Assembly (NCBI RefSeq): GCF_011602485.2
Contig: NZ_CP050022.2
Span: 372,001-436,000 of the forward strand
Source: Bradyrhizobium sp. 1(2017)
Lineage (GTDB): Bacteria > Pseudomonadota > Alphaproteobacteria > Rhizobiales > Xanthobacteraceae
Length of the DNA: 64,000 bases
Reading direction: 5' to 3'
Part shown: positions 1-64,000 of the stretch, piece after piece
How the letters are laid out: every line of letters begins with the position of its first letter
How positions within the stretch are numbered: the first letter of the stretch is position 1
The notes under the pieces: model-generated
Told to the model about the DNA's origin: nothing
Seen by the model: only the letters and a program-made list of their open reading frames with translations
Database searches by the model: none
Program-made: the position numbers and the translations under genes

Positions 1-484
1 CCGGCAACAGCCGGACGCAGGCGTCGATCAGGGCCAGCGCGGCGATTTCACCCCCGGACAGGACGTAATCGCCGATCGAGACCTCCTCCAGGCCGCGCCC
101 GTCGATCACCCGCTGGTCCACCCCCTCGAACCGCCCGCAGACGATCAGGGGGCCGGGGCCCTTGGCGAGCTCGGCGACGCGGGCCTGGGTCAATGGCCGA
201 CCGCGCGGGCTCATCAGCAAACGAGGCCGGTCCGGACCGGCCTCGGCGGCATCGATCGCCGCGGCCAGCACATCCGCCCGCAGCACCATGCCCGGCCCGC
301 CGCCCGCGGGGGTGTCGTCGACACTGCGGTGGCGGTCGGTGGCGGAAGCCCTGATATCGCGAGCCTCGATCTCCCAGATGCCGGCGGCAAGCGCCCGGCC
401 GGCGAGGCTCACGCCCAGCGGCCCCGGAAACATCTCCGGAAACAGCGTCAGCACCGTCGCGCGCCAGGGGGATGGATTGGTCAT
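1..484 (-). CDS. trmD: tRNA (guanine-N1)-methyltransferase TrmD, 3' part cut off by window edge
   Basis: TrmD is a SPOUT-class enzyme that methylates G37 of tRNAs with S-adenosylmethionine and prevents +1 frameshifting. The first 161 codons are visible, starting at an ATG at 484-482 ([19 protein letters not shown]). The family signatures [10 protein letters not shown] and [11 protein letters not shown], which form the trefoil knot and SAM site, are clear near residues 115 and 140. The rest lies left of the window. It is the last visible gene of the conserved cluster ffh-rpsP-rimM-trmD. A REP-like palindrome pair (499-630) separates it from rimM. Confidence 0.96.
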
Positions 485-498
485 TGGATCCCGATCTC

Positions 499-630
499 GT
501 CGTCCCGGGGCGCGCGGAGCGCGAGCCCGGGACCCATAACCACCGCAGTCAATTTTGCGACGATTGGAGCTACCAGCTTAGCTAAAAACCACGGCTTGTG
601 GTTATGGGTCCCCGCCTTCGCGGGGACGAC
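499..630. repeat. REP-like inverted pair between trmD and rimM
   Basis: Two copies of a GC-rich palindromic unit face each other. The left copy (499-543) ends in gacccataaccac. The right copy (598-630) reads gtggttatgggtccc... and ends in ggggacgac. The same family occurs at 4542-4682 and 8596-9842. The spacer around 545-575 (cagtcaattttgcgacga) resembles that of the 9.7-kb copy (gcagtttggcgacga), so the pair probably moves as one REPIN-like unit. The right half overlaps the 3' end of rimM. Confidence 0.8.
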
Positions 631-1159
631 CCGTGGATAGGGCTTCTTGCTCGTCCTCCCCCTCAACCTCCTGCGGCAGCGCGATCACCACGCGGCCGCC
701 GGCAATGTCGACCTCCGGCACCACCGCGTTGGAGAACGGCAGCAGCAGCGTCGCACCCTTGGGTGGCGCGATCTCGATGATGTCGCCGGCGCCGAAATTG
801 TGGATTGCGAGCACGCGGCCGAGCGCGTCGCCGTCGGTGGTGACGGCGGCGAGCCCGATCAGGTCGGTGTGGTAATACTCGTCCGCGTCGGTCGCGGGCA
901 GTTTTTCGCGCGGGACGTAGAGCTCGATGCCGTTGAGACGCTCGGCCTCATCGCGGGTCGTGACGCCCTTGAACGTCGCGACCAGATGGTCTTTGGCCTC
1001 GCGCGCCGTTGCGACCTCGAACTGGCGCTTGCCGTCCTTGGCGAGAAGCGGACCGTAGCGCCTGACGGCAAAGGGATCTTCGGTGAAGGTCCACAATTTG
1101 ACCGCGCCGCGCACCCCATGCGCGGCGCCGATCCGCGCGACGCAGACCAGCGCCGACAT
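602..1159 (-). CDS. rimM: ribosome maturation factor RimM
   Basis: RimM binds ribosomal protein S19 and helps assemble the 30S head. The 185-residue product has the N-terminal RimM barrel with [17 protein letters not shown] near residues 7-23, and a C-terminal PRC-barrel half (YYHTDLIGL near 92, GAGDIIEI near 123). It sits 9 bp downstream of rpsP in the ffh-rpsP-rimM-trmD cluster. The last ten codons ([11 protein letters not shown] region) and the TAA stop lie inside a REP-like palindrome, so the C-terminal tail has been replaced or extended by repeat DNA. Confidence 0.96.
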
Positions 1160-1168
1160 GATCTAGCC

Positions 1169-1501
1169 TTAGCCCTTGGCGGCGGCTTCGGCCTGCGCCT
1201 TGCGCTCCTTGCGCGGCACGGCCTTCTCGGGGTTGTTGCGCGCTTCGCGCTTCTTGACGCCGGCGGCGTCGAGGAAACGCGACACGCGATCCGACGGCTG
1301 CGCGCCCTTGGCGAGCCAGGCCTTCACCTTCTCCATGTCGAGCTTCAGGCGGGTCTCGTTGTCCTTCGGCAGCAGCGGGTTGAAATAGCCGAGACGCTCG
1401 ATGAAGCGGCCATCGCGGGGGAAGCGCGAATCGGCGACGACGACGTGATAGACGGGACGCTTCTTGGTGCCTGCGCGGGCGAGGCGGATAACGACGGACA
1501 T
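1169..1501 (-). CDS. rpsP: 30S ribosomal protein S16
   Basis: S16 is a small-subunit protein that binds 16S rRNA early in assembly. The 110-residue product starts [19 protein letters not shown], the invariant S16 N-terminus, followed by [22 protein letters not shown]. The C-terminus is a Lys/Ala/Glu-rich tail, as is usual in alphaproteobacteria, which makes it longer than the E. coli protein (82 residues). The start codon follows GGAGAACTGA-type purines (reverse strand of 1502-1512). It is cotranscribed with rimM and trmD by position. Confidence 0.98.
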
Positions 1502-1586
1502 TCAGTTCTCCTTCAAAGTACGTTTTGTTCGGTTGATTGGTATTCCGCGTCACGCGAGACCGGTGCGATCCCGTGCGACGAATTCC

Positions 1587-3137
1587 TCATTTCTTCTTGC
1601 CCGGGAAACCGCCGAGGCCCGGCAGCGTCGGCTTGCCGCTCAGCCCGGTCAGTCCAGGAAGATTGGGCAGACCTTGGCGCAAGCCGGCGGGCAGATCCTT
1701 CGGCAGGTTCGGCAGGCCTTGTCCGCCGCCGCCGCTCTGCATCTTCTCCTGCATCGCCTTCATCTCTTCGGGAGACGGCATCTTCATGCCGCCGCCAAAG
1801 CCCATAGCCTGCGCGATGCCGGCGAGCGGGCCGCGCTTGCCCGAGCCCATGGCCTTCATCACGTCGGCCATGTTCCGGTGCATCTTCAGGAGCTTGTTGA
1901 CGTGCTCGACGCTCTGGCCGGAACCTGCGGCGATGCGCTTCTTGCGGCTGGCCTTGAGCAGGTCCGGATGACGGCGCTCGTCGCGCGTCATGGAATCGAT
2001 GATCGCGACCTGGCGCTTCAGGATCTTGTCGTCGATGCCGGCGGCGGCGATCTGGTTCTTCATCTTGGAGATGCCGGGCATCATGCCCATCAGGCCGCTG
2101 ATGCCGCCCATGTTCGACATCTGCAACAGCTGCTCGCGCATGTCGTTGAGGTCGAACTGACCCTTGCGCATGCGCTCGGCGGTGCGCGCGGCCTTCTCGG
2201 CGTCGATGTTGGCGGCGGCGCGCTCGACCAGCGACACCACGTCGCCCATGCCGAGAATGCGACCGGCTATACGGTCGGGGTGGAAATCTTCCAGCGCATC
2301 GGTCTTTTCGCCGGTGCCGATCAGCTTGATCGGCTTGCCGGTGACCGCGCGCATCGACAGCGCGGCGCCGCCGCGGCCGTCGCCGTCGACGCGGGTCAGC
2401 ACGATGCCGGTGAGGCCGACGCGTTGATCGAACGAGCGTGCGAGGTTCACCGCGTCCTGGCCGGTGAGGCTGTCGGCGACCAGCAGCACTTCATGCGGGT
2501 TCGCCGCAGCTTTGATTGCCGCAGCTTCCGCCATCATCTCTTCGTCGAGCGTGGTGCGGCCGGCGGTGTCGAGCAGCACGATGTCGTAGCCGCCGAGCTT
2601 GCCGGCTTCGAGCGCGCGCTTCGCGATCTGCGGCGGCTGCTGGCCTGCAACGATGGGGAGCGTTGGAATGTCGAGATCGCGGCCGAGCACGGCCAGCTGC
2701 TCCATCGCCGCCGGACGATAGACGTCGAGCGAGGCCATCAGCACCTTGCGCTTGTCGCGCTGGACCAGGCGGCGGGCGAGCTTCGCGGTGGTGGTGGTCT
2801 TACCGGAGCCTTGCAGACCGACCATCATGATCGGCACCGGCGGCACCGAATTGACGTCGATGGTCTGGCCTTCGGCGCCGAGCGTGTTGATCAGCTCGTC
2901 ATGGACGATCTTGACCACCATCTGGCCGGGCGTGACCGACTTGACGACGGTGGCGCCGATCGCCTGCTCGCGGACGCGCTCGGTGAAGCTGCGCACCACT
3001 TCGAGCGCGACGTCGGCTTCGAGCAGCGCGCGGCGCACCTCGCGCATCGCAGCGTCGACGTCCTTTTCGGTCAGCGCGCCGCGCCCCGTCAGACGATCGA
3101 GAATGCCACCAAGCCGTTCCGACAGATTGTCGAACAA
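1587..3137 (-). CDS. ffh: signal recognition particle protein Ffh (SRP54)
   Basis: Ffh is the GTPase subunit of the SRP. It binds 4.5S RNA and the signal sequences of nascent membrane proteins and docks with FtsY (encoded at 11871-12815). The 516-residue product shows an N domain, the G domain with P-loop GLQGSGKTTT at about 107-116, DTAGR near 191 and TRVDGDGRGG near 249, then a Met-rich M domain from about 300 (GGISGLMGMMPG). A Gly/Leu/Pro-rich tail ends in KKK. It heads the ffh-rpsP-rimM-trmD cluster, 85 bp upstream of rpsP. Confidence 0.98.
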   Translation of the reverse strand: MFDNLSERLGGILDRLTGRGALTEKDVDAAMREVRRALLEADVALEVVRSFTERVREQAIGATVVKSVTPGQMVVKIVHDELINTLGAEGQTIDVNSVPPVPIMMVGLQGSGKTTTTAKLARRLVQRDKRKVLMASLDVYRPAAMEQLAVLGRDLDIPTLPIVAGQQPPQIAKRALEAGKLGGYDIVLLDTAGRTTLDEEMMAEAAAIKAAANPHEVLLVADSLTGQDAVNLARSFDQRVGLTGIVLTRVDGDGRGGAALSMRAVTGKPIKLIGTGEKTDALEDFHPDRIAGRILGMGDVVSLVERAAANIDAEKAARTAERMRKGQFDLNDMREQLLQMSNMGGISGLMGMMPGISKMKNQIAAAGIDDKILKRQVAIIDSMTRDERRHPDLLKASRKKRIAAGSGQSVEHVNKLLKMHRNMADVMKAMGSGKRGPLAGIAQAMGFGGGMKMPSPEEMKAMQEKMQSGGGGQGLPNLPKDLPAGLRQGLPNLPGLTGLSGKPTLPGLGGFPGKKK

Positions 3138-3421
3138 TGCCGTTGTCCTTGTCCTGCTCGCCAGAAAGGCGATCTTCCAAACACCTTTACGCCCGAGGGC
3201 GCACAGCGCTGTCGGGCGTTGGCCTCCGGCCTCCAGGGCCAGTCGGCGGGTCGAAAAGAAAGCCTTTCCGAGAAAGTGGCGGGGTTAAACGCCGCTCACG
3301 CCCAAAAGTCAAGGAAAGTTAGGGTGCCGCGGCGGCCCTGCCAGGGCAAAGCCCTGAAAACATGGGATTTTTGCAGGCTGGTTCCTTTTCCCCGGGTTCC
3401 ACCCATATTGGAGGTCATGAC

Positions 3422-4516
3422 CTGCCTCCGCTACCATCGCTGAAGACCGCCGTGCCGATCACCCGCCGCCGCTTGTTCGGACTGCTTGCCGGGGCCGGCG
3501 CCTTGGTCGGCGTGTCCTCCCTCTGGATATCTCGCATGAAAACCTATGACGGCCCCGTCTCCGACCATTTCGACGGCCTGCACTTCTTCGATCCAGATGG
3601 GGCACCCCCACGATCGCTTGGCGAGGTGCTGCGTTGGCAATTGGGCGGCCGGGGACAGCGCGCCGCCTGGCCCGACTGGGCGCCCAGCCCCCATGCCGAT
3701 ACTCCGCCGGCGCGTGTCGATGGCGACAAGGTGCGGCTCTCCTTCGTCGGCCATGCCAGCTGGCTGATCCAGACCGGCGGCCTCAATATCCTGGTCGATC
3801 CCGTCTGGTCGACGCGGGTCTCGCCGGTCGCCTGGGCAGGACCGAAGCGGCACAACGATCCCGGCATCGCCTTCGAGAAGCTGCCGCAGATCGACGTCGT
3901 GCTGGTGTCGCACGGCCATTACGATCATCTCGACATCGCGACGCTGTCGCGGCTCACCAAGAATTTTGCCCCGCGCGTGGTGACCCCGCTCGGCAACGAC
4001 GTCACGATCCGCAGCTGGGATTCCACGATCAAGGTGGAGGCGTTCGACTGGCACGACCGCGTCGAGCTCGGCGGCGGCATCGCCGTGCATCTGGTCCCGA
4101 CAAGGCACTGGACGGCGCGCGGCATGTTCGATCGCAACAAGGCGCTGTGGGCGAGCTTTGTGCTGGAGACGCCTGCGGGGAAAATCTACATCGTCTGCGA
4201 TTCCGGCTATGGCGACGGCAGGCATTTTCGTCGGGTCGCCGAGAAGCACGGGCCGCTACGCATGGCGATCCTGCCCATCGGTGCCTATGAGCCGCGCTGG
4301 TTCATGCGCGACCAGCACATGAATCCGGAAGATGCCGTGAAGGCGTTGGGCGATTGCGGCGCGCAGGAAGCGCTCGGGCATCACCACGGCACGTTCCAGC
4401 TCACGGACGAGGCGATCGATGCGCCGGCGAGGGAGCTGGTCACTGCGCTGGACGCGGCGAAGATTCCGCAGGAGCGGTTCGTGGCGATGCAGCCGGGGCA
4501 GGTGGTGGAGATCTAG
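3422..4516 (+). CDS. exported metallo-beta-lactamase-fold hydrolase (NAPE-PLD/UlaG-like)
   Basis: A metal-dependent hydrolase of the metallo-beta-lactamase superfamily. The metal motif SHGHYDHLD and the preceding LVDPVWSTRVSP resemble the NAPE-phospholipase D/UlaG branch; the substrate is unknown. ITRRRLFGLLAGAGALVG at the N-terminus looks like a Tat-type or uncleaved signal. Start choice is uncertain. A good Shine-Dalgarno GGAGG at 3410-3414 is 7 nt before an in-frame CTG at 3422, used here. GTG at 3452 and ATG at 3362 are the conventional alternatives. It diverges from ffh and stands alone. Confidence 0.85.
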   Translation: MPPLPSLKTAVPITRRRLFGLLAGAGALVGVSSLWISRMKTYDGPVSDHFDGLHFFDPDGAPPRSLGEVLRWQLGGRGQRAAWPDWAPSPHADTPPARVDGDKVRLSFVGHASWLIQTGGLNILVDPVWSTRVSPVAWAGPKRHNDPGIAFEKLPQIDVVLVSHGHYDHLDIATLSRLTKNFAPRVVTPLGNDVTIRSWDSTIKVEAFDWHDRVELGGGIAVHLVPTRHWTARGMFDRNKALWASFVLETPAGKIYIVCDSGYGDGRHFRRVAEKHGPLRMAILPIGAYEPRWFMRDQHMNPEDAVKALGDCGAQEALGHHHGTFQLTDEAIDAPARELVTALDAAKIPQERFVAMQPGQVVEI

Positions 4517-4541
4517 CGGATATCTCGCATCATTCTCCGCT

Positions 4542-4682
4542 GTCGTCCCGGCGAAGGCCGGGACCCATACCGCGTGACCTATCGGAGATAATTCGATGGC
4601 AGTACCGCGCGGCGATAGGCAACTGCGAGTCTTCGCCAAATCACTTGCTGTGGGGATGGGTCCGGCCTTCGCCGGGACGACA
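4542..4682. repeat. REP-like inverted pair downstream of the MBL hydrolase
   Basis: Left unit gtcgtcccggcgaaggccgg plus gacccataccgcg (4542-4574) and right unit atgggtcc plus ggccttcgccgggacgac (4656-4681) form an inverted pair. The left unit contains ggccgggaccca (4556-4567), identical to the sequence into which the IS110 element at 8.6 kb inserted. It is therefore a perfect unoccupied target. The pair fills the gap between two convergent genes. Confidence 0.8.
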
Positions 4683-4719
4683 CCGCCGTTGTTGTGGCCG
4701 TGTGCCTTCACGATGCAGG

Positions 4720-5445
4720 CTACTGCGCCGGCTTGATCGCCCAGCTCACATTCACCGTCACGGACAGCGTTTCCTCGCCGGGCGCGACTGCGGCCTGCGG
4801 GGCTGCGGCCATCGGCGTTGCCATGCGGCCCTTGAACAGCGGCACCGGGCCGCCGCCCTCGGTGACGCTGAGCGGCGCACCCAGCGTGACGCCGGCAGCT
4901 CTGGCATAGACTTCCGCCTTGCGCCGCGCATCGGCGATCGCCTGCTCGCGCGCGTCGTCGAGCAGCTTCGAGGCCTGCGTCACCTCGAAGGAGATGTTGC
5001 CGATGTCGTTGGCGCCGGCGCCGACCAGCGTGTCGATGATGCCGGCGACCTTGGTCACGTCGCGAATCTTCACGGTGACGCGGTTGGAGGCGCGGAAGCC
5101 GACCACCGGGGATGCGCCGGTGGATTTGTTCTGGCCGTATTGCGGCTGCAGCGACAGGCGCGAGGTCTGATAGTCCTTCTCGGCAATGCCGGCGCCCTTC
5201 AGCGCCAGCAGCACCCTGCCCATGGCCGCATTGTTGGCGTCGGACGCTTCCTTCGCCGTCTTGGCGTCGTTGGCGACGCCGGCGTCGATCTGCGCGAGAT
5301 CGGGGGCAGCGGACACGCTGGCTTCGCCGCTCACCGAAATGGCGGACGGAAAATCGTCGGCGCGTGCGGGGACCATCAGCAGGATGGTGGCGAGGACGGC
5401 AGAAAGGGACGTCAAAAGAACGGCAGGCTGTTTCATGATACTCAC
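4720..5445 (-). CDS. SIMPL domain (DUF541) exported protein
   Basis: A 241-residue protein with a signal peptide ending near PARADD, followed by a SIMPL/DUF541 domain (ISVSGEASVSAAPDLAQID, then YQTSRLSLQPQY). The family includes periplasmic and outer-membrane proteins such as E. coli YggE and BP26/OMP28 of Brucella; its biochemical role is not settled. The GTG start overlaps the stop of the upstream gene (GTGA, 5442-5445), so the two are translationally coupled. ATG at 5436 (MKQPAVLL) is an alternative start. Confidence 0.9.
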   Translation of the reverse strand: MSIMKQPAVLLTSLSAVLATILLMVPARADDFPSAISVSGEASVSAAPDLAQIDAGVANDAKTAKEASDANNAAMGRVLLALKGAGIAEKDYQTSRLSLQPQYGQNKSTGASPVVGFRASNRVTVKIRDVTKVAGIIDTLVGAGANDIGNISFEVTQASKLLDDAREQAIADARRKAEVYARAAGVTLGAPLSVTEGGGPVPLFKGRMATPMAAAPQAAVAPGEETLSVTVNVSWAIKPAQ

Positions 5446-6209
5446 TTCAGCGGCACGAAAACATTGATCACGAGCTTGTCCTCGGCCGTCTTCAGGGGAT
5501 CGGTGAGGTACTCCTCGATGAAGGTATCCTTGGCTTCCAGTCTCTTGTCGTCGAGGTGATTGGTGATCGCCTCATAGGTGTTGTCCATGTTGTCGTAGGA
5601 ACCGCGATGGACGAATTTCAGCGCCTTGCCCTCCGGCGACTTGCCCATGCTCATGTCCTTGGCAAGGTTCTTCGGGTCCTGGTCGACCGGGATCTCGGCG
5701 AGGAAGGTGAATCCGGTGTCGTCGGTGGAGGTGTAGACGATCATCGAATTGCCGGCGTGCTTGATGCCCTGCTTGTCCAGGAGCGTGTTCAGCGCCTTGA
5801 AGGCGTCGACCAGCGTGTCGAAGGCCGAGTCCCAATTGGCAGTGCCCTTGACCATCACGACCTTCCTGGGCTCGAGCGTGGTCTCGAGGCCAAAGGGATC
5901 CGCCGTCTGCACTGGGGCGGGCGTGGCGGCCGCCGCGGGCGGAGGTGCCGCCGGGCTCGGTGAGGCGCTGGCGGCGGGCGAGGGGGTTGCCGCAGGTGCG
6001 GGTGAGGCGCTGGCCGCCGGCGAGGGCGTCGCCACCGGCGCCGGCGAAGCACTCGCGGCCGGGGCCGGCGAGGCCGACGGGACGGGCGCGGGACTGGCCG
6101 ATGCGGCGGGCGCCGGGCTCGGGCTTTGCGCCTGCGCCGCAGACAGACCAAATGACATGGTCGCTGCCGGGATCAGCGCGGCCAGAGCGAGATGACGAAA
6201 CCTGATCAT
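5442..6209 (-). CDS. exported GyrI-like (AraC effector-binding fold) protein with Ser/Ala/Pro repeat linker
   Basis: The 255-residue product has a signal peptide (LAALIPAATMSFGLSAAQAQ), then about 85 residues of near-perfect SPAPAAS-type repeats. A C-terminal domain (about 110-255) resembles the GyrI/SOUL-like small-molecule binding fold (RKVVMVKGTANWDSAFDTLV, then FVHRGSYDNMDNTYEAI). Start ATG 6209 is chosen because GGGGAGA precedes it; the frame stays open to a TTG at 6248. It is coupled to the SIMPL gene by a stop/start overlap. The linker suggests the domain is held away from a surface such as the cell wall; the ligand is unknown. Confidence 0.82.
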   Translation of the reverse strand: MIRFRHLALAALIPAATMSFGLSAAQAQSPSPAPAASASPAPVPSASPAPAASASPAPVATPSPAASASPAPAATPSPAASASPSPAAPPPAAAATPAPVQTADPFGLETTLEPRKVVMVKGTANWDSAFDTLVDAFKALNTLLDKQGIKHAGNSMIVYTSTDDTGFTFLAEIPVDQDPKNLAKDMSMGKSPEGKALKFVHRGSYDNMDNTYEAITNHLDDKRLEAKDTFIEEYLTDPLKTAEDKLVINVFVPLK

Positions 6210-6435
6210 TCTATTCTCCCCAAGACCTTTGGGCACCTTGCCCACCAAGGCCTAAATCCTGCTCAGCGCCCGGCCGCGCCTCCCGGTTCGCGCAAACGCC
6301 GCCGTTCTAACACGCGAGCGCCAAATTCGTCCCATGACAGATGCGTCATGGGCGGCCTTCTGGGCGCTCCGGAGCAAACCGCTGGCCAAGCCGGCAAGGA
6401 TCGCCATATAAGACGGGCGAAATTCGGGAATTTTC

Positions 6436-7311
6436 ATGAGCGCGCTGGCCAACCACGCATTTGCCAAGATGAACGGCATCGGCAACGAGATCGTCGTTGT
6501 CGACATGCGCGATTCCGCGGCAAAAGTGACGCCGGACGACGCCCGCGCGGTGGCGTCCGCGAATGGCGGGGTGGCTTACGACCAGCTCATGGTGCTGCAG
6601 AAGCCGCGGCTGGACGGCACCGAGGCCTTCATCCGCATCTACAACAATGACGGCTCCGAAGCCGGCGCCTGCGGCAACGGCATGCGCTGCGTCGTGCGGC
6701 GCATCTTCGAGAAGAGCGGGCAGAGCACGGCAACGTTCGAGACCGCGGCCGGCTTGCTCAATGCCTGGCAGGGCCCGGCGCCCGATCTCTACACCGTCGA
6801 TATGGGTGTGCCGAAGTTCGGCTGGCAGGACATTCCGCTGGCTGAGGAGTTTCGCGATACCCGCTACATCGAACTGCAGATCGGGCCGATCGACAAGCCG
6901 ATCCTGCATTCGCCCTCCGTGGTGAGTATGGGCAATCCGCACGCGGTGTTCTGGGTCGACGACGTCAACGCCTATGATCTCGAGCGCTTTGGTCCGCTCC
7001 TGGAGAATCATCCGATCTTCCCCGAACGCGCCAACATCACGCTCGCTCATGTCGTCGATCGCGATCACATCACGATCCGCACCTGGGAGCGCGGCGCCGG
7101 TCTCACCAAGGCCTGTGGTTCGGCGGCCTGTGCCACGGCGGTCGCCGCGGCGCGGCTGAAGCGCACCGAGCGCAAGGTCGAGATCACGCTGCCGGGCGGC
7201 AAGCTCGGCATCGAATGGCGGGAGCGCGACGACCACGTGCTGATGACGGGCACTGCGACCTTCGAATATGAGGCCACCTTCGATCCGGCGCTGTTCGCGC
7301 CGGTTGGCTGA
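6436..7311 (+). CDS. dapF: diaminopimelate epimerase
   Basis: DapF converts LL- to meso-diaminopimelate for lysine and peptidoglycan synthesis. The 291-residue product carries both catalytic cysteine motifs: GACGNGMRC (Cys79) and ACGSAACAT in the C-terminal half, as well as [10 protein letters not shown] at the N-terminus and SMGNPHAVF in the middle. Length is normal for the family. Its TGA overlaps the ATG of mtaB (TGATG at 7309-7313), so the two genes are coupled. Confidence 0.97.
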
Positions 7312-8564
7312 TGGCCGTCGACATCGTCACCTTTGGCTGCCGCCTCAACGCCTTCGAGGCCGAGGTGATCCGCCGCGAGGCGGAGGGTGCGGGCCTGTCC
7401 GACACCATCGTCATCAACAGCTGCGCCGTCACCAATGAGGCGGTGGCGCAGGCGCGCCAGTCGATCCGCAAATTGAAGCGCGAGCGGCCGGAGGCGCGCA
7501 TCGTCGTCACCGGCTGCGCCGCGCAGACGCAAAGCGCGATGTTCGCCGGCATGGCCGAGGTCGACCGCGTCGTCGGCAATGACGACAAGATGCGGAGCGA
7601 AGCCTGGCGCGAGACGCGCGATGCCTTCGATCTCGGCGCCAGCGAAAAAATCGCCGTCAGCGACATCATGGCCGTGAAGGAGATGGCGCCGCATTTGATC
7701 GACGGCTTTGCGGCCGGCCTGCCGCGCGTGTTCGTGCAGGTGCAGAACGGTTGCGATCATCGCTGCACCTTCTGCATCATTCCGTTTGGCCGTGGCAATT
7801 CACGCTCGGTGCCGATGGGCGCCGTGGTCGAGCAGGTGCGGACGCTGGCCGCGCGCGGCCATTCCGAGATCGTGCTGACCGGCGTCGACCTCACCAGTTA
7901 CGGCACCGACCTGCCGGGCGCGCCGAAGCTCGGCATGTTGACGAAGCAGATCTTGCGGCATGTCCCTGAGCTGAAGCGCCTGCGCATTTCCTCGATCGAT
8001 TCGATCGAGGCGGACGACGACCTGCTCGATGCCATCGCCGGCGATGCGCGGCTGATGCCGCATCTTCATCTGTCGCTGCAGTCCGGCGACGACTTGATCC
8101 TGAAGCGCATGAAGCGTCGGCATTCGCGGCGCGATGCCATCGCGTTCTGCGATCAGGTGCGCCGGCTGCGCCCGGACATCGCCTTCGGCGCCGACATCAT
8201 CGCGGGCTTCCCGACCGAGACGGAGGAGATGTTCTCGCGCTCGCTCGATCTCGTGGAAGAATGCGGCCTCACCTTCCTGCACGTCTTCCCCTATTCTCCA
8301 CGGCCGGGCACGCCGGCCGCGAAAATGCCGCAGGTCGCGGGCGGCGCGATCAAGGACCGCGCGAAGCGGTTGCGCGCATCCGGCGAAGCGGCTCTGCGGC
8401 AGCGGCTGCAAGCCGAGATCGGCGCAACGCGCGATGTGCTGATCGAGGGCGAAGGGCAGGGGCGGACAGAGCATTATCTGCCGGTGGCGATTGCGGGCGC
8501 GCGCGTGGGCAGCGTGGTGCCGCTGAGGATCGCCGGTAGCGATGGCGAGCGGCTGACCACGTAA
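7311..8564 (+). CDS. mtaB: tRNA t6A37 methylthiotransferase MtaB
   Basis: MtaB is a radical-SAM enzyme that adds a methylthio group to t6A37 of tRNAs reading ANN codons. The 417-residue product has an N-terminal UPF0004 domain (TFGCRLNAFEAEV, NSCAVTNEA, TGCAAQTQ, with the three cluster cysteines) and the radical-SAM motif CDHRCTFCIIP near residue 146, followed by GADIIAGFPTET. The C-terminal TRAM region is short. It overlaps dapF by one base. In many alphaproteobacteria mtaB lies between dapF and ftsY; here the IS and two genes intervene. Confidence 0.94.
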   Translation: MAVDIVTFGCRLNAFEAEVIRREAEGAGLSDTIVINSCAVTNEAVAQARQSIRKLKRERPEARIVVTGCAAQTQSAMFAGMAEVDRVVGNDDKMRSEAWRETRDAFDLGASEKIAVSDIMAVKEMAPHLIDGFAAGLPRVFVQVQNGCDHRCTFCIIPFGRGNSRSVPMGAVVEQVRTLAARGHSEIVLTGVDLTSYGTDLPGAPKLGMLTKQILRHVPELKRLRISSIDSIEADDDLLDAIAGDARLMPHLHLSLQSGDDLILKRMKRRHSRRDAIAFCDQVRRLRPDIAFGADIIAGFPTETEEMFSRSLDLVEECGLTFLHVFPYSPRPGTPAAKMPQVAGGAIKDRAKRLRASGEAALRQRLQAEIGATRDVLIEGEGQGRTEHYLPVAIAGARVGSVVPLRIAGSDGERLTT

Positions 8565-8621
8565 TCTGCCGTCATTCCACAACTGCATCCCCAACGTCGT
8601 CCCGGCGAAGGCCGGCAACTG

Positions 8622-9563
8622 TTATGTCGGCTTGGCCTTCAGATAGGGTTTCCTGTCTCGCATCATGGCATTGAGCACGGTTAGCAGCTTCCTGGCTACG
8701 GCAATGAGGGCGAGCTTGGCTGGTTTGCCGGCCTGTCGCAGTCGTGCGTAGAAGACCTTGAACGGATCGGCCCGGCGGACCGCGTTGAGAGCGGCCATGT
8801 AGAGGGCATCCCGGACGCGCTTTCGGCCGCCGGCGATCTTGCGTTTGCCACGGAAAGCGCCGCTATCGACGTTGAAGGGGGCGAGGCCGGCGAGCGCCGC
8901 GATCTGCTTGGCTCCGACATGCCCGAGTTCCGGCATCTTCGCGATGAGCTGCATGCAGGCCACGGGACCCACGCCAGGCAGTGAGCGCATCAATCGCGCA
9001 TCGTCCGCGATCTCCGGCTCGGCCTTGATCAGTGCGCTGATGTCGGCCTCGATCTCGGCGATCTCGCTGTCGAGGACCTCAATGAGGCGGCCGATCCGAT
9101 CGGCCATGGCGTGGCTATCGGCCTCGCTTCGCCGGTTCTTCTCCTGCGCGCGCATGAGGACCAACTGGTCTCGCCGTTTTGCAAGCCCTGCCAAGGCATT
9201 GCGGGCGGGATTGGCGACCTGCTCGGTGGCCGGCTGCATGGCTCGCGCAAAAGCTGCCAGCATCCGCGCATCGATCGGATCAGTCTTGGCGAGCTGGCCG
9301 CTGGCACGTGCGAAGTCGCGCGCCCGGGCCGGGTTGATCCGGGCAAAGCGGATTCCGGCCTGGCTCAGCACCTCGCGAAGTTCGAGGTCATAGACGCCCG
9401 TGGCCTCGAAGACGACCAGCACATCGCATCGCCAACGCGCCGCGATCTGTGTGATGGCCTGCGTCGCGTTGGCGATGCGCTCCGGAAAGGCCAAGCCTTC
9501 ATCGAAGATATCGAGATATTGTTTGGAGACGTCGATTCCGACGCAACGAAGGGGTATGATCAC
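8622..9563 (-). CDS. IS110-family transposase (DEDD recombinase)
   Basis: The 313-residue protein has the RuvC-like DEDD domain at the N-terminus, with Asp11 (GIDVSK), Glu53 (VFEATG), Asp95 and Asp98 (KTDPIDAR). The Transposase_20 domain follows at the C-terminus (SLPGVGPV near 194, IAALAGLAPFN near 221), with Ser234 in VDSGAFRGKRKI as the probable nucleophile. All catalytic residues are present and the frame is intact, so it may be active. Start GTG 9563. The stop codon lies only 6 bp from the element's right end, so the C-terminal codons double as the donor end. The non-coding region is upstream, as in the IS621-like group. Confidence 0.95.
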   Translation of the reverse strand: MIIPLRCVGIDVSKQYLDIFDEGLAFPERIANATQAITQIAARWRCDVLVVFEATGVYDLELREVLSQAGIRFARINPARARDFARASGQLAKTDPIDARMLAAFARAMQPATEQVANPARNALAGLAKRRDQLVLMRAQEKNRRSEADSHAMADRIGRLIEVLDSEIAEIEADISALIKAEPEIADDARLMRSLPGVGPVACMQLIAKMPELGHVGAKQIAALAGLAPFNVDSGAFRGKRKIAGGRKRVRDALYMAALNAVRRADPFKVFYARLRQAGKPAKLALIAVARKLLTVLNAMMRDRKPYLKAKPT

Positions 9564-9693
9564 GATGCCTGTCCCTGTGATGCGAGGTCTGTTGGCGCAG
9601 CCTCGTGCAACTGTTCAGGTTGGTAATGGAACGGGCGGGAGGCCGAGCCGGCTCACGGCGTCAAGCGCCAAGGACCCAACGGCTTCCCGCCCA
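9564..9693 (-). ncRNA. candidate bridge RNA of the IS110-family element
   Basis: The non-coding stretch upstream of the transposase folds into two guide loops. Loop 1 is closed by GGGCGGGA/TCCCGCCC (9685-9692 with 9633-9640). It holds TGGGTCC (9678-9672, minus strand), identical to the left target, and GCCGG (9652-9648 region), complementary to the right target plus core. Loop 2 has a CGAGG/CCTCG hairpin (9601-9605 with 9583-9587). It is flanked by AACAGTTGC (9615-9607), identical to the element's transposase-distal end, and CACAGG (9579-9574), complementary to its other end plus core. This is the left/right target and left/right donor guide arrangement described for IS621-type bridge RNAs. 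RNA ends are inferred. Confidence 0.85.
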
Positions 9694-9698
9694 ACCCC

Positions 9699-9722
9699 AT
9701 TCTGACAGACTTCCAAGACACA
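9699..9722 (-). promoter_or_regulatory. half promoter completed only in the excised circle
   Basis: On the transposase strand the left end reads TGTGTCTTGGAAGTCTGT followed by CAGAAT (9704-9699), a plausible -10. Joining the element's ends through the CC core gives ...AGTTG-CC-TGTG..., which contains TTGCCT exactly 17 bp before CAGAAT. The chromosomal flank now in place (GGTCCC-TGTG) does not supply TTG. A start about 7 nt downstream of the -10 falls at 9692, the first base of the target-loop stem. IS621 is known to use such a junction promoter; here it is inferred from sequence. Confidence 0.6.
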
Positions 9723-9880
9723 GGGACCCATAACCACAGGGAGCAGTTTGGCGACGACTGTCAATTATACTCTGCATTGGGACGAGCACGGTGCATCACC
9801 GATAGATCACGCGGTATGGGTCCCGGTCTTCGCCGGGACGACACCGAGGGTTTGGATGAGCCGTAAGAAAAAGCGCGCGC

Positions 9881-10990
9881 CTACGACGCCCTTACCTGCC
9901 AGAACCTGAGCGTGCGCCGTGCATTCTCCGGCGTCATTCTCGCGTAATGCCCCTGCGCCCGCGCGAGATCCGTCGACTTCATCGCGCCCGTCGCAAAACG
10001 GCTTTCGAGCACGGCAGCGGTCGTCTCCCAGCTGAGCTGCGCGGCCTTGCACGGCACCAGGAGGCCGTCGTCGCGCAGGCTCTGCATCAGCGGGCGAATG
10101 ACCTCGACGGTCGAGCCGGACAGGGCGGCCAGGGCCGCGGCGGTCTCCTCATAGCGCCGCTGTGTGGCAAAGCCGAGCAGCGTCGCTTCGCCGAGCTGGC
10201 CGGTCGCCTTGAGATTTGCAATCGCGCGTTTGGCGCCTTCGAAATCGCGCACGCCAGACATCTCGCGCGCGACGCCGACGGTGACGGCGGCAATCGCGCT
10301 CTGGATTTCCTCGAACAGATGCGGGGGAGCACGCGACAGCAGGCGGGTGCGAACGACGTCGGTCGCCGACCGCAGCAATTGGCGGCGAAGGTCCGAGGGC
10401 AAGTCGACGCGCACGCCGACGCTGATGGCGAGTTCGGGGTCCGCCTCGGCCTGCCCGACGATGACGGCGAATCCATTTCCTGACACGCGCGCGCCCGGAT
10501 TGGCGGCAAGCCGCCGGCTGACGCTGGGATAGCGGCGCGCCAGCAGCGCATCGGTGACGATCTCCTTCAGCCACCAGCGCCCGGCGACCGCGAGCAGATG
10601 CGGCTCGCCCTTGCTGGATGCGATCTTCAACAGCTCGCCGTCGTCGAGGCGGGCGGATTCCTGCAGCACGGGACCGGCGATGCGGATCTCGTCATGGTTG
10701 GCGAGGCGGCGGATCACCGAGGGCGGCGCCTGCGCGATCGGCGCGAGCTGGGCGCTGATCTCGGCCAGCGCCACGCGGGCGCCGATGTCGGCGATGGCGC
10801 GCAGTTCGATGGTGCCGATCAGGCGCTCGAGCACGTCGTCGAACAGCGCGATCTGCGCGTCGTCGAAGCTGCCGGCGGAAGACAGGAACAGGTCGGTGAC
10901 GCGCCGGGCCGTCTCAAGCCCCTTTTCCGGCGAGCCCATCCGTATCGCGGATTCGACCTCGTCGATGATCGATAGATCGGCCTTTGACAT
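9881..10990 (-). CDS. DUF2336 domain protein
   Basis: A predicted cytoplasmic, mainly helical protein of 369 residues matching the alphaproteobacterial DUF2336 family. Its role is unknown; related proteins have HEAT-like repeats. Visible blocks include RLANHDEIRIAGPVLQES and RRYPSVSRRLAANPGARVSG, arranged as repeats. The start chosen is ATG 10990 (MSKADLSIIDEVE), because the longer frame to 11137 would overlap the upstream pseudouridine synthase and its extra residues look untranslated. No signal peptide or membrane segment is seen. Confidence 0.82.
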   Translation of the reverse strand: MSKADLSIIDEVESAIRMGSPEKGLETARRVTDLFLSSAGSFDDAQIALFDDVLERLIGTIELRAIADIGARVALAEISAQLAPIAQAPPSVIRRLANHDEIRIAGPVLQESARLDDGELLKIASSKGEPHLLAVAGRWWLKEIVTDALLARRYPSVSRRLAANPGARVSGNGFAVIVGQAEADPELAISVGVRVDLPSDLRRQLLRSATDVVRTRLLSRAPPHLFEEIQSAIAAVTVGVAREMSGVRDFEGAKRAIANLKATGQLGEATLLGFATQRRYEETAAALAALSGSTVEVIRPLMQSLRDDGLLVPCKAAQLSWETTAAVLESRFATGAMKSTDLARAQGHYARMTPENARRTLRFWQVRAS

Positions 10991-11121
10991 CACGCGCTGC
11001 TCGTCCTGAGCGGTTAGGGAAGCTTGTTCTAAGCAACCGCTATCATTAGAGGCGAGCGCTGAAGGTTTGGTAAACCATGGCGCGGTAGCCAAGCACTGAT
11101 CCGCGCCATCAGGGTTGAGCG

Positions 11122-11829
11122 CTACTCTCCATTCCACCCGCAGGCGCGGAGTTTTTCGTGCATATGCGACGGGGCCGGTGCGACGACGCGGACCGGCTCC
11201 TTGTTCCGGGAGATCGGCACCACGATCTCGCGGGAATGCAGGTGCAGCTTCGGCTCGCCGAAGCGGGGGCCGTTGCCGTAAATGTTATCGCCGAAGATCG
11301 GCCAGCCTGTCGCGGCCGAATGCACCCGCAATTGGTGGGTCCGTCCGGTGACGGGTTCCATGGCGAGCCAGGTGAAGCCGTCACCGCGGCCCAACACCTT
11401 CCAATTGGTGATCGCCTTCTGGCCCTCCGGGTCCGGCTTCTGCCACCAGCCTCGCTCGGCGTTGAGCCGGCCGAGCGGCATGTCGATGCTGCCTTCATCC
11501 TCGGCGGGCCCGCCCTCGACCACGGTCCAGTAGGTCTTGCCGATCTTGCCGTGCTTGAAAAGAAGACCGAGCGAGGCCGTCGCCTTGCGATGGCGGCCGA
11601 GCACGAGGCAGCCGGAGGTGTCCTTGTCCAGCCGGTGGGCCAGCACCGGCGGCCGCGGCAGGCCGAAGCGGAGCGCGTCGAAGGAATCCTCCAGATTGGG
11701 GCCGCCCTTGGGACCGCGATGCACCGGCAGGCCGGCCGGCTTGTTGATGACCAGCATCAGCCCGTCGCGATGAAGCACGCGCGACAAGATTTCCTCGGCG
11801 GTCAATTCGGGAACATCGAGCAATTGCAA
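11122..11829 (-). CDS. RluA-family RNA pseudouridine synthase, short form
   Basis: An RluA-type pseudouridine synthase of 235 residues. The catalytic-Asp motif HRLDKDTSG is near residue 66, followed by GKTYWTVVEG and the RTHQLRVH motif near 166. There is no S4 domain, so it is shorter than RluC or RluD (about 320). The RNA target cannot be told from sequence. The start is TTG at 11829 (MQLLDVPELT) without a clear Shine-Dalgarno. It is divergent from ftsY, with 41 bp between start codons. Confidence 0.88.
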   Translation of the reverse strand: MQLLDVPELTAEEILSRVLHRDGLMLVINKPAGLPVHRGPKGGPNLEDSFDALRFGLPRPPVLAHRLDKDTSGCLVLGRHRKATASLGLLFKHGKIGKTYWTVVEGGPAEDEGSIDMPLGRLNAERGWWQKPDPEGQKAITNWKVLGRGDGFTWLAMEPVTGRTHQLRVHSAATGWPIFGDNIYGNGPRFGEPKLHLHSREIVVPISRNKEPVRVVAPAPSHMHEKLRACGWNGE

Positions 11830-11870
11830 GACTTTCGTTTATGGGCCGGAACGGCTAACACACCCCCGCC

Positions 11871-12815
11871 ATGAACGATACCTCCGAGACCCCCAAGCTG
11901 AGCTGGTGGCGCCGCCTGTCCAACGGGCTGAAGCGCACCTCGTCCTCGCTCGGGACCGCGGTCGCCGACCTCGTCACCAAGCGCAAGCTCGACCGCGCCA
12001 TGCTCGACGACATCGAGGACGTGCTGCTGCGCGCCGATCTCGGCACCCAGGTCGCCGTGCGGATCGCGGACGCTGTCGGCGCGGGGCGCTACGACAAGGC
12101 GATCTCGGCGGACGAGGTCAAGGACGTCGTCGCGACCGAGGTCGAGAAGGTGCTGGCGCCGGTGGCAAAGCCCCTCGAGATCGACAGGGGCAAGAAGCCG
12201 TTCGTGATCCTCGTGGTCGGCGTCAACGGGTCCGGCAAGACCACCACGATCGGAAAGCTCTCGCAAAAGTTCGCATCCGAAGGCCGCAAGGTGATGCTGG
12301 CCGCCGGCGACACGTTTCGCGCGGCAGCCATCGAGCAGCTCAAGGTCTGGGGCGAGCGCACCAGGACACCCGTCATCGCGGGGGCGCAGGGCTCGGATTC
12401 GGCGAGCCTTGCCTTCAACGCGCTGACCGCGGCGAAGGAGCAGAACATCGACGTGCTCCTGATCGACACCGCCGGCCGCCTGCAGAACAAGGCCGAGCTG
12501 ATGAACGAGCTCGAGAAGGTCGTGCGCGTGATCCGCAAGGTGGATGACACTGCGCCGCATGCCGTGCTGCTTGTGCTCGATGCCACCGTCGGCCAGAACG
12601 CGCTGTCGCAGGTCGAGGCCTTTCATCGCACCGCCGGGGTCACCGGCCTCGTGATGACCAAGCTCGACGGCACCGCGCGCGGCGGCATCCTGGTGGCGCT
12701 CGCGGAGAAATTCAAGCTGCCGGTGCATTTCATCGGCGTCGGCGAAGGCGTCGACGATCTCGCGCCCTTCACCGCGCGCGATTTCGCCCGGGCGATCGCC
12801 GGAATCGAGTCATAG
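11871..12815 (+). CDS. ftsY: signal recognition particle receptor FtsY
   Basis: FtsY is the membrane-associated GTPase that receives Ffh-ribosome complexes at the translocon. The 314-residue product has a short N domain starting WWRRLSNGLKRTSSSL and an NG domain with P-loop GVNGSGKTTT at about 117-126, AAGDTFRAAA, LIDTAGRLQNK near 200 and MTKLDGTARGG near 261. It lacks the long acidic A domain of E. coli FtsY, which is common in alphaproteobacteria. Its partner gene ffh lies 9 kb to the left. Confidence 0.97.
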   Translation: MNDTSETPKLSWWRRLSNGLKRTSSSLGTAVADLVTKRKLDRAMLDDIEDVLLRADLGTQVAVRIADAVGAGRYDKAISADEVKDVVATEVEKVLAPVAKPLEIDRGKKPFVILVVGVNGSGKTTTIGKLSQKFASEGRKVMLAAGDTFRAAAIEQLKVWGERTRTPVIAGAQGSDSASLAFNALTAAKEQNIDVLLIDTAGRLQNKAELMNELEKVVRVIRKVDDTAPHAVLLVLDATVGQNALSQVEAFHRTAGVTGLVMTKLDGTARGGILVALAEKFKLPVHFIGVGEGVDDLAPFTARDFARAIAGIES

Positions 12816-12822
12816 GTTTTTT

Positions 12823-12925
12823 GTCATGCTCCGCGCAGGCGGGGCATCCAGTACGCCGCGCCTTCTCGGTTCAAGCCGAGCTGCCTCTGGAATACTGGAT
12901 CCCCCGCCTTCGCGGGGGATGACAG
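12823..12925. repeat. inverted palindromic pair between ftsY and yciB
   Basis: Left unit gtcatgctccgcgcaggcgg ... catccagta (12823-12853) faces right unit tactggatcccccgcc ... ggggatgac (12895-12923). This is a second repeat family (gtcatnnc...ccagta), also seen at 36845-36894 and 41133-41243. It fills the gap between two genes of the same orientation. Confidence 0.75.
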
Positions 12926-12941
12926 CAACAAAGGTCAGATA

Positions 12942-13544
12942 ATGGACAAGACCCAGCCGCATCCGCTGTTCAAGCTCGCGACCGAGCTCGGTCCGCTGCT
13001 CGTGTTCTTCTTCGTGAATGCGAAGTTCAATCTGTTCGCAGCGACCGGCGCCTTCATGGTGGCGATCGTGGCGGCGATGGCGGCGTCCTACGTGGTGACG
13101 CGCCACATCCCGGTGATGGCGATCGTGACGGGCGTGATCGTGCTGGTGTTCGGCACGCTGACCCTGGTGCTGCACGACGAGACCTTCATCAAGGTCAAGC
13201 CGACCATCATCTACGGTCTGTTCGCCGTGATCCTCGGCGGCGGCCTCTTGTTCGGCCGGTCCTTCATCGCGGTGATGTTCGACCAGGTGTTCAACCTGAC
13301 GCCGCAGGGCTGGCGCATCCTGACGCTGCGCTGGGCGCTGTTCTTCGCCGGCATGGCGGTGCTGAACGAAATCATCTGGCGCACCCAGAGCACGGACTTC
13401 TGGGTGAATTTCAAGGTCTTCGGCGTCCTGCCGCTGACGGCCATCTTCGGCATGATCCAGATGCCGCTGATCAAGCGCTACCATCTCGAGCCCGCGTCGC
13501 TGGAGGCGAGCGAGGCCGAGGCAGGGGATGTGAGCAAGGGGTAG
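12942..13544 (+). CDS. yciB: septation protein A homologue / YciB inner-membrane protein
   Basis: A 200-residue polytopic inner-membrane protein of the YciB/IspZ family, linked to normal septation and envelope integrity. It opens [20 protein letters not shown], which is characteristic, and has about five hydrophobic segments (around 17-60, 62-80, 90-108, 125-145, 155-172). Near residue 140 comes [20 protein letters not shown], another family block. The ATG at 12942 follows a repeat-filled spacer, so it may be weakly coupled to ftsY. Confidence 0.92.
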
Positions 13545-13625
13545 AGCGAAGCGTCGCCCCACATGCCGCTGTCATGCCCGCTTGACCGGGGCAGATGACA
13601 GCTCGTGTTTCGTACGAGCGTAGAG

Positions 13626-14222
13626 CTAACTCCCCGCCGCCTTCAGCGCCTTCTCCAGCTCCGGCATCAGCACCGTCTTGAGGTTTTGCGGCGTGACCGG
13701 GCCGACCAGCTTGTAGACGATGGTGCCTTCGCGCCCGACGACGAAGGTCTCCGGCACGCCATAGACGCCCCATTCGATCGAGGCGCGGCCGTTGGCGTCC
13801 ACGCCGACATAACCGAACGGATTGCCGTAGCGTCCGAGGAAGCGCCGCGCGTTGTCGGCTGCGTCCTTGTAGTTGATGCCGACGAGCTGGAAGCGCTTGT
13901 CCTTGGCGAGCTCGGTCAGAAGCGGGGCCTCGTCATGGCACGGCACGCACCAGGACGCCCAGACATTGACGAGGCTCACCTTGCCCTTGAAGGCGGCGGG
14001 ATCGAGCCCCGGCACCGGCGCATTGCCGGCCTGCAATCCGTCGAGCGGCGGCAGCACCGTCTGAGGGGCCGGCCGGCCGATCAGCGCGGACGGAATCCGC
14101 GAGGGATCGCCGCTGCCGAGCCTGAACCAGAACAGCAGCGCAAGGCCGATGAAGGCAATCAGCGGCAGCACCATCAGGAAGGTGCGGCGCTGCGGCGTCG
14201 CGGAGGTCGATTGATCGTTCAT
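13626..14222 (-). CDS. ccmG: thiol:disulfide interchange protein CcmG (DsbE)
   Basis: CcmG is a membrane-anchored periplasmic thioredoxin that keeps the apocytochrome c CXXCH cysteines reduced for heme attachment. The 198-residue product has one N-terminal membrane anchor (FLMVLPLIAFIGLALLFWF), then a TlpA-like fold with WASWCVPCHDEAP (active-site Cys-Val-Pro-Cys) and YGVPETFVVGREG (cis-Pro loop). It is the last gene of the ccmC-ccmD-ccmG run; the ATG at 14222 lies 10 bp after the ccmD stop. Confidence 0.96.
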   Translation of the reverse strand: MNDQSTSATPQRRTFLMVLPLIAFIGLALLFWFRLGSGDPSRIPSALIGRPAPQTVLPPLDGLQAGNAPVPGLDPAAFKGKVSLVNVWASWCVPCHDEAPLLTELAKDKRFQLVGINYKDAADNARRFLGRYGNPFGYVGVDANGRASIEWGVYGVPETFVVGREGTIVYKLVGPVTPQNLKTVLMPELEKALKAAGS

Positions 14223-14232
14223 GAGTGATGCC

Positions 14233-14412
14233 TCATGGCCGATCCACCGCGCTGCGGCCGGAACGGCGCGTGACGCCGCTGCGGTCCAGCTCGCGCAGGC
14301 GCGCGGTCTGGTTGCGATAGTCGAGCACGATCCAGCCGATCAGGATCGCGACCACGACGGCCACCGCGGCATAGGACGTCAGGATGAAGGAGGCGTAAGG
14401 ACCGAGCGACAT
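14233..14412 (-). CDS. ccmD: heme exporter protein CcmD (59 aa)
   Basis: A very small membrane protein read from ATG 14412: [17 protein letters not shown], followed by a single transmembrane stretch ([13 protein letters not shown]) and a basic cytoplasmic tail with DYRNQ and RLRELDRSG. This is the usual CcmD pattern. CcmD holds the CcmABC complex to the heme chaperone CcmE and is needed for release of holo-CcmE. It starts 2 bp after the ccmC stop and ends 10 bp before ccmG. Confidence 0.93.
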
Positions 14413-14414
14413 GG

Positions 14415-15200
14415 TCAGGCGGCCCCGACTTCGTTCGACGCATTTTCTGAACGCGAACCGGGTTCGCTCGAAAACGCGATGCGGCTCGCCTGCATCATCT
14501 GCAGGGAGCGGACGCGGCGGCGCAGGATCTCGTTGCGCATCGCCGCCAGGTGCAGCGTGACGAACAGCAGTGTGAAGGCGACCGCCATCACCAGCAGCGG
14601 AATCAGGAACGATTTGTCCAGCGCCGAGCCGCCCATGCGCATCACCGAAGCCGGTTGATGCAGCGTGTTCCACCAGTCGACCGAGAATTTGATGATGGGC
14701 AGGTTGATTGCGCCGACCAGGGTCAGCACCGCGGCTGCGCGCGCCGCGCGCGAGGGATCGTCGACCGCGCGCCACAGCGCCATCAGGCCGAGATACATCA
14801 GGAACAGGATCAGCACCGAGGTCAGCCGCGCGTCCCATTCCCAATAGGTGCCCCACATCGGCCGGCCCCACAGCGAGCCCGTGAGCAGCGCGAGGAAAGT
14901 GAAGGCGGCGCCGATGGGCGCTGCCGCCTTCGCGGCGACGTCGGCGAGCGGATGCCGCCACACCAGCGTGCCCAGGGAGGCGATGCTCATCACCCCCCAC
15001 ACGAACATCGCGAGCCAGGCATTGGGCACGTGGATGAACATAATTTTGACGGTCGCGCCCTGCTGATAGTCGTCGGGTGCGAGCGCGGCCTGATACAGGC
15101 CGATCGCGAGCAGGATGACGGTCGCAGCTGCGAGCCACGGCAGCGCCCGCGCCGTGAGCGCAAGGAACCGCGTCGGATTGGCGAGGTCGATCAGCGTCAT
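14415..15200 (-). CDS. ccmC: heme exporter protein CcmC
   Basis: CcmC presents heme to CcmE in the periplasm. The 261-residue protein has six hydrophobic segments, the Trp-rich heme motif ([18 protein letters not shown], near residues 120-138) and conserved His residues before it (MFIHVPNAW near 53) and after it. The C-terminal tail after about 235 is soluble and not conserved. A FixK/FNR-type box lies 61 bp upstream of the ATG (15261-15274), so ccmCDG may have its own oxygen-responsive promoter, apart from ccmA and ccmB. Confidence 0.96.
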
Positions 15201-15260
15201 GGTATTTTGATAATCATCCGGGAGCGCTCAGGCAATCAGCACGAAAGCGCGTGGCGAAAG

Positions 15261-15274
15261 TTGATCCGGGTCAA
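15261..15274 (-). promoter_or_regulatory. FixK/FNR-type box upstream of ccmCDG
   Basis: The perfect dyad TTGA-TCCGGG-TCAA (minus strand TTGACCCGGATCAA) lies in the 91-bp gap between ccmB and ccmC, centred about 67 bp upstream of the ccmC ATG. It fits the FixK2/FNR consensus TTGA-N6-TCAA. In rhizobia FixK2 activates microaerobic respiration genes, including c-type cytochrome functions, so the location makes sense. No strong -10 was seen at the expected distance. Confidence 0.6.
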
Positions 15275-15291
15275 GGACGGCCTGCCCCATC

Positions 15292-15960
15292 TCAGTCGAG
15301 ACCATGCCGCAGGCTCGCCGCGGCCGCGAAGGGGCCGATCACGAGGCTGACCAGCGACAGCGCGCACAGGATCGAGAACGGCGCGCCGAACGTCATGGGA
15401 CCGACGATCACGGCCTGCGAGGCGGCAACGCCGAAAATCAGCACCGGGATCGACAGCGGCAGCACCAGCACCGCCATCAGCAGCCCGCCGCGATGCAGGG
15501 TCACCGCCAGCGCCGCGCCGATCATCCCGGTAAAGGTCAGGGCCGGCGTGCCCGCCAGCAGCGTCAGCGCCACCGCGCCGGTCGCGACCATGTCGAGGTT
15601 GAGCAGGAGGCCGAGCACGGGGGTTGCGACAATCAGCGGCAGGCCGGCGGCCAGCCAATGCGCCAGCGCCTTGGCGGCGCAGGCGAGTTCCAGCGGCGTC
15701 CGGCTCATGGTGATCAGGTCGAGCGAGCCGTCCTCGTGGTCGGCCATGAACAGCCGGTCCAGGGTCAGCAGGCTTGCGAGCAGCGCGCCCAGCCACAGGA
15801 TCGCCGGCCCCAGCCGCGACAGCAGCGCCAGATCCGGCCCCACCGCGAACGGCATCAGCACCACCACGGTCAGGAAGAACAGCACGCCGATCAGCGCCCC
15901 GCCGCCGACGCGAAGCGCGATCCGGATGTCCCGGCGGATCAGGGCAGCGAGGGCGGTCAT
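15292..15960 (-). CDS. ccmB: heme exporter protein CcmB
   Basis: CcmB is the membrane subunit that pairs with the CcmA ATPase in the system releasing holo-CcmE. From ATG 15960 (MTALAALIRRDIRIALRVGG) the product is 222 residues with six hydrophobic segments and the conserved block FMADHEDGSLDLI near residue 78. The frame extends upstream to 16008, but that part is repeat DNA. Normally ccmB abuts ccmA; here 271 bp of repeats separate them. Confidence 0.95.
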   Translation of the reverse strand: MTALAALIRRDIRIALRVGGGALIGVLFFLTVVVLMPFAVGPDLALLSRLGPAILWLGALLASLLTLDRLFMADHEDGSLDLITMSRTPLELACAAKALAHWLAAGLPLIVATPVLGLLLNLDMVATGAVALTLLAGTPALTFTGMIGAALAVTLHRGGLLMAVLVLPLSIPVLIFGVAASQAVIVGPMTFGAPFSILCALSLVSLVIGPFAAAASLRHGLD

Positions 15961-16231
15961 GGGGTGGCTCCGGCGGTGCCGCGACCCTGGACCTCGCGCC
16001 ACAGGCACGGTGCGCTCCCTCCCCCCTCGTGGGGGAGGGCAGGGGAGGGGCGTAGCCCCGGGCGAGATGCTTTTGAGGGGCGGACTGCCAGCAACAGAGC
16101 CCGCGCTTTCCGAGTGCTAGAACCGAGGCGCTGTGCCGTGTGGCACCCCCCTCCCTGACCCTCTCCCACACGGGGGGAGGGAATGGGGGGAGCAGCACCT
16201 GGCCGCTCGAAAAGCTGAGGGTCGGTCGGAA
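15961..16231. repeat. G/C-run palindromes separating ccmA from ccmB
   Basis: The 271-bp gap holds two facing G/C-run units: ctccctcccccctcgtgggg (16015-16034, continuing as gaggg) and caccccc-ctccctgaccctctcccacacgg (16145-16173, followed by ggggaggg). Together they can form a long stem. No gene was found in the gap. The unit looks like the cctccccctcgtgggggagg type of dispersed repeat. Confidence 0.7.
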
Positions 16232-16858
<627 letters not shown>

Positions 16859-16945
16859 GGCCAGGCCTCAGGAAAACTTGGGGTAGCGCATGGGAATTTT
16901 TGGCTCGGGGATTGCTGCTGCACGATTGTCGCTGTGGCGGCGCGG

Positions 16946-16960
16946 TTAGAAAGCTTCTAT
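16946..16960. promoter_or_regulatory. Irr/ICE-like palindrome between ccmA and acnA
   Basis: TTAGAA-AGC-TTCTAT is an almost perfect dyad (one mismatch) resembling the iron control element (TTTAGAA...TTCTAAA type) bound by the heme-responsive regulator Irr in Bradyrhizobium and relatives. It is about 115 bp upstream of the acnA ATG and 90 bp upstream of the ccmA ATG. Aconitase needs a 4Fe-4S cluster and Ccm handles heme, so iron control of either gene is plausible. Which promoter it serves is unknown. Confidence 0.5.
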
Positions 16961-17073
16961 AAGCCCGGAACTACTTGATGCAGCACTCAACCTGCCCCTG
17001 CAAGCGGCCCAGCCTGATACGCTGACGGTGTTAAAATACCCTGCCGGGTATAACTAACAATTGGGATTCCTAC

Positions 17074-19794
<2,721 letters not shown>

Positions 19795-19844
19795 GCGCGG
19801 ATTTGTGAACTATGGCTCACTGCGAAGTGAGTAGAAGCCTGAAC

Positions 19845-19872
19845 GAAGGCGGCCTATCAAAAGGCCGCCTTC
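19845..19872 (+). terminator. stem-loop after acnA
   Basis: A perfect 11-bp stem, gaaggcggcct / aggccgccttc, with a 6-nt loop (atcaaa), 50 bp after the acnA stop. There is no long T-run on either strand, so it may act as a weak terminator or as a 3'-end stabiliser. Confidence 0.6.
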
Positions 19873-20013
19873 GCGCGTTTGCGGCACGTTTCGGATGGGC
19901 CCGCCCGGCGGAAAACGGTCTTCGGACCGTTGCCTGGACGGACAAATGTGCTGCGCCCCCGTAAGACTACGGTGACCATCAGGCGATAAGATCTTCCCCA
20001 CGAGTGACGGTGT

Positions 20014-20802
20014 GTGACGTTCGACATGACAACAATGACGGCTTCTCATCTGATTTCACGTTGGTCCGGCGCGCTCTGGTCGGGAGCTCTCGGTATCTGT
20101 GCCATCGTCGCCGTCGTTCGCCCCGCCCACGCCGAGCCCCGCGCCGTCGTCGAATTGTTCACCTCGCAGGGCTGCTCGTCCTGTCCGCCTGCCGACCAGA
20201 TCATCGGCGATCTCTCCAAGGACCCGTCGATCATCGCGCTGAGCATGCCGATCGATTATTGGGACTATCTTGGCTGGAAGGACACGCTGGCGGATTCGCG
20301 TTTCTCTGCACGGCAGCGTGCCTATTCGCGCATGCGCGGCGATCGTGAGGTCTACACGCCGCAGGTCGTGGTTAACGGCTCGACCCATGTCATCGGCAGC
20401 GACCGCGCCGGCATCGAGAGTGCGATCGGCAAGACCGACAAGGGCGCGGGCGTGATGAGCGTCCCGGTGACCATGTCGCTCTCGGGCAAGCAGATCAACG
20501 TCTCGGTGGCCGCGAGCACGGAGTCCACGGCCTCGCATGGCGAGGTCTGGATCTGCTCGATCGCCAAGTCGGTGCCGATTGCAATCAGCCGCGGTGAGAA
20601 TCGCGGGCAGCAGGTCACCTATCACAACGTGGTGCGCAGCCTGCTCAAGGTCGGCGACTGGACCGGCCGTCCGGAAAGCTGGACGGTGCCGATCGAGAAC
20701 CTCACGCGCGACGGCGTCGATGGCGCGGTCGTCTATATCCAGGACGGCAGCCGGGAGAAGCCGGGGCCGATGCTGGGCGCGGCGTACACGTCGCTGCACT
20801 GA
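20014..20802 (+). CDS. DUF1223 exported thioredoxin-fold-like protein
   Basis: A DUF1223 protein of 262 residues with an N-terminal signal sequence (GALGICAIVAVVRPAHAEP). A thioredoxin-like motif follows at once (VELFTSQGCSSCPPADQ, Cys-Ser-Ser-Cys). The blocks IDYWDYLGWKDTLA and YTPQVVVNGSTHVIGSD are typical of the family. A periplasmic redox role is plausible, but no substrate is known. Start GTG 20014 is the longest; ATG 20026 and 20035 are alternatives, and none has a strong ribosome site. It stands alone between acnA and the sRNA region. Confidence 0.85.
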   Translation: MTFDMTTMTASHLISRWSGALWSGALGICAIVAVVRPAHAEPRAVVELFTSQGCSSCPPADQIIGDLSKDPSIIALSMPIDYWDYLGWKDTLADSRFSARQRAYSRMRGDREVYTPQVVVNGSTHVIGSDRAGIESAIGKTDKGAGVMSVPVTMSLSGKQINVSVAASTESTASHGEVWICSIAKSVPIAISRGENRGQQVTYHNVVRSLLKVGDWTGRPESWTVPIENLTRDGVDGAVVYIQDGSREKPGPMLGAAYTSLH

Positions 20803-20970
20803 AGTACGCGCAGAGCGTCTCCGCAAAAGTTGGCCTTCGTCATTCCGGGCAAGCGAAGCGCGAGCACGGAATCCATCGATCCATTTTCCCAGACGAGAAT
20901 CGGATACTCGGATGCGCAATTGCGCATCATGGTTCGCGCCGAGAGCCGCGCCCCGGAAACATCCCGACAC

Positions 20971-21000
20971 AAACAAAAAAGGACCAACTTGCGTTGGCCC
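20971..21000 (-). terminator. intrinsic terminator of the candidate sRNA
   Basis: 8-bp stem ggaccaac/gttggccc (one G-U pair in RNA) with a 4-nt loop, followed on the minus strand by six T residues. The T-run fits leftward transcription only. Confidence 0.8.
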
Positions 21001-21093
21001 TCCTTGCCGTGCGTACAGACCCGATCCTATCCGACCCCGGGGGGCTGGGGGCTGAGGAATCCGGAACCGAAAGGACCGGGTCAACGCACATCA
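20975..21093 (-). ncRNA. candidate small RNA with intrinsic terminator
   Basis: Read leftward, the sequence ends in GGGCCAAC-GCAA-GTTGGTCC followed by TTTTTTGTTTG, a textbook intrinsic terminator (20971-21000). No minus-strand gene lies upstream to use it. The 90 nt before it fold on themselves: GTGCGT (21089-21084) pairs with ACGCAC (21014-21009) and ACCCG (21081-21077) with CGGGT (21023-21019). The apical loop is C-rich (CAGCCCCCAGCCCCCC), as in sRNAs that pair with G-rich ribosome sites. The 5' end near 21090 is a guess; GATAAG at about 21101-21106 could be a -10. It does not look like 4.5S, 6S or tmRNA. Confidence 0.5.
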
Positions 21094-21356
21094 GTCTTAT
21101 CGCAATGCAGGGCGGCAGGCGCTGGGCGGAAAAGCGGCGACACTATGATTCCTGCTAACGATCCCGTGACGGTTCGCCGCGACAGAGTTCCACTTTTGCG
21201 TGTGTCCTGATTCGCAGCCGATTCGATAGGTTGAGCGACGAGCCCCCCTTGCGGCGGCGAACGGTTGGCGCAATCATGCAACTGTCATGATCCCCAGGGT
21301 TCCGGAACGGTTTCGCGGACGTGGGGCATTGCCGTGCGATGAGGAGGGCGCTTCCC

Positions 21357-21728
21357 ATGAGCCTGACATCGGAGGATGCCGATCCGAGCGAGCAGCGCGC
21401 GGCGGCGCGCCCCGCCGCTGCGGCGACGCAGCCGAACCGGGTGACCTTCAACCGCCTTGAGCTGCACCGGATCCTCAATCTCTACGGCCGCATGGTCGCC
21501 GACGGCGAGTGGCGCGACTACGCCATCGACTTCCTGAAGGACCGCGCCGTGTTCTCGGTCTATCGCCGCGCCTCGGAAGTGCCGATCTATCGCATCGAGA
21601 AGGACCCGCGGCTCGCGCGCAAGCAGGGCATGTACAGCGTGATCTCGGCCACCGGCCTCATCCTGCGCCGCGGCCACGAACTGGAGCGGGTGCTGCTGGT
21701 GATCGATCGGAAGCTTGCGGTGGTGTAG
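21357..21728 (+). CDS. DUF2794 family protein
   Basis: A small cytoplasmic protein of 123 residues in the DUF2794 family of alphaproteobacteria; its role is unknown. The conserved core is FNRLELHRILNLYGRMVADG, then WRDYAIDFLKDRAVFSVYRR and a basic RIEKDPRLARKQGMYSV. The N-terminal 35 residues are Ala-rich and disordered. Start ATG 21357 (MSLTSEDAD) is preferred because GAGGAGG precedes it by 9 nt; the frame is open back to 21321. No operon partner on this strand. Confidence 0.88.
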   Translation: MSLTSEDADPSEQRAAARPAAAATQPNRVTFNRLELHRILNLYGRMVADGEWRDYAIDFLKDRAVFSVYRRASEVPIYRIEKDPRLARKQGMYSVISATGLILRRGHELERVLLVIDRKLAVV

Positions 21729-21741
21729 CCACACGAGCGAT

Positions 21742-21837
21742 CCGTAGGCTGGGCAAAGGCGCACCGCGCCGGGTCCACCATGTTTCCTCAATCGCGCTGA
21801 CGTTCGTGGCAGGCTTGCGCTTTGCCCACCCTACGGC
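21742..21837. repeat. inverted repeat ccgtagg-ctgggcaaaggcgc / gcgctttgcccaccctacgg
   Basis: Two 20-bp arms (21742-21762 and 21818-21837) face each other across 55 bp in the gap between the convergent DUF2794 and GNAT genes. It is a third palindromic repeat family in the window and could act as a bidirectional 3'-end structure. Confidence 0.7.
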
Positions 21838-21884
21838 GGCGGTCGCGTAGCAAGGCCCGTTACCCCATCTACGAGGGTGCCCGC

Positions 21885-22415
21885 CTAATTCCCCGGCACT
21901 GTGCTTGCGCCCTCGCCGAGGTCGCGCTGCATCATCACGGTGTCCAGCCAGCGGCCGAATTTCAGCCCGACATTGGGATGCGTGCCGATCATCTTGAAGC
22001 CACCCTTGGTGTGAACGCCGATCGAGCCGGCATTGGCGGAATCGCCGATCACCGCGATCATCTGGCGGAAGCCGCGCGCCTCGCATTCGGTGACCAGCCG
22101 CTCCAGCAGCAGCGAGCCGATGCCGCGGCGGTGGAAGGAGGGATCGAGATAGATCGAGTTCTCGACCGTGAAGCGATAGGCCGGTCGCGGCCGGTAGGCG
22201 CCGGCATAGGCGTAGCCGGCCACGCGGCCGTCGAGCATGGCGACGAAATAGGGATAGCCGCCGTCGATCAGTGCGCGATAGCGGCGCGTCATCTCGGCAA
22301 GATCGGGCGGTTCCAGCTCGAAGGTCGCGGTGCCCTCGCGGACGGCCTGCTGGTAGATGGCGGTGATGGCGGGAAGGTCGGCCTCGAGCGCGGGCCTGAT
22401 TTCGGGTGAGGACAT
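21885..22415 (-). CDS. GNAT N-acetyltransferase, phosphinothricin acetyltransferase-like
   Basis: A GNAT-fold acetyltransferase of 176 residues from ATG 22415 (MSSPEIRPALEADLPAI). It matches the PAT/Bar/YwnH branch: SIYLDPSFHRRGIGSLLLERL forms the acetyl-CoA pyrophosphate loop (R-R-G-I-G-S), and GVHTKGGFKMIGTHPNVGLK is the family C-terminal block. The branch acetylates phosphinothricin, methionine sulfoximine or similar amino acids; the natural substrate is not predictable. The longer frame to 22472 looks untranslated. Confidence 0.88.
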   Translation of the reverse strand: MSSPEIRPALEADLPAITAIYQQAVREGTATFELEPPDLAEMTRRYRALIDGGYPYFVAMLDGRVAGYAYAGAYRPRPAYRFTVENSIYLDPSFHRRGIGSLLLERLVTECEARGFRQMIAVIGDSANAGSIGVHTKGGFKMIGTHPNVGLKFGRWLDTVMMQRDLGEGASTVPGN

Positions 22416-22476
22416 GGCGGGAAGGATAGAGCCATCCCGCGGCAGCCGGAAGGGGTTCCGGCGCAACCCCATACTC

Positions 22477-22540
22477 CGTCATTGCGAGGAGCCGGTCATC
22501 GGGCCGCGCTTCGCGCGGACCCGGTGGCTCGCAATCACGG
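22477..22540. repeat. gtcattgcgaggagc palindromic repeat
   Basis: gtcattgcgaggagcc (22478-22493) and ggtggctcgcaatcacgg (22522-22539) face each other, with ccgcgcttcgcgcgg as an inner stem. It is a common type of dispersed palindrome in this group and sits in the gap between two minus-strand genes. Confidence 0.65.
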
Positions 22541-22570
22541 CGTTTGCAGGCGCCATCGCCCAAACAAAAA

Positions 22571-22590
22571 CCCCGGCCTTTCGGCCGGGG
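22571..22590 (-). terminator. intrinsic terminator of the BAX inhibitor-1 family gene
   Basis: Perfect 8-bp stem ccccggcc/ggccgggg with loop tttc, followed on the minus strand by GTTTTTG, 28 bp after the stop codon of the gene at 22618. Confidence 0.85.
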
Positions 22591-22617
22591 TTGATGTCGT
22601 TCACTCTGGTCTGGCGC

Positions 22618-23409
22618 TTAGTCGCGCTGGCCGAGGAGCTGCAGGAGCAGCGTGAACAAGTTGATGAAGTTCAGGTACAGCGACAGCGCGCCGGTGATGG
22701 CCGCACGCTCCGCAACTTCACCGCCGGCCGAGGCGTAGCCGTAGATGTAATCGTTCTTCAGCCGCTGGGTATCCCAGGCGGTGAGGCCCGCGAACACCAG
22801 CACGCCGACCACCGACACGATGAACTGCAGCAGCGAGCTCGCCAGGAACAGGTTCACCAGGCTCGCGATGACGACGCCGATCAGGCCCATGAACAGGAAC
22901 GAGCCCATGCCGGTCAGGTCACGCTTGGTCGTGTAGCCGTAGAGGCTGAGCGCACCGAAGGTCGCCGCGGTGATGAAGAACACCCGCACGATCGAGGTGT
23001 GCGTGAACACCAGGAAGATCGACGACAGCGAGATGCCCATCAGTGCCGCGAATACCCAGAACAGGATCTGGGCGGTCGAAGGCGCGAGACGGTTGATGCC
23101 CGCCGAGATCACGAACACCATCGCGAGCGGCGCCAGCATGAACAGCCACTTGAGGGGGCTCACGAACATCGCGTAGCCGAACGGCGTCAGGAACAGCTTG
23201 CCGACGCGGACGGATTCCGCCGTCGGAACGTCAGTCACGGCAGCCATGTAAACGCCGAGCGCGGCCAGGCCGGTGATGGCGAGGCCAATGCTCATGTAAT
23301 TGTAGATGCGCAGCATATATGCGCGCAGGCCGGCATCGACCGTCGCGGCGTCGACACGCCCGGCGGCCCTGCCGAAAGGAGAAGCGTAGTTACGGTCTAG
23401 GTCCGACAT
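22618..23409 (-). CDS. BAX inhibitor-1 / YccA family membrane protein
   Basis: A polytopic inner-membrane protein of 263 residues with seven hydrophobic segments, of the BI-1/TMBIM (YccA, YetJ) family; homologues are pH-sensitive calcium leak channels or FtsH-interacting proteins. Start ATG 23409 (MSDLDRNYASPFGRAAG) is preferred over the longer frame to 23667. Family marks are YNYMSIGLAITGLAALG, AWDTQRLKNDY near the end and the short C-terminal LFTLLLQLLGQRD. It is monocistronic with its own terminator at 22571-22590. Confidence 0.92.
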   Translation of the reverse strand: MSDLDRNYASPFGRAAGRVDAATVDAGLRAYMLRIYNYMSIGLAITGLAALGVYMAAVTDVPTAESVRVGKLFLTPFGYAMFVSPLKWLFMLAPLAMVFVISAGINRLAPSTAQILFWVFAALMGISLSSIFLVFTHTSIVRVFFITAATFGALSLYGYTTKRDLTGMGSFLFMGLIGVVIASLVNLFLASSLLQFIVSVVGVLVFAGLTAWDTQRLKNDYIYGYASAGGEVAERAAITGALSLYLNFINLFTLLLQLLGQRD

Positions 23410-23680
23410 GGTCGAATTCCCGTTGGTTGGTCCGGTCCGGCACGAGGGTCGCCATGCCGCCGGTTCGTCAAATTCTATCTCGGATACCGATGCCAGCCGA
23501 CTAAATTTTAGCTCACAATCGGGGCTCCGAACCCACTCGATATGTGGGAAACTAACACATTCGCTGCAACCGTCCACGCGCGGCTGAATGTCGCCCTCAC
23601 CCCACAATCCAGACGAGCGGACGTGGTTAATCGCAAGAATCATGCGATTCCGCGCCCGCGCGGTCACCCGCTACATTTTG

Positions 23681-26251
23681 TCACAAATTCCGCAACACCG
23701 TCGCGGGCTTTTTGTTCAATGCCAGCAGCGTGCCGGCGAGCCCGAGCCCGACCGTGACGACGAGCGCGGCCGCGACCACGCCGGCCGCGCTGCCGGCCTG
23801 CCAGACGAAGCTCAGTGTCATCAGCCGCGTCACGATCATCCAGGCCGCGATGCTGCCGGCGATCACGCCGAACAATGCGGTGGCGAGCCCAATCAGGAGG
23901 TATTCGAGCGCATAGGCGCCGAGCAGCCGCAGCCGCGTCGCGCCCAGCGTCTTCAGGATCACCGCATCATAGACCCGGTGACGATGGCCGGCGGCGAGCG
24001 CCCCGCCCAGCACCAGGATGGCGGAGATCAGGGTCACCGCGCTGGCGCCGCGGATCGCGAGCGCGAGATTGGTCACCACCGAGCCGACCGTCTCCATCAC
24101 CTCGCGCACGCGCACGCTCGTCACCATGGGATAGGCGTCGGCGACCTGCTTGATGATGCTGCCGTCGCCCGCGGCATTGCCGCCGGCTTCGGTCAGCGTT
24201 GCGATATGGGTATGCGGGGCGCCCTTGAAGGCGTTGGGCGAGAACACCAGCACGAAATTGATGCCGAGCCCCTGCCAGTCGATGGTGCGCAGATTGCCGA
24301 TCCTGGCCGGGATATCGCGGCCGAGCACGTTGACCACGACCTCGTCGCCGAGCTTGAGGCCCAGGCCGTCGGCGATCTTCTTCTCCATCGAGACCAGCGG
24401 CGGGCCGGAATAGTCGGCGCTCCACCATTCGCCCTCGACCACTTTGGAGCCCTTCGGCAGCTCGCTGGTGTAGGTCAGCCCGCGGTCGCTTTGCAGCACC
24501 CATTCGGAATCGGTGGAGGGCTTGAGCTCCTCGGCGCGCAACCCCCGCGCCCCGACGATGCGGCCGCGCAGCATCGGCACGTCCTCGACCTTGGCGCCGG
24601 GGGCGATCTGGCGCAGATAGCCGTCGAACTGTTCGGCCTGCGTGCTCGGGATGTCGATGAAGAAGAACGACGGCGCCTGATCGGGCAGCGCTGCCAGGAA
24701 CTGGCGGCGCAAATTGCCGTCGATCTGGGTGATGGTGACGAGCACGGCAAGCCCCAGGCCAAGCGACAGCACGACGGACGGCGTCAGCGCGCCCGGCCGG
24801 TGGATGTTGGCGATCGCCAGCCGCAGCATCGGCAGCTGCGTGCGCGGCAGCCGCCGCGCGACGGCCATCAGCAGGGCGGCGATGCCGCGGAGCAGGGCGA
24901 ACACGACCACGGAGGAGGCCACGAACACCGCGGCGATCCGCTTGTCGAAGGAGAGCCCGATCACGACCGCGACGAGCAGGACGATCACGACGCCCATGAA
25001 CACGAGATAACCCACGCGCGGCCGGTGCCATTCGGAGCTGATGGTGTCGCGGAACAGCGCGGCCACCGGCACGTCGTGCACGCGGCCGAGCGGCCACAGG
25101 CCGAAAGCAAGCGCGGTGAGGAGACCATAGACGAAGGCGAGCGCGAGCTCGTCGGCATGCACGGCCGCCACCACCGGCAGCGGCAGGAGCTTGCCGAACA
25201 GGCCGACGATGGCGAAGGGCATGGCCGCGCCGAGCGCGAGGCCGATCACGGAGCCGATGGCGGCGAGCAGGAGGACCTGCGCGAGGTAGATGCCGAACAC
25301 GTCGCGGCCCGTGGCGCCGACGGCCTTGAACGCCGCGATCACCTCGAGCCGGCGGTCGATATGGCTCTTCACGGCATTGGCGACGCCGACGCCGCCGACC
25401 AGCAGCGCGGCAAGGCCGACCAGCGTCAGGAACTGGGTGAAGCGGTTGATGTTGCGCTCGAGCTGCGGCGAGGCGTTGGAGCGGCTGCGGATCTCCCAGC
25501 CGGCCTGCGGCGCGGCATTGCGCGCATCGGTGATGAAGGTTTCGGTGGCGCGCTCGCTGTTGGCGGCGTCGGGCAGCTTCACCCGGTAGACCCAGCGCAC
25601 CAGGCTGCCGGGCTGGATCAGGTCGGTGGCGCGCAGCCCCGCCTCGCTGATCAGGAAGCGCGGGCCGAAGCCGATGCCCCCGGCGAGCTTGTCGGGCTCG
25701 GTCTCCACGGTGCTGCGGATCTGGAAGGTCGCCGAGCCGATGGTGACACGGTCGCCGGTCTTCAGCGACAGCCGCGCCAGCAGCGTCGGATCGGCAGCGG
25801 CACCGAAGGCGCCGTCACGCTCCGCAAGTAGATCGGACATTGCGAGCTGCGGCGAAAGCTTCAGCTGGCCGAGCATCGGATAGGTGTCGTCGACCGCCTT
25901 CATCTCGACCAGCGCCAGCTTGCCGTCGCTCGCATGCGCCATGCCGCGCAAGGTCGCGGCGGTCGACACCATGCCGCGCGAGCGCAGGAAGGCGACCTCT
26001 TCCGGCTTGGCCTCGCGCTGGAACAGGACGAAGGAGACGTCGCCGCCGAGCAGGGTGCGGCCCTCGCGCGCGAGGCCGTCGGAGAGGCTGGCCGAGACCG
26101 AGCCGACGCCGGCGATCGCCATCACGCCGAGCGCGATGCAGGCGATGAAGACGTAGAAGCCGCGCAGGCCGCCGCGCAGTTCGCGCAGCGCGTAACGCAG
26201 CGACAGCGCGACGCCGTTGGGCTTCGCGAACGGTTCGGCCGAAGTGCTCAT
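23681..26251 (-). CDS. ABC transporter permease, YbbP/FtsX-like (ABC3 type)
   Basis: An 856-residue membrane protein with a large periplasmic domain after TM1 and two FtsX domains, about 10 membrane segments in all: one near 25-50, a block at about 250-480 and a last block at about 735-850. This matches YbbP, the partner of the YbbA ATPase; the substrate is unknown, and lipid or lysophospholipid extraction is often suggested. Start ATG 26251 overlaps the TGA of the ATPase gene (ATGA), so the pair is coupled. Confidence 0.9.
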   Translation of the reverse strand: MSTSAEPFAKPNGVALSLRYALRELRGGLRGFYVFIACIALGVMAIAGVGSVSASLSDGLAREGRTLLGGDVSFVLFQREAKPEEVAFLRSRGMVSTAATLRGMAHASDGKLALVEMKAVDDTYPMLGQLKLSPQLAMSDLLAERDGAFGAAADPTLLARLSLKTGDRVTIGSATFQIRSTVETEPDKLAGGIGFGPRFLISEAGLRATDLIQPGSLVRWVYRVKLPDAANSERATETFITDARNAAPQAGWEIRSRSNASPQLERNINRFTQFLTLVGLAALLVGGVGVANAVKSHIDRRLEVIAAFKAVGATGRDVFGIYLAQVLLLAAIGSVIGLALGAAMPFAIVGLFGKLLPLPVVAAVHADELALAFVYGLLTALAFGLWPLGRVHDVPVAALFRDTISSEWHRPRVGYLVFMGVVIVLLVAVVIGLSFDKRIAAVFVASSVVVFALLRGIAALLMAVARRLPRTQLPMLRLAIANIHRPGALTPSVVLSLGLGLAVLVTITQIDGNLRRQFLAALPDQAPSFFFIDIPSTQAEQFDGYLRQIAPGAKVEDVPMLRGRIVGARGLRAEELKPSTDSEWVLQSDRGLTYTSELPKGSKVVEGEWWSADYSGPPLVSMEKKIADGLGLKLGDEVVVNVLGRDIPARIGNLRTIDWQGLGINFVLVFSPNAFKGAPHTHIATLTEAGGNAAGDGSIIKQVADAYPMVTSVRVREVMETVGSVVTNLALAIRGASAVTLISAILVLGGALAAGHRHRVYDAVILKTLGATRLRLLGAYALEYLLIGLATALFGVIAGSIAAWMIVTRLMTLSFVWQAGSAAGVVAAALVVTVGLGLAGTLLALNKKPATVLRNL

Positions 26252-26961
26252 GCGGGCGCGGACTGCGTGTCGATGCGCCCGGAGCGCAGGCGGATGACGC
26301 GGTCGCAACGATGCGCCAGCGAGGAATCGTGCGTCACCAGCACCAATGTCATGCCGCGCTCGGCGTGCTTGCTGAACAGGAGATCGACGATCTGCTTTCC
26401 GGTGGCCTCGTCCAGATTGCCGGTCGGCTCGTCGGCGACGAGGATGGCGGGATCGGGCGCCAGCGCGCGCGCGAGCGCGACGCGCTGCTGCTCGCCGCCG
26501 GAGAGCTGCGTCGGATAGTGATGCAGGCGGTCGCCGAGCCCGACCGATTGCAGCTCCTGCGCCGCGCGCTTGGCGGCGTCCGGATTGCCCGCGAGTTCGA
26601 GCGGCACCGCGACGTTCTCCAGCGCGGTCATGGTCGGGATCAGATGGAAGGACTGGAAGACGATGCCGACCTGGCGGCCGCGGAAGCGGGCCAGCGCATC
26701 CTCGTCGAGAGCATTGAAAGGCGTGCCTGAGACCACTACCTCTCCGCTATCAGGACGCTCCAACCCTGCCATCACCATCAGCAGCGTGGATTTGCCCGAG
26801 CCTGACGGGCCGATTAGGCCGATCGTCTCGCTCCGGCCCACACGCAGGCTGATATCTTTCAGGATGTGAACGCGTGCCGCGCCCGTGCCCAATGAGAGAT
26901 TGACGTTGGAGATGGCGATGGTGTCCGCGGCGAGCGACGAGGTTTCGATGCGAGTGTCCAT
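26248..26961 (-). CDS. ABC transporter ATP-binding protein, YbbA/LolD-like
   Basis: A 237-residue ATPase with Walker [10 protein letters not shown] near residue 46, Q-loop GIVFQSFHL, signature [15 protein letters not shown] near 147-161, Walker [16 protein letters not shown] and H-loop LVTHDSSL. It belongs to the MacB/LolD-type subfamily that works with FtsX-like permeases. ATG 26961 is used; the frame also opens at TTG 26979. It abuts the divergent esterase gene, much as E. coli ybbA-ybbP neighbours tesA. Confidence 0.93.
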
Positions 26962-27652
26962 GGTCCGGTCATATGGCAACTCCGATAGCGCGGTCGAGAG
27001 GCGTTACGGCTTGTTCATGCACATAGCCGTGTTGATGCTCGCTTTGATGACGATGGCGCACCCCGCCTGGGCGGAAGCGACAAAGCCGGTCAAGCTTGTC
27101 GTTCTCGGCGATTCCTTGAGCGCCGGCCTCGGCCTGCCGGCCCGGGAAGCATTCCCTCAAAAACTCCAAAAAGCGTTGCAGGCCAAAGGCATAGCGGTCG
27201 ACATGATCAATGCCGGGGTGTCCGGCGACACCACCTCCGGCGGCCGCGACCGGCTCGACTGGTCGGTGCCCGATGGAACCGAGGGCGTCATCGTCGAGCT
27301 CGGCGCCAACGACGCGATGCGCGGCATCGATCCCGCCGTGACGCGCGCCGCGCTCACCGACATCATCCAGCGGCTCAAGGCGCGCAAGATCGCGGTGATG
27401 CTGTGCGGCATGCTGGCGCCGCCGAATTACGGCGCCGACTATGCAGCGCGCTTCAATTCGATTTATCCGGAGCTGGCGAAGAAACACGACGTGCCGCTCT
27501 ATCCGTTCTTCCTCGACGCCGTCGCCGCCGATGCCAAGCTCAACCAGGCCGACGGCATTCACCCGACCGCGGCCGGCGTCGACATCATCGTCGACAGGAT
27601 CATGCCCACGGTGGAGGCATTCCTTGGCACGATCGCTGAGCAACGGCGTTGA
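26960..27652 (+). CDS. SGNH-hydrolase esterase/lysophospholipase, TesA-like, exported
   Basis: A GDSL/SGNH esterase of about 230 residues. The blocks are VLGDSLSAGLGLP (nucleophile Ser), GVSGDTTSGG (Gly), ELGANDAMRG (Asn) and DGIHPTAAGV (Asp and His), all intact. A signal peptide ends at HPAWAEA. The start is uncertain: ATG 26960 gives a basic n-region (ERRYG), while ATG 27017 leaves no positive charge. With 26960 its start codon overlaps that of the divergent ABC ATPase (ccatgg). Acyl ester or thioester hydrolysis in the periplasm is expected. Confidence 0.9.
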   Translation: MVRSYGNSDSAVERRYGLFMHIAVLMLALMTMAHPAWAEATKPVKLVVLGDSLSAGLGLPAREAFPQKLQKALQAKGIAVDMINAGVSGDTTSGGRDRLDWSVPDGTEGVIVELGANDAMRGIDPAVTRAALTDIIQRLKARKIAVMLCGMLAPPNYGADYAARFNSIYPELAKKHDVPLYPFFLDAVAADAKLNQADGIHPTAAGVDIIVDRIMPTVEAFLGTIAEQRR

Positions 27653-27823
27653 AATGCAGGCAATGCCAACCGTAATTCCCAGGGATTTACCGGGGTAAGG
27701 GTGCCCAAGCTTCGCAGAGTCACACAACTGCGATAGGAATCAGGGTACCGGTGATTCGTCGCCGGCTCTAATTTGGATATGGTCCTTTTCAGGGCTGTGC
27801 CCAAGCATCGGGAGTGCGAAACG

Positions 27824-28360
27824 ATGCCGCGCTTGTTCACGGGTCTGGAAATTCCGGCCGAGATCGGCCAGTCGCTTTCCAACTTGAGGGGTGGCCTCCC
27901 CGGCGCCCGCTGGATCGATCCCGAAAATTATCACGTCACCCTGCGCTTCATCGGCGACATCGATGGCCTGTACGCCAACGAGATCGCCTCGATGCTGTTT
28001 CGCGTCGACCGCAAGCCGTTCGAGGTGAAGGTGCAGGGGCTCACCAGTTTCGGCGGGCGCAAGCCGAGGGCCGTCGTTGCGACGATCGCGCCGAGCAAGC
28101 CGCTGATGGAATTGCAGGCCGAGCTCGAACGCATGATGCAGCGGATCGGTCTCGATCCGGAAGGCCGCAAGTTCATCCCGCACGTCACGCTGGCCCGGCT
28201 GCACGACGCCTCCGATCGCGACGTCGCCGACTATCTCTCGATGCGCGGCTATTTCCCGAGCAAGGCGTTCATGGCCGAACGTTTTGTCTTGTTCTCGTCC
28301 CGCGCATCGACCGGTGGCGGACCGTACATCGTCGAGGACGCCTACGAGCTGTGTGAGTAG
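27824..28360 (+). CDS. thpR: RNA 2',3'-cyclic phosphodiesterase ThpR
   Basis: A 2H phosphoesterase superfamily enzyme of 178 residues that opens 2',3'-cyclic phosphates on RNA ends; older literature calls it 2'-5' RNA ligase. Both catalytic motifs are present, HVTLRFIGD near residue 38 and HVTLARLHD near 122, with FVLFSSRAS near 156. ATG 27824 follows GGGAG by about 10 nt, so it is preferred over 27773. No operon partner is apparent; zapE follows after 204 bp. Confidence 0.92.
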   Translation: MPRLFTGLEIPAEIGQSLSNLRGGLPGARWIDPENYHVTLRFIGDIDGLYANEIASMLFRVDRKPFEVKVQGLTSFGGRKPRAVVATIAPSKPLMELQAELERMMQRIGLDPEGRKFIPHVTLARLHDASDRDVADYLSMRGYFPSKAFMAERFVLFSSRASTGGGPYIVEDAYELCE

Positions 28361-28564
28361 CACCGGTCTTGTGCCCCAGACGCAGTGCGCCACGAAGTGG
28401 TGCACTGCTGAGCCGGGAACCATTGCTCAGCGAGAATGAACGAAACAGTGGGGCCCGCCTCTGCGGAGCGGCACTTCGCGCCGCGCCGCGTCCGGGACAC
28501 CAGCGCATACCCCGCCCACCAATTCACGGCTTGCAATTTCCGTCCGTCTCTGGCGGTAAAGGGC

Positions 28565-29749
28565 ATGCTCTCGACCCCCAGTTCCTCATTCCGCGAAGCC
28601 TATCAGGCCCAGATCGCCTCCGGCGCGATCGAGCCCGATGCCGCGCAGGCCGAGGTCGCCGAAGCCTATGCGGCGCTCGACGAGCGGCTTGCCGACTACA
28701 AGCCGCAGCGCAAGCAGGGCCTGCTCAGCCGTCTCTTCAGCAGTGACAAGGACGAGGCGCCGCGCGGGCTCTACATCCACGGCGAGGTCGGCCGCGGCAA
28801 GACCATGCTGATGGATCTGTTCTTCCAGCACTCTTCGGTCGAGCACAAGCGCCGCGCGCATTTCCACGAATTCATGGCGGAGGCGCATGAGCGCATCTAC
28901 GACTACCGCCAGAGCATCGCGCGTGGCGAGATCGCCGATGGCGACGTCATCGCGCTGACTGCGAATGCGATCTTCGAGGAGAGCTGGCTGCTCTGCTTCG
29001 ACGAATTCCACGTCACCGACATCGCGGACGCGATGATCCTGGGACGGCTATTTGCGAAACTGTTCGAGCTCGGCACCGTCGTGGTCGCGACATCCAACGT
29101 CGCGCCCGAGGATCTCTACAAGGGCGGCCTGAACCGGTCGCTGTTCCTGCCCTTCATCAAACAGATCACCGACCACATGGACGTCTCGCGGCTCGACGCG
29201 CGCACCGACTTCCGTCTGGAGAAGCTGCAGGGCGTGCCGATGTGGCTGGCCCCGGCGGACGCCGATGCGGATGCCGCGCTCGATCGCGCCTGGTCGAAAA
29301 TGTCGGGCGGCGCGAAATGCAAGCCGCGCGATATTTCGATCAAGGGGCGCATCCTGCACGTGCCGTGCTCGGCCCATGGCGTGGCGCGCTTCTCGTTCGC
29401 GGACCTCTGCGAGAAGCCGCTCGCGGCATCGGACTACCTCAGGCTCGCGCACGACTATCACACCATCCTGGTCGACCATATTCCAGTGATGGACCTCTCC
29501 CAGCGCAACGCCGCCAAGCGCTTCATCACGCTGATCGACACGCTCTATGACAATGCGGTGAAGCTGATGGCCTCGGCCGATGCCAATCCGATCTCGCTCT
29601 ACCTCGCCCATGAGGGCAACGAGGCCATGGAATTCAAGCGGACTTCCTCGCGCCTGATCGAAATGAGCTCGAAATCCTATCTGGCGCTGCCTCACGGCCG
29701 CAAGGATTCCACCGCCAGCGGCTCCACCAAGGGTCTGGTCGAGACTTAA
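28565..29749 (+). CDS. zapE: cell division protein ZapE (AFG1-like ATPase)
   Basis: An AFG1/LACE1-type P-loop ATPase of 394 residues. ZapE acts on the Z-ring during constriction, and mitochondrial homologues help degrade respiratory subunits. Walker A is GEVGRGKTM near residue 76, Walker B WLLCFDEFHVTD near 141-152, with TSNVAPEDLYKGGLNR near 180 and RFSFADLCEKPL near 279. The start ATG 28565 (MLSTPSSSFREAY) has AAAGG close by; the upstream 43 codons of open frame look untranslated. Confidence 0.93.
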   Translation: MLSTPSSSFREAYQAQIASGAIEPDAAQAEVAEAYAALDERLADYKPQRKQGLLSRLFSSDKDEAPRGLYIHGEVGRGKTMLMDLFFQHSSVEHKRRAHFHEFMAEAHERIYDYRQSIARGEIADGDVIALTANAIFEESWLLCFDEFHVTDIADAMILGRLFAKLFELGTVVVATSNVAPEDLYKGGLNRSLFLPFIKQITDHMDVSRLDARTDFRLEKLQGVPMWLAPADADADAALDRAWSKMSGGAKCKPRDISIKGRILHVPCSAHGVARFSFADLCEKPLAASDYLRLAHDYHTILVDHIPVMDLSQRNAAKRFITLIDTLYDNAVKLMASADANPISLYLAHEGNEAMEFKRTSSRLIEMSSKSYLALPHGRKDSTASGSTKGLVET

Positions 29750-29767
29750 GTCCTATTTGCCAGCGCT

Positions 29768-29800
29768 GTCATTCCGGCGCGCGCGAAGCGCGAGCCCGGA
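29768..29800. repeat. cattccgg palindrome before mdh
   Basis: gtcattccggcgcgcgcgaa plus gcgcgagcccgga is a single unit of the cattccgg...gaagcgcgag repeat family, also present at 20838-20875 and 45281-45322. It lies in the gap between zapE and mdh. Confidence 0.65.
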
Positions 29801-29884
29801 CGGACGAACCCGGTATGGCTGCTATCGCGCCGAGCCCGACAATTGGGCATTCACCGACTTGAACGGGGGAGGCGAAAGGGATAA

Positions 29885-30901
<1,017 letters not shown>

Positions 30902-30916
30902 GCGCCAGGCAACTCC

Positions 30917-30947
30917 CCGCCGAAGCCCGAAAACCGGTCTTCGGCGG
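30917..30947 (+). terminator. intrinsic terminator after mdh
   Basis: Stem ccgccgaag/cttcggcgg (9 bp) with a 13-nt loop, followed by tttcattt, 16 bp after the mdh stop. Confidence 0.75.
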
Positions 30948-31123
30948 TTTCATTTCCGGGGACCGGCAGCGTCTGCTGAAGGCTTGGCTGGCCCCGGTTC
31001 GGCAGTCCAGACATCCTCGAAGTCAAAGAATCCGGGTTGCAGTTCCTGTGGTATATGGTATGCCAGCCACAAGACTGAGGTGGGCCCTTGAGGTCACCGC
31101 CCGCGGGTTCAGGGAGCGACCAT

Positions 31124-32320
<1,197 letters not shown>

Positions 32321-32324
32321 GGCG

Positions 32325-32804
32325 ATGGCCCAGGACCATCTCGCCGCTTCATCTCCACTTGCAGAGCATGCGCGTCTCGCCGCGTTCGCCGGCGAATGGA
32401 ATGGCGAAGAGGTGGTCTTTCCGTCACGCTGGACGGAAGGCGGGCCGGCGACCTCGCACATCGTCGCGCGCATGGACCTCAACGGGTTCTACCTGATCCA
32501 GGACTCGGTCCAGATGCGCGACGGCAAGCAGGTCTTCGCCACCCACGGCATCTTCACCTACGACCGCGACGACCGGACCTACAAACTGTTCTGGTACGAC
32601 TCGCTCGGCTACACGCCGCCCGCACCCGCCTCCGGCGGGTGGGTCGGCAAGACCCTGACGCTGGTGCGCGGCTCGCTCCGCGGCAATGCGCGCCACGTCT
32701 ACGAGATCATCGACGACAATTCCTACTCGTTGAAGATCCAGTTCTCGCCGGACGCGGAAGGCTGGGCCGATGTCCTCACCGGCGTCTACCGCCGCATCCA
32801 CTGA
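32325..32804 (+). CDS. DUF1579 family protein inserted between sucC and sucD
   Basis: A 159-residue protein that resembles DUF1579 (lipocalin-like barrel) proteins: LAAFAGEWNGEEVVFPS near residue 19, GFYLIQDSVQMRDGK, FTYDRDDRTYKLFWYDS and a C-terminal DVLTGVYRRIH. It has no signal peptide. Its ATG follows the sucC stop by 4 bp with AAGG before it, so it is translated in the suc operon. Its function is unknown and a role in binding a small molecule linked to the TCA cycle would be speculation. Confidence 0.8.
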   Translation: MAQDHLAASSPLAEHARLAAFAGEWNGEEVVFPSRWTEGGPATSHIVARMDLNGFYLIQDSVQMRDGKQVFATHGIFTYDRDDRTYKLFWYDSLGYTPPAPASGGWVGKTLTLVRGSLRGNARHVYEIIDDNSYSLKIQFSPDAEGWADVLTGVYRRIH

Positions 32805-32837
32805 CCTCTCACTCGTTAGTTCGCGAAAGCAGACCTC

Positions 32838-33722
32838 ATGTCCATCCTGATCGACAAGAACACCAAGGTCATCTGCCAGGGCTTCACCGGCAAGAATGGC
32901 ACCTTCCACTCGGAGGCTGCGATGGCCTATGGCACCAAGATGGTCGGCGGCACCTCGCCGGGCAAGGGTGGCTCGACCCATCTGGGCCTGCCGGTGTTCG
33001 ACACCGTGCGCGATGCGCGTGAGAAGACCGGTGCCGATGCCTCGGTGATCTACGTGCCGCCGCCGGGCGCGGCCGACGCGATCTGCGAGGCCATCGACGC
33101 CGAGATCCCGCTGATCGTCTGCATCACCGAGGGCATTCCTGTCGTCGACATGGTGCGCGTGAAGCGCTCGCTGATCGGTTCCAAGTCGCGCCTGATCGGG
33201 CCGAACTGCCCCGGCGTCATGACCGCCGGCGAGTGCAAGATCGGCATCATGCCGGCCAACATCTTCAAGACCGGTAGCGTCGGCATCGTCTCCCGCTCCG
33301 GAACTCTGACCTATGAAGCCGTGTTCCAGACCTCCCAGGAAGGCCTCGGCCAGACCACTGCGGTCGGCATCGGCGGCGACCCGGTCAAGGGAACCGAGTT
33401 CATCGACGTGCTGGAAATGTTGCTCGCCGACCCCAAGACCGAATCGATCATCATGATCGGCGAGATCGGCGGTTCCGCCGAGGAGGACGCCGCCCAGTTC
33501 CTCAAGGACGAGGCCAAGCGCGGCCGCAAGAAGCCGATGGTCGGCTTCATTGCCGGTGTCACCGCACCTCCCGGCCGCCGCATGGGCCATGCCGGCGCGA
33601 TCATCTCGGGCGGCAAGGGCGACGCCGGTTCCAAGACCGAAGCGATGAAATCGGCCGGAATCACGGTCTCTCCGTCGCCCGCGCGCCTCGGTCATACGCT
33701 TGCCGAAAAGTTGAAGGGCTAA
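32838..33722 (+). CDS. sucD: succinyl-CoA synthetase alpha subunit
   Basis: SucD binds CoA and carries the phosphohistidine. The 294-residue product has the CoA site [19 protein letters not shown] near residue 16, [13 protein letters not shown] near 74 and [16 protein letters not shown] near 124. The catalytic His lies in [14 protein letters not shown] near 252. It is separated from sucC by one gene, while the pair is normally adjacent. sucA follows after 137 bp. Confidence 0.97.
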
Positions 33723-33859
33723 TTCACTTCTTCGTGCTTTTCCGGGCGAAGTTTCGCAGCAAATAGGGTAAAGGGTGCCTGTCGCGTCGAGCCTCTGCCG
33801 GGGAGCTCGGCGCCAGCGCCGTTTGTTATGCGCGAACCGAAATCGCCAGGAACTCCAGT

Positions 33860-36829
33860 ATGTCTCGCCAGGACGCGAACGCAGCCTTTGCTCTGTCCTC
33901 CTTTTTGCAGGGCACCAACGCCACCTACATCGACGAAATCTACGCCCGCTACGAGAAGGACCCGTCCTCGGTCGACGCCGAGTGGCGGGAATTCTTCAAG
34001 AGCCTGAACGACCAGCCCTCTGACATCAGCAAGAACGCCGAGGGCCCGTCCTGGGAGCGCGCCAACTGGCCGCTGACCCCGCAGGACGATCTGACCTCCG
34101 CCCTCGACGGCAATTGGGCCGAAGTCGAGAAGGCGGTCGGCGCCAAGATCGCCGCCAGGGCGCAGGCCAAGGGAGGCGACAAGGGCGCCGACATCTCCTT
34201 CGCCGACGTGCTTCAGGCGACGCGCGACTCCGTCCGCGCCCTGATGCTGATCCGCTCCTACCGCATGCGCGGCCACTTCCACGCCAAGCTCGATCCGCTC
34301 GGCATCGAAGCCCAGCGCAACCGCGAAGAGCTCGACCCGCGCACCTATGGCTTCAGCGAAGCCGATTTCGACCGCAAGATCTTCCTCGATCACGTGCTCG
34401 GCCTCGAATATGGCACGCTGCGCGAGATCACCGCGATCTGCGAGCGCACCTACTGCCAGACGCTCGGCGTCGAGTTCATGCATATCAGCAACGCCGCGCA
34501 GAAGGCGTGGATCCAGGAGCGTATCGAGGGACCCGATAAGGAAATCTCGTTTACCCCCGAAGGCCGCAGGGCCATCCTGACCAAGCTGGTCGAAGCCGAG
34601 GGCTTCGAGAAGTTCTGCGACACCAAGTTCACCGGCACCAAGCGCTTCGGTCTGGACGGCGCTGAAGCGCTGATCCCGGCGCTGGAGCAGATCATCAAGC
34701 GCGGCGGCAATCTCGGCGTGAAGGAGATCGTGCTGGGCATGCCGCATCGCGGCCGCCTCAACGTGCTGACCCAGGTGATGGGCAAGGCGCATCGCGCGCT
34801 GTTCCACGAGTTCAAGGGCGGCTCGGCCAATCCCGACGCGGTCGAAGGCTCCGGCGACGTCAAATATCATCTCGGCGCCTCCTCGGACCGCGAGTTCGAC
34901 GGCAACCGGATCCATCTGTCGCTGACCGCGAACCCCTCGCATCTCGAGATCGTCGATCCCGTCGTGCTCGGCAAGGTCCGCGCCAAGCAGGACCAGCACG
35001 GCGATCCGCCGGACATGCGCATCTCCGTCATGCCGCTGCTGATGCATGGCGACGCCGCGTTTGCCGGCCAGGGCGTCGTCGCTGAATGCTTTGGCCTGTC
35101 CGACCTGAAGGGCTACCGCACCGGCGGCTCCATGCACTTCATCGTCAACAACCAGATCGGCTTCACCACCTATCCGCGCTACTCGCGGTCCTCGCCCTAT
35201 CCATCGGACGTGGCGAAGATGATCGACGCGCCGATCTTCCACGTGAACGGCGACGATCCGGAAGCCGTGGTGTTCGCGGCCAAGGTCGCGATCGAGTTCC
35301 GGCAGAAGTTCCACAAGCCCGTCGTCATCGACATGTGGTGCTATCGCCGCTACGGCCACAACGAAGGCGACGAGCCGGCATTCACACAGCCCGTGATGTA
35401 CAAGCGGATCGCGGCCCATCCCTCGACCCTCACTCTCTACTCCAAGCGCCTGATCGCCGAAGGCGTGGTCACCGAGGGTGAAGTCGACAAGCTGAAGGCC
35501 GACTGGCGGGCGCGGCTCGATGCCGAGTTCGAGGCCGGCACCTCCTACAAGCCGAACAAGGCCGACTGGCTCGACGGCAAGTGGTCCGGCTTCAAGATCG
35601 CCGATCAGGAAGAGGACGCGCGCCGCGGCGTCACTGGCGTTGATCTTCCTGTTCTCAAGGACATCGGCCGCAAGATCACCAAGGTGCCGGACGGCTTCCG
35701 CGTCCACCGCACCATCCAGCGTTTCCTCGAGAACCGCTCGAAGGCGATCGACAACGGCGTCGGGATCGATTGGGCGACCGGCGAGGCGCTGGCGTTCTGC
35801 ACGCTGCTCCAGGAAAACCACCACGTCCGTCTGTCCGGCCAGGATTCGGAGCGCGGCACCTTCTCGCAGCGTCACTCGGTGCTGATCGACCAGGAAGACG
35901 AGAGCCGTTACACGCCGTTCAACCATCTCGGCAACGAGCAGGGCCATTACGAGGTCATCAACTCGCTGCTGTCGGAAGAGGCCGTGCTCGGCTTCGAATA
36001 CGGCTACTCGCTCGCCGAGCCGAACACGCTGACGCTGTGGGAAGCCCAGTTCGGCGACTTCGCCAACGGCGCCCAGGTCGTGTTCGATCAGTTCATCTCC
36101 TCGGGCGAGCGCAAATGGTTGCGCATGTCCGGCCTCGTCTGCCTCCTGCCGCACGGCTATGAGGGACAGGGACCGGAGCACTCCTCGGCGCGCCTCGAGC
36201 GTTATCTGCAGATGTGTGCGGAAGACAACATGCAGGTGGTCTATCCGACCACGCCGGCGAACTACTTCCACGTGCTGCGGCGCCAGCTCCACCGCGAGAT
36301 CCGCAAGCCGCTGATCGTGATGACGCCGAAATCGCTGCTGCGCCACAAGCGGGCGGTGTCGCGTCTGGAGGAACTCGCGAAGGGAACGACGTTCCACCGC
36401 ATCCTCTATGATGACGCCCAGATGCTGCCGAGCGAGGCGACCAAGCTCGTCGCCGACGACAAGATCCGCCGCATCGTGCTGTGCTCCGGCAAGGTCTATT
36501 ACGACCTCTACGAGGAGCGCGAGAAGCGCGGCATCGACGACATCTATCTGATGCGCGTCGAGCAGCTCTATCCGGTGCCGCTGAAGGCGCTGGTGGCCGA
36601 GCTGTCCCGCTTCAAGAAGGCCGAGATGGTGTGGTGCCAGGAAGAGCCGCGCAACATGGGCGCCTGGCACTTCATCGAGCCGTATCTGGAATGGGTGCTG
36701 AACCAGGTGAACGGCGTGAGCCGGCGTCCGCGTTATGTCGGCCGCGCCGCCTCCGCCGCGACCGCGACAGGTCTGATGTCCAAGCATCAGGCGCAGTTGA
36801 AGGCGTTCCTGGACGAAGCACTGAGCTGA
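33860..36829 (+). CDS. sucA: 2-oxoglutarate dehydrogenase E1 component
   Basis: The thiamine-diphosphate E1 of the 2-oxoglutarate dehydrogenase complex, 989 residues. The N-terminus SFLQGTNATYIDEIYARYEKD is the E2-binding region. IGMPHRGRLN-type block (VLGMPHRGRLNVL near 294), the ThDP motif from GDAAFAGQGVV near 396 to NNQIGFTTYPR near 431, and HGYEGQGPEHSSARLERYL near 768 are all present. It stands between sucD and sucB, a standard alphaproteobacterial order. A repeat-containing 180-bp gap precedes sucB. Confidence 0.98.
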   Translation: MSRQDANAAFALSSFLQGTNATYIDEIYARYEKDPSSVDAEWREFFKSLNDQPSDISKNAEGPSWERANWPLTPQDDLTSALDGNWAEVEKAVGAKIAARAQAKGGDKGADISFADVLQATRDSVRALMLIRSYRMRGHFHAKLDPLGIEAQRNREELDPRTYGFSEADFDRKIFLDHVLGLEYGTLREITAICERTYCQTLGVEFMHISNAAQKAWIQERIEGPDKEISFTPEGRRAILTKLVEAEGFEKFCDTKFTGTKRFGLDGAEALIPALEQIIKRGGNLGVKEIVLGMPHRGRLNVLTQVMGKAHRALFHEFKGGSANPDAVEGSGDVKYHLGASSDREFDGNRIHLSLTANPSHLEIVDPVVLGKVRAKQDQHGDPPDMRISVMPLLMHGDAAFAGQGVVAECFGLSDLKGYRTGGSMHFIVNNQIGFTTYPRYSRSSPYPSDVAKMIDAPIFHVNGDDPEAVVFAAKVAIEFRQKFHKPVVIDMWCYRRYGHNEGDEPAFTQPVMYKRIAAHPSTLTLYSKRLIAEGVVTEGEVDKLKADWRARLDAEFEAGTSYKPNKADWLDGKWSGFKIADQEEDARRGVTGVDLPVLKDIGRKITKVPDGFRVHRTIQRFLENRSKAIDNGVGIDWATGEALAFCTLLQENHHVRLSGQDSERGTFSQRHSVLIDQEDESRYTPFNHLGNEQGHYEVINSLLSEEAVLGFEYGYSLAEPNTLTLWEAQFGDFANGAQVVFDQFISSGERKWLRMSGLVCLLPHGYEGQGPEHSSARLERYLQMCAEDNMQVVYPTTPANYFHVLRRQLHREIRKPLIVMTPKSLLRHKRAVSRLEELAKGTTFHRILYDDAQMLPSEATKLVADDKIRRIVLCSGKVYYDLYEEREKRGIDDIYLMRVEQLYPVPLKALVAELSRFKKAEMVWCQEEPRNMGAWHFIEPYLEWVLNQVNGVSRRPRYVGRAASAATATGLMSKHQAQLKAFLDEALS

Positions 36830-36844
36830 ACTTTTTTGAACTGC

Positions 36845-36894
36845 GTCATGCCCCGCCTCGTGCGCAACCCGCGCATTGGAGCGGGGCATCCACT
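36845..36894. repeat. palindromic repeat between sucA and sucB
   Basis: gtcatgccccgcctcgtgcg ... gagcggggcatccact is one unit of the gtcatnnc...catccag family, 15 bp after the sucA stop. It could stabilise or uncouple sucA and sucB messages. Confidence 0.65.
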
Positions 36895-37009
36895 AGCCGT
36901 GACGTGAATGCCGGCGTTCCGGCTTGCTGGATGGCCTGCTTTTCGCCGGCCGTTGACGATCGACTTATGACCGCACTGACCGCACCGGCGATCCCTTAAG
37001 GAAGAGACC

Positions 37010-38254
37010 ATGACTGAAATTCGTGTGCCGACGCTCGGCGAATCCGTCACCGAGGCCACCATCGGCCGCTGGTTCAAGAAGGCCGGCGATCCCGTCGCCG
37101 TCGACGAGCCCTTGGTCGAGCTCGAGACCGACAAAGTCACCATCGAAGTCCCGGCGCCCTCCGCGGGCACGCTGAGCGAGATCATCGCCGCCGATGGCGC
37201 GACCGTCGCGGTCGGCGCGTTGCTCGGCCAGATCACCGACGGTGCCGGCGCAGCCAAGCCCGCTGCGGCTCCCGCCAAGCCTGCTGCTGCTCCGGCACCC
37301 GCTGCCGCAGCTCCGGCTGCTGCGCCCGCCGCGCCGAAGGCGCCCCCGGCCGACGCTCCGCTCGCGCCTTCCGTGCGAAAACTCTCTGCCGAGACCGGCG
37401 TCGATGCCTCCACCGTTCCGGGCTCCGGCAAGGACGGCCGTGTCACCAAGGGCGACATGCTCGCTGCGATCGAGCGTGCGGCTTCCGCGCCGACCCCGGT
37501 CAACCAGCCCGCCGCGGCCGTTCAGGTCCGCGCGCCGTCGCCTGCCGATGACGCCGCCCGCGAAGAGCGCGTCAAGATGACCCGCCTGCGCCAGACCATC
37601 GCGCGCCGGCTCAAGGACGTGCAGAACACCGCGGCCATGCTCACGACCTTCAACGAGGTCGACATGACCAACGTCATGGCGCTGCGCGCGCACTACAAGG
37701 ACGCGTTCGAGAAGAAGCATGGCGCCAAGCTCGGCTTCATGGGTTTCTTCACCAAGGCCGTCGTGCAGGCGCTGAAGGACATCCCGGCCGTCAACGCCGA
37801 GATCGACGGCACCGATCTGATCTACAAGAACTACTACCACATCGGCGTCGCCGTCGGCACCGACAAGGGCCTGGTCGTGCCGGTCGTGCGCGACTGCGAC
37901 CACAAGTCGATCTCCGACATCGAGAAGGGCATCGCCGATTTCGGCCGCCGCGCCCGTGACGGCCAGCTCAAGATCGACGAGATGCAGGGCGGCACCTTCA
38001 CCATCACCAATGGCGGCATCTACGGCTCGCTGATGTCGACCCCGATCCTGAACGCGCCGCAGTCCGGCATTCTCGGCATGCACAAGATCCAGGAGCGGCC
38101 GATGGTCGTCGGCGGCAAGATCGAGGTTCGCCCGATGATGTATCTGGCGCTGTCCTACGATCACCGCGTCATCGACGGCAAGGAAGCCGTCACCTTCCTG
38201 GTTCGCGTCAAGGAGAGCCTGGAAGATCCGGCGCGCCTGGTGCTCGATCTCTGA
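37010..38254 (+). CDS. sucB: 2-oxoglutarate dehydrogenase E2, dihydrolipoamide succinyltransferase
   Basis: The lipoyl-bearing E2 core of the complex, 414 residues. The lipoyl domain (about 1-75) has the modified Lys in [14 protein letters not shown] near residue 43, followed by an Ala/Pro hinge (about 80-120) and a peripheral subunit-binding domain ([14 protein letters not shown] near 120). The catalytic domain contains [13 protein letters not shown] and the active-site motif [11 protein letters not shown] near 384. One lipoyl domain is usual for SucB. The SDR gene follows after 64 bp. Confidence 0.97.
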
Positions 38255-38318
38255 TCCCTGATGCTCTGCGAGCGCCGTCGCCATGCGCGGCGGCGCGTGT
38301 CGAACCATGGAGGCGCGC

Positions 38319-39068
38319 GTGACGGATAAAGTCGTTGTCATCACCGGCGGCAGCCGCGGCATCGGGCGGGCGACCGCGATCGCGGCGGCTGCGCGCGGTT
38401 ATCGCGTCGTGGTCGGCTATGCCAGCAACAAGCAGGCCGCCGACGAGGTGGTCGCGCAGATCGAGGCCAGCAACGGCAAGGCCGTGGCGGTGAAATGCGA
38501 TGTCGCCGAGGAAAGCGACATCATCAACCTGTTCAAGGAAGCCGACAAGTTCGGCACGCTCGGGGCCCTCGTCAACAATGGCGGCATCGTCGGACAGAGC
38601 GGCGTGCGCGTCGACGAGATGTCGGCCGAGCGCATCCAGCGCGTGCTGGCGGTCAACGTCACGGGCTCCATCCTTTGCGCGCGCGAGGCCGTGAAGCGAA
38701 TGTCGACCAAGCATGGCGGCAAGGGCGGCGTCATCGTCAATCTGTCGTCGGTTGCTGCGAAGCTCGGCGCGCCCAACACTTATGTCGATTACGCCGCGTC
38801 CAAGGGCGCGATCGATTCCTTCACCACCGGCCTCGGCTATGAGGTCGCCGGCGAAGGCATTCGTGTCGCGGGCATTCGCCCCGGCCTGATCGACACCGAG
38901 ATCCACGCCTCGGGCGGCGAGCCCGACCGGCACCATCGTCTCGCCCATATGGTGCCGATGAAGCGCGTCGGCACCGCCGATGAAATCGCGAGCGCCATCG
39001 TCTGGCTGATGTCGGACGAGGCGTCCTACGTCACCGCAGCCACTCTCGATGTGTCCGGCGGACGCTGA
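38319..39068 (+). CDS. SDR-family oxidoreductase between sucB and lpdA
   Basis: A short-chain dehydrogenase/reductase of 249 residues. The Rossmann motif is ITGGSRGIGRA near residue 9, NNGGIVGQSGV near 86, and the catalytic Ser-Tyr-Lys set is VNLSSVAAKLG, then YVDYAASKGAIDS near 154. The C-terminus ASYVTAATLDVSGGR is typical of glucose dehydrogenase or FabG-like members. GTG 38319 is chosen because GGAGG lies 5 nt upstream; ATG 38307 and 38283 are also in frame. The substrate is unknown. Confidence 0.9.
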   Translation: MTDKVVVITGGSRGIGRATAIAAAARGYRVVVGYASNKQAADEVVAQIEASNGKAVAVKCDVAEESDIINLFKEADKFGTLGALVNNGGIVGQSGVRVDEMSAERIQRVLAVNVTGSILCAREAVKRMSTKHGGKGGVIVNLSSVAAKLGAPNTYVDYAASKGAIDSFTTGLGYEVAGEGIRVAGIRPGLIDTEIHASGGEPDRHHRLAHMVPMKRVGTADEIASAIVWLMSDEASYVTAATLDVSGGR

Positions 39069-39125
39069 CGCGCCGCGCGGACGCTGACACATCCTCATCA
39101 CGCCAAACCTACGGGACTTCCTCTC

Positions 39126-40526
39126 ATGGCTACCTACGATCTCGTCGTCATCGGCACCGGACCGGGCGGTTATGTCTGCGCGGTGCGCGCCAGCCAGCTC
39201 GGCATGAAGGTCGCAGTCGTCGAAAAGAACGCCACGCTTGGCGGCACCTGCCTCAATGTCGGCTGCATGCCCTCGAAGGCGCTGCTGCACGCCTCCGAAA
39301 TGTTCGAGGAAGCCGGCCACTCCTTCGCCAAGATGGGCGTCAGCGTTTCGACGCCGAAGCTCGATCTGCCCGCGATGATGAACTTCAAGCAGCAGGGCAT
39401 CGACGGCAACGTCAAGGGCGTCGAGTTCCTGATGAAGAAGAACAAGATCGACGTGCTCAAGGGCGCCGGCAAGATTCTCGGGACCGGCAAGGTCGAAGTC
39501 TCCGCCGATGGCAAGTCGCAGGTGGTCGAGACCAGGAACATCGTCATCGCCACCGGCTCGGACATTGCGCGTCTCAAGGGCATCGAGATCGACGAGAAGC
39601 GCATCGTCTCCTCGACCGGCGCGCTGTCGCTCGACAAGGTCCCCGGCAAGCTCTTGATCGTCGGCGCCGGCGTGATCGGCCTCGAGCTCGGCTCGGTATG
39701 GAAGCGTCTCGGCGCCGAAGTCGCCGTCGTCGAATTCCTCGACCGCATCCTGCCCGGCATGGACGGCGAGATCGCAAAACAATTCCAGCGCCTCCTCGAG
39801 AAGCAGGGCTTTGCGTTCAAGCTTGGCGCAAAGGTTACGGGCGTTGACACCTCCGGCAAGACGCTGAAGGCGACGGTCGAGCCCGCTGCCGGCGGCGCGG
39901 CGGAGACATTGGAAGCCGACGTCGTGCTCGTCTGCATCGGCCGCGTTCCCTACACCGATGGGCTCGGTCTGAAGGAAGCCGGCGTCGCGCTGGACAATCG
40001 CGGCCGGGTGCAGATCGATCCGCATTTCGCCACCAGCCTGAAGGGTGTCTACGCCATCGGCGACGTCGTCGCCGGCCCGATGCTGGCGCACAAGGCCGAG
40101 GATGAAGGCGTTGCGGTTGCCGAGATCATCGCGGGCCAGGCCGGGCACGTGAACTACGACGTGATCCCGGGCGTCGTGTACACCACGCCGGAAGTGTCCT
40201 CCGTCGGCAAGACCGAGGAGGAACTCAAGCAGGCGGGCGTGGCTTATACCGTCGGAAAGTTTCCGTTCACCGCCAATGGCCGTTCCAAGGTCAACCAGAC
40301 CACCGACGGCTTTGTGAAGATTCTCGCAGATGCGAAGACCGATCGCGTGCTCGGCGTGCACATTATCGGCCGCGAAGCCGGCGAAATGATCCATGAAGCC
40401 TGCGTTCTCATGGAGTTTGGCGGCAGTGCGGAGGATCTCGCGCGGACCTGCCACGCGCATCCGACCCGCTCGGAAGCGGTCAAGGAAGCCGCGCTTGCAG
40501 TCGGCAAGCGGGCCATCCATATGTAG
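39126..40526 (+). CDS. lpdA: dihydrolipoyl dehydrogenase (E3)
   Basis: The FAD-dependent E3 that reoxidises lipoyl groups, here serving 2-oxoglutarate dehydrogenase. The 466-residue product has [17 protein letters not shown] for FAD, the redox-active disulfide [13 protein letters not shown] near residue 40-52, an NAD motif [15 protein letters not shown] near 178, [21 protein letters not shown] (written in part) near 307 and the catalytic His in CHAHPTRSE near 444. It closes the suc operon; a membrane-protein gene starts 34 bp downstream. Confidence 0.97.
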
Positions 40527-40560
40527 CGACGCGCCCAACGTCGAATCGGGCGGGAAACAC

Positions 40561-41091
40561 ATGCTGCGCCGCCTTCTTCAACCGGTCTGGGTTCTGCTGG
40601 CGATCGTCTTTCTGATCGAAGCCTGGCTGTGGGACCATCTCGAGCCGATCGTCGCCAGGGTCGTCGCAGCCATCCCGCTCGCGCGCTTCAAGCAATGGCT
40701 GACCGAGCGCGTCGATGCGCTGTCGCCAGCCATGACGCTGATCGTGTTCGCCGTGCCGGTCATCCCGCTGTTTCCGCTCAAGCTGATCGGCCTGTGGCTG
40801 CTCGCCCACGACTATTGGCTGAGCGGCGTATCGACGTTTCTCTTCGCGAAGATGCTCGGCGTCGGTGTCACCGCCTTCGTGTTCGACGTGACGCGCGCCA
40901 AGCTTTTGGAGATGCACTGGTTCGAGCGGGTCTATGATCTGGTGCTGAAGGTGCGCGCCAAGGCCGCCGAGCTGGTCGACCCGATCAAGCGCCGCATCCG
41001 CGAGCTGATCGCCGGCAACGGCGAGGGCTGGTCGTCGCGTACGCTCCGCCTGATCCAGCGCTTTCGCAAGAGCGTGCACCAGGCGCGATAG
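40561..41091 (+). CDS. hypothetical inner-membrane protein downstream of lpdA
   Basis: A 176-residue protein with hydrophobic segments near residues 5-22 (VWVLLAIVFLIEAWLW), 58-80 (TLIVFAVPVIPLFPLKLIG) and 90-108, followed by a basic, soluble C-terminus (KVRAKAAELVDPIKRRIREL). The family is not recognised beyond a generic alphaproteobacterial membrane protein. ATG 40561 has GGGCGGGA upstream. It lies 34 bp after lpdA and is probably the last gene of that transcript. Confidence 0.8.
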   Translation: MLRRLLQPVWVLLAIVFLIEAWLWDHLEPIVARVVAAIPLARFKQWLTERVDALSPAMTLIVFAVPVIPLFPLKLIGLWLLAHDYWLSGVSTFLFAKMLGVGVTAFVFDVTRAKLLEMHWFERVYDLVLKVRAKAAELVDPIKRRIRELIAGNGEGWSSRTLRLIQRFRKSVHQAR

Positions 41092-41132
41092 GCTGGCTGT
41101 TCGCCGCATAATCGGTGCTGTCTCTACACATT

Positions 41133-41243
41133 CAGTGTCATCGCCCGGCTTGACCGGGCGATCCAGTATTCCAGAGACAGCGAGGCTAGAATCGTGAAGC
41201 TGCGGGGTACTGGATGCCCCGGTCAAGCCGTGGCATGACACTG
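41133..41243. repeat. inverted palindromic pair between convergent genes
   Basis: cagtgtcatcgcccggcttg ... gatccagta (41133-41168) faces tactggatgccccggtcaag ... gcatgacactg (41208-41243). The outer arms cagtgtcat/atgacactg are perfect. It is the gtcat...ccagta family, seen also at 12823-12925. Confidence 0.75.
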
Positions 41244-41276
41244 TCTGTGTGACGGCACATGCGCCGCATCAGCCCC

Positions 41277-41867
41277 TCAATGCAAATGCAGCAGATGCGG
41301 CCACCACAGGCCGAGCGCGGTCATGAAGAGGCCGGCGATCGTCAGCGCGCCGCCGACATAAGCGAGCGCGATCATGCCGGTGATGATGGTGGCCGACGCC
41401 AGCACGATGCCGATCTGGAAGGCGGCCGAGGCCAGCTCGAAATGATGATATTTCGCGGTCGCCTCGTCGCGCGCGTGCTCGGCATGCTTGGCCTTCTCCG
41501 CGAGCTGCTCGGTGCCTTCGCCGGTCTCGGGCTCGGAGCGGTAGCGCTGCGCGGTCTTGGTCCAGTCGTCGACCTGCTTCTGCACCGTCGCCTTCATCGC
41601 ATCGTCGGTCGTGCCGCCCAGCGTCAGCTTGCCCTGCTCGGCCGCGGTCAGCACCACGGTGCGGCGGATGCTCTTGGCCTGGAAGAACGCCCAGAGATTG
41701 GCTGCCTCGACGTTCTTGCTGATCGATTCGGTTTGAGCGCCCTTGCCGAGCGTCTCCGAGATCGCCAAAAACAGCGCCAGAACGGCGATCAGGAGCGCGA
41801 TCTTCTTGTTCGAGCCGGACGCGTGTTCGGCGTGCTCGGCATGCTCCATGCTTTCATGTGCGCTCAT
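41277..41867 (-). CDS. DUF4337 family membrane protein
   Basis: A 196-residue protein with a His/Glu-rich N-terminus (HESMEHAEHAEHA), a membrane segment near 24-40 (IALLIAVLALFLAISETL), a charged helical middle containing NVEAANLWAFFQAKSIRRT, and two C-terminal membrane segments (FQIGIVLASATIITGMIAL; LTIAGLFMTALGLWW). This is the DUF4337 layout; function is unknown. The acidic His repeats could bind metal, though this is only a suggestion. ATG 41867 has GAGGGG upstream. Confidence 0.85.
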   Translation of the reverse strand: MSAHESMEHAEHAEHASGSNKKIALLIAVLALFLAISETLGKGAQTESISKNVEAANLWAFFQAKSIRRTVVLTAAEQGKLTLGGTTDDAMKATVQKQVDDWTKTAQRYRSEPETGEGTEQLAEKAKHAEHARDEATAKYHHFELASAAFQIGIVLASATIITGMIALAYVGGALTIAGLFMTALGLWWPHLLHLH

Positions 41868-41968
41868 GATTCCCCTCTTGGTCGGTTCCGCAACGATTGA
41901 CCGAACCGCGGCTGCCGCGCAAGAGGCACGCACGCTGTGACAGCTTCATGTCAGGATCGCGCGCTGCT

Positions 41969-42934
41969 TCAGCGCCGCGGATGCGCGCTCGCATAGACTT
42001 CGAGCAGCCGCTCGGAATCGATGCCGGTATAGACCTGCGTGGTCGAGAGCGAGGAATGGCCGAGCAATTCCTGGATCGCCCGCAAATCGCCGCCGCGGGA
42101 TAGGAGATGCGTGGCGAAAGAGTGCCGGAGCGCATGCGGCGTCGCGCTGTCGGGCAGGCCGAGCGCGCCGCGCAGCCGCTCCATCGCGAGCTGGATGATG
42201 CGCGGGCTCAAGGGGCCGCCGCGCGCACCGACGAAGATCGGGCCGTCCGCCGGCAGCGGATACGGGCACATCGAAACATATTCCTGCACCAGCGCGAGCA
42301 CGTTCTGCAGCACCGGCACCATGCGGGTCTTGTTGCCTTTGCCTGTCACGACCAGCACGTCGCCTTCGCCGGGCCGCGGCACCTCGCGGCGCTTCAGCCC
42401 CAAGGCTTCGGAGATGCGCAGACCAGAGCCATACAAAAGCGCCATCACCGCAGCGTCGCGCGCGAGAACCCAGGTCTCGCGTTCCTCGCCGGCGCGCTCG
42501 TCGGCATCGGCAAGCCGTTTGGCCGACGCCATCGGCAGCGGCTTCGGCAGGCTCTTCGCAACTTTTGGCGCACGGATCGCGGAGAGCGCGCCGACCTTGC
42601 CCTTGCCCTCGCGTTCGAGGAAACGCCCGAACGAGCGCAGGCCGGCGAGCGCGCGCATCAGGCTGCGCCCGGCAATGTCGTCGGCGCGGCGCATCGCCAT
42701 GAAGGCGCGGATGTCGGTCGCTTCCAGTGAGGCAAACCGTTCGAGCGTCACGCGCTCGCCCCAATGGCTGCAGAGAAAATCCAGGCACTGCCGCAAGTCG
42801 CGGCCATAGGCCTCCAGCGTCTTCGGCGACAGCCGCCGCTCGGCGCCGAGATGCGACAGCCAGCGCGCCATCTCCTGCGCGATCGAGGGATCGGCGCTGG
42901 CAAGCTCGATGTGTGGGACGGCCGCTTTGCTCAT
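41969..42934 (-). CDS. xerC: tyrosine recombinase XerC
   Basis: A 321-residue Xer-type recombinase that resolves chromosome dimers at dif with XerD. The N-terminal core-binding domain includes WLSHLGAERRLSPKTLEAYGRDL. The catalytic domain has Arg in YGSGLRISEALGL near residue 170, a Lys in VTGKGNKTR, His-x-x-Arg in HALRHSFATHLLSRG near 262, a second His in ELLGHSSLSTTQ and nucleophile Tyr in VYTGIDSERL near 299. It diverges from priA, a common alphaproteobacterial arrangement, so it is the chromosomal Xer gene and not an integrase. Confidence 0.94.
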   Translation of the reverse strand: MSKAAVPHIELASADPSIAQEMARWLSHLGAERRLSPKTLEAYGRDLRQCLDFLCSHWGERVTLERFASLEATDIRAFMAMRRADDIAGRSLMRALAGLRSFGRFLEREGKGKVGALSAIRAPKVAKSLPKPLPMASAKRLADADERAGEERETWVLARDAAVMALLYGSGLRISEALGLKRREVPRPGEGDVLVVTGKGNKTRMVPVLQNVLALVQEYVSMCPYPLPADGPIFVGARGGPLSPRIIQLAMERLRGALGLPDSATPHALRHSFATHLLSRGGDLRAIQELLGHSSLSTTQVYTGIDSERLLEVYASAHPRR

Positions 42935-43045
42935 GCGCTCTGGACGTGGTGATTCCGCACAGTATATCGCATCACACTCGTTTATCGTTCGCTAAGGTCG
43001 GCCCGTGGCGCTAGCCTCGGCATCTCAGGTTCCGATTCTCCCTTC

Positions 43046-45256
43046 ATGGATCATTCGTCGCGCAGCACGACCGCCCCCGCCAACGCGACCCGCATGGTCG
43101 ACGTGCTGGTGCCGGTCGCGCTCGACCAGACCTATTCCTACAAGGTGCCGCGCGGGATGGAGCTGAAGGCCGGCGATCTCGTCGGCGTGCCGCTGGGGCC
43201 CCGCGAGGTGCTGGCCGTGGTCTGGGGCGAAAACGCCAATCCCGATCCGCGCCTGCACAACCGCCTTAAGGAGGTCAGCGAGAAGCTCGACATCCCGCCG
43301 CTCAAGCCCGAGCTGCGTTCGGTGGTCGACTGGGTCGCCAATTACACGCTGAGCCCGCGCGGCATGGTGCTGCGGATGTGCCTGCGGATGGGCGAGAATC
43401 TGGGCCCCGAGCGGGTGCGCCCCGGCGTGCGCCTGGTCGGCGATCCCCCGAAGCGCCTGACGCCCGCGCGCCAGCGCGTGATCGAGGTGCTGTCGGACCG
43501 GCTGCTGCACGGCAAGTCCGAGGCCGCCAAGGAGGCCGGCGTCTCGGCCGGCGTGATCGACGGTCTCGTCGACGAAGGAACGCTCACGGTCGAGCCGATG
43601 CCGCCGCCTGCGCCGCCGCCGGCGCCCGATCCGGATTTCGGCCGTCCGGATTTCTCGCCGCTGCAGCGGGCCGGCGTCGATGCGATGCGCGCGCTCGCGG
43701 CCAACGGCACCTTCCACGTCGCGCTGCTCGACGGGGTCACCGGCTCGGGCAAGACCGAGGTCTATTTCGAGGCCGTTGCGGAAACGATCCGCCGCGGCAA
43801 GCAATCGCTGATCCTGATGCCGGAGATCGCGCTCACCGGCCAGTTCCTCGATCGTTTCGCGCAACGCTTCGGCGTGCGGCCGATCGAATGGCATTCGGAG
43901 CTGACCCCGCGCACCCGCGCGCGCAATTGGGCCGCGATCTCCGCAGGCACCGCGCCGGTCGTGGTCGGCGCGCGCTCGGCTCTGTTCCTGCCTTACGCCA
44001 ATCTCGGCCTCATCGTGGTCGATGAGGAGCACGACCAGGCCTACAAGCAGGACGAGGGCGTGCATTACCATGCCCGCGACATGGCGGTGGTGCGCGCGCA
44101 TATCGCAAAGATCCCGATCGTGCTGGCCTCGGCCACGCCGTCGGTCGAGTCCGAGGTGAATGCGCGCAAGAACCGCTATCAGCGCGTCGCGCTGCCCTCG
44201 CGCTTCGGCGGCCAGCACATGCCGCATATCGAGGCGATCGATCTGCGCCGCGAGCCGCCTGCGCGCGGCCGCTTCATCTCGCCGCGGCTTGCCGGCGAGA
44301 TCAAGACCGCGATCGAGCGGCGCGAGCAGGCGCTGCTGTTCCTCAATCGCCGCGGCTATGCGCCGCTGACGCTGTGCCGGGCGTGCGGTCACCGCTTCGC
44401 CTGCACCATCTGCGATGCCTGGCTGGTCGATCACCGCTTCCGCCAGCGCCTCGTCTGTCATCACTGCGGCTTCTCGATGCCGCGTCCGCATCTCTGCCCG
44501 CACTGCTCGTCAGAGGAATCGCTGGTCGCGGTCGGGCCCGGCGTCGAACGCCTGCAGGAGGAGGCGGCGGCGCTGTTCCCGGACGCGCGCACCATGGTGC
44601 TGTCGAGCGATCTCATCACCTCGATCGAGACCATGCGCTCCGAGCTTGCCGAGATCGCGGAAGGCCGCGTCGACATCATCATCGGCACGCAGCTGGTCGC
44701 CAAGGGCCACAACTTCCCGCGGCTCAATCTGGTCGGCGTGGTCGATGCGGATCTCGGCCTGTCCAACGGCGATCCGCGCGCGGCGGAGCGCACCTGGCAA
44801 TTGCTCAATCAGGTGATCGGCCGCGCCGGGCGCGAGCAGGGCCGCGGCGTCGGCTATCTCCAGACCCACCAGCCCGACCATCCCGTGATGAAGGCGCTGA
44901 TCGCCTGCGACCGCGAGGCCTTCTACGACAGCGAGATCGATCTGCGCGAGAAGACGCTCTATCCGCCGTTCGGACGGCTCGCGAGCCTGATCATCTCCGC
45001 GGGCGACCGCCCGAGCGCGGAAGGTTTCGGCCGCAAGCTGGTCGCGCTGGCCCCGCGCGACGAGCGCGTGGTGGTGCTCGGCCCGGCGGAGGCGCCGCTT
45101 GCGGTCATCAAGGGCCGCTACCGTTTCCGCATCCTGGTGAAATCGGCCCGCGGCTTCGATCTGTCCGAGTATTTGCGCAACTGGCTCGCCGTCTGCCCGA
45201 AGCCGAAGGGCAATCAGAAGCTGGAAGTCGACGTCGATCCGCAGAGCTTTTTGTAG
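43046..45256 (+). CDS. priA: primosomal replication restart helicase PriA
   Basis: PriA recognises stalled forks and reloads the replisome. The 736-residue product has the 3'BD domain (VDVLVPVALDQTYSYKVP near 15), helicase Walker A GVTGSGKTEVY near 232-242, Walker B VVDEEHDQAYKQDEG near 327, and eight zinc-binding cysteines (LCRACGH, CTICDA, CHHCGF, CPHCSS) between about 445 and 490. VIGRAGREQGRGVG (motif VI) is near 590. Full length. It diverges from xerC. Confidence 0.96.
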   Translation: MDHSSRSTTAPANATRMVDVLVPVALDQTYSYKVPRGMELKAGDLVGVPLGPREVLAVVWGENANPDPRLHNRLKEVSEKLDIPPLKPELRSVVDWVANYTLSPRGMVLRMCLRMGENLGPERVRPGVRLVGDPPKRLTPARQRVIEVLSDRLLHGKSEAAKEAGVSAGVIDGLVDEGTLTVEPMPPPAPPPAPDPDFGRPDFSPLQRAGVDAMRALAANGTFHVALLDGVTGSGKTEVYFEAVAETIRRGKQSLILMPEIALTGQFLDRFAQRFGVRPIEWHSELTPRTRARNWAAISAGTAPVVVGARSALFLPYANLGLIVVDEEHDQAYKQDEGVHYHARDMAVVRAHIAKIPIVLASATPSVESEVNARKNRYQRVALPSRFGGQHMPHIEAIDLRREPPARGRFISPRLAGEIKTAIERREQALLFLNRRGYAPLTLCRACGHRFACTICDAWLVDHRFRQRLVCHHCGFSMPRPHLCPHCSSEESLVAVGPGVERLQEEAAALFPDARTMVLSSDLITSIETMRSELAEIAEGRVDIIIGTQLVAKGHNFPRLNLVGVVDADLGLSNGDPRAAERTWQLLNQVIGRAGREQGRGVGYLQTHQPDHPVMKALIACDREAFYDSEIDLREKTLYPPFGRLASLIISAGDRPSAEGFGRKLVALAPRDERVVVLGPAEAPLAVIKGRYRFRILVKSARGFDLSEYLRNWLAVCPKPKGNQKLEVDVDPQSFL

Positions 45257-45280
45257 TGTCTCGCTTTCGCCACGACCTCC

Positions 45281-45322
45281 GTCGTCATTCCCGGACACGC
45301 GCGATGCGCGCCCCGGAACGAC
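45281..45322. repeat. cattcccgg...ccggaacga palindrome after priA
   Basis: gtcgtcattcccggacacgc plus gcgatgcgcgccccggaacgac, one unit of the cattccgg family, in the gap between the convergent priA and rlpA genes. Confidence 0.65.
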
Positions 45323-45333
45323 AGAGAATAAAA

Positions 45334-45363
45334 AAGCCCGCGGTCCCCCAAGACCGCGGGCTT
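45334..45363 (-). terminator. intrinsic terminator of rlpA
   Basis: Perfect 12-bp stem aagcccgcggtc/gaccgcgggctt with a 6-nt loop. On the minus strand it is followed by TTTTATTC, so it ends rlpA transcription. It may also stop priA read-through. Confidence 0.85.
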
Positions 45364-45424
45364 GTTTCATGCGCGCATCAAACTGATGAAAACTGCGCGC
45401 TTGAGCTGAGGCGCGTCGAGCGCC

Positions 45425-45925
45425 TTAGATGACTTCCGCGGTGACGCGGCCGACGCCGCGACCCGTGAGGCCGATGGCGCGGGCTGCACCCGTGGAGAGG
45501 TCGAGCACACGGCCGCGAATGAACGGGCCGCGATCATTGATGGTGACGACGACGCTCTGGCCGCCATGGGTGACGCGCAGCTTGGTGCCGAACGGCAGCG
45601 AACGGTGCGCCGCGGTCATGGCGTTCTGGTTGAAGCGCTGGCCCGAGGCCGTCTTGCTGCCGGACTCGTTGCCGTAAAAGGACGCGATGCCCGAGAAGCT
45701 GCGGCCCGTCCCGGAGGTCGGCGTCATCGACGCATTGGCGTTACGCCAATCGGAGGTCGCGCTGGTGTCGGCCTGGGCGTGGTGACGGTGATGATGGTGG
45801 TGACGGTGATGCCTGGATTTGGCGGAAGCCTCGGTGGCAGTTCCACCGATAAGGAGAGTTGCGGCAACGAAAGCCATCGCCGTACGCGGCCGGGTCGCAC
45901 GGCCCAGCGTCTTCAAAGACAGCAT
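45425..45925 (-). CDS. rlpA: RlpA-family septal ring lytic transglycosylase / double-psi beta-barrel protein
   Basis: A 166-residue exported protein with a signal peptide (AMAFVAATLLIGGTATEASA), a His-rich stretch (HHRHHHHHRHHA), and a double-psi beta-barrel: GIASFYGNESGSKTASGQRF near residue 78, TAAHRSLPFGTKLRVTH and VVTINDRGPFIRGRVLDLS with the catalytic-type Asp. It lacks a SPOR domain, so septal targeting is not certain. An inverted repeat (45947-45964) lies just upstream and a CtrA box further up at 46108. Confidence 0.88.
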   Translation of the reverse strand: MLSLKTLGRATRPRTAMAFVAATLLIGGTATEASAKSRHHRHHHHHRHHAQADTSATSDWRNANASMTPTSGTGRSFSGIASFYGNESGSKTASGQRFNQNAMTAAHRSLPFGTKLRVTHGGQSVVVTINDRGPFIRGRVLDLSTGAARAIGLTGRGVGRVTAEVI

Positions 45926-45946
45926 TTATTAGTCCCTACGCTAGTA

Positions 45947-45964
45947 TTGCCACATGTGTGGCAA
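45947..45964. promoter_or_regulatory. inverted repeat TTGCCACA-tg-TGTGGCAA upstream of rlpA
   Basis: A perfect 8-bp dyad with a 2-bp spacer, 22-39 bp upstream of the rlpA ATG. It overlaps where the -10 or leader should be and has the shape of a repressor operator. The binding protein is not recognised. Confidence 0.5.
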
Positions 45965-46107
45965 GTGGAGCCCCCATCAGTTTGTGAGCGGGACCGCGTT
46001 TCGATTCCCAATGAGGCGCGAATTGGGCAGTAAATCTGCTCGGTGTCGCCTTGAAATAACTTGTTACCGGCGACCGATATTCAGCTCTAAGTTTGAAATC
46101 TTCGGCT

Positions 46108-46123
46108 TTAACGATTTATTAAC
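46108..46123. promoter_or_regulatory. CtrA-binding box TTAA-N7-TTAAC
   Basis: The sequence TTAA-CGATTTA-TTAAC matches the full CtrA consensus of alphaproteobacteria. It lies 183 bp upstream of the rlpA start and 449 bp upstream of atpH, within the only AT-rich stretch nearby. Cell-cycle control of an envelope enzyme gene such as rlpA is the likelier reading. Confidence 0.6.
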
Positions 46124-46571
46124 CTCATGTTTACTTCTAATTACTGTAGAGCTAAGTCATCGCTTCCCGTGTTTAGAATTGGGTAAGTATTCGGCGAGTG
46201 GAACGGCGAGGCCCGGATTCACGGTTAAGCGATCCGTGTACATGGCGGCTATGCGCTGGAGGCAGGAACGAAGCGGCGGGAAACTGACGAGAGCTGACGC
46301 AATTCCACCGCGTGGCAGGCCGTGGCCGATCGCCTCCCGCGACATCGCAGAGTGCGACGAACTGGCGACAGAACCTCGTGCCTTTAATTTGGCGTCATGT
46401 TGCACCTGCGCGCCTGCTATGTTAGCAAAGCCGCGATTTTAACGAGCCCGGCACCTCCCGTGCTGGTCGAAAATCGAAGTCCCGCTTGAATTCCAAGGGC
46501 TTGGATCGCTAGGCGCCGCTTCGTGGCGACGGTTTTTCCCTTGCGAGTTTGACAGCAAAAAGAGCGCGTCT

Positions 46572-48661
<2,090 letters not shown>

Positions 48662-48668
48662 GCAAGCC

Positions 48669-48780
48669 GTCATGGCCGGGCTAAAGCGCGAAGCGCGTCT
48701 TCGCATTTGAAGTCCCGGCCATCCACGCTACCGCGTGGAAGACGGAGACGTGGATGCCCGGGACGAGCCCGGGCATGACG
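48669..48780. repeat. palindromic repeats between atpA and atpG
   Basis: gtcatggccgggctaaagcg ... gaagtcccggcca (48669-48722) and gtggatgcccgggacgagcc ... cgggcatgac (48750-48779) are stem-forming units inside the atp operon. The first is tccggg/cccggcc type, the second gcccggg/cccgggc. Confidence 0.65.
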
Positions 48781-48836
48781 ACTGGGATAGGCTAGCGGCT
48801 CGATCATAAGGGTCGAACCGCCGGGGTGAACGAAGA

Positions 48837-49712
48837 ATGGCGTCACTTAAAGACATGCGCGTGCGCATCGCCTCCACCAAGGCGACGCAAAAGATCACCA
48901 AGGCCATGCAGATGGTCGCTGCGTCCAGATTGCGTCGCGCCCAGCAGGCGGCCGAGGCGGCACGCCCCTATGCCGACAAGATGAGCGCGGTGATCTCCAA
49001 CATCGCCAGCGCCGCCGCGGGATCGCCCGGCGCACCGGCGCTGCTCGCCGGCACCGGCAAGGACCAGGTTCACCTGCTGCTGGTCTGCACCGGCGAGCGC
49101 GGCCTGTCCGGCGCCTTCAACTCCTCGATCGTGCGCCTCGCCCGCGACCGCGCCCTGGCGCTGATGGCGCAGGGCAAGGACGTGAAGTTCTTCTGCGTCG
49201 GCCGCAAGGGTTACGAGCAGCTGCGCCGCCAGTTCGACAAGCAGATCGTCGAGCATCTCGACCTGCGCAGCGTTCGTCAGCTCGGCTTCGTCAATGCCGA
49301 GGACATCGCCAGGAAGGTGCTTGCCCGCTTCGACAACGGCGAGTTCGACGTCTGCACGCTGTTCTACGCGCAGTTCAAATCGGTGATCGCCCAGATCCCG
49401 ACCGCGCAGCAGCTCATTCCGCTGGTCGTGGAAGAAAAGGCGGCGAATGCACCGTCGACGTCTTACGAATATGAGCCGGAGGAGGACGAACTCCTGTCGG
49501 GCCTGTTGCCGCGCAACATTGCGGTGCAGATCTTCCGCGCGCTGCTGGAAAACAACGCTTCGTTCTACGGCGCGCAGATGAGCTCGATGGATAACGCCAC
49601 CCGCAACGCCGGCGAAATGATCCGCAAGCAAACCCAGATCTATAACCGAACCCGTCAAGCCCAGATCACCAAGGAGCTGATCGAGATCATCTCCGGCGCC
49701 GAGGCGGTCTGA
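48837..49712 (+). CDS. atpG: ATP synthase F1 gamma subunit
   Basis: The rotor shaft subunit. The 291-residue product begins [20 protein letters not shown] and ends [20 protein letters not shown] plus [11 protein letters not shown], the two coiled-coil helices of the shaft. The middle Rossmann-like domain has [14 protein letters not shown] near 83. The ATG follows the weak purine run gaacgaaga. Placed between atpA and atpD as usual. Confidence 0.97.
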
Positions 49713-49724
49713 CGCACGAACTAA

Positions 49725-51209
<1,485 letters not shown>

Positions 51210-51221
51210 GCTTCCTCATCT

Positions 51222-51300
51222 CGTCATCGCCGGACTTGATCCGGCGATCCATCGAGAGAAAGTTCGATGGATGGACCCGCGGGTCAAGCCCGCGGGTGAC
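51222..51300. repeat. palindromic repeat between atpD and atpC
   Basis: cgtcatcgccggacttgatc plus cggcgatccatcga (51222-51255) faces tcgatggatggacccgcggg plus tcaagcccgcgggtgac (51265-51300). It forms nested stems in the 114-bp gap inside the atp operon. Confidence 0.7.
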
Positions 51301-51320
51301 AAGCGGAAAACAACGGATAG

Positions 51321-51730
<410 letters not shown>

Positions 51731-51731
<1 letters not shown>

Positions 51732-51755
51732 GCCCCGGGGCACCGCTCCGGGGCT
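51731..51755 (+). terminator. stem-loop at the end of the atp operon
   Basis: agccccgg/ccggggct, 8-bp arms with a 9-nt loop, starting at the atpC stop codon. There is no T-run, so it may need Rho or act in 3'-end stability. Confidence 0.5.
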
Positions 51756-51879
51756 CGAACTCAAAATTCCCGAGCAAGTTCAGCGCTCGTCACGGAAGTG
51801 GCGGGCGCTGAAACTTTGTTGCACCGCGCCGCCGGTGACGGCATTCTGACCTTGCGAATTTCTTCCGGGACGGGCGCAG

Positions 51880-53535
51880 ATGAAACGCAAGATCGCAGCG
51901 ATTTTCGCAGCCGATATTGCCGGTTATTCACGACTGGTCGCGGAAGATGAGGAGGAGACGCTGCGGCGTCTGGCCTCCTATCGCGAGGTTGTCGACGATT
52001 TCATCGCGAAGGCCGGCGGACGCATCTTCAACACGGCGGGCGATGCCGTGCTCGCGGAATTTCCGAGCGCGGTCGATGCGGTGCGCTGCGCCATCGACAT
52101 CCAGGAATCGTTGCGAACCCGCAATATGGCCTATCCGCCGAGCCGGCAGATGTCGTTTCGCATCGGCGTCACCATTGGCGACGTCGTCGAGCGCGACGGC
52201 GATCTGCTGGGCGAGGGCGTCAACATCGCGGCGCGGCTGGAAGGCCTCGCCGAGGTCGGCGGCATCTGCGTCTCCCGCGCCGTGCATGAGCAGGTCGCCA
52301 ACAAGCTGTCGGTTCAGTTCGCCGATATCGGCGCGCAGGAGGTCAAGAACATCCCGACGCCCGTGCACGCCTACATGGTGGCGATGCGGCGCGAGGACGG
52401 CAGCTATGGCAAGCCGCAGCCGAAGAAGGCCGGCGCAAAGCTCGCCGCCGCGCCGGTGTGGATGTGGCCGCTGGTGGTTGCCGTCGTCTCGGTCGCCGCG
52501 ATCGGCGTCACCGGCTTGCTCTACAACACCAAGCTGAAGCAGACGGCGAGCGTCACGCCGCCGCCGGTCGCAGCGCCGATCGCAAATGCAGCGTCGGCAA
52601 GCCCGATGCCGACCCAGATGGCGAAAGCGCCGATGGCGCCCATGATGCCGCCGAATGCCGGCGCTGCGATGGCGCCGATGCCCGCACCGTCACCATCGGC
52701 TTCGCCGATGGCCGGAATGTTTTCTGCCGAGAGCGTCCCCTTCATCAATGAGCGCGTCCGCCATTACCTCGCTGGCGATTATGCCACGGCGGGCGACCAC
52801 AAGGCCTTCGCGCTCAATGTCGGCGGCTTCACGGGCTCGGCGTTGAACCAGCCGAGCGAGGAAGCCGCGCGTAACATGGCGATCGAGCAGTGCCAGAAGC
52901 GCGCCGATGCCGCGCAATCGCCGCGGCGCTGCGAGCTCTACGCGGTCGGCAACACCGTCGTGTACGCGCATGGCAAGCCGCCGATGCCGCCGCAGCCCTG
53001 GGTGAGGCACGATGCGATGACGGAGCGGCCGTTCGCGTCGAAGGACTTCCCGATGGTGCGCGATCCCCAGAAGGTCAGGCTCGAGAACATATTCGTGCCG
53101 GCGGCGAAATCGCGCTCGGTCGCGCTCGGGCCGGGCGGGCAATATTTCATGGTGATGGGCGCCTTGCCCGCGGACGATGCGGCGCGGCGCTCCCTGGAAT
53201 CCTGCGGCGCCATCGCCGGCGTGGCCTGCCTGGTCGTCGCGGTCGACGACAATTTCGTCGTGCCGATCCCGACCCTGTTCAGGATCACCGGCTTCTTCAA
53301 CGCCGCCTCCAACGCCTCGATCGTGGCGGATGCGCGCGCCGAGATCATGCGCAAGCTCGAGGGCGCCATGGGCTGGACTGCCGTCGCCGTCGGCACCGCG
53401 GGCCGGCCCGGCCTCGGCCTGAAGGCCGCCGAGGAGCAGGCCGCCGTGACCGCCGCGCTCGCCGACTGCGCCAAGCGCGACAGCGATTGCCGCGTCATCG
53501 CGGTCGGCCCGTTCACGGTGGGTCCGATCAATTAG
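51880..53535 (+). CDS. membrane-anchored class III nucleotidyl cyclase with periplasmic domain
   Basis: A 551-residue protein. Residues 1-170 form a class III cyclase domain in the cytoplasm: metal-binding Asp12 (FAADIAGYS) and Asp55 (NTAGDAVLAEF), with transition-state Asn115 and Arg119 (GEGVNIAARLEGL), so it should be active. The usual adenine-specifying Lys is Asn51, so cAMP as product is not proved. One membrane segment spans about 193-215. A Met/Pro/Ala-rich linker (about 225-280) leads to an unrecognised, probably periplasmic region of about 270 residues containing several Cys pairs. It is monocistronic. Confidence 0.85.
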   Translation: MKRKIAAIFAADIAGYSRLVAEDEEETLRRLASYREVVDDFIAKAGGRIFNTAGDAVLAEFPSAVDAVRCAIDIQESLRTRNMAYPPSRQMSFRIGVTIGDVVERDGDLLGEGVNIAARLEGLAEVGGICVSRAVHEQVANKLSVQFADIGAQEVKNIPTPVHAYMVAMRREDGSYGKPQPKKAGAKLAAAPVWMWPLVVAVVSVAAIGVTGLLYNTKLKQTASVTPPPVAAPIANAASASPMPTQMAKAPMAPMMPPNAGAAMAPMPAPSPSASPMAGMFSAESVPFINERVRHYLAGDYATAGDHKAFALNVGGFTGSALNQPSEEAARNMAIEQCQKRADAAQSPRRCELYAVGNTVVYAHGKPPMPPQPWVRHDAMTERPFASKDFPMVRDPQKVRLENIFVPAAKSRSVALGPGGQYFMVMGALPADDAARRSLESCGAIAGVACLVVAVDDNFVVPIPTLFRITGFFNAASNASIVADARAEIMRKLEGAMGWTAVAVGTAGRPGLGLKAAEEQAAVTAALADCAKRDSDCRVIAVGPFTVGPIN

Positions 53536-53658
53536 GACAGCCGGCAAATCCGGAAGCGCATGATCGCCCGGGACGCTCGCGATGCCTATGTCCTGCCGCG
53601 AATTTCTCCCGATGTGTCAAACACATCGCTACTGTGCATGGGGTTGTTTTCGCAAAAA

Positions 53659-54159
53659 CTAGTTTGCGAAGGTGGCAAACTGCTCCGCCACCGCGCGGTA
53701 GACGTCGCGCCGGAACGGCACCACGAGGTCCGCGACACGGTCGAGACGCTCCCAGCGCCAGGCGTCGAACTCGGCCGGCTGATCGTTGCGCGGCGTCAGC
53801 GGATCGATCTCATCCTCCGTGCCGGTGAAGCGCAGAGCGAACCATTTCTGGCGCTGGCCGCGAAATTTCGCGAGGCGATGCGTCTGCGGTCCGTCGTAAG
53901 GCGGGAATTCGTAGGTGAGCCAGTCGGTCTCGCCGAGATAGACGGCGCTGACGACGCTGGTCTCCTCCCAGAGCTCGCGCATCGCGGCATCGCGCAGATT
54001 CTCGCCCTCGTCGACGCCGCCCTGCGGCATCTGCCAGTCGAGACCTGGCAGGATGATCTCGGGCCCGTCGCCCTTGAAGCGGTGGCCGATCAGCACGCGG
54101 CCGTCGGCATTGAACAGGGCGATGCCGACGTTGGGGCGGTAAGGTTTTTCATGGGTCAC
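53659..54159 (-). CDS. Nudix hydrolase, RppH-like (second copy)
   Basis: A 166-residue Nudix enzyme from GTG 54159 (THEKPYRPNVGIALFNADG). The Nudix box is GGVDEGENLRDAAMRELWEE, then TSV, near residues 44-66. WLTYEFPPY and [13 protein letters not shown] near 103 are RppH-type blocks, and FDAWRWERLDRVADLVVPFRR closes it in part. It is clearly paralogous to its upstream neighbour at 54262. It might act as RNA pyrophosphohydrolase or as a diadenosine polyphosphate hydrolase. A palindromic repeat separates the two genes. Confidence 0.88.
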   Translation of the reverse strand: MTHEKPYRPNVGIALFNADGRVLIGHRFKGDGPEIILPGLDWQMPQGGVDEGENLRDAAMRELWEETSVVSAVYLGETDWLTYEFPPYDGPQTHRLAKFRGQRQKWFALRFTGTEDEIDPLTPRNDQPAEFDAWRWERLDRVADLVVPFRRDVYRAVAEQFATFAN

Positions 54160-54171
54160 TTGCACGTCTTT

Positions 54172-54255
54172 CGTCGTCGTTCCGGGGCGATGCGCAGCAT
54201 CGAACCCGGAACCTCGAGATTCCGGGTCCACGCCTCGCGTGCCCCGGAACGACGG
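54172..54255. repeat. palindromic repeat between the two Nudix genes
   Basis: cgtcgtcgttccggggcgat (54172-54191) pairs with the end gccccggaacgacgg (54241-54255), with cccggaacctcgagattccggg as an inner stem. It lies between the tandem paralogues on the same strand. Confidence 0.7.
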
Positions 54256-54261
54256 CGGAGG

Positions 54262-54768
54262 TCAATCCCCCGCCAGCGCGGAAAATTCCTTCACCACGCG
54301 CTCATAGACCGGGCGCTTGAACGGGATGATCAATTTGGGGAGGTTCTTCATCGGCTCCCAGCGCCAGCTGACGAACTCGGCCTTGTGCCCGCCGCCGCCG
54401 GGATTGGCGACATTGATCTCGCTGTCCTCGCCGGCGAAGCGCACTGCGAACCATTTCTGGCGCTGGCCGCGGTAACGGCCCTTCCAGGCGCGGCCCGCGA
54501 CCGTGCGGGGAATGTCGTAGGTGAGCCAGTCCGGGACTTCGCCGAGCCGATCGACCGAGCGTACGCTGGTCTCCTCATAGAGCTCGCGCTTGGCGGCCTC
54601 CCAGGTGTCTTCGCCGGGATCGACGCCGCCTTGCGGCATCTGCCAGACATGGGTGTCGTCGACATGCTCGATGCCTCCGGCGCGGCGGCCGATGAACACC
54701 AGTCCCTTCGTGTTGATCAGCATCACACCGACGCAGGTCCGGTAGGGCAGATCTTCGTAACGCGCCAT
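54262..54768 (-). CDS. rppH: RNA pyrophosphohydrolase RppH
   Basis: RppH removes pyrophosphate from 5'-triphosphate mRNA ends and so starts decay. The 168-residue product has [20 protein letters not shown] at the N-terminus, the Nudix box [20 protein letters not shown], then TSV (last Gly of the consensus is Ser, as in many alphaproteobacterial RppH), and [20 protein letters not shown] near 101. ATG 54768 with GGCGGA upstream is preferred to 54786. It is downstream of the deacetylase gene on the same strand. Confidence 0.92.
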
Positions 54769-54845
54769 TCCGCCAGACCCTCGCATGCTTGTCGGTAGGG
54801 CCTGACGCGCCCCCGCGGGGACCCGTGCCGTACCAATTCGTTGAT

Positions 54846-56063
54846 TTAGCTGGATTTTGATTTCAGCATCGCGGTTGTCAATGGCACCAAAAGGATACCC
54901 CGGTCGGCCAAGGTCTTGGTCCAGGCGCCGATGCGCTCGATCGACACGGGCAGGGCCGAGGCGGTGCCGACAGCGACGCCGCGCTCGCGCGCCGTCGCTT
55001 CGAGCTTGTTCAGGGCGCGGTCGATCTCGGTGGGGGTCGGCACCACGTCGATCGCGATGTCGCCCTTGCCGTACGGCATCGCCTGGCTGGCCGCGGCCTG
55101 GGACGCGATGCTGCGGGGCGAGGAGCCGTCGTCGAAGAAACCGAGCCCGCGCTTGGCCGACTCGCGGATGATCGGCTGCATCGCCGGCTCCGTCGCGATG
55201 AAGCGGGCACCCATGAAATTGGTAAGGCCGGCATAGCCCTGCATCCGGCTCAGATGCCAGTACAGACGGTCCATGTTCTGGTCGGCGCTCAGCGAGGTCA
55301 GCAGCGTCTGCGGCCCGGGATCGTTGTCGGGAAAGTCGTAGGGCTCCATCGGGATCTGCAGGAAGATCTCGTGGCGCTGAGCGCGGGCGCGCTCGGCGAG
55401 CTTGCCCGGGTCGGATCCGTAGGGCGTGAAGGCCAATGTCACCGCCGGCGGCAGCTTCATGATCGCGTCGGTGGTCTTGGCCGCACCGACGCCGAGTCCG
55501 CCGATCAGGATCGCGACCACGGGCATCTTGGCGGCCTTGGCGCGGTCGGCATCGGCCGCATACACGTTGAACGGCTTCAAGTCGCCGGCGACCGCCGGGA
55601 TCATGCCGTAGCGCGACTTCTCCAGCAGCTTTGGGTCAATCCCGGTCATGACGGGCGGCGCGGCGGCCGCGGCATCGCCCTTGTCGGCGGCATCGCCGCC
55701 GATCACCACGTCATGGCGTGCGCCGGTGGAGCCGTCGATCATGGTGACGGTCTTCTGCTCGCCCGCCTGCTTCGGCGCGTCCTTGGTCTCGTGCTTGCCC
55801 TCTGGCTTGCTTTCCGAACCATGGCCTGCGGCGGCGGGCTTCTGGTCGGCTGCCTTGTCCGTCGCATTGATCGCGATCCGGCTCATCGGCTCGCCGCCGA
55901 GCGGATCCTTGTTGAAGATGGCGAAGCCGGCAAAGGTAACCAGGAACAGGCCGAGCAGGGCGGCCAGCAGCTGCATGGCCGTGAACGGCAGCCGCAGCCG
56001 GCGTTTCCGGCGCGGCTTGTCCTGTCCGAGCGGGGCGCTCAGATCATCGGCCGTTTCAGTCAT
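54846..56063 (-). CDS. divergent polysaccharide deacetylase (YibQ-like), membrane-anchored
   Basis: A 405-residue protein with a basic N-terminus ([10 protein letters not shown]), one membrane anchor near 28-50, a charged, Ala/Lys-rich linker, and a C-terminal divergent polysaccharide deacetylase (DUF610) domain from about 180: [47 protein letters not shown] and [10 protein letters not shown]. It is the usual neighbour of ctpA and envC in proteobacteria and presumably acts on the cell wall. It is separated from ctpA by a terminator at 56156-56185. Confidence 0.9.
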
Positions 56064-56155
56064 GCGAGATCCCGAATCACTCGCGATGACGATACCACGC
56101 CGGGGTCAAGCGACGGCAGGCCGGGATAGGCCGGGGGCACCAGGAGTTCCAAGCA

Positions 56156-56185
56156 AAAAGGGCGGCTTCGGGAAGCCGCCCTTTT
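56156..56185 (-). terminator. intrinsic terminator after ctpA
   Basis: aaaagggcggctt/aagccgccctttt, 13-bp arms with a 4-nt loop (cggg). The minus strand continues TTTTTGC. It ends the proB-to-ctpA transcript or attenuates it before the deacetylase gene. Confidence 0.85.
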
Positions 56186-56203
56186 CCTCTGATCTTATGA
56201 ATG

Positions 56204-56250
56204 CGCCGACCTTAGTTCGCCGCCTCAGTTCGCCGACCTTAGTTCGCCGC
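56204..56250. repeat. 27-bp tandem duplication spanning the ctpA stop codon
   Basis: The unit cgccgaccttagttcgccgc is present at 56204-56223 and again at 56231-56250, a period of 27 bp. The second copy contains the ctpA TAA stop. The first copy would supply another TAA nine codons further in the same frame. Confidence 0.8.
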
Positions 56251-57597
56251 TTTGGGCTTGTCGGTGGTGGCCTTGTTGTCGCCGCCCGGCGTCGGTGCGG
56301 CCGAGGCGCTGTTCTTGATGCCGTGGAGCAGGTCGCCGGCGACCTTGAGCGCCTTGTCGTCCTTGGCGTCCGGCGGGACGTAGGACTGCGAGCCGGTCTT
56401 CTCGTCGCCGTCGTTCTTGAGATGGCCGCGCAGCGACGCTTCGCCCTTGGTGTCGGTGCGGGACTTCAGCTCGTCCGGCACGTCCTGCAGCACTTCGATG
56501 TCGGGCACGATGCCCTTGGCCTGGATCGACTTGCCCGACGGCGTGTAATAGCGCGCCGTGGTCAGCCGCAGCGCGCCGTTGCCCGAGCCGAGCGGAATGA
56601 TGGTCTGCACCGAGCCCTTGCCGAACGAGCGCGTGCCGACGATGGTCGCGCGCTTGTGGTCCTGCAGCGCGCCGGCGACGATCTCGGACGCGGAGGCCGA
56701 GCCGCCATTGACCAGCACGATGACCGGCTTGCCCTTGGTGAGATCGCCCGCATGCGCGGTGCGGCGCTGGGTCTCCTCGGCATTGCGGCCGCGGGTCGAG
56801 ACGATCTCGCCCTTTTCCAGGAACGAGTCCGAGACGGTGACCGCTTCCTCGAGCAGGCCGCCCGGATTGTTGCGCAGGTCGATGATGTAGCCCTTGAGCT
56901 TGTCGCCGATCTGGTTCGAGAGGTTGCCGACTTCGCGCTTGAGGCCTTCGGTGGTCTGCTCGTTGAAGGTGGTGATGCGGATGTAGCCGATGTCGTCCTG
57001 CTCGACGCGCGCGCGCACCGAGCGGACGCGGATGTTGTCGCGCACGAGCGTGACGTCGAGCGGATTGTCCTGGCCCTTGCGGATGATCTTGAGCTTGATC
57101 TTGGTGTTGACCGGACCGCGCATCTTCTCGACCGCCTGGTTCAGGGTCAGGCCCTGCACCGCTTCGTCGTCGAGATTGGTGATGATGTCGTTGGCCATGA
57201 TGCCGGCGCGCGAAGCCGGCGTGTCGTCGATCGGCGACACCACCTTGATCAGGCCGTCTTCCATCGTGACCTCGATGCCGAGGCCGCCGAACTCGCCGCG
57301 GGTCTGCACCTGCATGTCGCGGAAGCTCTTGGCGTCCATGTAGCTCGAATGCGGATCGAGGCCGGTGAGCATGCCGCTGATGGCGGATTCGATCAGCTTG
57401 GTGTCATCGGGCTTCTCGACATAGTCGGAGCGCACGCGCTCGAAGACGTCGCCGAAAAGGTTGAGCTGGCGATAGGTGTCCGCAGTGGCGGCCCGCGCGC
57501 TCGAACCCATGAACACCGCGCGCGGCTGGGTCACGAACAGCGTCAGCGCCGCACCGGTGGCTGCGCTGAGGAGGATTACTGAAGTCTTGCGCATCAT
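56239..57597 (-). CDS. ctpA: S41 family carboxy-terminal processing protease CtpA
   Basis: A periplasmic serine protease of 452 residues. A signal or anchor segment is near 8-25, a PDZ domain about 95-165 (SPIDDTPASRAGIMANDII), and the S41 catalytic core has GGLLEEAVTVSD near 250, Ser in NGGSASASEIVAGAL near 305 and Lys in TRSFGKGSVQTI near 330. A low-complexity tail follows. Its ATG overlaps the envC TGA (ATGA, 57594-57597). With EnvC next to it, a role in trimming cell-wall hydrolase regulators is likely. Confidence 0.96.
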   Translation of the reverse strand: MMRKTSVILLSAATGAALTLFVTQPRAVFMGSSARAATADTYRQLNLFGDVFERVRSDYVEKPDDTKLIESAISGMLTGLDPHSSYMDAKSFRDMQVQTRGEFGGLGIEVTMEDGLIKVVSPIDDTPASRAGIMANDIITNLDDEAVQGLTLNQAVEKMRGPVNTKIKLKIIRKGQDNPLDVTLVRDNIRVRSVRARVEQDDIGYIRITTFNEQTTEGLKREVGNLSNQIGDKLKGYIIDLRNNPGGLLEEAVTVSDSFLEKGEIVSTRGRNAEETQRRTAHAGDLTKGKPVIVLVNGGSASASEIVAGALQDHKRATIVGTRSFGKGSVQTIIPLGSGNGALRLTTARYYTPSGKSIQAKGIVPDIEVLQDVPDELKSRTDTKGEASLRGHLKNDGDEKTGSQSYVPPDAKDDKALKVAGDLLHGIKNSASAAPTPGGDNKATTDKPKAAN

Positions 57598-58952
57598 CCG
57601 CGAACCTTCTCGCCTTCATTTGCGGCCCACCATGGGCCTGGATCGATTGGAGTGCCGTCTTTACGGAACTCGACATACAGCACAGGTTGACTCGCGTTCG
57701 TAGCGAGAATGGAGGCGACTTGAGAGGTCGACCCCATGGTCGCGACCGGCTCCCCCGTGAGCACAAACTGTCCGATGTTGACCGAAATGCGCTCCATCCC
57801 GGCGATCAGGACATGATACCCGCCCCCGGCGTTGAGGATCAAGAGTTGTCCGTAGCTGCGGAATGGGCCGGAATAGACCACCCAGCCGTCACACGGCGTT
57901 GTGACCTGGGAGCCGGGCTTGGTGGCCAGCGAAATCCCCTTCTGGACCCCACCGACCCCGTCGGAACCACCAAAATCCCTGATCTTGTTACCGTTAACCG
58001 GAAGAGGCAGGAGGCCCTTGGCCGAGGCGAAGGCGATGGCCGGCGTGGTCCGGGACTTGTCCTTGAAAGCGCCCGGGCCGGATTTGGCGCTGGCGGCCGC
58101 CTTCGCCTCGGCCTGCCTCGCAGCCTCGGCCGCCTTCTCGGCGGCCTTGGCGGCGCTCTGCAGGTCCTGCTCCATCTTGGTGATCAGTCCCTGGAGATCG
58201 CCGACCTGCCGTGAGAGTGCGATCGCGCGCGAATTCTCGGCGTCGAGATCCTTTTCCCGCGCCGCCTGCTGGCGCTGCCGCTCGTCCACCAACGCGGTGA
58301 GCCGGCTCTGGTCGTTGCGGACCCGGTCGCGGTCGGAGGCGAGCTGGTCGCGTTCGGTGGCGATGGTCTTGCGCAAGGCCACGAGCTCGCCGAGCTCGCC
58401 CGCGATCTTCTCGGCGCGGCCGCGCAGCTCCGGCACAACCGCGCCGAGCAGCATCGCCGTGCGCAGCGACAGCAACGCGTCTTCGGGCCGCACCAGCAGC
58501 GCCGGCGGCGTCCGCCGTCCGGCGCGCTGCAAGGCGGCCAGCACCTCGACGATGTCGGCGCGGCGCGAATCCAGCGAAGCGCGCATCTCCTGCTCGCGGC
58601 CGTTGAGAGTTCGTAGCCGCGTTTCGGTTTCGTCGATCTTGGTCTCGACGGTGCGCACATTGGCGGCGGTGTCGATCAGCTGCTGGTTGAGCTGGGTGCG
58701 GTCCTGGCCGAGCGCGGTGATCTCGGCCTTCAGCTTGGCCTGCGCTTCCTCCGCGCTCTTCTGCCTGGCGCGGGCGGCCTCGAGCTCCTGCTCGCGCTGC
58801 TTGATCGCATCGGGCGAGACCGCCGCGGTCTGCGGCGGCGTCACGGTCTGAGCTTGCGCGAGGCTTGCGCCGGCGAGAGCGGTGATCAGCAGCAGGTTGA
58901 GGAGCGGCGCTCGCATCGTGTCGGCAAAGGTGCTCGTTGTGGCGCGCATCAC
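57594..58952 (-). CDS. envC: murein hydrolase activator EnvC family protein (degenerate LytM)
   Basis: A 452-residue exported protein: signal sequence (LLITALAGASLAQAQT), a long coiled coil rich in Arg, Glu, Gln and Ala (about 50-290), and a C-terminal M23/LytM domain. In place of the usual His-x-Gly-x-Asp zinc motif it reads VQKGISLATKPG, and the later His-x-His is YHVLIAG. The zinc site is therefore lost, as in EnvC, which activates amidases instead of cutting itself. Start GTG 58952 overlaps the rlmH TGA; ATG 58949 is equally possible. Confidence 0.92.
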   Translation of the reverse strand: MMRATTSTFADTMRAPLLNLLLITALAGASLAQAQTVTPPQTAAVSPDAIKQREQELEAARARQKSAEEAQAKLKAEITALGQDRTQLNQQLIDTAANVRTVETKIDETETRLRTLNGREQEMRASLDSRRADIVEVLAALQRAGRRTPPALLVRPEDALLSLRTAMLLGAVVPELRGRAEKIAGELGELVALRKTIATERDQLASDRDRVRNDQSRLTALVDERQRQQAAREKDLDAENSRAIALSRQVGDLQGLITKMEQDLQSAAKAAEKAAEAARQAEAKAAASAKSGPGAFKDKSRTTPAIAFASAKGLLPLPVNGNKIRDFGGSDGVGGVQKGISLATKPGSQVTTPCDGWVVYSGPFRSYGQLLILNAGGGYHVLIAGMERISVNIGQFVLTGEPVATMGSTSQVASILATNASQPVLYVEFRKDGTPIDPGPWWAANEGEKVRG

Positions 58953-59431
58953 GCGCGGTGATAGGGGTGGCCGGCCAGAATGGTGGCGGCCCGATAAAGC
59001 TGTTCCAGAAGCATGACGCGGACCATTTGGTGCGGCCAGGTCGCAGAGCCGAACGCGATCGCGAGCTTGGCCTTACGGCGCAATTCGGGCGAAAGTCCGT
59101 CCGCCCCTCCGATCACGAAGATAGTATGTCCGGCCCCCTCGTCGCGCCAGCGCCCGAGATGCCGTGCGAATACGGTGGAGTCGAGATTTTGTCCGCGCTC
59201 GTCCAGCGCCACCAGAATCGATTTCTCCGGAATATGCGCGCCGATCGCCGCGGCCTCCTCGGCCATCCGCGTCGCGGTGTCGCGCGCGCGGCTTTCGGGG
59301 ATCTCGTGGACGGTGAGCTCGCGGAATCCGAGCTTGCGGCCGGCCTCGTCGAACCGCTCGAAATAGCGGTCGGCAAGCTCCCGTTCGGGGCCCTGTTTCA
59401 GCCGGCCCACGGCGATGACAGCAACACGCAT
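58949..59431 (-). CDS. rlmH: 23S rRNA pseudouridine-1915 N3-methyltransferase RlmH
   Basis: A small SPOUT methyltransferase of 160 residues. ATG 59431 gives MRVAVIAVGRLKQGPERELADRYFERF in part; LDERGQNLDS near 72, FVIGGADGLSPEL near 103 and the C-terminal knot FGSATWPHQMVRVMLLEQLYRA near 126-148 are diagnostic. It is followed directly by envC with a 4-bp overlap, and lies downstream of rsfS, the standard pairing for ribosome-associated genes. Confidence 0.96.
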   Translation of the reverse strand: MRVAVIAVGRLKQGPERELADRYFERFDEAGRKLGFRELTVHEIPESRARDTATRMAEEAAAIGAHIPEKSILVALDERGQNLDSTVFARHLGRWRDEGAGHTIFVIGGADGLSPELRRKAKLAIAFGSATWPHQMVRVMLLEQLYRAATILAGHPYHRA

Positions 59432-59524
59432 GATGATTTCGCGTCGTGTTTCGAGGTCGCGCGCATCAGGCGCGCGCACGACGCTAGCATGCGCGTCAGC
59501 CGATTCGAAATCGGCCCAGTGAGC

Positions 59525-59977
59525 CTAGATCGCCTTCGCCGCCCCGGGGCCCTGCGTGTACAACCGCTCGAGGTTGTAGAACTCGCGGACTTCGGGTCTG
59601 AATACGTGCACGATCACATCGCCGGAATCGATCAGCACCCAGTCGCAATTGGGCAAGCCCTCGACATGGATGCTCTTGATGCCGTTTTCCTTGAGGCTCT
59701 TGGTGACGTTTTCCGCGATCGCGCCGACGTGCCGGTTCACCCGGCCGGTGGTGACGATCATGTAGTCGGAGTACGCCGATTTGCCGCGAAGGTCGATGGT
59801 GACCGTCTCTTCCGCCTTCATGTCCTCGAGGCGGGAGAGGATCAGGCTCAGTGTCTTGTCGGCGTCGGGTTGCGCCTTCAAGGCCGCAGCTTTGGTCGAT
59901 GTTTTACGCGGTGGCTTAGCAACCTTGGGTAAAACAGACTTCGTCGAAGCTGACTTGGACAATACAGATGTGGCCAG
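59525..59977 (-). CDS. rsfS: ribosomal silencing factor RsfS
   Basis: RsfS binds ribosomal protein L14 and blocks subunit joining under starvation. The family core (about 40-150) has SLILSRLEDMKAEETVTIDL, SAYSDYMIVTTGRVNRHVGA and WVLIDSGDVIVHVFRPEVRE with EFYNLERLY. The start is unclear. TTG 59962 gives 145 residues but has no ribosome site at a normal distance. AAAGGA (59990-59985) lies 7 nt from an in-frame CTG at 59977, used here (150 residues). The N-terminal 35 residues are a basic, disordered extension. Confidence 0.93.
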   Translation of the reverse strand: MATSVLSKSASTKSVLPKVAKPPRKTSTKAAALKAQPDADKTLSLILSRLEDMKAEETVTIDLRGKSAYSDYMIVTTGRVNRHVGAIAENVTKSLKENGIKSIHVEGLPNCDWVLIDSGDVIVHVFRPEVREFYNLERLYTQGPGAAKAI

Positions 59978-60104
59978 GGACCATTCCTTTCACTGTATCG
60001 CGAACGCCGAATCCGGTGCTCACTGGTTACACTACATCATGTGGGGTTAAGGGTTTCAATATGCCAGAGAGCCCGGGCCCCACACGCCATCCGTGCACTC
60101 CGTC

Positions 60105-60749
60105 TCACTTCGTACCTTTCCAGCTCCCGTCCGGGTTCCGCAGGCCCGTCGAGGAGAGATTCAGCTTCAATCCGGTCAAAAACACCCAGGCCGGCGCCGG
60201 CCGGTCCGCGAGCAATGCGGCCTTATCCTCGGGCAGGCGGTAGCGCGATAATGCTTGTCCCGCGGGCGAGGCGAGGGCGCGAAAACTCTGCGGGGGGCGA
60301 TCGATGATGGCCATCGGCACCTGGGCGGCGATGCGCCGCCAGTCCTGCCAACGGTGGAATTGAGCGAGGTTGTCGGCGCCCATGATCCAGACAAAGCGCA
60401 AGCCAGGGAAACGGCGGCACAAGATGTTGATCGTGTCGATAGTATAGCGGGTACGAATGACGGATTCGAGACAGCTCACCTCGATCCTGGGATCGTTGGC
60501 GACCTCGCGCGCCGCCTGCATGCGCGCGCCGAGTTCATGCAGCGCGCCGTTCTCCTTGAGCGGATTGCCCGGCGTCACCAGCCACCAGATGCGGTCGAGC
60601 TGCAATCGCTTCAGCGCGAACTGGCTGATGGCGCGATGGGCCTGGTGCGGCGGGTTGAACGAGCCGCCGAGCAGGCCGATGCGCATGCCCTCCGCGTAGG
60701 GCGGAGCCGCTTGCGCCGGAAAACGCGGCACGACGAATGTGTTGCTCAA
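60105..60749 (-). CDS. nadD: nicotinate-nucleotide adenylyltransferase NadD
   Basis: NadD adenylates nicotinate mononucleotide in NAD synthesis. The 214-residue product has an N-terminal extension of about 20 residues, then [19 protein letters not shown] (nucleotidyltransferase HxxH motif), [13 protein letters not shown] near 56, [19 protein letters not shown] near 118 and [11 protein letters not shown] (ISxTxxR motif) near the end. Start TTG 60749; an internal ATG ([10 protein letters not shown]) would start directly at the domain and may be the real start. Confidence 0.95.
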
Positions 60750-60769
60750 TGCCCGCCCCGCGACGTTGC

Positions 60770-62074
60770 TTACGGCCGCGTCTGCCCGGTGCCGCGAACG
60801 CGATATTTGAAGCTGGTCAGCTGCTCGGCGCCGACGGGGCCGCGAGCATGGAAACGTCCGGTGGCGATGCCGATCTCGGCACCGAAGCCGAACTCGCCGC
60901 CGTCGGCGAACTGCGTCGAGGCGTTGTGCAGCACGATCGCGGAGTCGACCTCGTTAAGGAATTTGTTCGCCGCACGCTCGTCCGCGCTCACGATCGCATC
61001 GGTGTGATGCGAGCCGTGGCTCTGGATGTGCGCGATTGCGCCATCGACGCCGTCGACCACCTTGGCTGCGATGATCGCGTCGAGATATTCGGTGTCCCAA
61101 TCGTCGTCGCTGGCGGGCTTTACGCGTGCGTCGGTGTTCTGCACGGCGTCGTCGCCGCGCACCTCGCAGCCGGCATCCAGCAGCATCTCCACCAGCGGCT
61201 TTAGGCTCGATGCTGCAGCGCGATCGACCAGCAGCGTTTCGGCGGCGCCGCAGACGCCGGTGCGGCGCATCTTGGCATTGAGCACGATCGACTTCGCCAT
61301 CGCGAGGTCGGCGCTGCCGTCGACATAGACGTGGTTGACGCCTTCGAGATGCGCGAACACCGGCACGCGCGCCTCCTGCTCGACACGCGCAACGAGGCTT
61401 TTTCCCCCGCGCGGCACGATCACGTCGATGGCGCCGCTGAGGCCCGACAGCATCATGCCGACCGCGGCGCGGTCGCGGGTCGGCACCAGCGTGATCGCGG
61501 CTTCAGGCAGGCCGGCTTCGCGCAGGCCCTGCACCAGGCATTCATGGATCGCGCGGCACGACCGGAAACTGTCGGAGCCGCCGCGCAGGATCACGGCATT
61601 TCCCGACTTCAGGCACAGCACGCCGGCATCGGCGGCAACATTGGGGCGGCTCTCAAAGATCACGCCCACGACGCCGAGCGGCACGCGCACGCGCTCGATG
61701 GTCATGCCGTTCGGCCGCTGCCAGCTCTCGGTGACGATGCCGATCGGATCGGCAATGCCGCGCACGACGCCGATGCCCTCGGCCATCCCCTCGACCCGCG
61801 CCGCAGTCAGCGTCAGGCGGTCGATGAAGGAGGAGGTGGCATTGCCGGAGGCGCGGGCTTCCGCGACGTCCTCGGCATTGGCGGCGAGGATCGCCGCGGC
61901 GTTGCCGCGGATCGCGCGTTCCATGGCCTCGAGCGCCCGGTTCTTCTGCTCCGGCGGCGCCAGCGCCAGCACGCGCGCGGCAGCGCGGGCACGGGTGGCG
62001 AGATCGGACATCAGCGCCAAGAGATCGCTGGTCCGATCGGCATTGCCGTCAACGGCTTTGAGAGGGGCGGCCAT
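60770..62074 (-). CDS. proA: glutamate-5-semialdehyde dehydrogenase (gamma-glutamyl phosphate reductase)
   Basis: ProA makes glutamate semialdehyde for proline synthesis. The 434-residue product from ATG 62074 ([14 protein letters not shown]) has [20 protein letters not shown] near 127, [31 protein letters not shown] (in part) near 220 and the catalytic Cys in [15 protein letters not shown] near 277. AAAGG precedes the ATG by 9 nt. It lies between proB and nadD on the same strand; nadD starts 20 bp later. Confidence 0.97.
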
Positions 62075-62230
62075 GTGGTTCAACCTTTTGCTAAGGCGGT
62101 GTCCTAGCACGGAAATCCCGCATCTGCGAAGGGCGGGGAGGGTATGGCAGGTCTCCCGATGGGGTGGCGCGGCCTCGGCCACTGGCCGAGATCGGACGTC
62201 ATGGCCGGGACAGTCCCGGGCCGGACGGCC

Positions 62231-63352
62231 CTACCCGCCCACCACCAGATCGTCGCGGTGGATCATCTCCGACCGGCCGCTGATGCCGAGGATCGCCATC
62301 ACGTCCGGGGAGGAGCGGCCCTTGATCCGCTCGGCGACCTCGGCGTCGTAGGCGATCAGGCCGCGGCCGACCTCGCTGGTATCAGGGCCGCGCACGATCA
62401 CGGCATCGCCGCGGGCGAACTGGCCCTCGACCTTGACCACGCCGGCCGGCAGCAGGCTGGCGCCGGCGCGCAGTGCCGTCACCGCACCGGCGTCGATGGT
62501 CAGCGTGCCCTTCGGCTCCAGCGTGCCCGCGATCCAGCGCTTGCGCGAGGTGATGGGATTGGCCGGCGTCAGGAACCAGGTGCAGCGGCCGCCGTCGGCG
62601 ATCGCCTGCAAGGGATGCTCGATCTTGCCGGAGGCGATCAGCATATGCGTGCCGCCGGTCGTCGCGATCTTGGCGGCCTCGACCTTGGTGCGCATGCCGC
62701 CGCGCGACAGCTCGGACTCGGCGTCGCCCGCCACCGCCTCGATTTCCGACGAGATGCTCTCGACCACCGGAATGAGTCTTGCGTTCGGATTGTTCTTGGG
62801 CGGGGCGTCGTAGAGCCCGTCGATGTCCGACAGCAGCACCAGCAGGTCCGCGCTCGCCATGGTGGCGACGCGCGCGGCGAGGCGGTCGTTGTCGCCGTAG
62901 CGGATCTCATTGGTGGCGACCGTGTCGTTCTCGTTGATCACGGGGATCGCACGCCACTCCAGCAGCTTGCCGATGGTGGAGCGCGCATTGAGATAGCGGC
63001 GGCGCTCCTCGGTGTCCTGCAGCGTCACCAGGATCTGGCCGGCGCCGATGCCGTGGGCGCCCAGCACCTCCGACCAGATTCGTGCCAGCGCGATCTGGCC
63101 GACGGCGGCTGCGGCCTGGCTCTCCTCGAGCTTCAGCGTGCCGCGCGGCAATTTGAGCCGGCTGCGGCCGAGCGCGATCGAGCCGGAGGAGACCACCAGC
63201 ACGTCGCGGCCCTCGCGGTGCAGTTTGGCCATGTCGTCGGCCAGCGCCGCCAGCCAGGACGCGCGCACCTCGCCCCTGTCGGAATCCACCAGCAGCGCGG
63301 AGCCGACCTTGACGACGATGCGGCGGAATTGACTGAGTTCGGGGCTGGCCAT
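62231..63352 (-). CDS. proB: glutamate 5-kinase
   Basis: ProB phosphorylates glutamate, the feedback-inhibited first step of proline synthesis. From ATG 63352 ([20 protein letters not shown]) the product is 373 residues: an amino-acid kinase domain ([11 protein letters not shown] near 13, [13 protein letters not shown] near 57, [20 protein letters not shown] in part near 147) and a C-terminal PUA domain from about 280 ([20 protein letters not shown]). The open frame extends to 63733 but overlaps the divergent gene. proA follows after 156 bp. Confidence 0.97.
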
Positions 63353-63550
63353 GTCTCTGTGTGCTGGCGCTGGATGCGAATTGCTCGGGAAACGGCGGAG
63401 CGACAGGCGGCGCCGATGCGCCCTGCTTTTGCAGCAGGATGGTGACCGGCGCAAGGCAGCCGGGATGGTAAACGGCGCATGTCGGCCTTGTGTCGGCCGT
63501 CCGCCTGGCTCTAATGGCAACCAACGATAATGGGCTGAAAGAGGAAGCGA

Positions 63551-64000
63551 ATGGATCGCCGCAAATTCATGGCCGGATGCCTTGGGGGATATCTTGGGCT
63601 GCCGCTTCTGGCGCAGGCGGGTGGGGCGCAAGCGCAGGCCGGGCTGACCAAGGTCATCTTTCCGTTCGCAGCGGGAGCCGGCGGCGATACGCTGTGCCGG
63701 CTGGTCGCGCAGGAGATGGCGCCGGTGCTGCAACGGACCGTCGTGGTCGAGAATCGCACCGGCGGCGACGGCCTGATCGGCATCAAGGCGGTCAAAGGCG
63801 CGAGTCCCGACGGCGGCATGGTGCTGGTGACGACCGGGCCGACCATGTACTTGCTGCCGATGGTGGAGACGGCGCCGAGCTTCGACACCGTCAAGGATTT
63901 CGTGCCTGTCTCGCTGCTGGCGCGGTTCGAATTCGCGCTGGTGATCAACCCGGCGGTCGATGCCACCGATTTCAAGAGCTTCGTGACGTGGCTCAAGGCG
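63551..64000 (+). CDS. Bug/TctC-type tripartite tricarboxylate transporter substrate-binding protein, 3' end cut off
   Basis: The first 150 residues of a periplasmic binding protein of the Bug (TctC) family. [20 protein letters not shown] is a Tat-like or lipoprotein-like signal, with Ala-rich cleavage region [31 protein letters not shown] and [20 protein letters not shown] are family blocks that bind the carboxylate ligand. The ligand cannot be told. AGAGGAAG precedes the ATG at 63551. It diverges from proB and has no visible TctA or TctB partner within the window. Confidence 0.93.

Follow-up and report, generated by a model that had tools for sequence, protein, structure and literature searches.

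Background

The closest described system is IS621 of Escherichia coli, an element with an IS110-group transposase and, in its left end, the gene of an RNA whose target loop precedes its donor loop; the descriptions in PMC11208160 and PMC11208158 also cover the sense in which the loops pair, a promoter at the junction of the ends and a target in REP sequences. The element considered here shares these traits, its RNA gene being a predicted one and its junction promoter-like only. It differs from IS621 in its target and donor sequences, in its right donor guide (CACAGG), whose pairing is contiguous here and described as discontiguous there, and in its core dinucleotide, which is CC here and CT there. 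The CT core of IS621 is described as highly conserved, with the second T almost invariant, and the cores AT, GT and TT as working (PMC11208158, PMC11208160); the natural target-motif analysis described in PMC11208160 kept only guides with a CT core.

The targeting of REP sequences by IS110 elements has been in print since at least 2006: ISPpu9, ISPpu10, ISPa11 and ISRm19 are described as IS110-family elements lying, like ours, in REPs (PMC1525189; Tobes and Pareja 2006). That paper predates bridge RNAs, and the name Bradyrhizobium does not occur in its text. Natural retargeting is described for the seekRNA pair ISEc11/ISXne4, whose transposases are 72% identical; that pair differs from our element in belonging to the IS1111 group, with a reversed order of guides and its RNA at the other end (PMC11187229).

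Bridge RNAs, the targeting of REPs and natural changes of target are thus on record, and what the present work adds is a branch of elements with a CC core. IS621-type recombinases, whose least flexible part is the core, are under development as RNA-programmed DNA inserters. A CC-core lineage that exists in nature in many copies, and whose guides match at both DNA partners, would extend the range of usable targets, and it provides an evolutionary handle on the residues that recognise the core. The series of natural elements further shows the target changing while the donor loop is largely kept.

Results and discussion

The element and its ends

The window is a stretch of 64,000 nucleotides of Bradyrhizobium DNA, and all coordinates refer to it; its named relatives, 80-93% identical in the best segment, all belong to this genus. 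A first-pass annotation had placed an IS110-family element at 8614 to 9724, and this is where we find an intact IS110-group element, on the minus strand: its boundaries are exact, its 1107 bp lie between two CC cores, and a second copy, letter-identical over the 1107 bp, lies at approximately 5.44 Mb of the 7.86-Mb chromosome. The two insertion sites have TGGGTC-CC-GGC adjoining the element in common, and differ at the next base on each side. The features needed below are the following.

4558..4567, minus strand: intact TGGGTCCCGG site, one of 195 in the genome (pattern count)
8611..8613, minus strand: right target GGC, running on into the remainder of the REP palindrome (flank comparison)
8614..8615, minus strand: core dinucleotide CC, right junction
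8616..9722, minus strand: IS110-group element, 1107 bp between cores, in two identical genome copies
8622..9563, minus strand: transposase/recombinase, 313 aa, GTG start (NF033542, PF01548 and PF02371, IS621 8wt6)
9564..9722, minus strand: left end, predicted bridge-RNA gene (fold z-score and covarying structure in 28 sequences)
9574..9579, minus strand: right donor guide CACAGG, complementary to CC-TGTG (core and left end)
9607..9615, minus strand: left donor guide AACAGTTGC, identical to the right end and a core C
9648..9652, minus strand: right target guide GCCGG, complementary to CC-GGC (core and right target)
9672..9678, minus strand: left target guide TGGGTCC, identical to the left target and a core C
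9723..9724, minus strand: core dinucleotide CC, left junction
9725..9730, minus strand: left target TGGGTC (flank comparison at the clade A junctions defined below)

The transposase scores 205 bits against NCBIfam NF033542, with a cut-off of 140, and passes the cut-offs of Pfam PF01548 and PF02371. A sequence search against the PDB retrieves IS621 (8wt6, E 4.3e-36) and, as the second-best and sole other match at E <= 0.001, ISCro4 (E 4.5e-35), the likeness to ISCro4 being one of sequence alone. On this sequence and family evidence, the assignment of the predicted protein to its family can be taken as settled. The DEDD residues and the catalytic Ser, all of which had been reported present, are D11, E53, D95, D98 and S234, and are kept in 37 of 37 aligned proteins. 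The non-coding ends are unequal, with 159 nt at the left, upstream of the transposase, and 6 nt from the stop codon to the right end; a long non-coding end upstream of the transposase places the element in the IS110 group rather than in IS1111.

Relatives and their junctions

Matches at E <= 1e-40 occur in 56 of 265 genomes of the genus. Clade A consists of all 71 listed matches of approximately 74% identity or more, from 16 genomes; since no more than eight candidates per genome were scored, the clade A copies number at least 71. To these were added loci hand-chosen from a longer list, 15 for clade B and 34 for clade C, together with seven named plasmid loci from rhizobia, taken from 1230 plasmid records that matched, and 22 loci of other genomes from an order-wide search in which 11 of 397 genomes matched, our own included. 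The 1230 plasmid records encode a relative of less than 60% identity, and 635 of them are from Klebsiella and 354 from Escherichia.

In clade A, the core is CC at all 71 left junctions and at the right junctions of all 70 copies whose right end was found, one copy being truncated (L148 in genome G011, cut after 236 residues, with an intact left end). The left target is TGGGTC in 66 of the 71. The right target is GGC in 45 copies, GGA in 17, GGG in 6 and another triplet in 2, so that its last base is loosely kept, with A or G for C in 23 of 70. Over the 11 target positions, the 70 copies with both flanks divide into 43 that match throughout, 24 that miss one, two that miss two and one that misses six; the last, L143, has its mismatches at the 5' junction and may reflect an off-target insertion or an assembly problem. 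The 70 complete copies amount to 39 distinct sequences, with up to six identical copies of one sequence.

In clade B, CT stands at all 14 readable left junctions and at all 15 right ones; in clade C, it stands at all 34 left junctions and at all 30 right ones that were located, the right-core counts leaving out L162 to L165, whose right ends were not found. The left core of the other 29 loci is CC in 23, CT in 5 and TC in 1. Differently programmed IS110 systems can share a host: genome G241 carries clade A together with clade C1, and G146 clade A together with clade B.

Four guides and a predicted fold

The first-pass annotation had read four guides in the left end, matching target and donor. 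Each of the four motifs matches exactly and occurs once in the 159-nt left end, and their order and pairing sense agree, as had been stated, with the published IS621 scheme. The same annotation judged such a coincidence very unlikely, and this holds for the set: when the left end was shuffled 20,000 times with its dinucleotides preserved, the four guides never appeared together in order. Taken singly, the left target motif is found in 525 of 20,000 shuffled left ends, the right target motif in 6505, the left donor motif in 21 and the right donor motif in 1931. Because of these counts, the guide set is strong evidence, and the matches of 5 and 6 nt are weak alone.

The predicted fold of 9570-9697 has a z-score of -2.79. 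An alignment was made of 28 left ends, hand-picked from 62 distinct ones and containing none from clade C, from which RNAalifold predicts a fold of 24 pairs; double-sided changes occur in 17 of them. When pairs between guides are removed, 19 pairs are left, of which 14 show double-sided changes. Standard pairs fill 93.3% of the paired cells of this fold, against 79.7% in shuffled alignments and 32-52% when the fold is slid along the alignment; its covariation score is 0.427, against 0.177 in shuffles (none of 500 as high) and at most 0.123 when slid, an advantage over the slid versions that comes in part from the fold having been derived from the alignment on which it was scored. A covariance structure prediction for the upstream region, which the first-pass annotation had proposed, thus yields a conserved, covarying fold, and the left end has a predicted two-loop RNA with a covarying structure, as in a bridge RNA of the IS621 type. 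A search of Rfam with four loci returned no family at the gathering threshold; an sX15 match in the window region, at 24.2 bits for a cut-off of 55, was set aside as noise.

Guides against flanks and ends

If the left end encodes a bridge RNA, related elements with other guides should be found at other targets. The comparison was made on 148 of the 149 loci, the clade B locus L150 being dropped for want of a left flank. The loci fall into 18 guide types, each represented by consensus flanks, and the guides of each type were compared with its own DNA and with that of every other type.

The left target guide scores 6.50 of 7 on its own DNA and 3.99 on that of others (5.56 versus 3.25 of 6 without the core), the right target guide 4.78 versus 2.91 of 5 (2.83 versus 1.81 of 3 without the core), and the left donor guide 6.61 versus 5.92 of 7, with no permutation out of 100,000 reaching any of these values; the right donor guide scores 3.94 versus 3.45 of 4, with one permutation in 100,000. 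These counts are not strict probabilities, because the windows are anchored on this element's own guides, 7 of the 18 types are single loci, and the types are related to each other, with targets shared by A and A', and by B1, B2 and E. The type's own DNA is the best or tied match in 16 of 18 types for the left target guide, with or without the core, in 16 for the right target guide (17 without the core), and in all 18 for each donor guide. For two types, the own left target is neither best nor tied in the left guide window, and the right target guide likewise has two such types.

When the left target guide was allowed to slide freely over 88 nt, the own match was 123 of 144, for a permutation mean of 100.5, and own DNA was best or tied in 15 types rather than 16. 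The sliding match separated own from other DNA less well, and the comparison was therefore repeated in the fixed windows reported above. Two types call for care in reading: C1 combines the commonest left end with the right ends of other copies, since the right end of L162 was not found, and type M has ambiguous boundaries.

The cleanest pair is formed by C1 and C2, which have nearly the same donor loop and different target loops at correspondingly different targets. Their transposases are 72.6-75.8% identical in six comparisons. Both have the donor guide ACAGTTGC, with ATAGTTGC in the C1 left end of L162; the target loop of C1 is ACGCCCC, next to the flank ACGCCC-CT, and that of C2 is TCGTGCTC, next to TCGTGCT-CT. 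Across the 148 loci and 18 types, then, all four loop guides covary with the flanks and ends of their elements, which is what the first-pass annotation had suggested looking for, and guides that covary with target and donor are a mark of IS621-type bridge RNAs. Many C1 targets, among L162-L195, lie within a longer shared sequence, in some of the form ..CATCCCGC..ACGCC-CT-CT..GCGGGATG.., which looks like another palindromic repeat.

It could be argued that the left end makes a regulatory RNA instead, acting as an antisense or as a 5' leader that controls the transposase. ISPpu9, an IS110 element in REPs, is described as having two small RNAs, Asr9 and Ssr9 (PMC8450116). Such a role would leave the covarying target and donor matches unexplained, and we consider it highly improbable as a replacement for the bridge RNA; both roles could nevertheless coexist.

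In two of the 148 elements, L225 (G327) and L217 (G383), the left flank is identical to the element's own target loop over 20 of 20 bases. The insertion point of each is the left target guide of another element like it, and so lies within a predicted bridge-RNA gene. The remainder of the interrupted copy follows on the right of L225 and is absent there for L217. Three of the five type H copies, namely L217, L226 and L234, have a longer left flank, ATGCCCGTGCAC, in common, and therefore may lie in a small repeat.

The REP target

An intact repeat had been noted near the element, and is present as TGGGTCCCGG at 4558-4567 on the minus strand. The genome contains 195 sites of this pattern and 10 of the reversed pattern, and many of the listed sites are inverted pairs approximately 80 bp apart. 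All 19 genomes searched within the genus, our own included, contain TGGGTCCCGG, 49 to 207 times each, against 8 to 23 for the reversed pattern. The palindrome had been said to offer many safe landing sites; many they are, and "safe" is a reading of the position between two ORFs.

The flanks of the element were searched for in 31 genomes, our own included, and were found in relatives. In 10 of the 10 relatives fetched, the orthologous gap lacks the element; in seven, it contains a REP, of the TGGGTCCC or TGGGTCCT type. In one relative, L200 (G031), the orthologous REP is TGGGTCCTGG, with CT in place of CC at the core position.

One might suppose that the protein itself reads REP palindromes, the left end being a mere leader and the guide matches relics or chance. 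By a pattern test, the return arm of the REP is indeed found to the right of 66 of 70 clade A copies, to which near-REP arms seen by eye can be added in two of the four misses (L090 and L122), and REP targeting is described for the IS3, IS4, IS5 and IS256 families (PMC1525189). However, the clade A copies include at least one, L097, that lies where no REP arm is recognisable and yet fits the target at 10 of 11 positions, and the left target guide tracks the left flank over 18 types, including C1 and C2 with proteins 73-76% identical. We hold recognition of the palindrome by the protein to be extremely improbable.

The preferred reading is thus that of an IS110-group element with a predicted bridge RNA in its left end, by which the recombinase is very probably guided to a REP palindrome and, in it, to a site centred on CC. 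The sequence itself shows the ends and cores, the four guide matches and how the guides covary with flanks, the fold with its covariation, the presence of the target in many copies, and the catalytic residues. Its guides match, and relatives with other guides lie at other matching sites; the element is therefore likely a working RNA-guided inserter. From its sequence we infer expression and binding of the RNA, excision, strand exchange and current activity, in the following manner. The element would excise as a circle, whose joined ends would create the promoter-like TTGCCT-N17-CAGAAT, reading into the left end. Loop 1 of the RNA would then pair with TGGGTC-CC-GGC in an empty REP, and loop 2 with AACAGTTG-CC-TGTG at the junction of the circle; strand exchange by the recombinase would take place next to the CC that both have in common. 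Similar pairs of promoter boxes across the joined ends score higher in the circle than in the integrated form in 12 of 18 types and tie in 6, a comparison made with no random control; a junction promoter formed on circularisation is suggestive only.

Six target patterns were also counted in the hosts of eight elements. The idea that each CC-core element follows the commonest REP of its host is only partly true, and was not kept as a rule: the element's own programmed target is the most abundant in four of the eight (G000 with 195, G489 with 143, G644 with 213, and G461 with 201, where the control is high at 78), second in G493 (68 versus 82) and G407 (41 versus 42, control 26), and third in G149 and G383.

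The CC core

The CT core of the IS621 type is absent from clade A, as the junctions given above attest; a CT core is a conserved trait, and no criterion of the family. The guides follow the core: CC-core types have GG, and CT-core types AG, where both right-hand guides face the core. This reading, made by eye in the windows of the guide comparison, applies to 17 of the 18 types, type M being the only one to break the rule. In the 17, target core, donor core and both right-hand guides change together.

From the sequence, the crossover can be located no more closely than within or before the common CC, and the core might accordingly not be CC: strands could be exchanged one base further left, the second C being part of the REP. 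Target and donor would then share no dinucleotide, and the GG of the right-hand guides would lose its partner. We regard this shifted crossover as unlikely, and under either placement the base just to the left is C, not T, at 71 of 71 left junctions.

Returning to a true CC core, the protein tree has one clade, of support 100/99, that contains the 15 CC rows, two of them of type M, along with K, whose core is CT, and a further M row, whose core is TC. The core label requires two changes on the tree, against 9.2 in shuffles, none of 500 being as low, and CC has a single origin in 6% of 200 bootstrap trees. The 19 CC rows differ from the 15 CT rows at five positions of the alignment. One of them is R249, 15 residues past the catalytic Ser, present in 19 of 19 CC rows and in none of the 15 CT rows; it is a candidate for the new core specificity, and shared ancestry alone could explain all five positions.

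What appears to be new is thus the CC core, in this element and in most of its nearest alphaproteobacterial relatives. The listings from our searches of the bridge-RNA, IS110, REP and core literature contained no report of a CC-core lineage or of IS110 self-insertion; they held nothing on Bradyrhizobium, IS110 and REP together, and on core dinucleotides nothing beyond the IS621 work. It is tempting to conjecture a longer history, which we consider evenly poised between right and wrong. In an alphaproteobacterial branch of bridge recombinases, the core would have passed from CT to CC, both cores and the right-hand guides changing in step. This would have opened the CCGG base of the REP stem; mainly the left target guide would then have been rewritten for the repeat of each host, and the guide gene itself would have become targetable.

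One element from another family of the order, L215, has the left target guide TGGGTC of clade A, to which it is not sister on the tree. Its host has 143 TGGGTCCCGG sites, and its guide may represent either retained or convergent programming.
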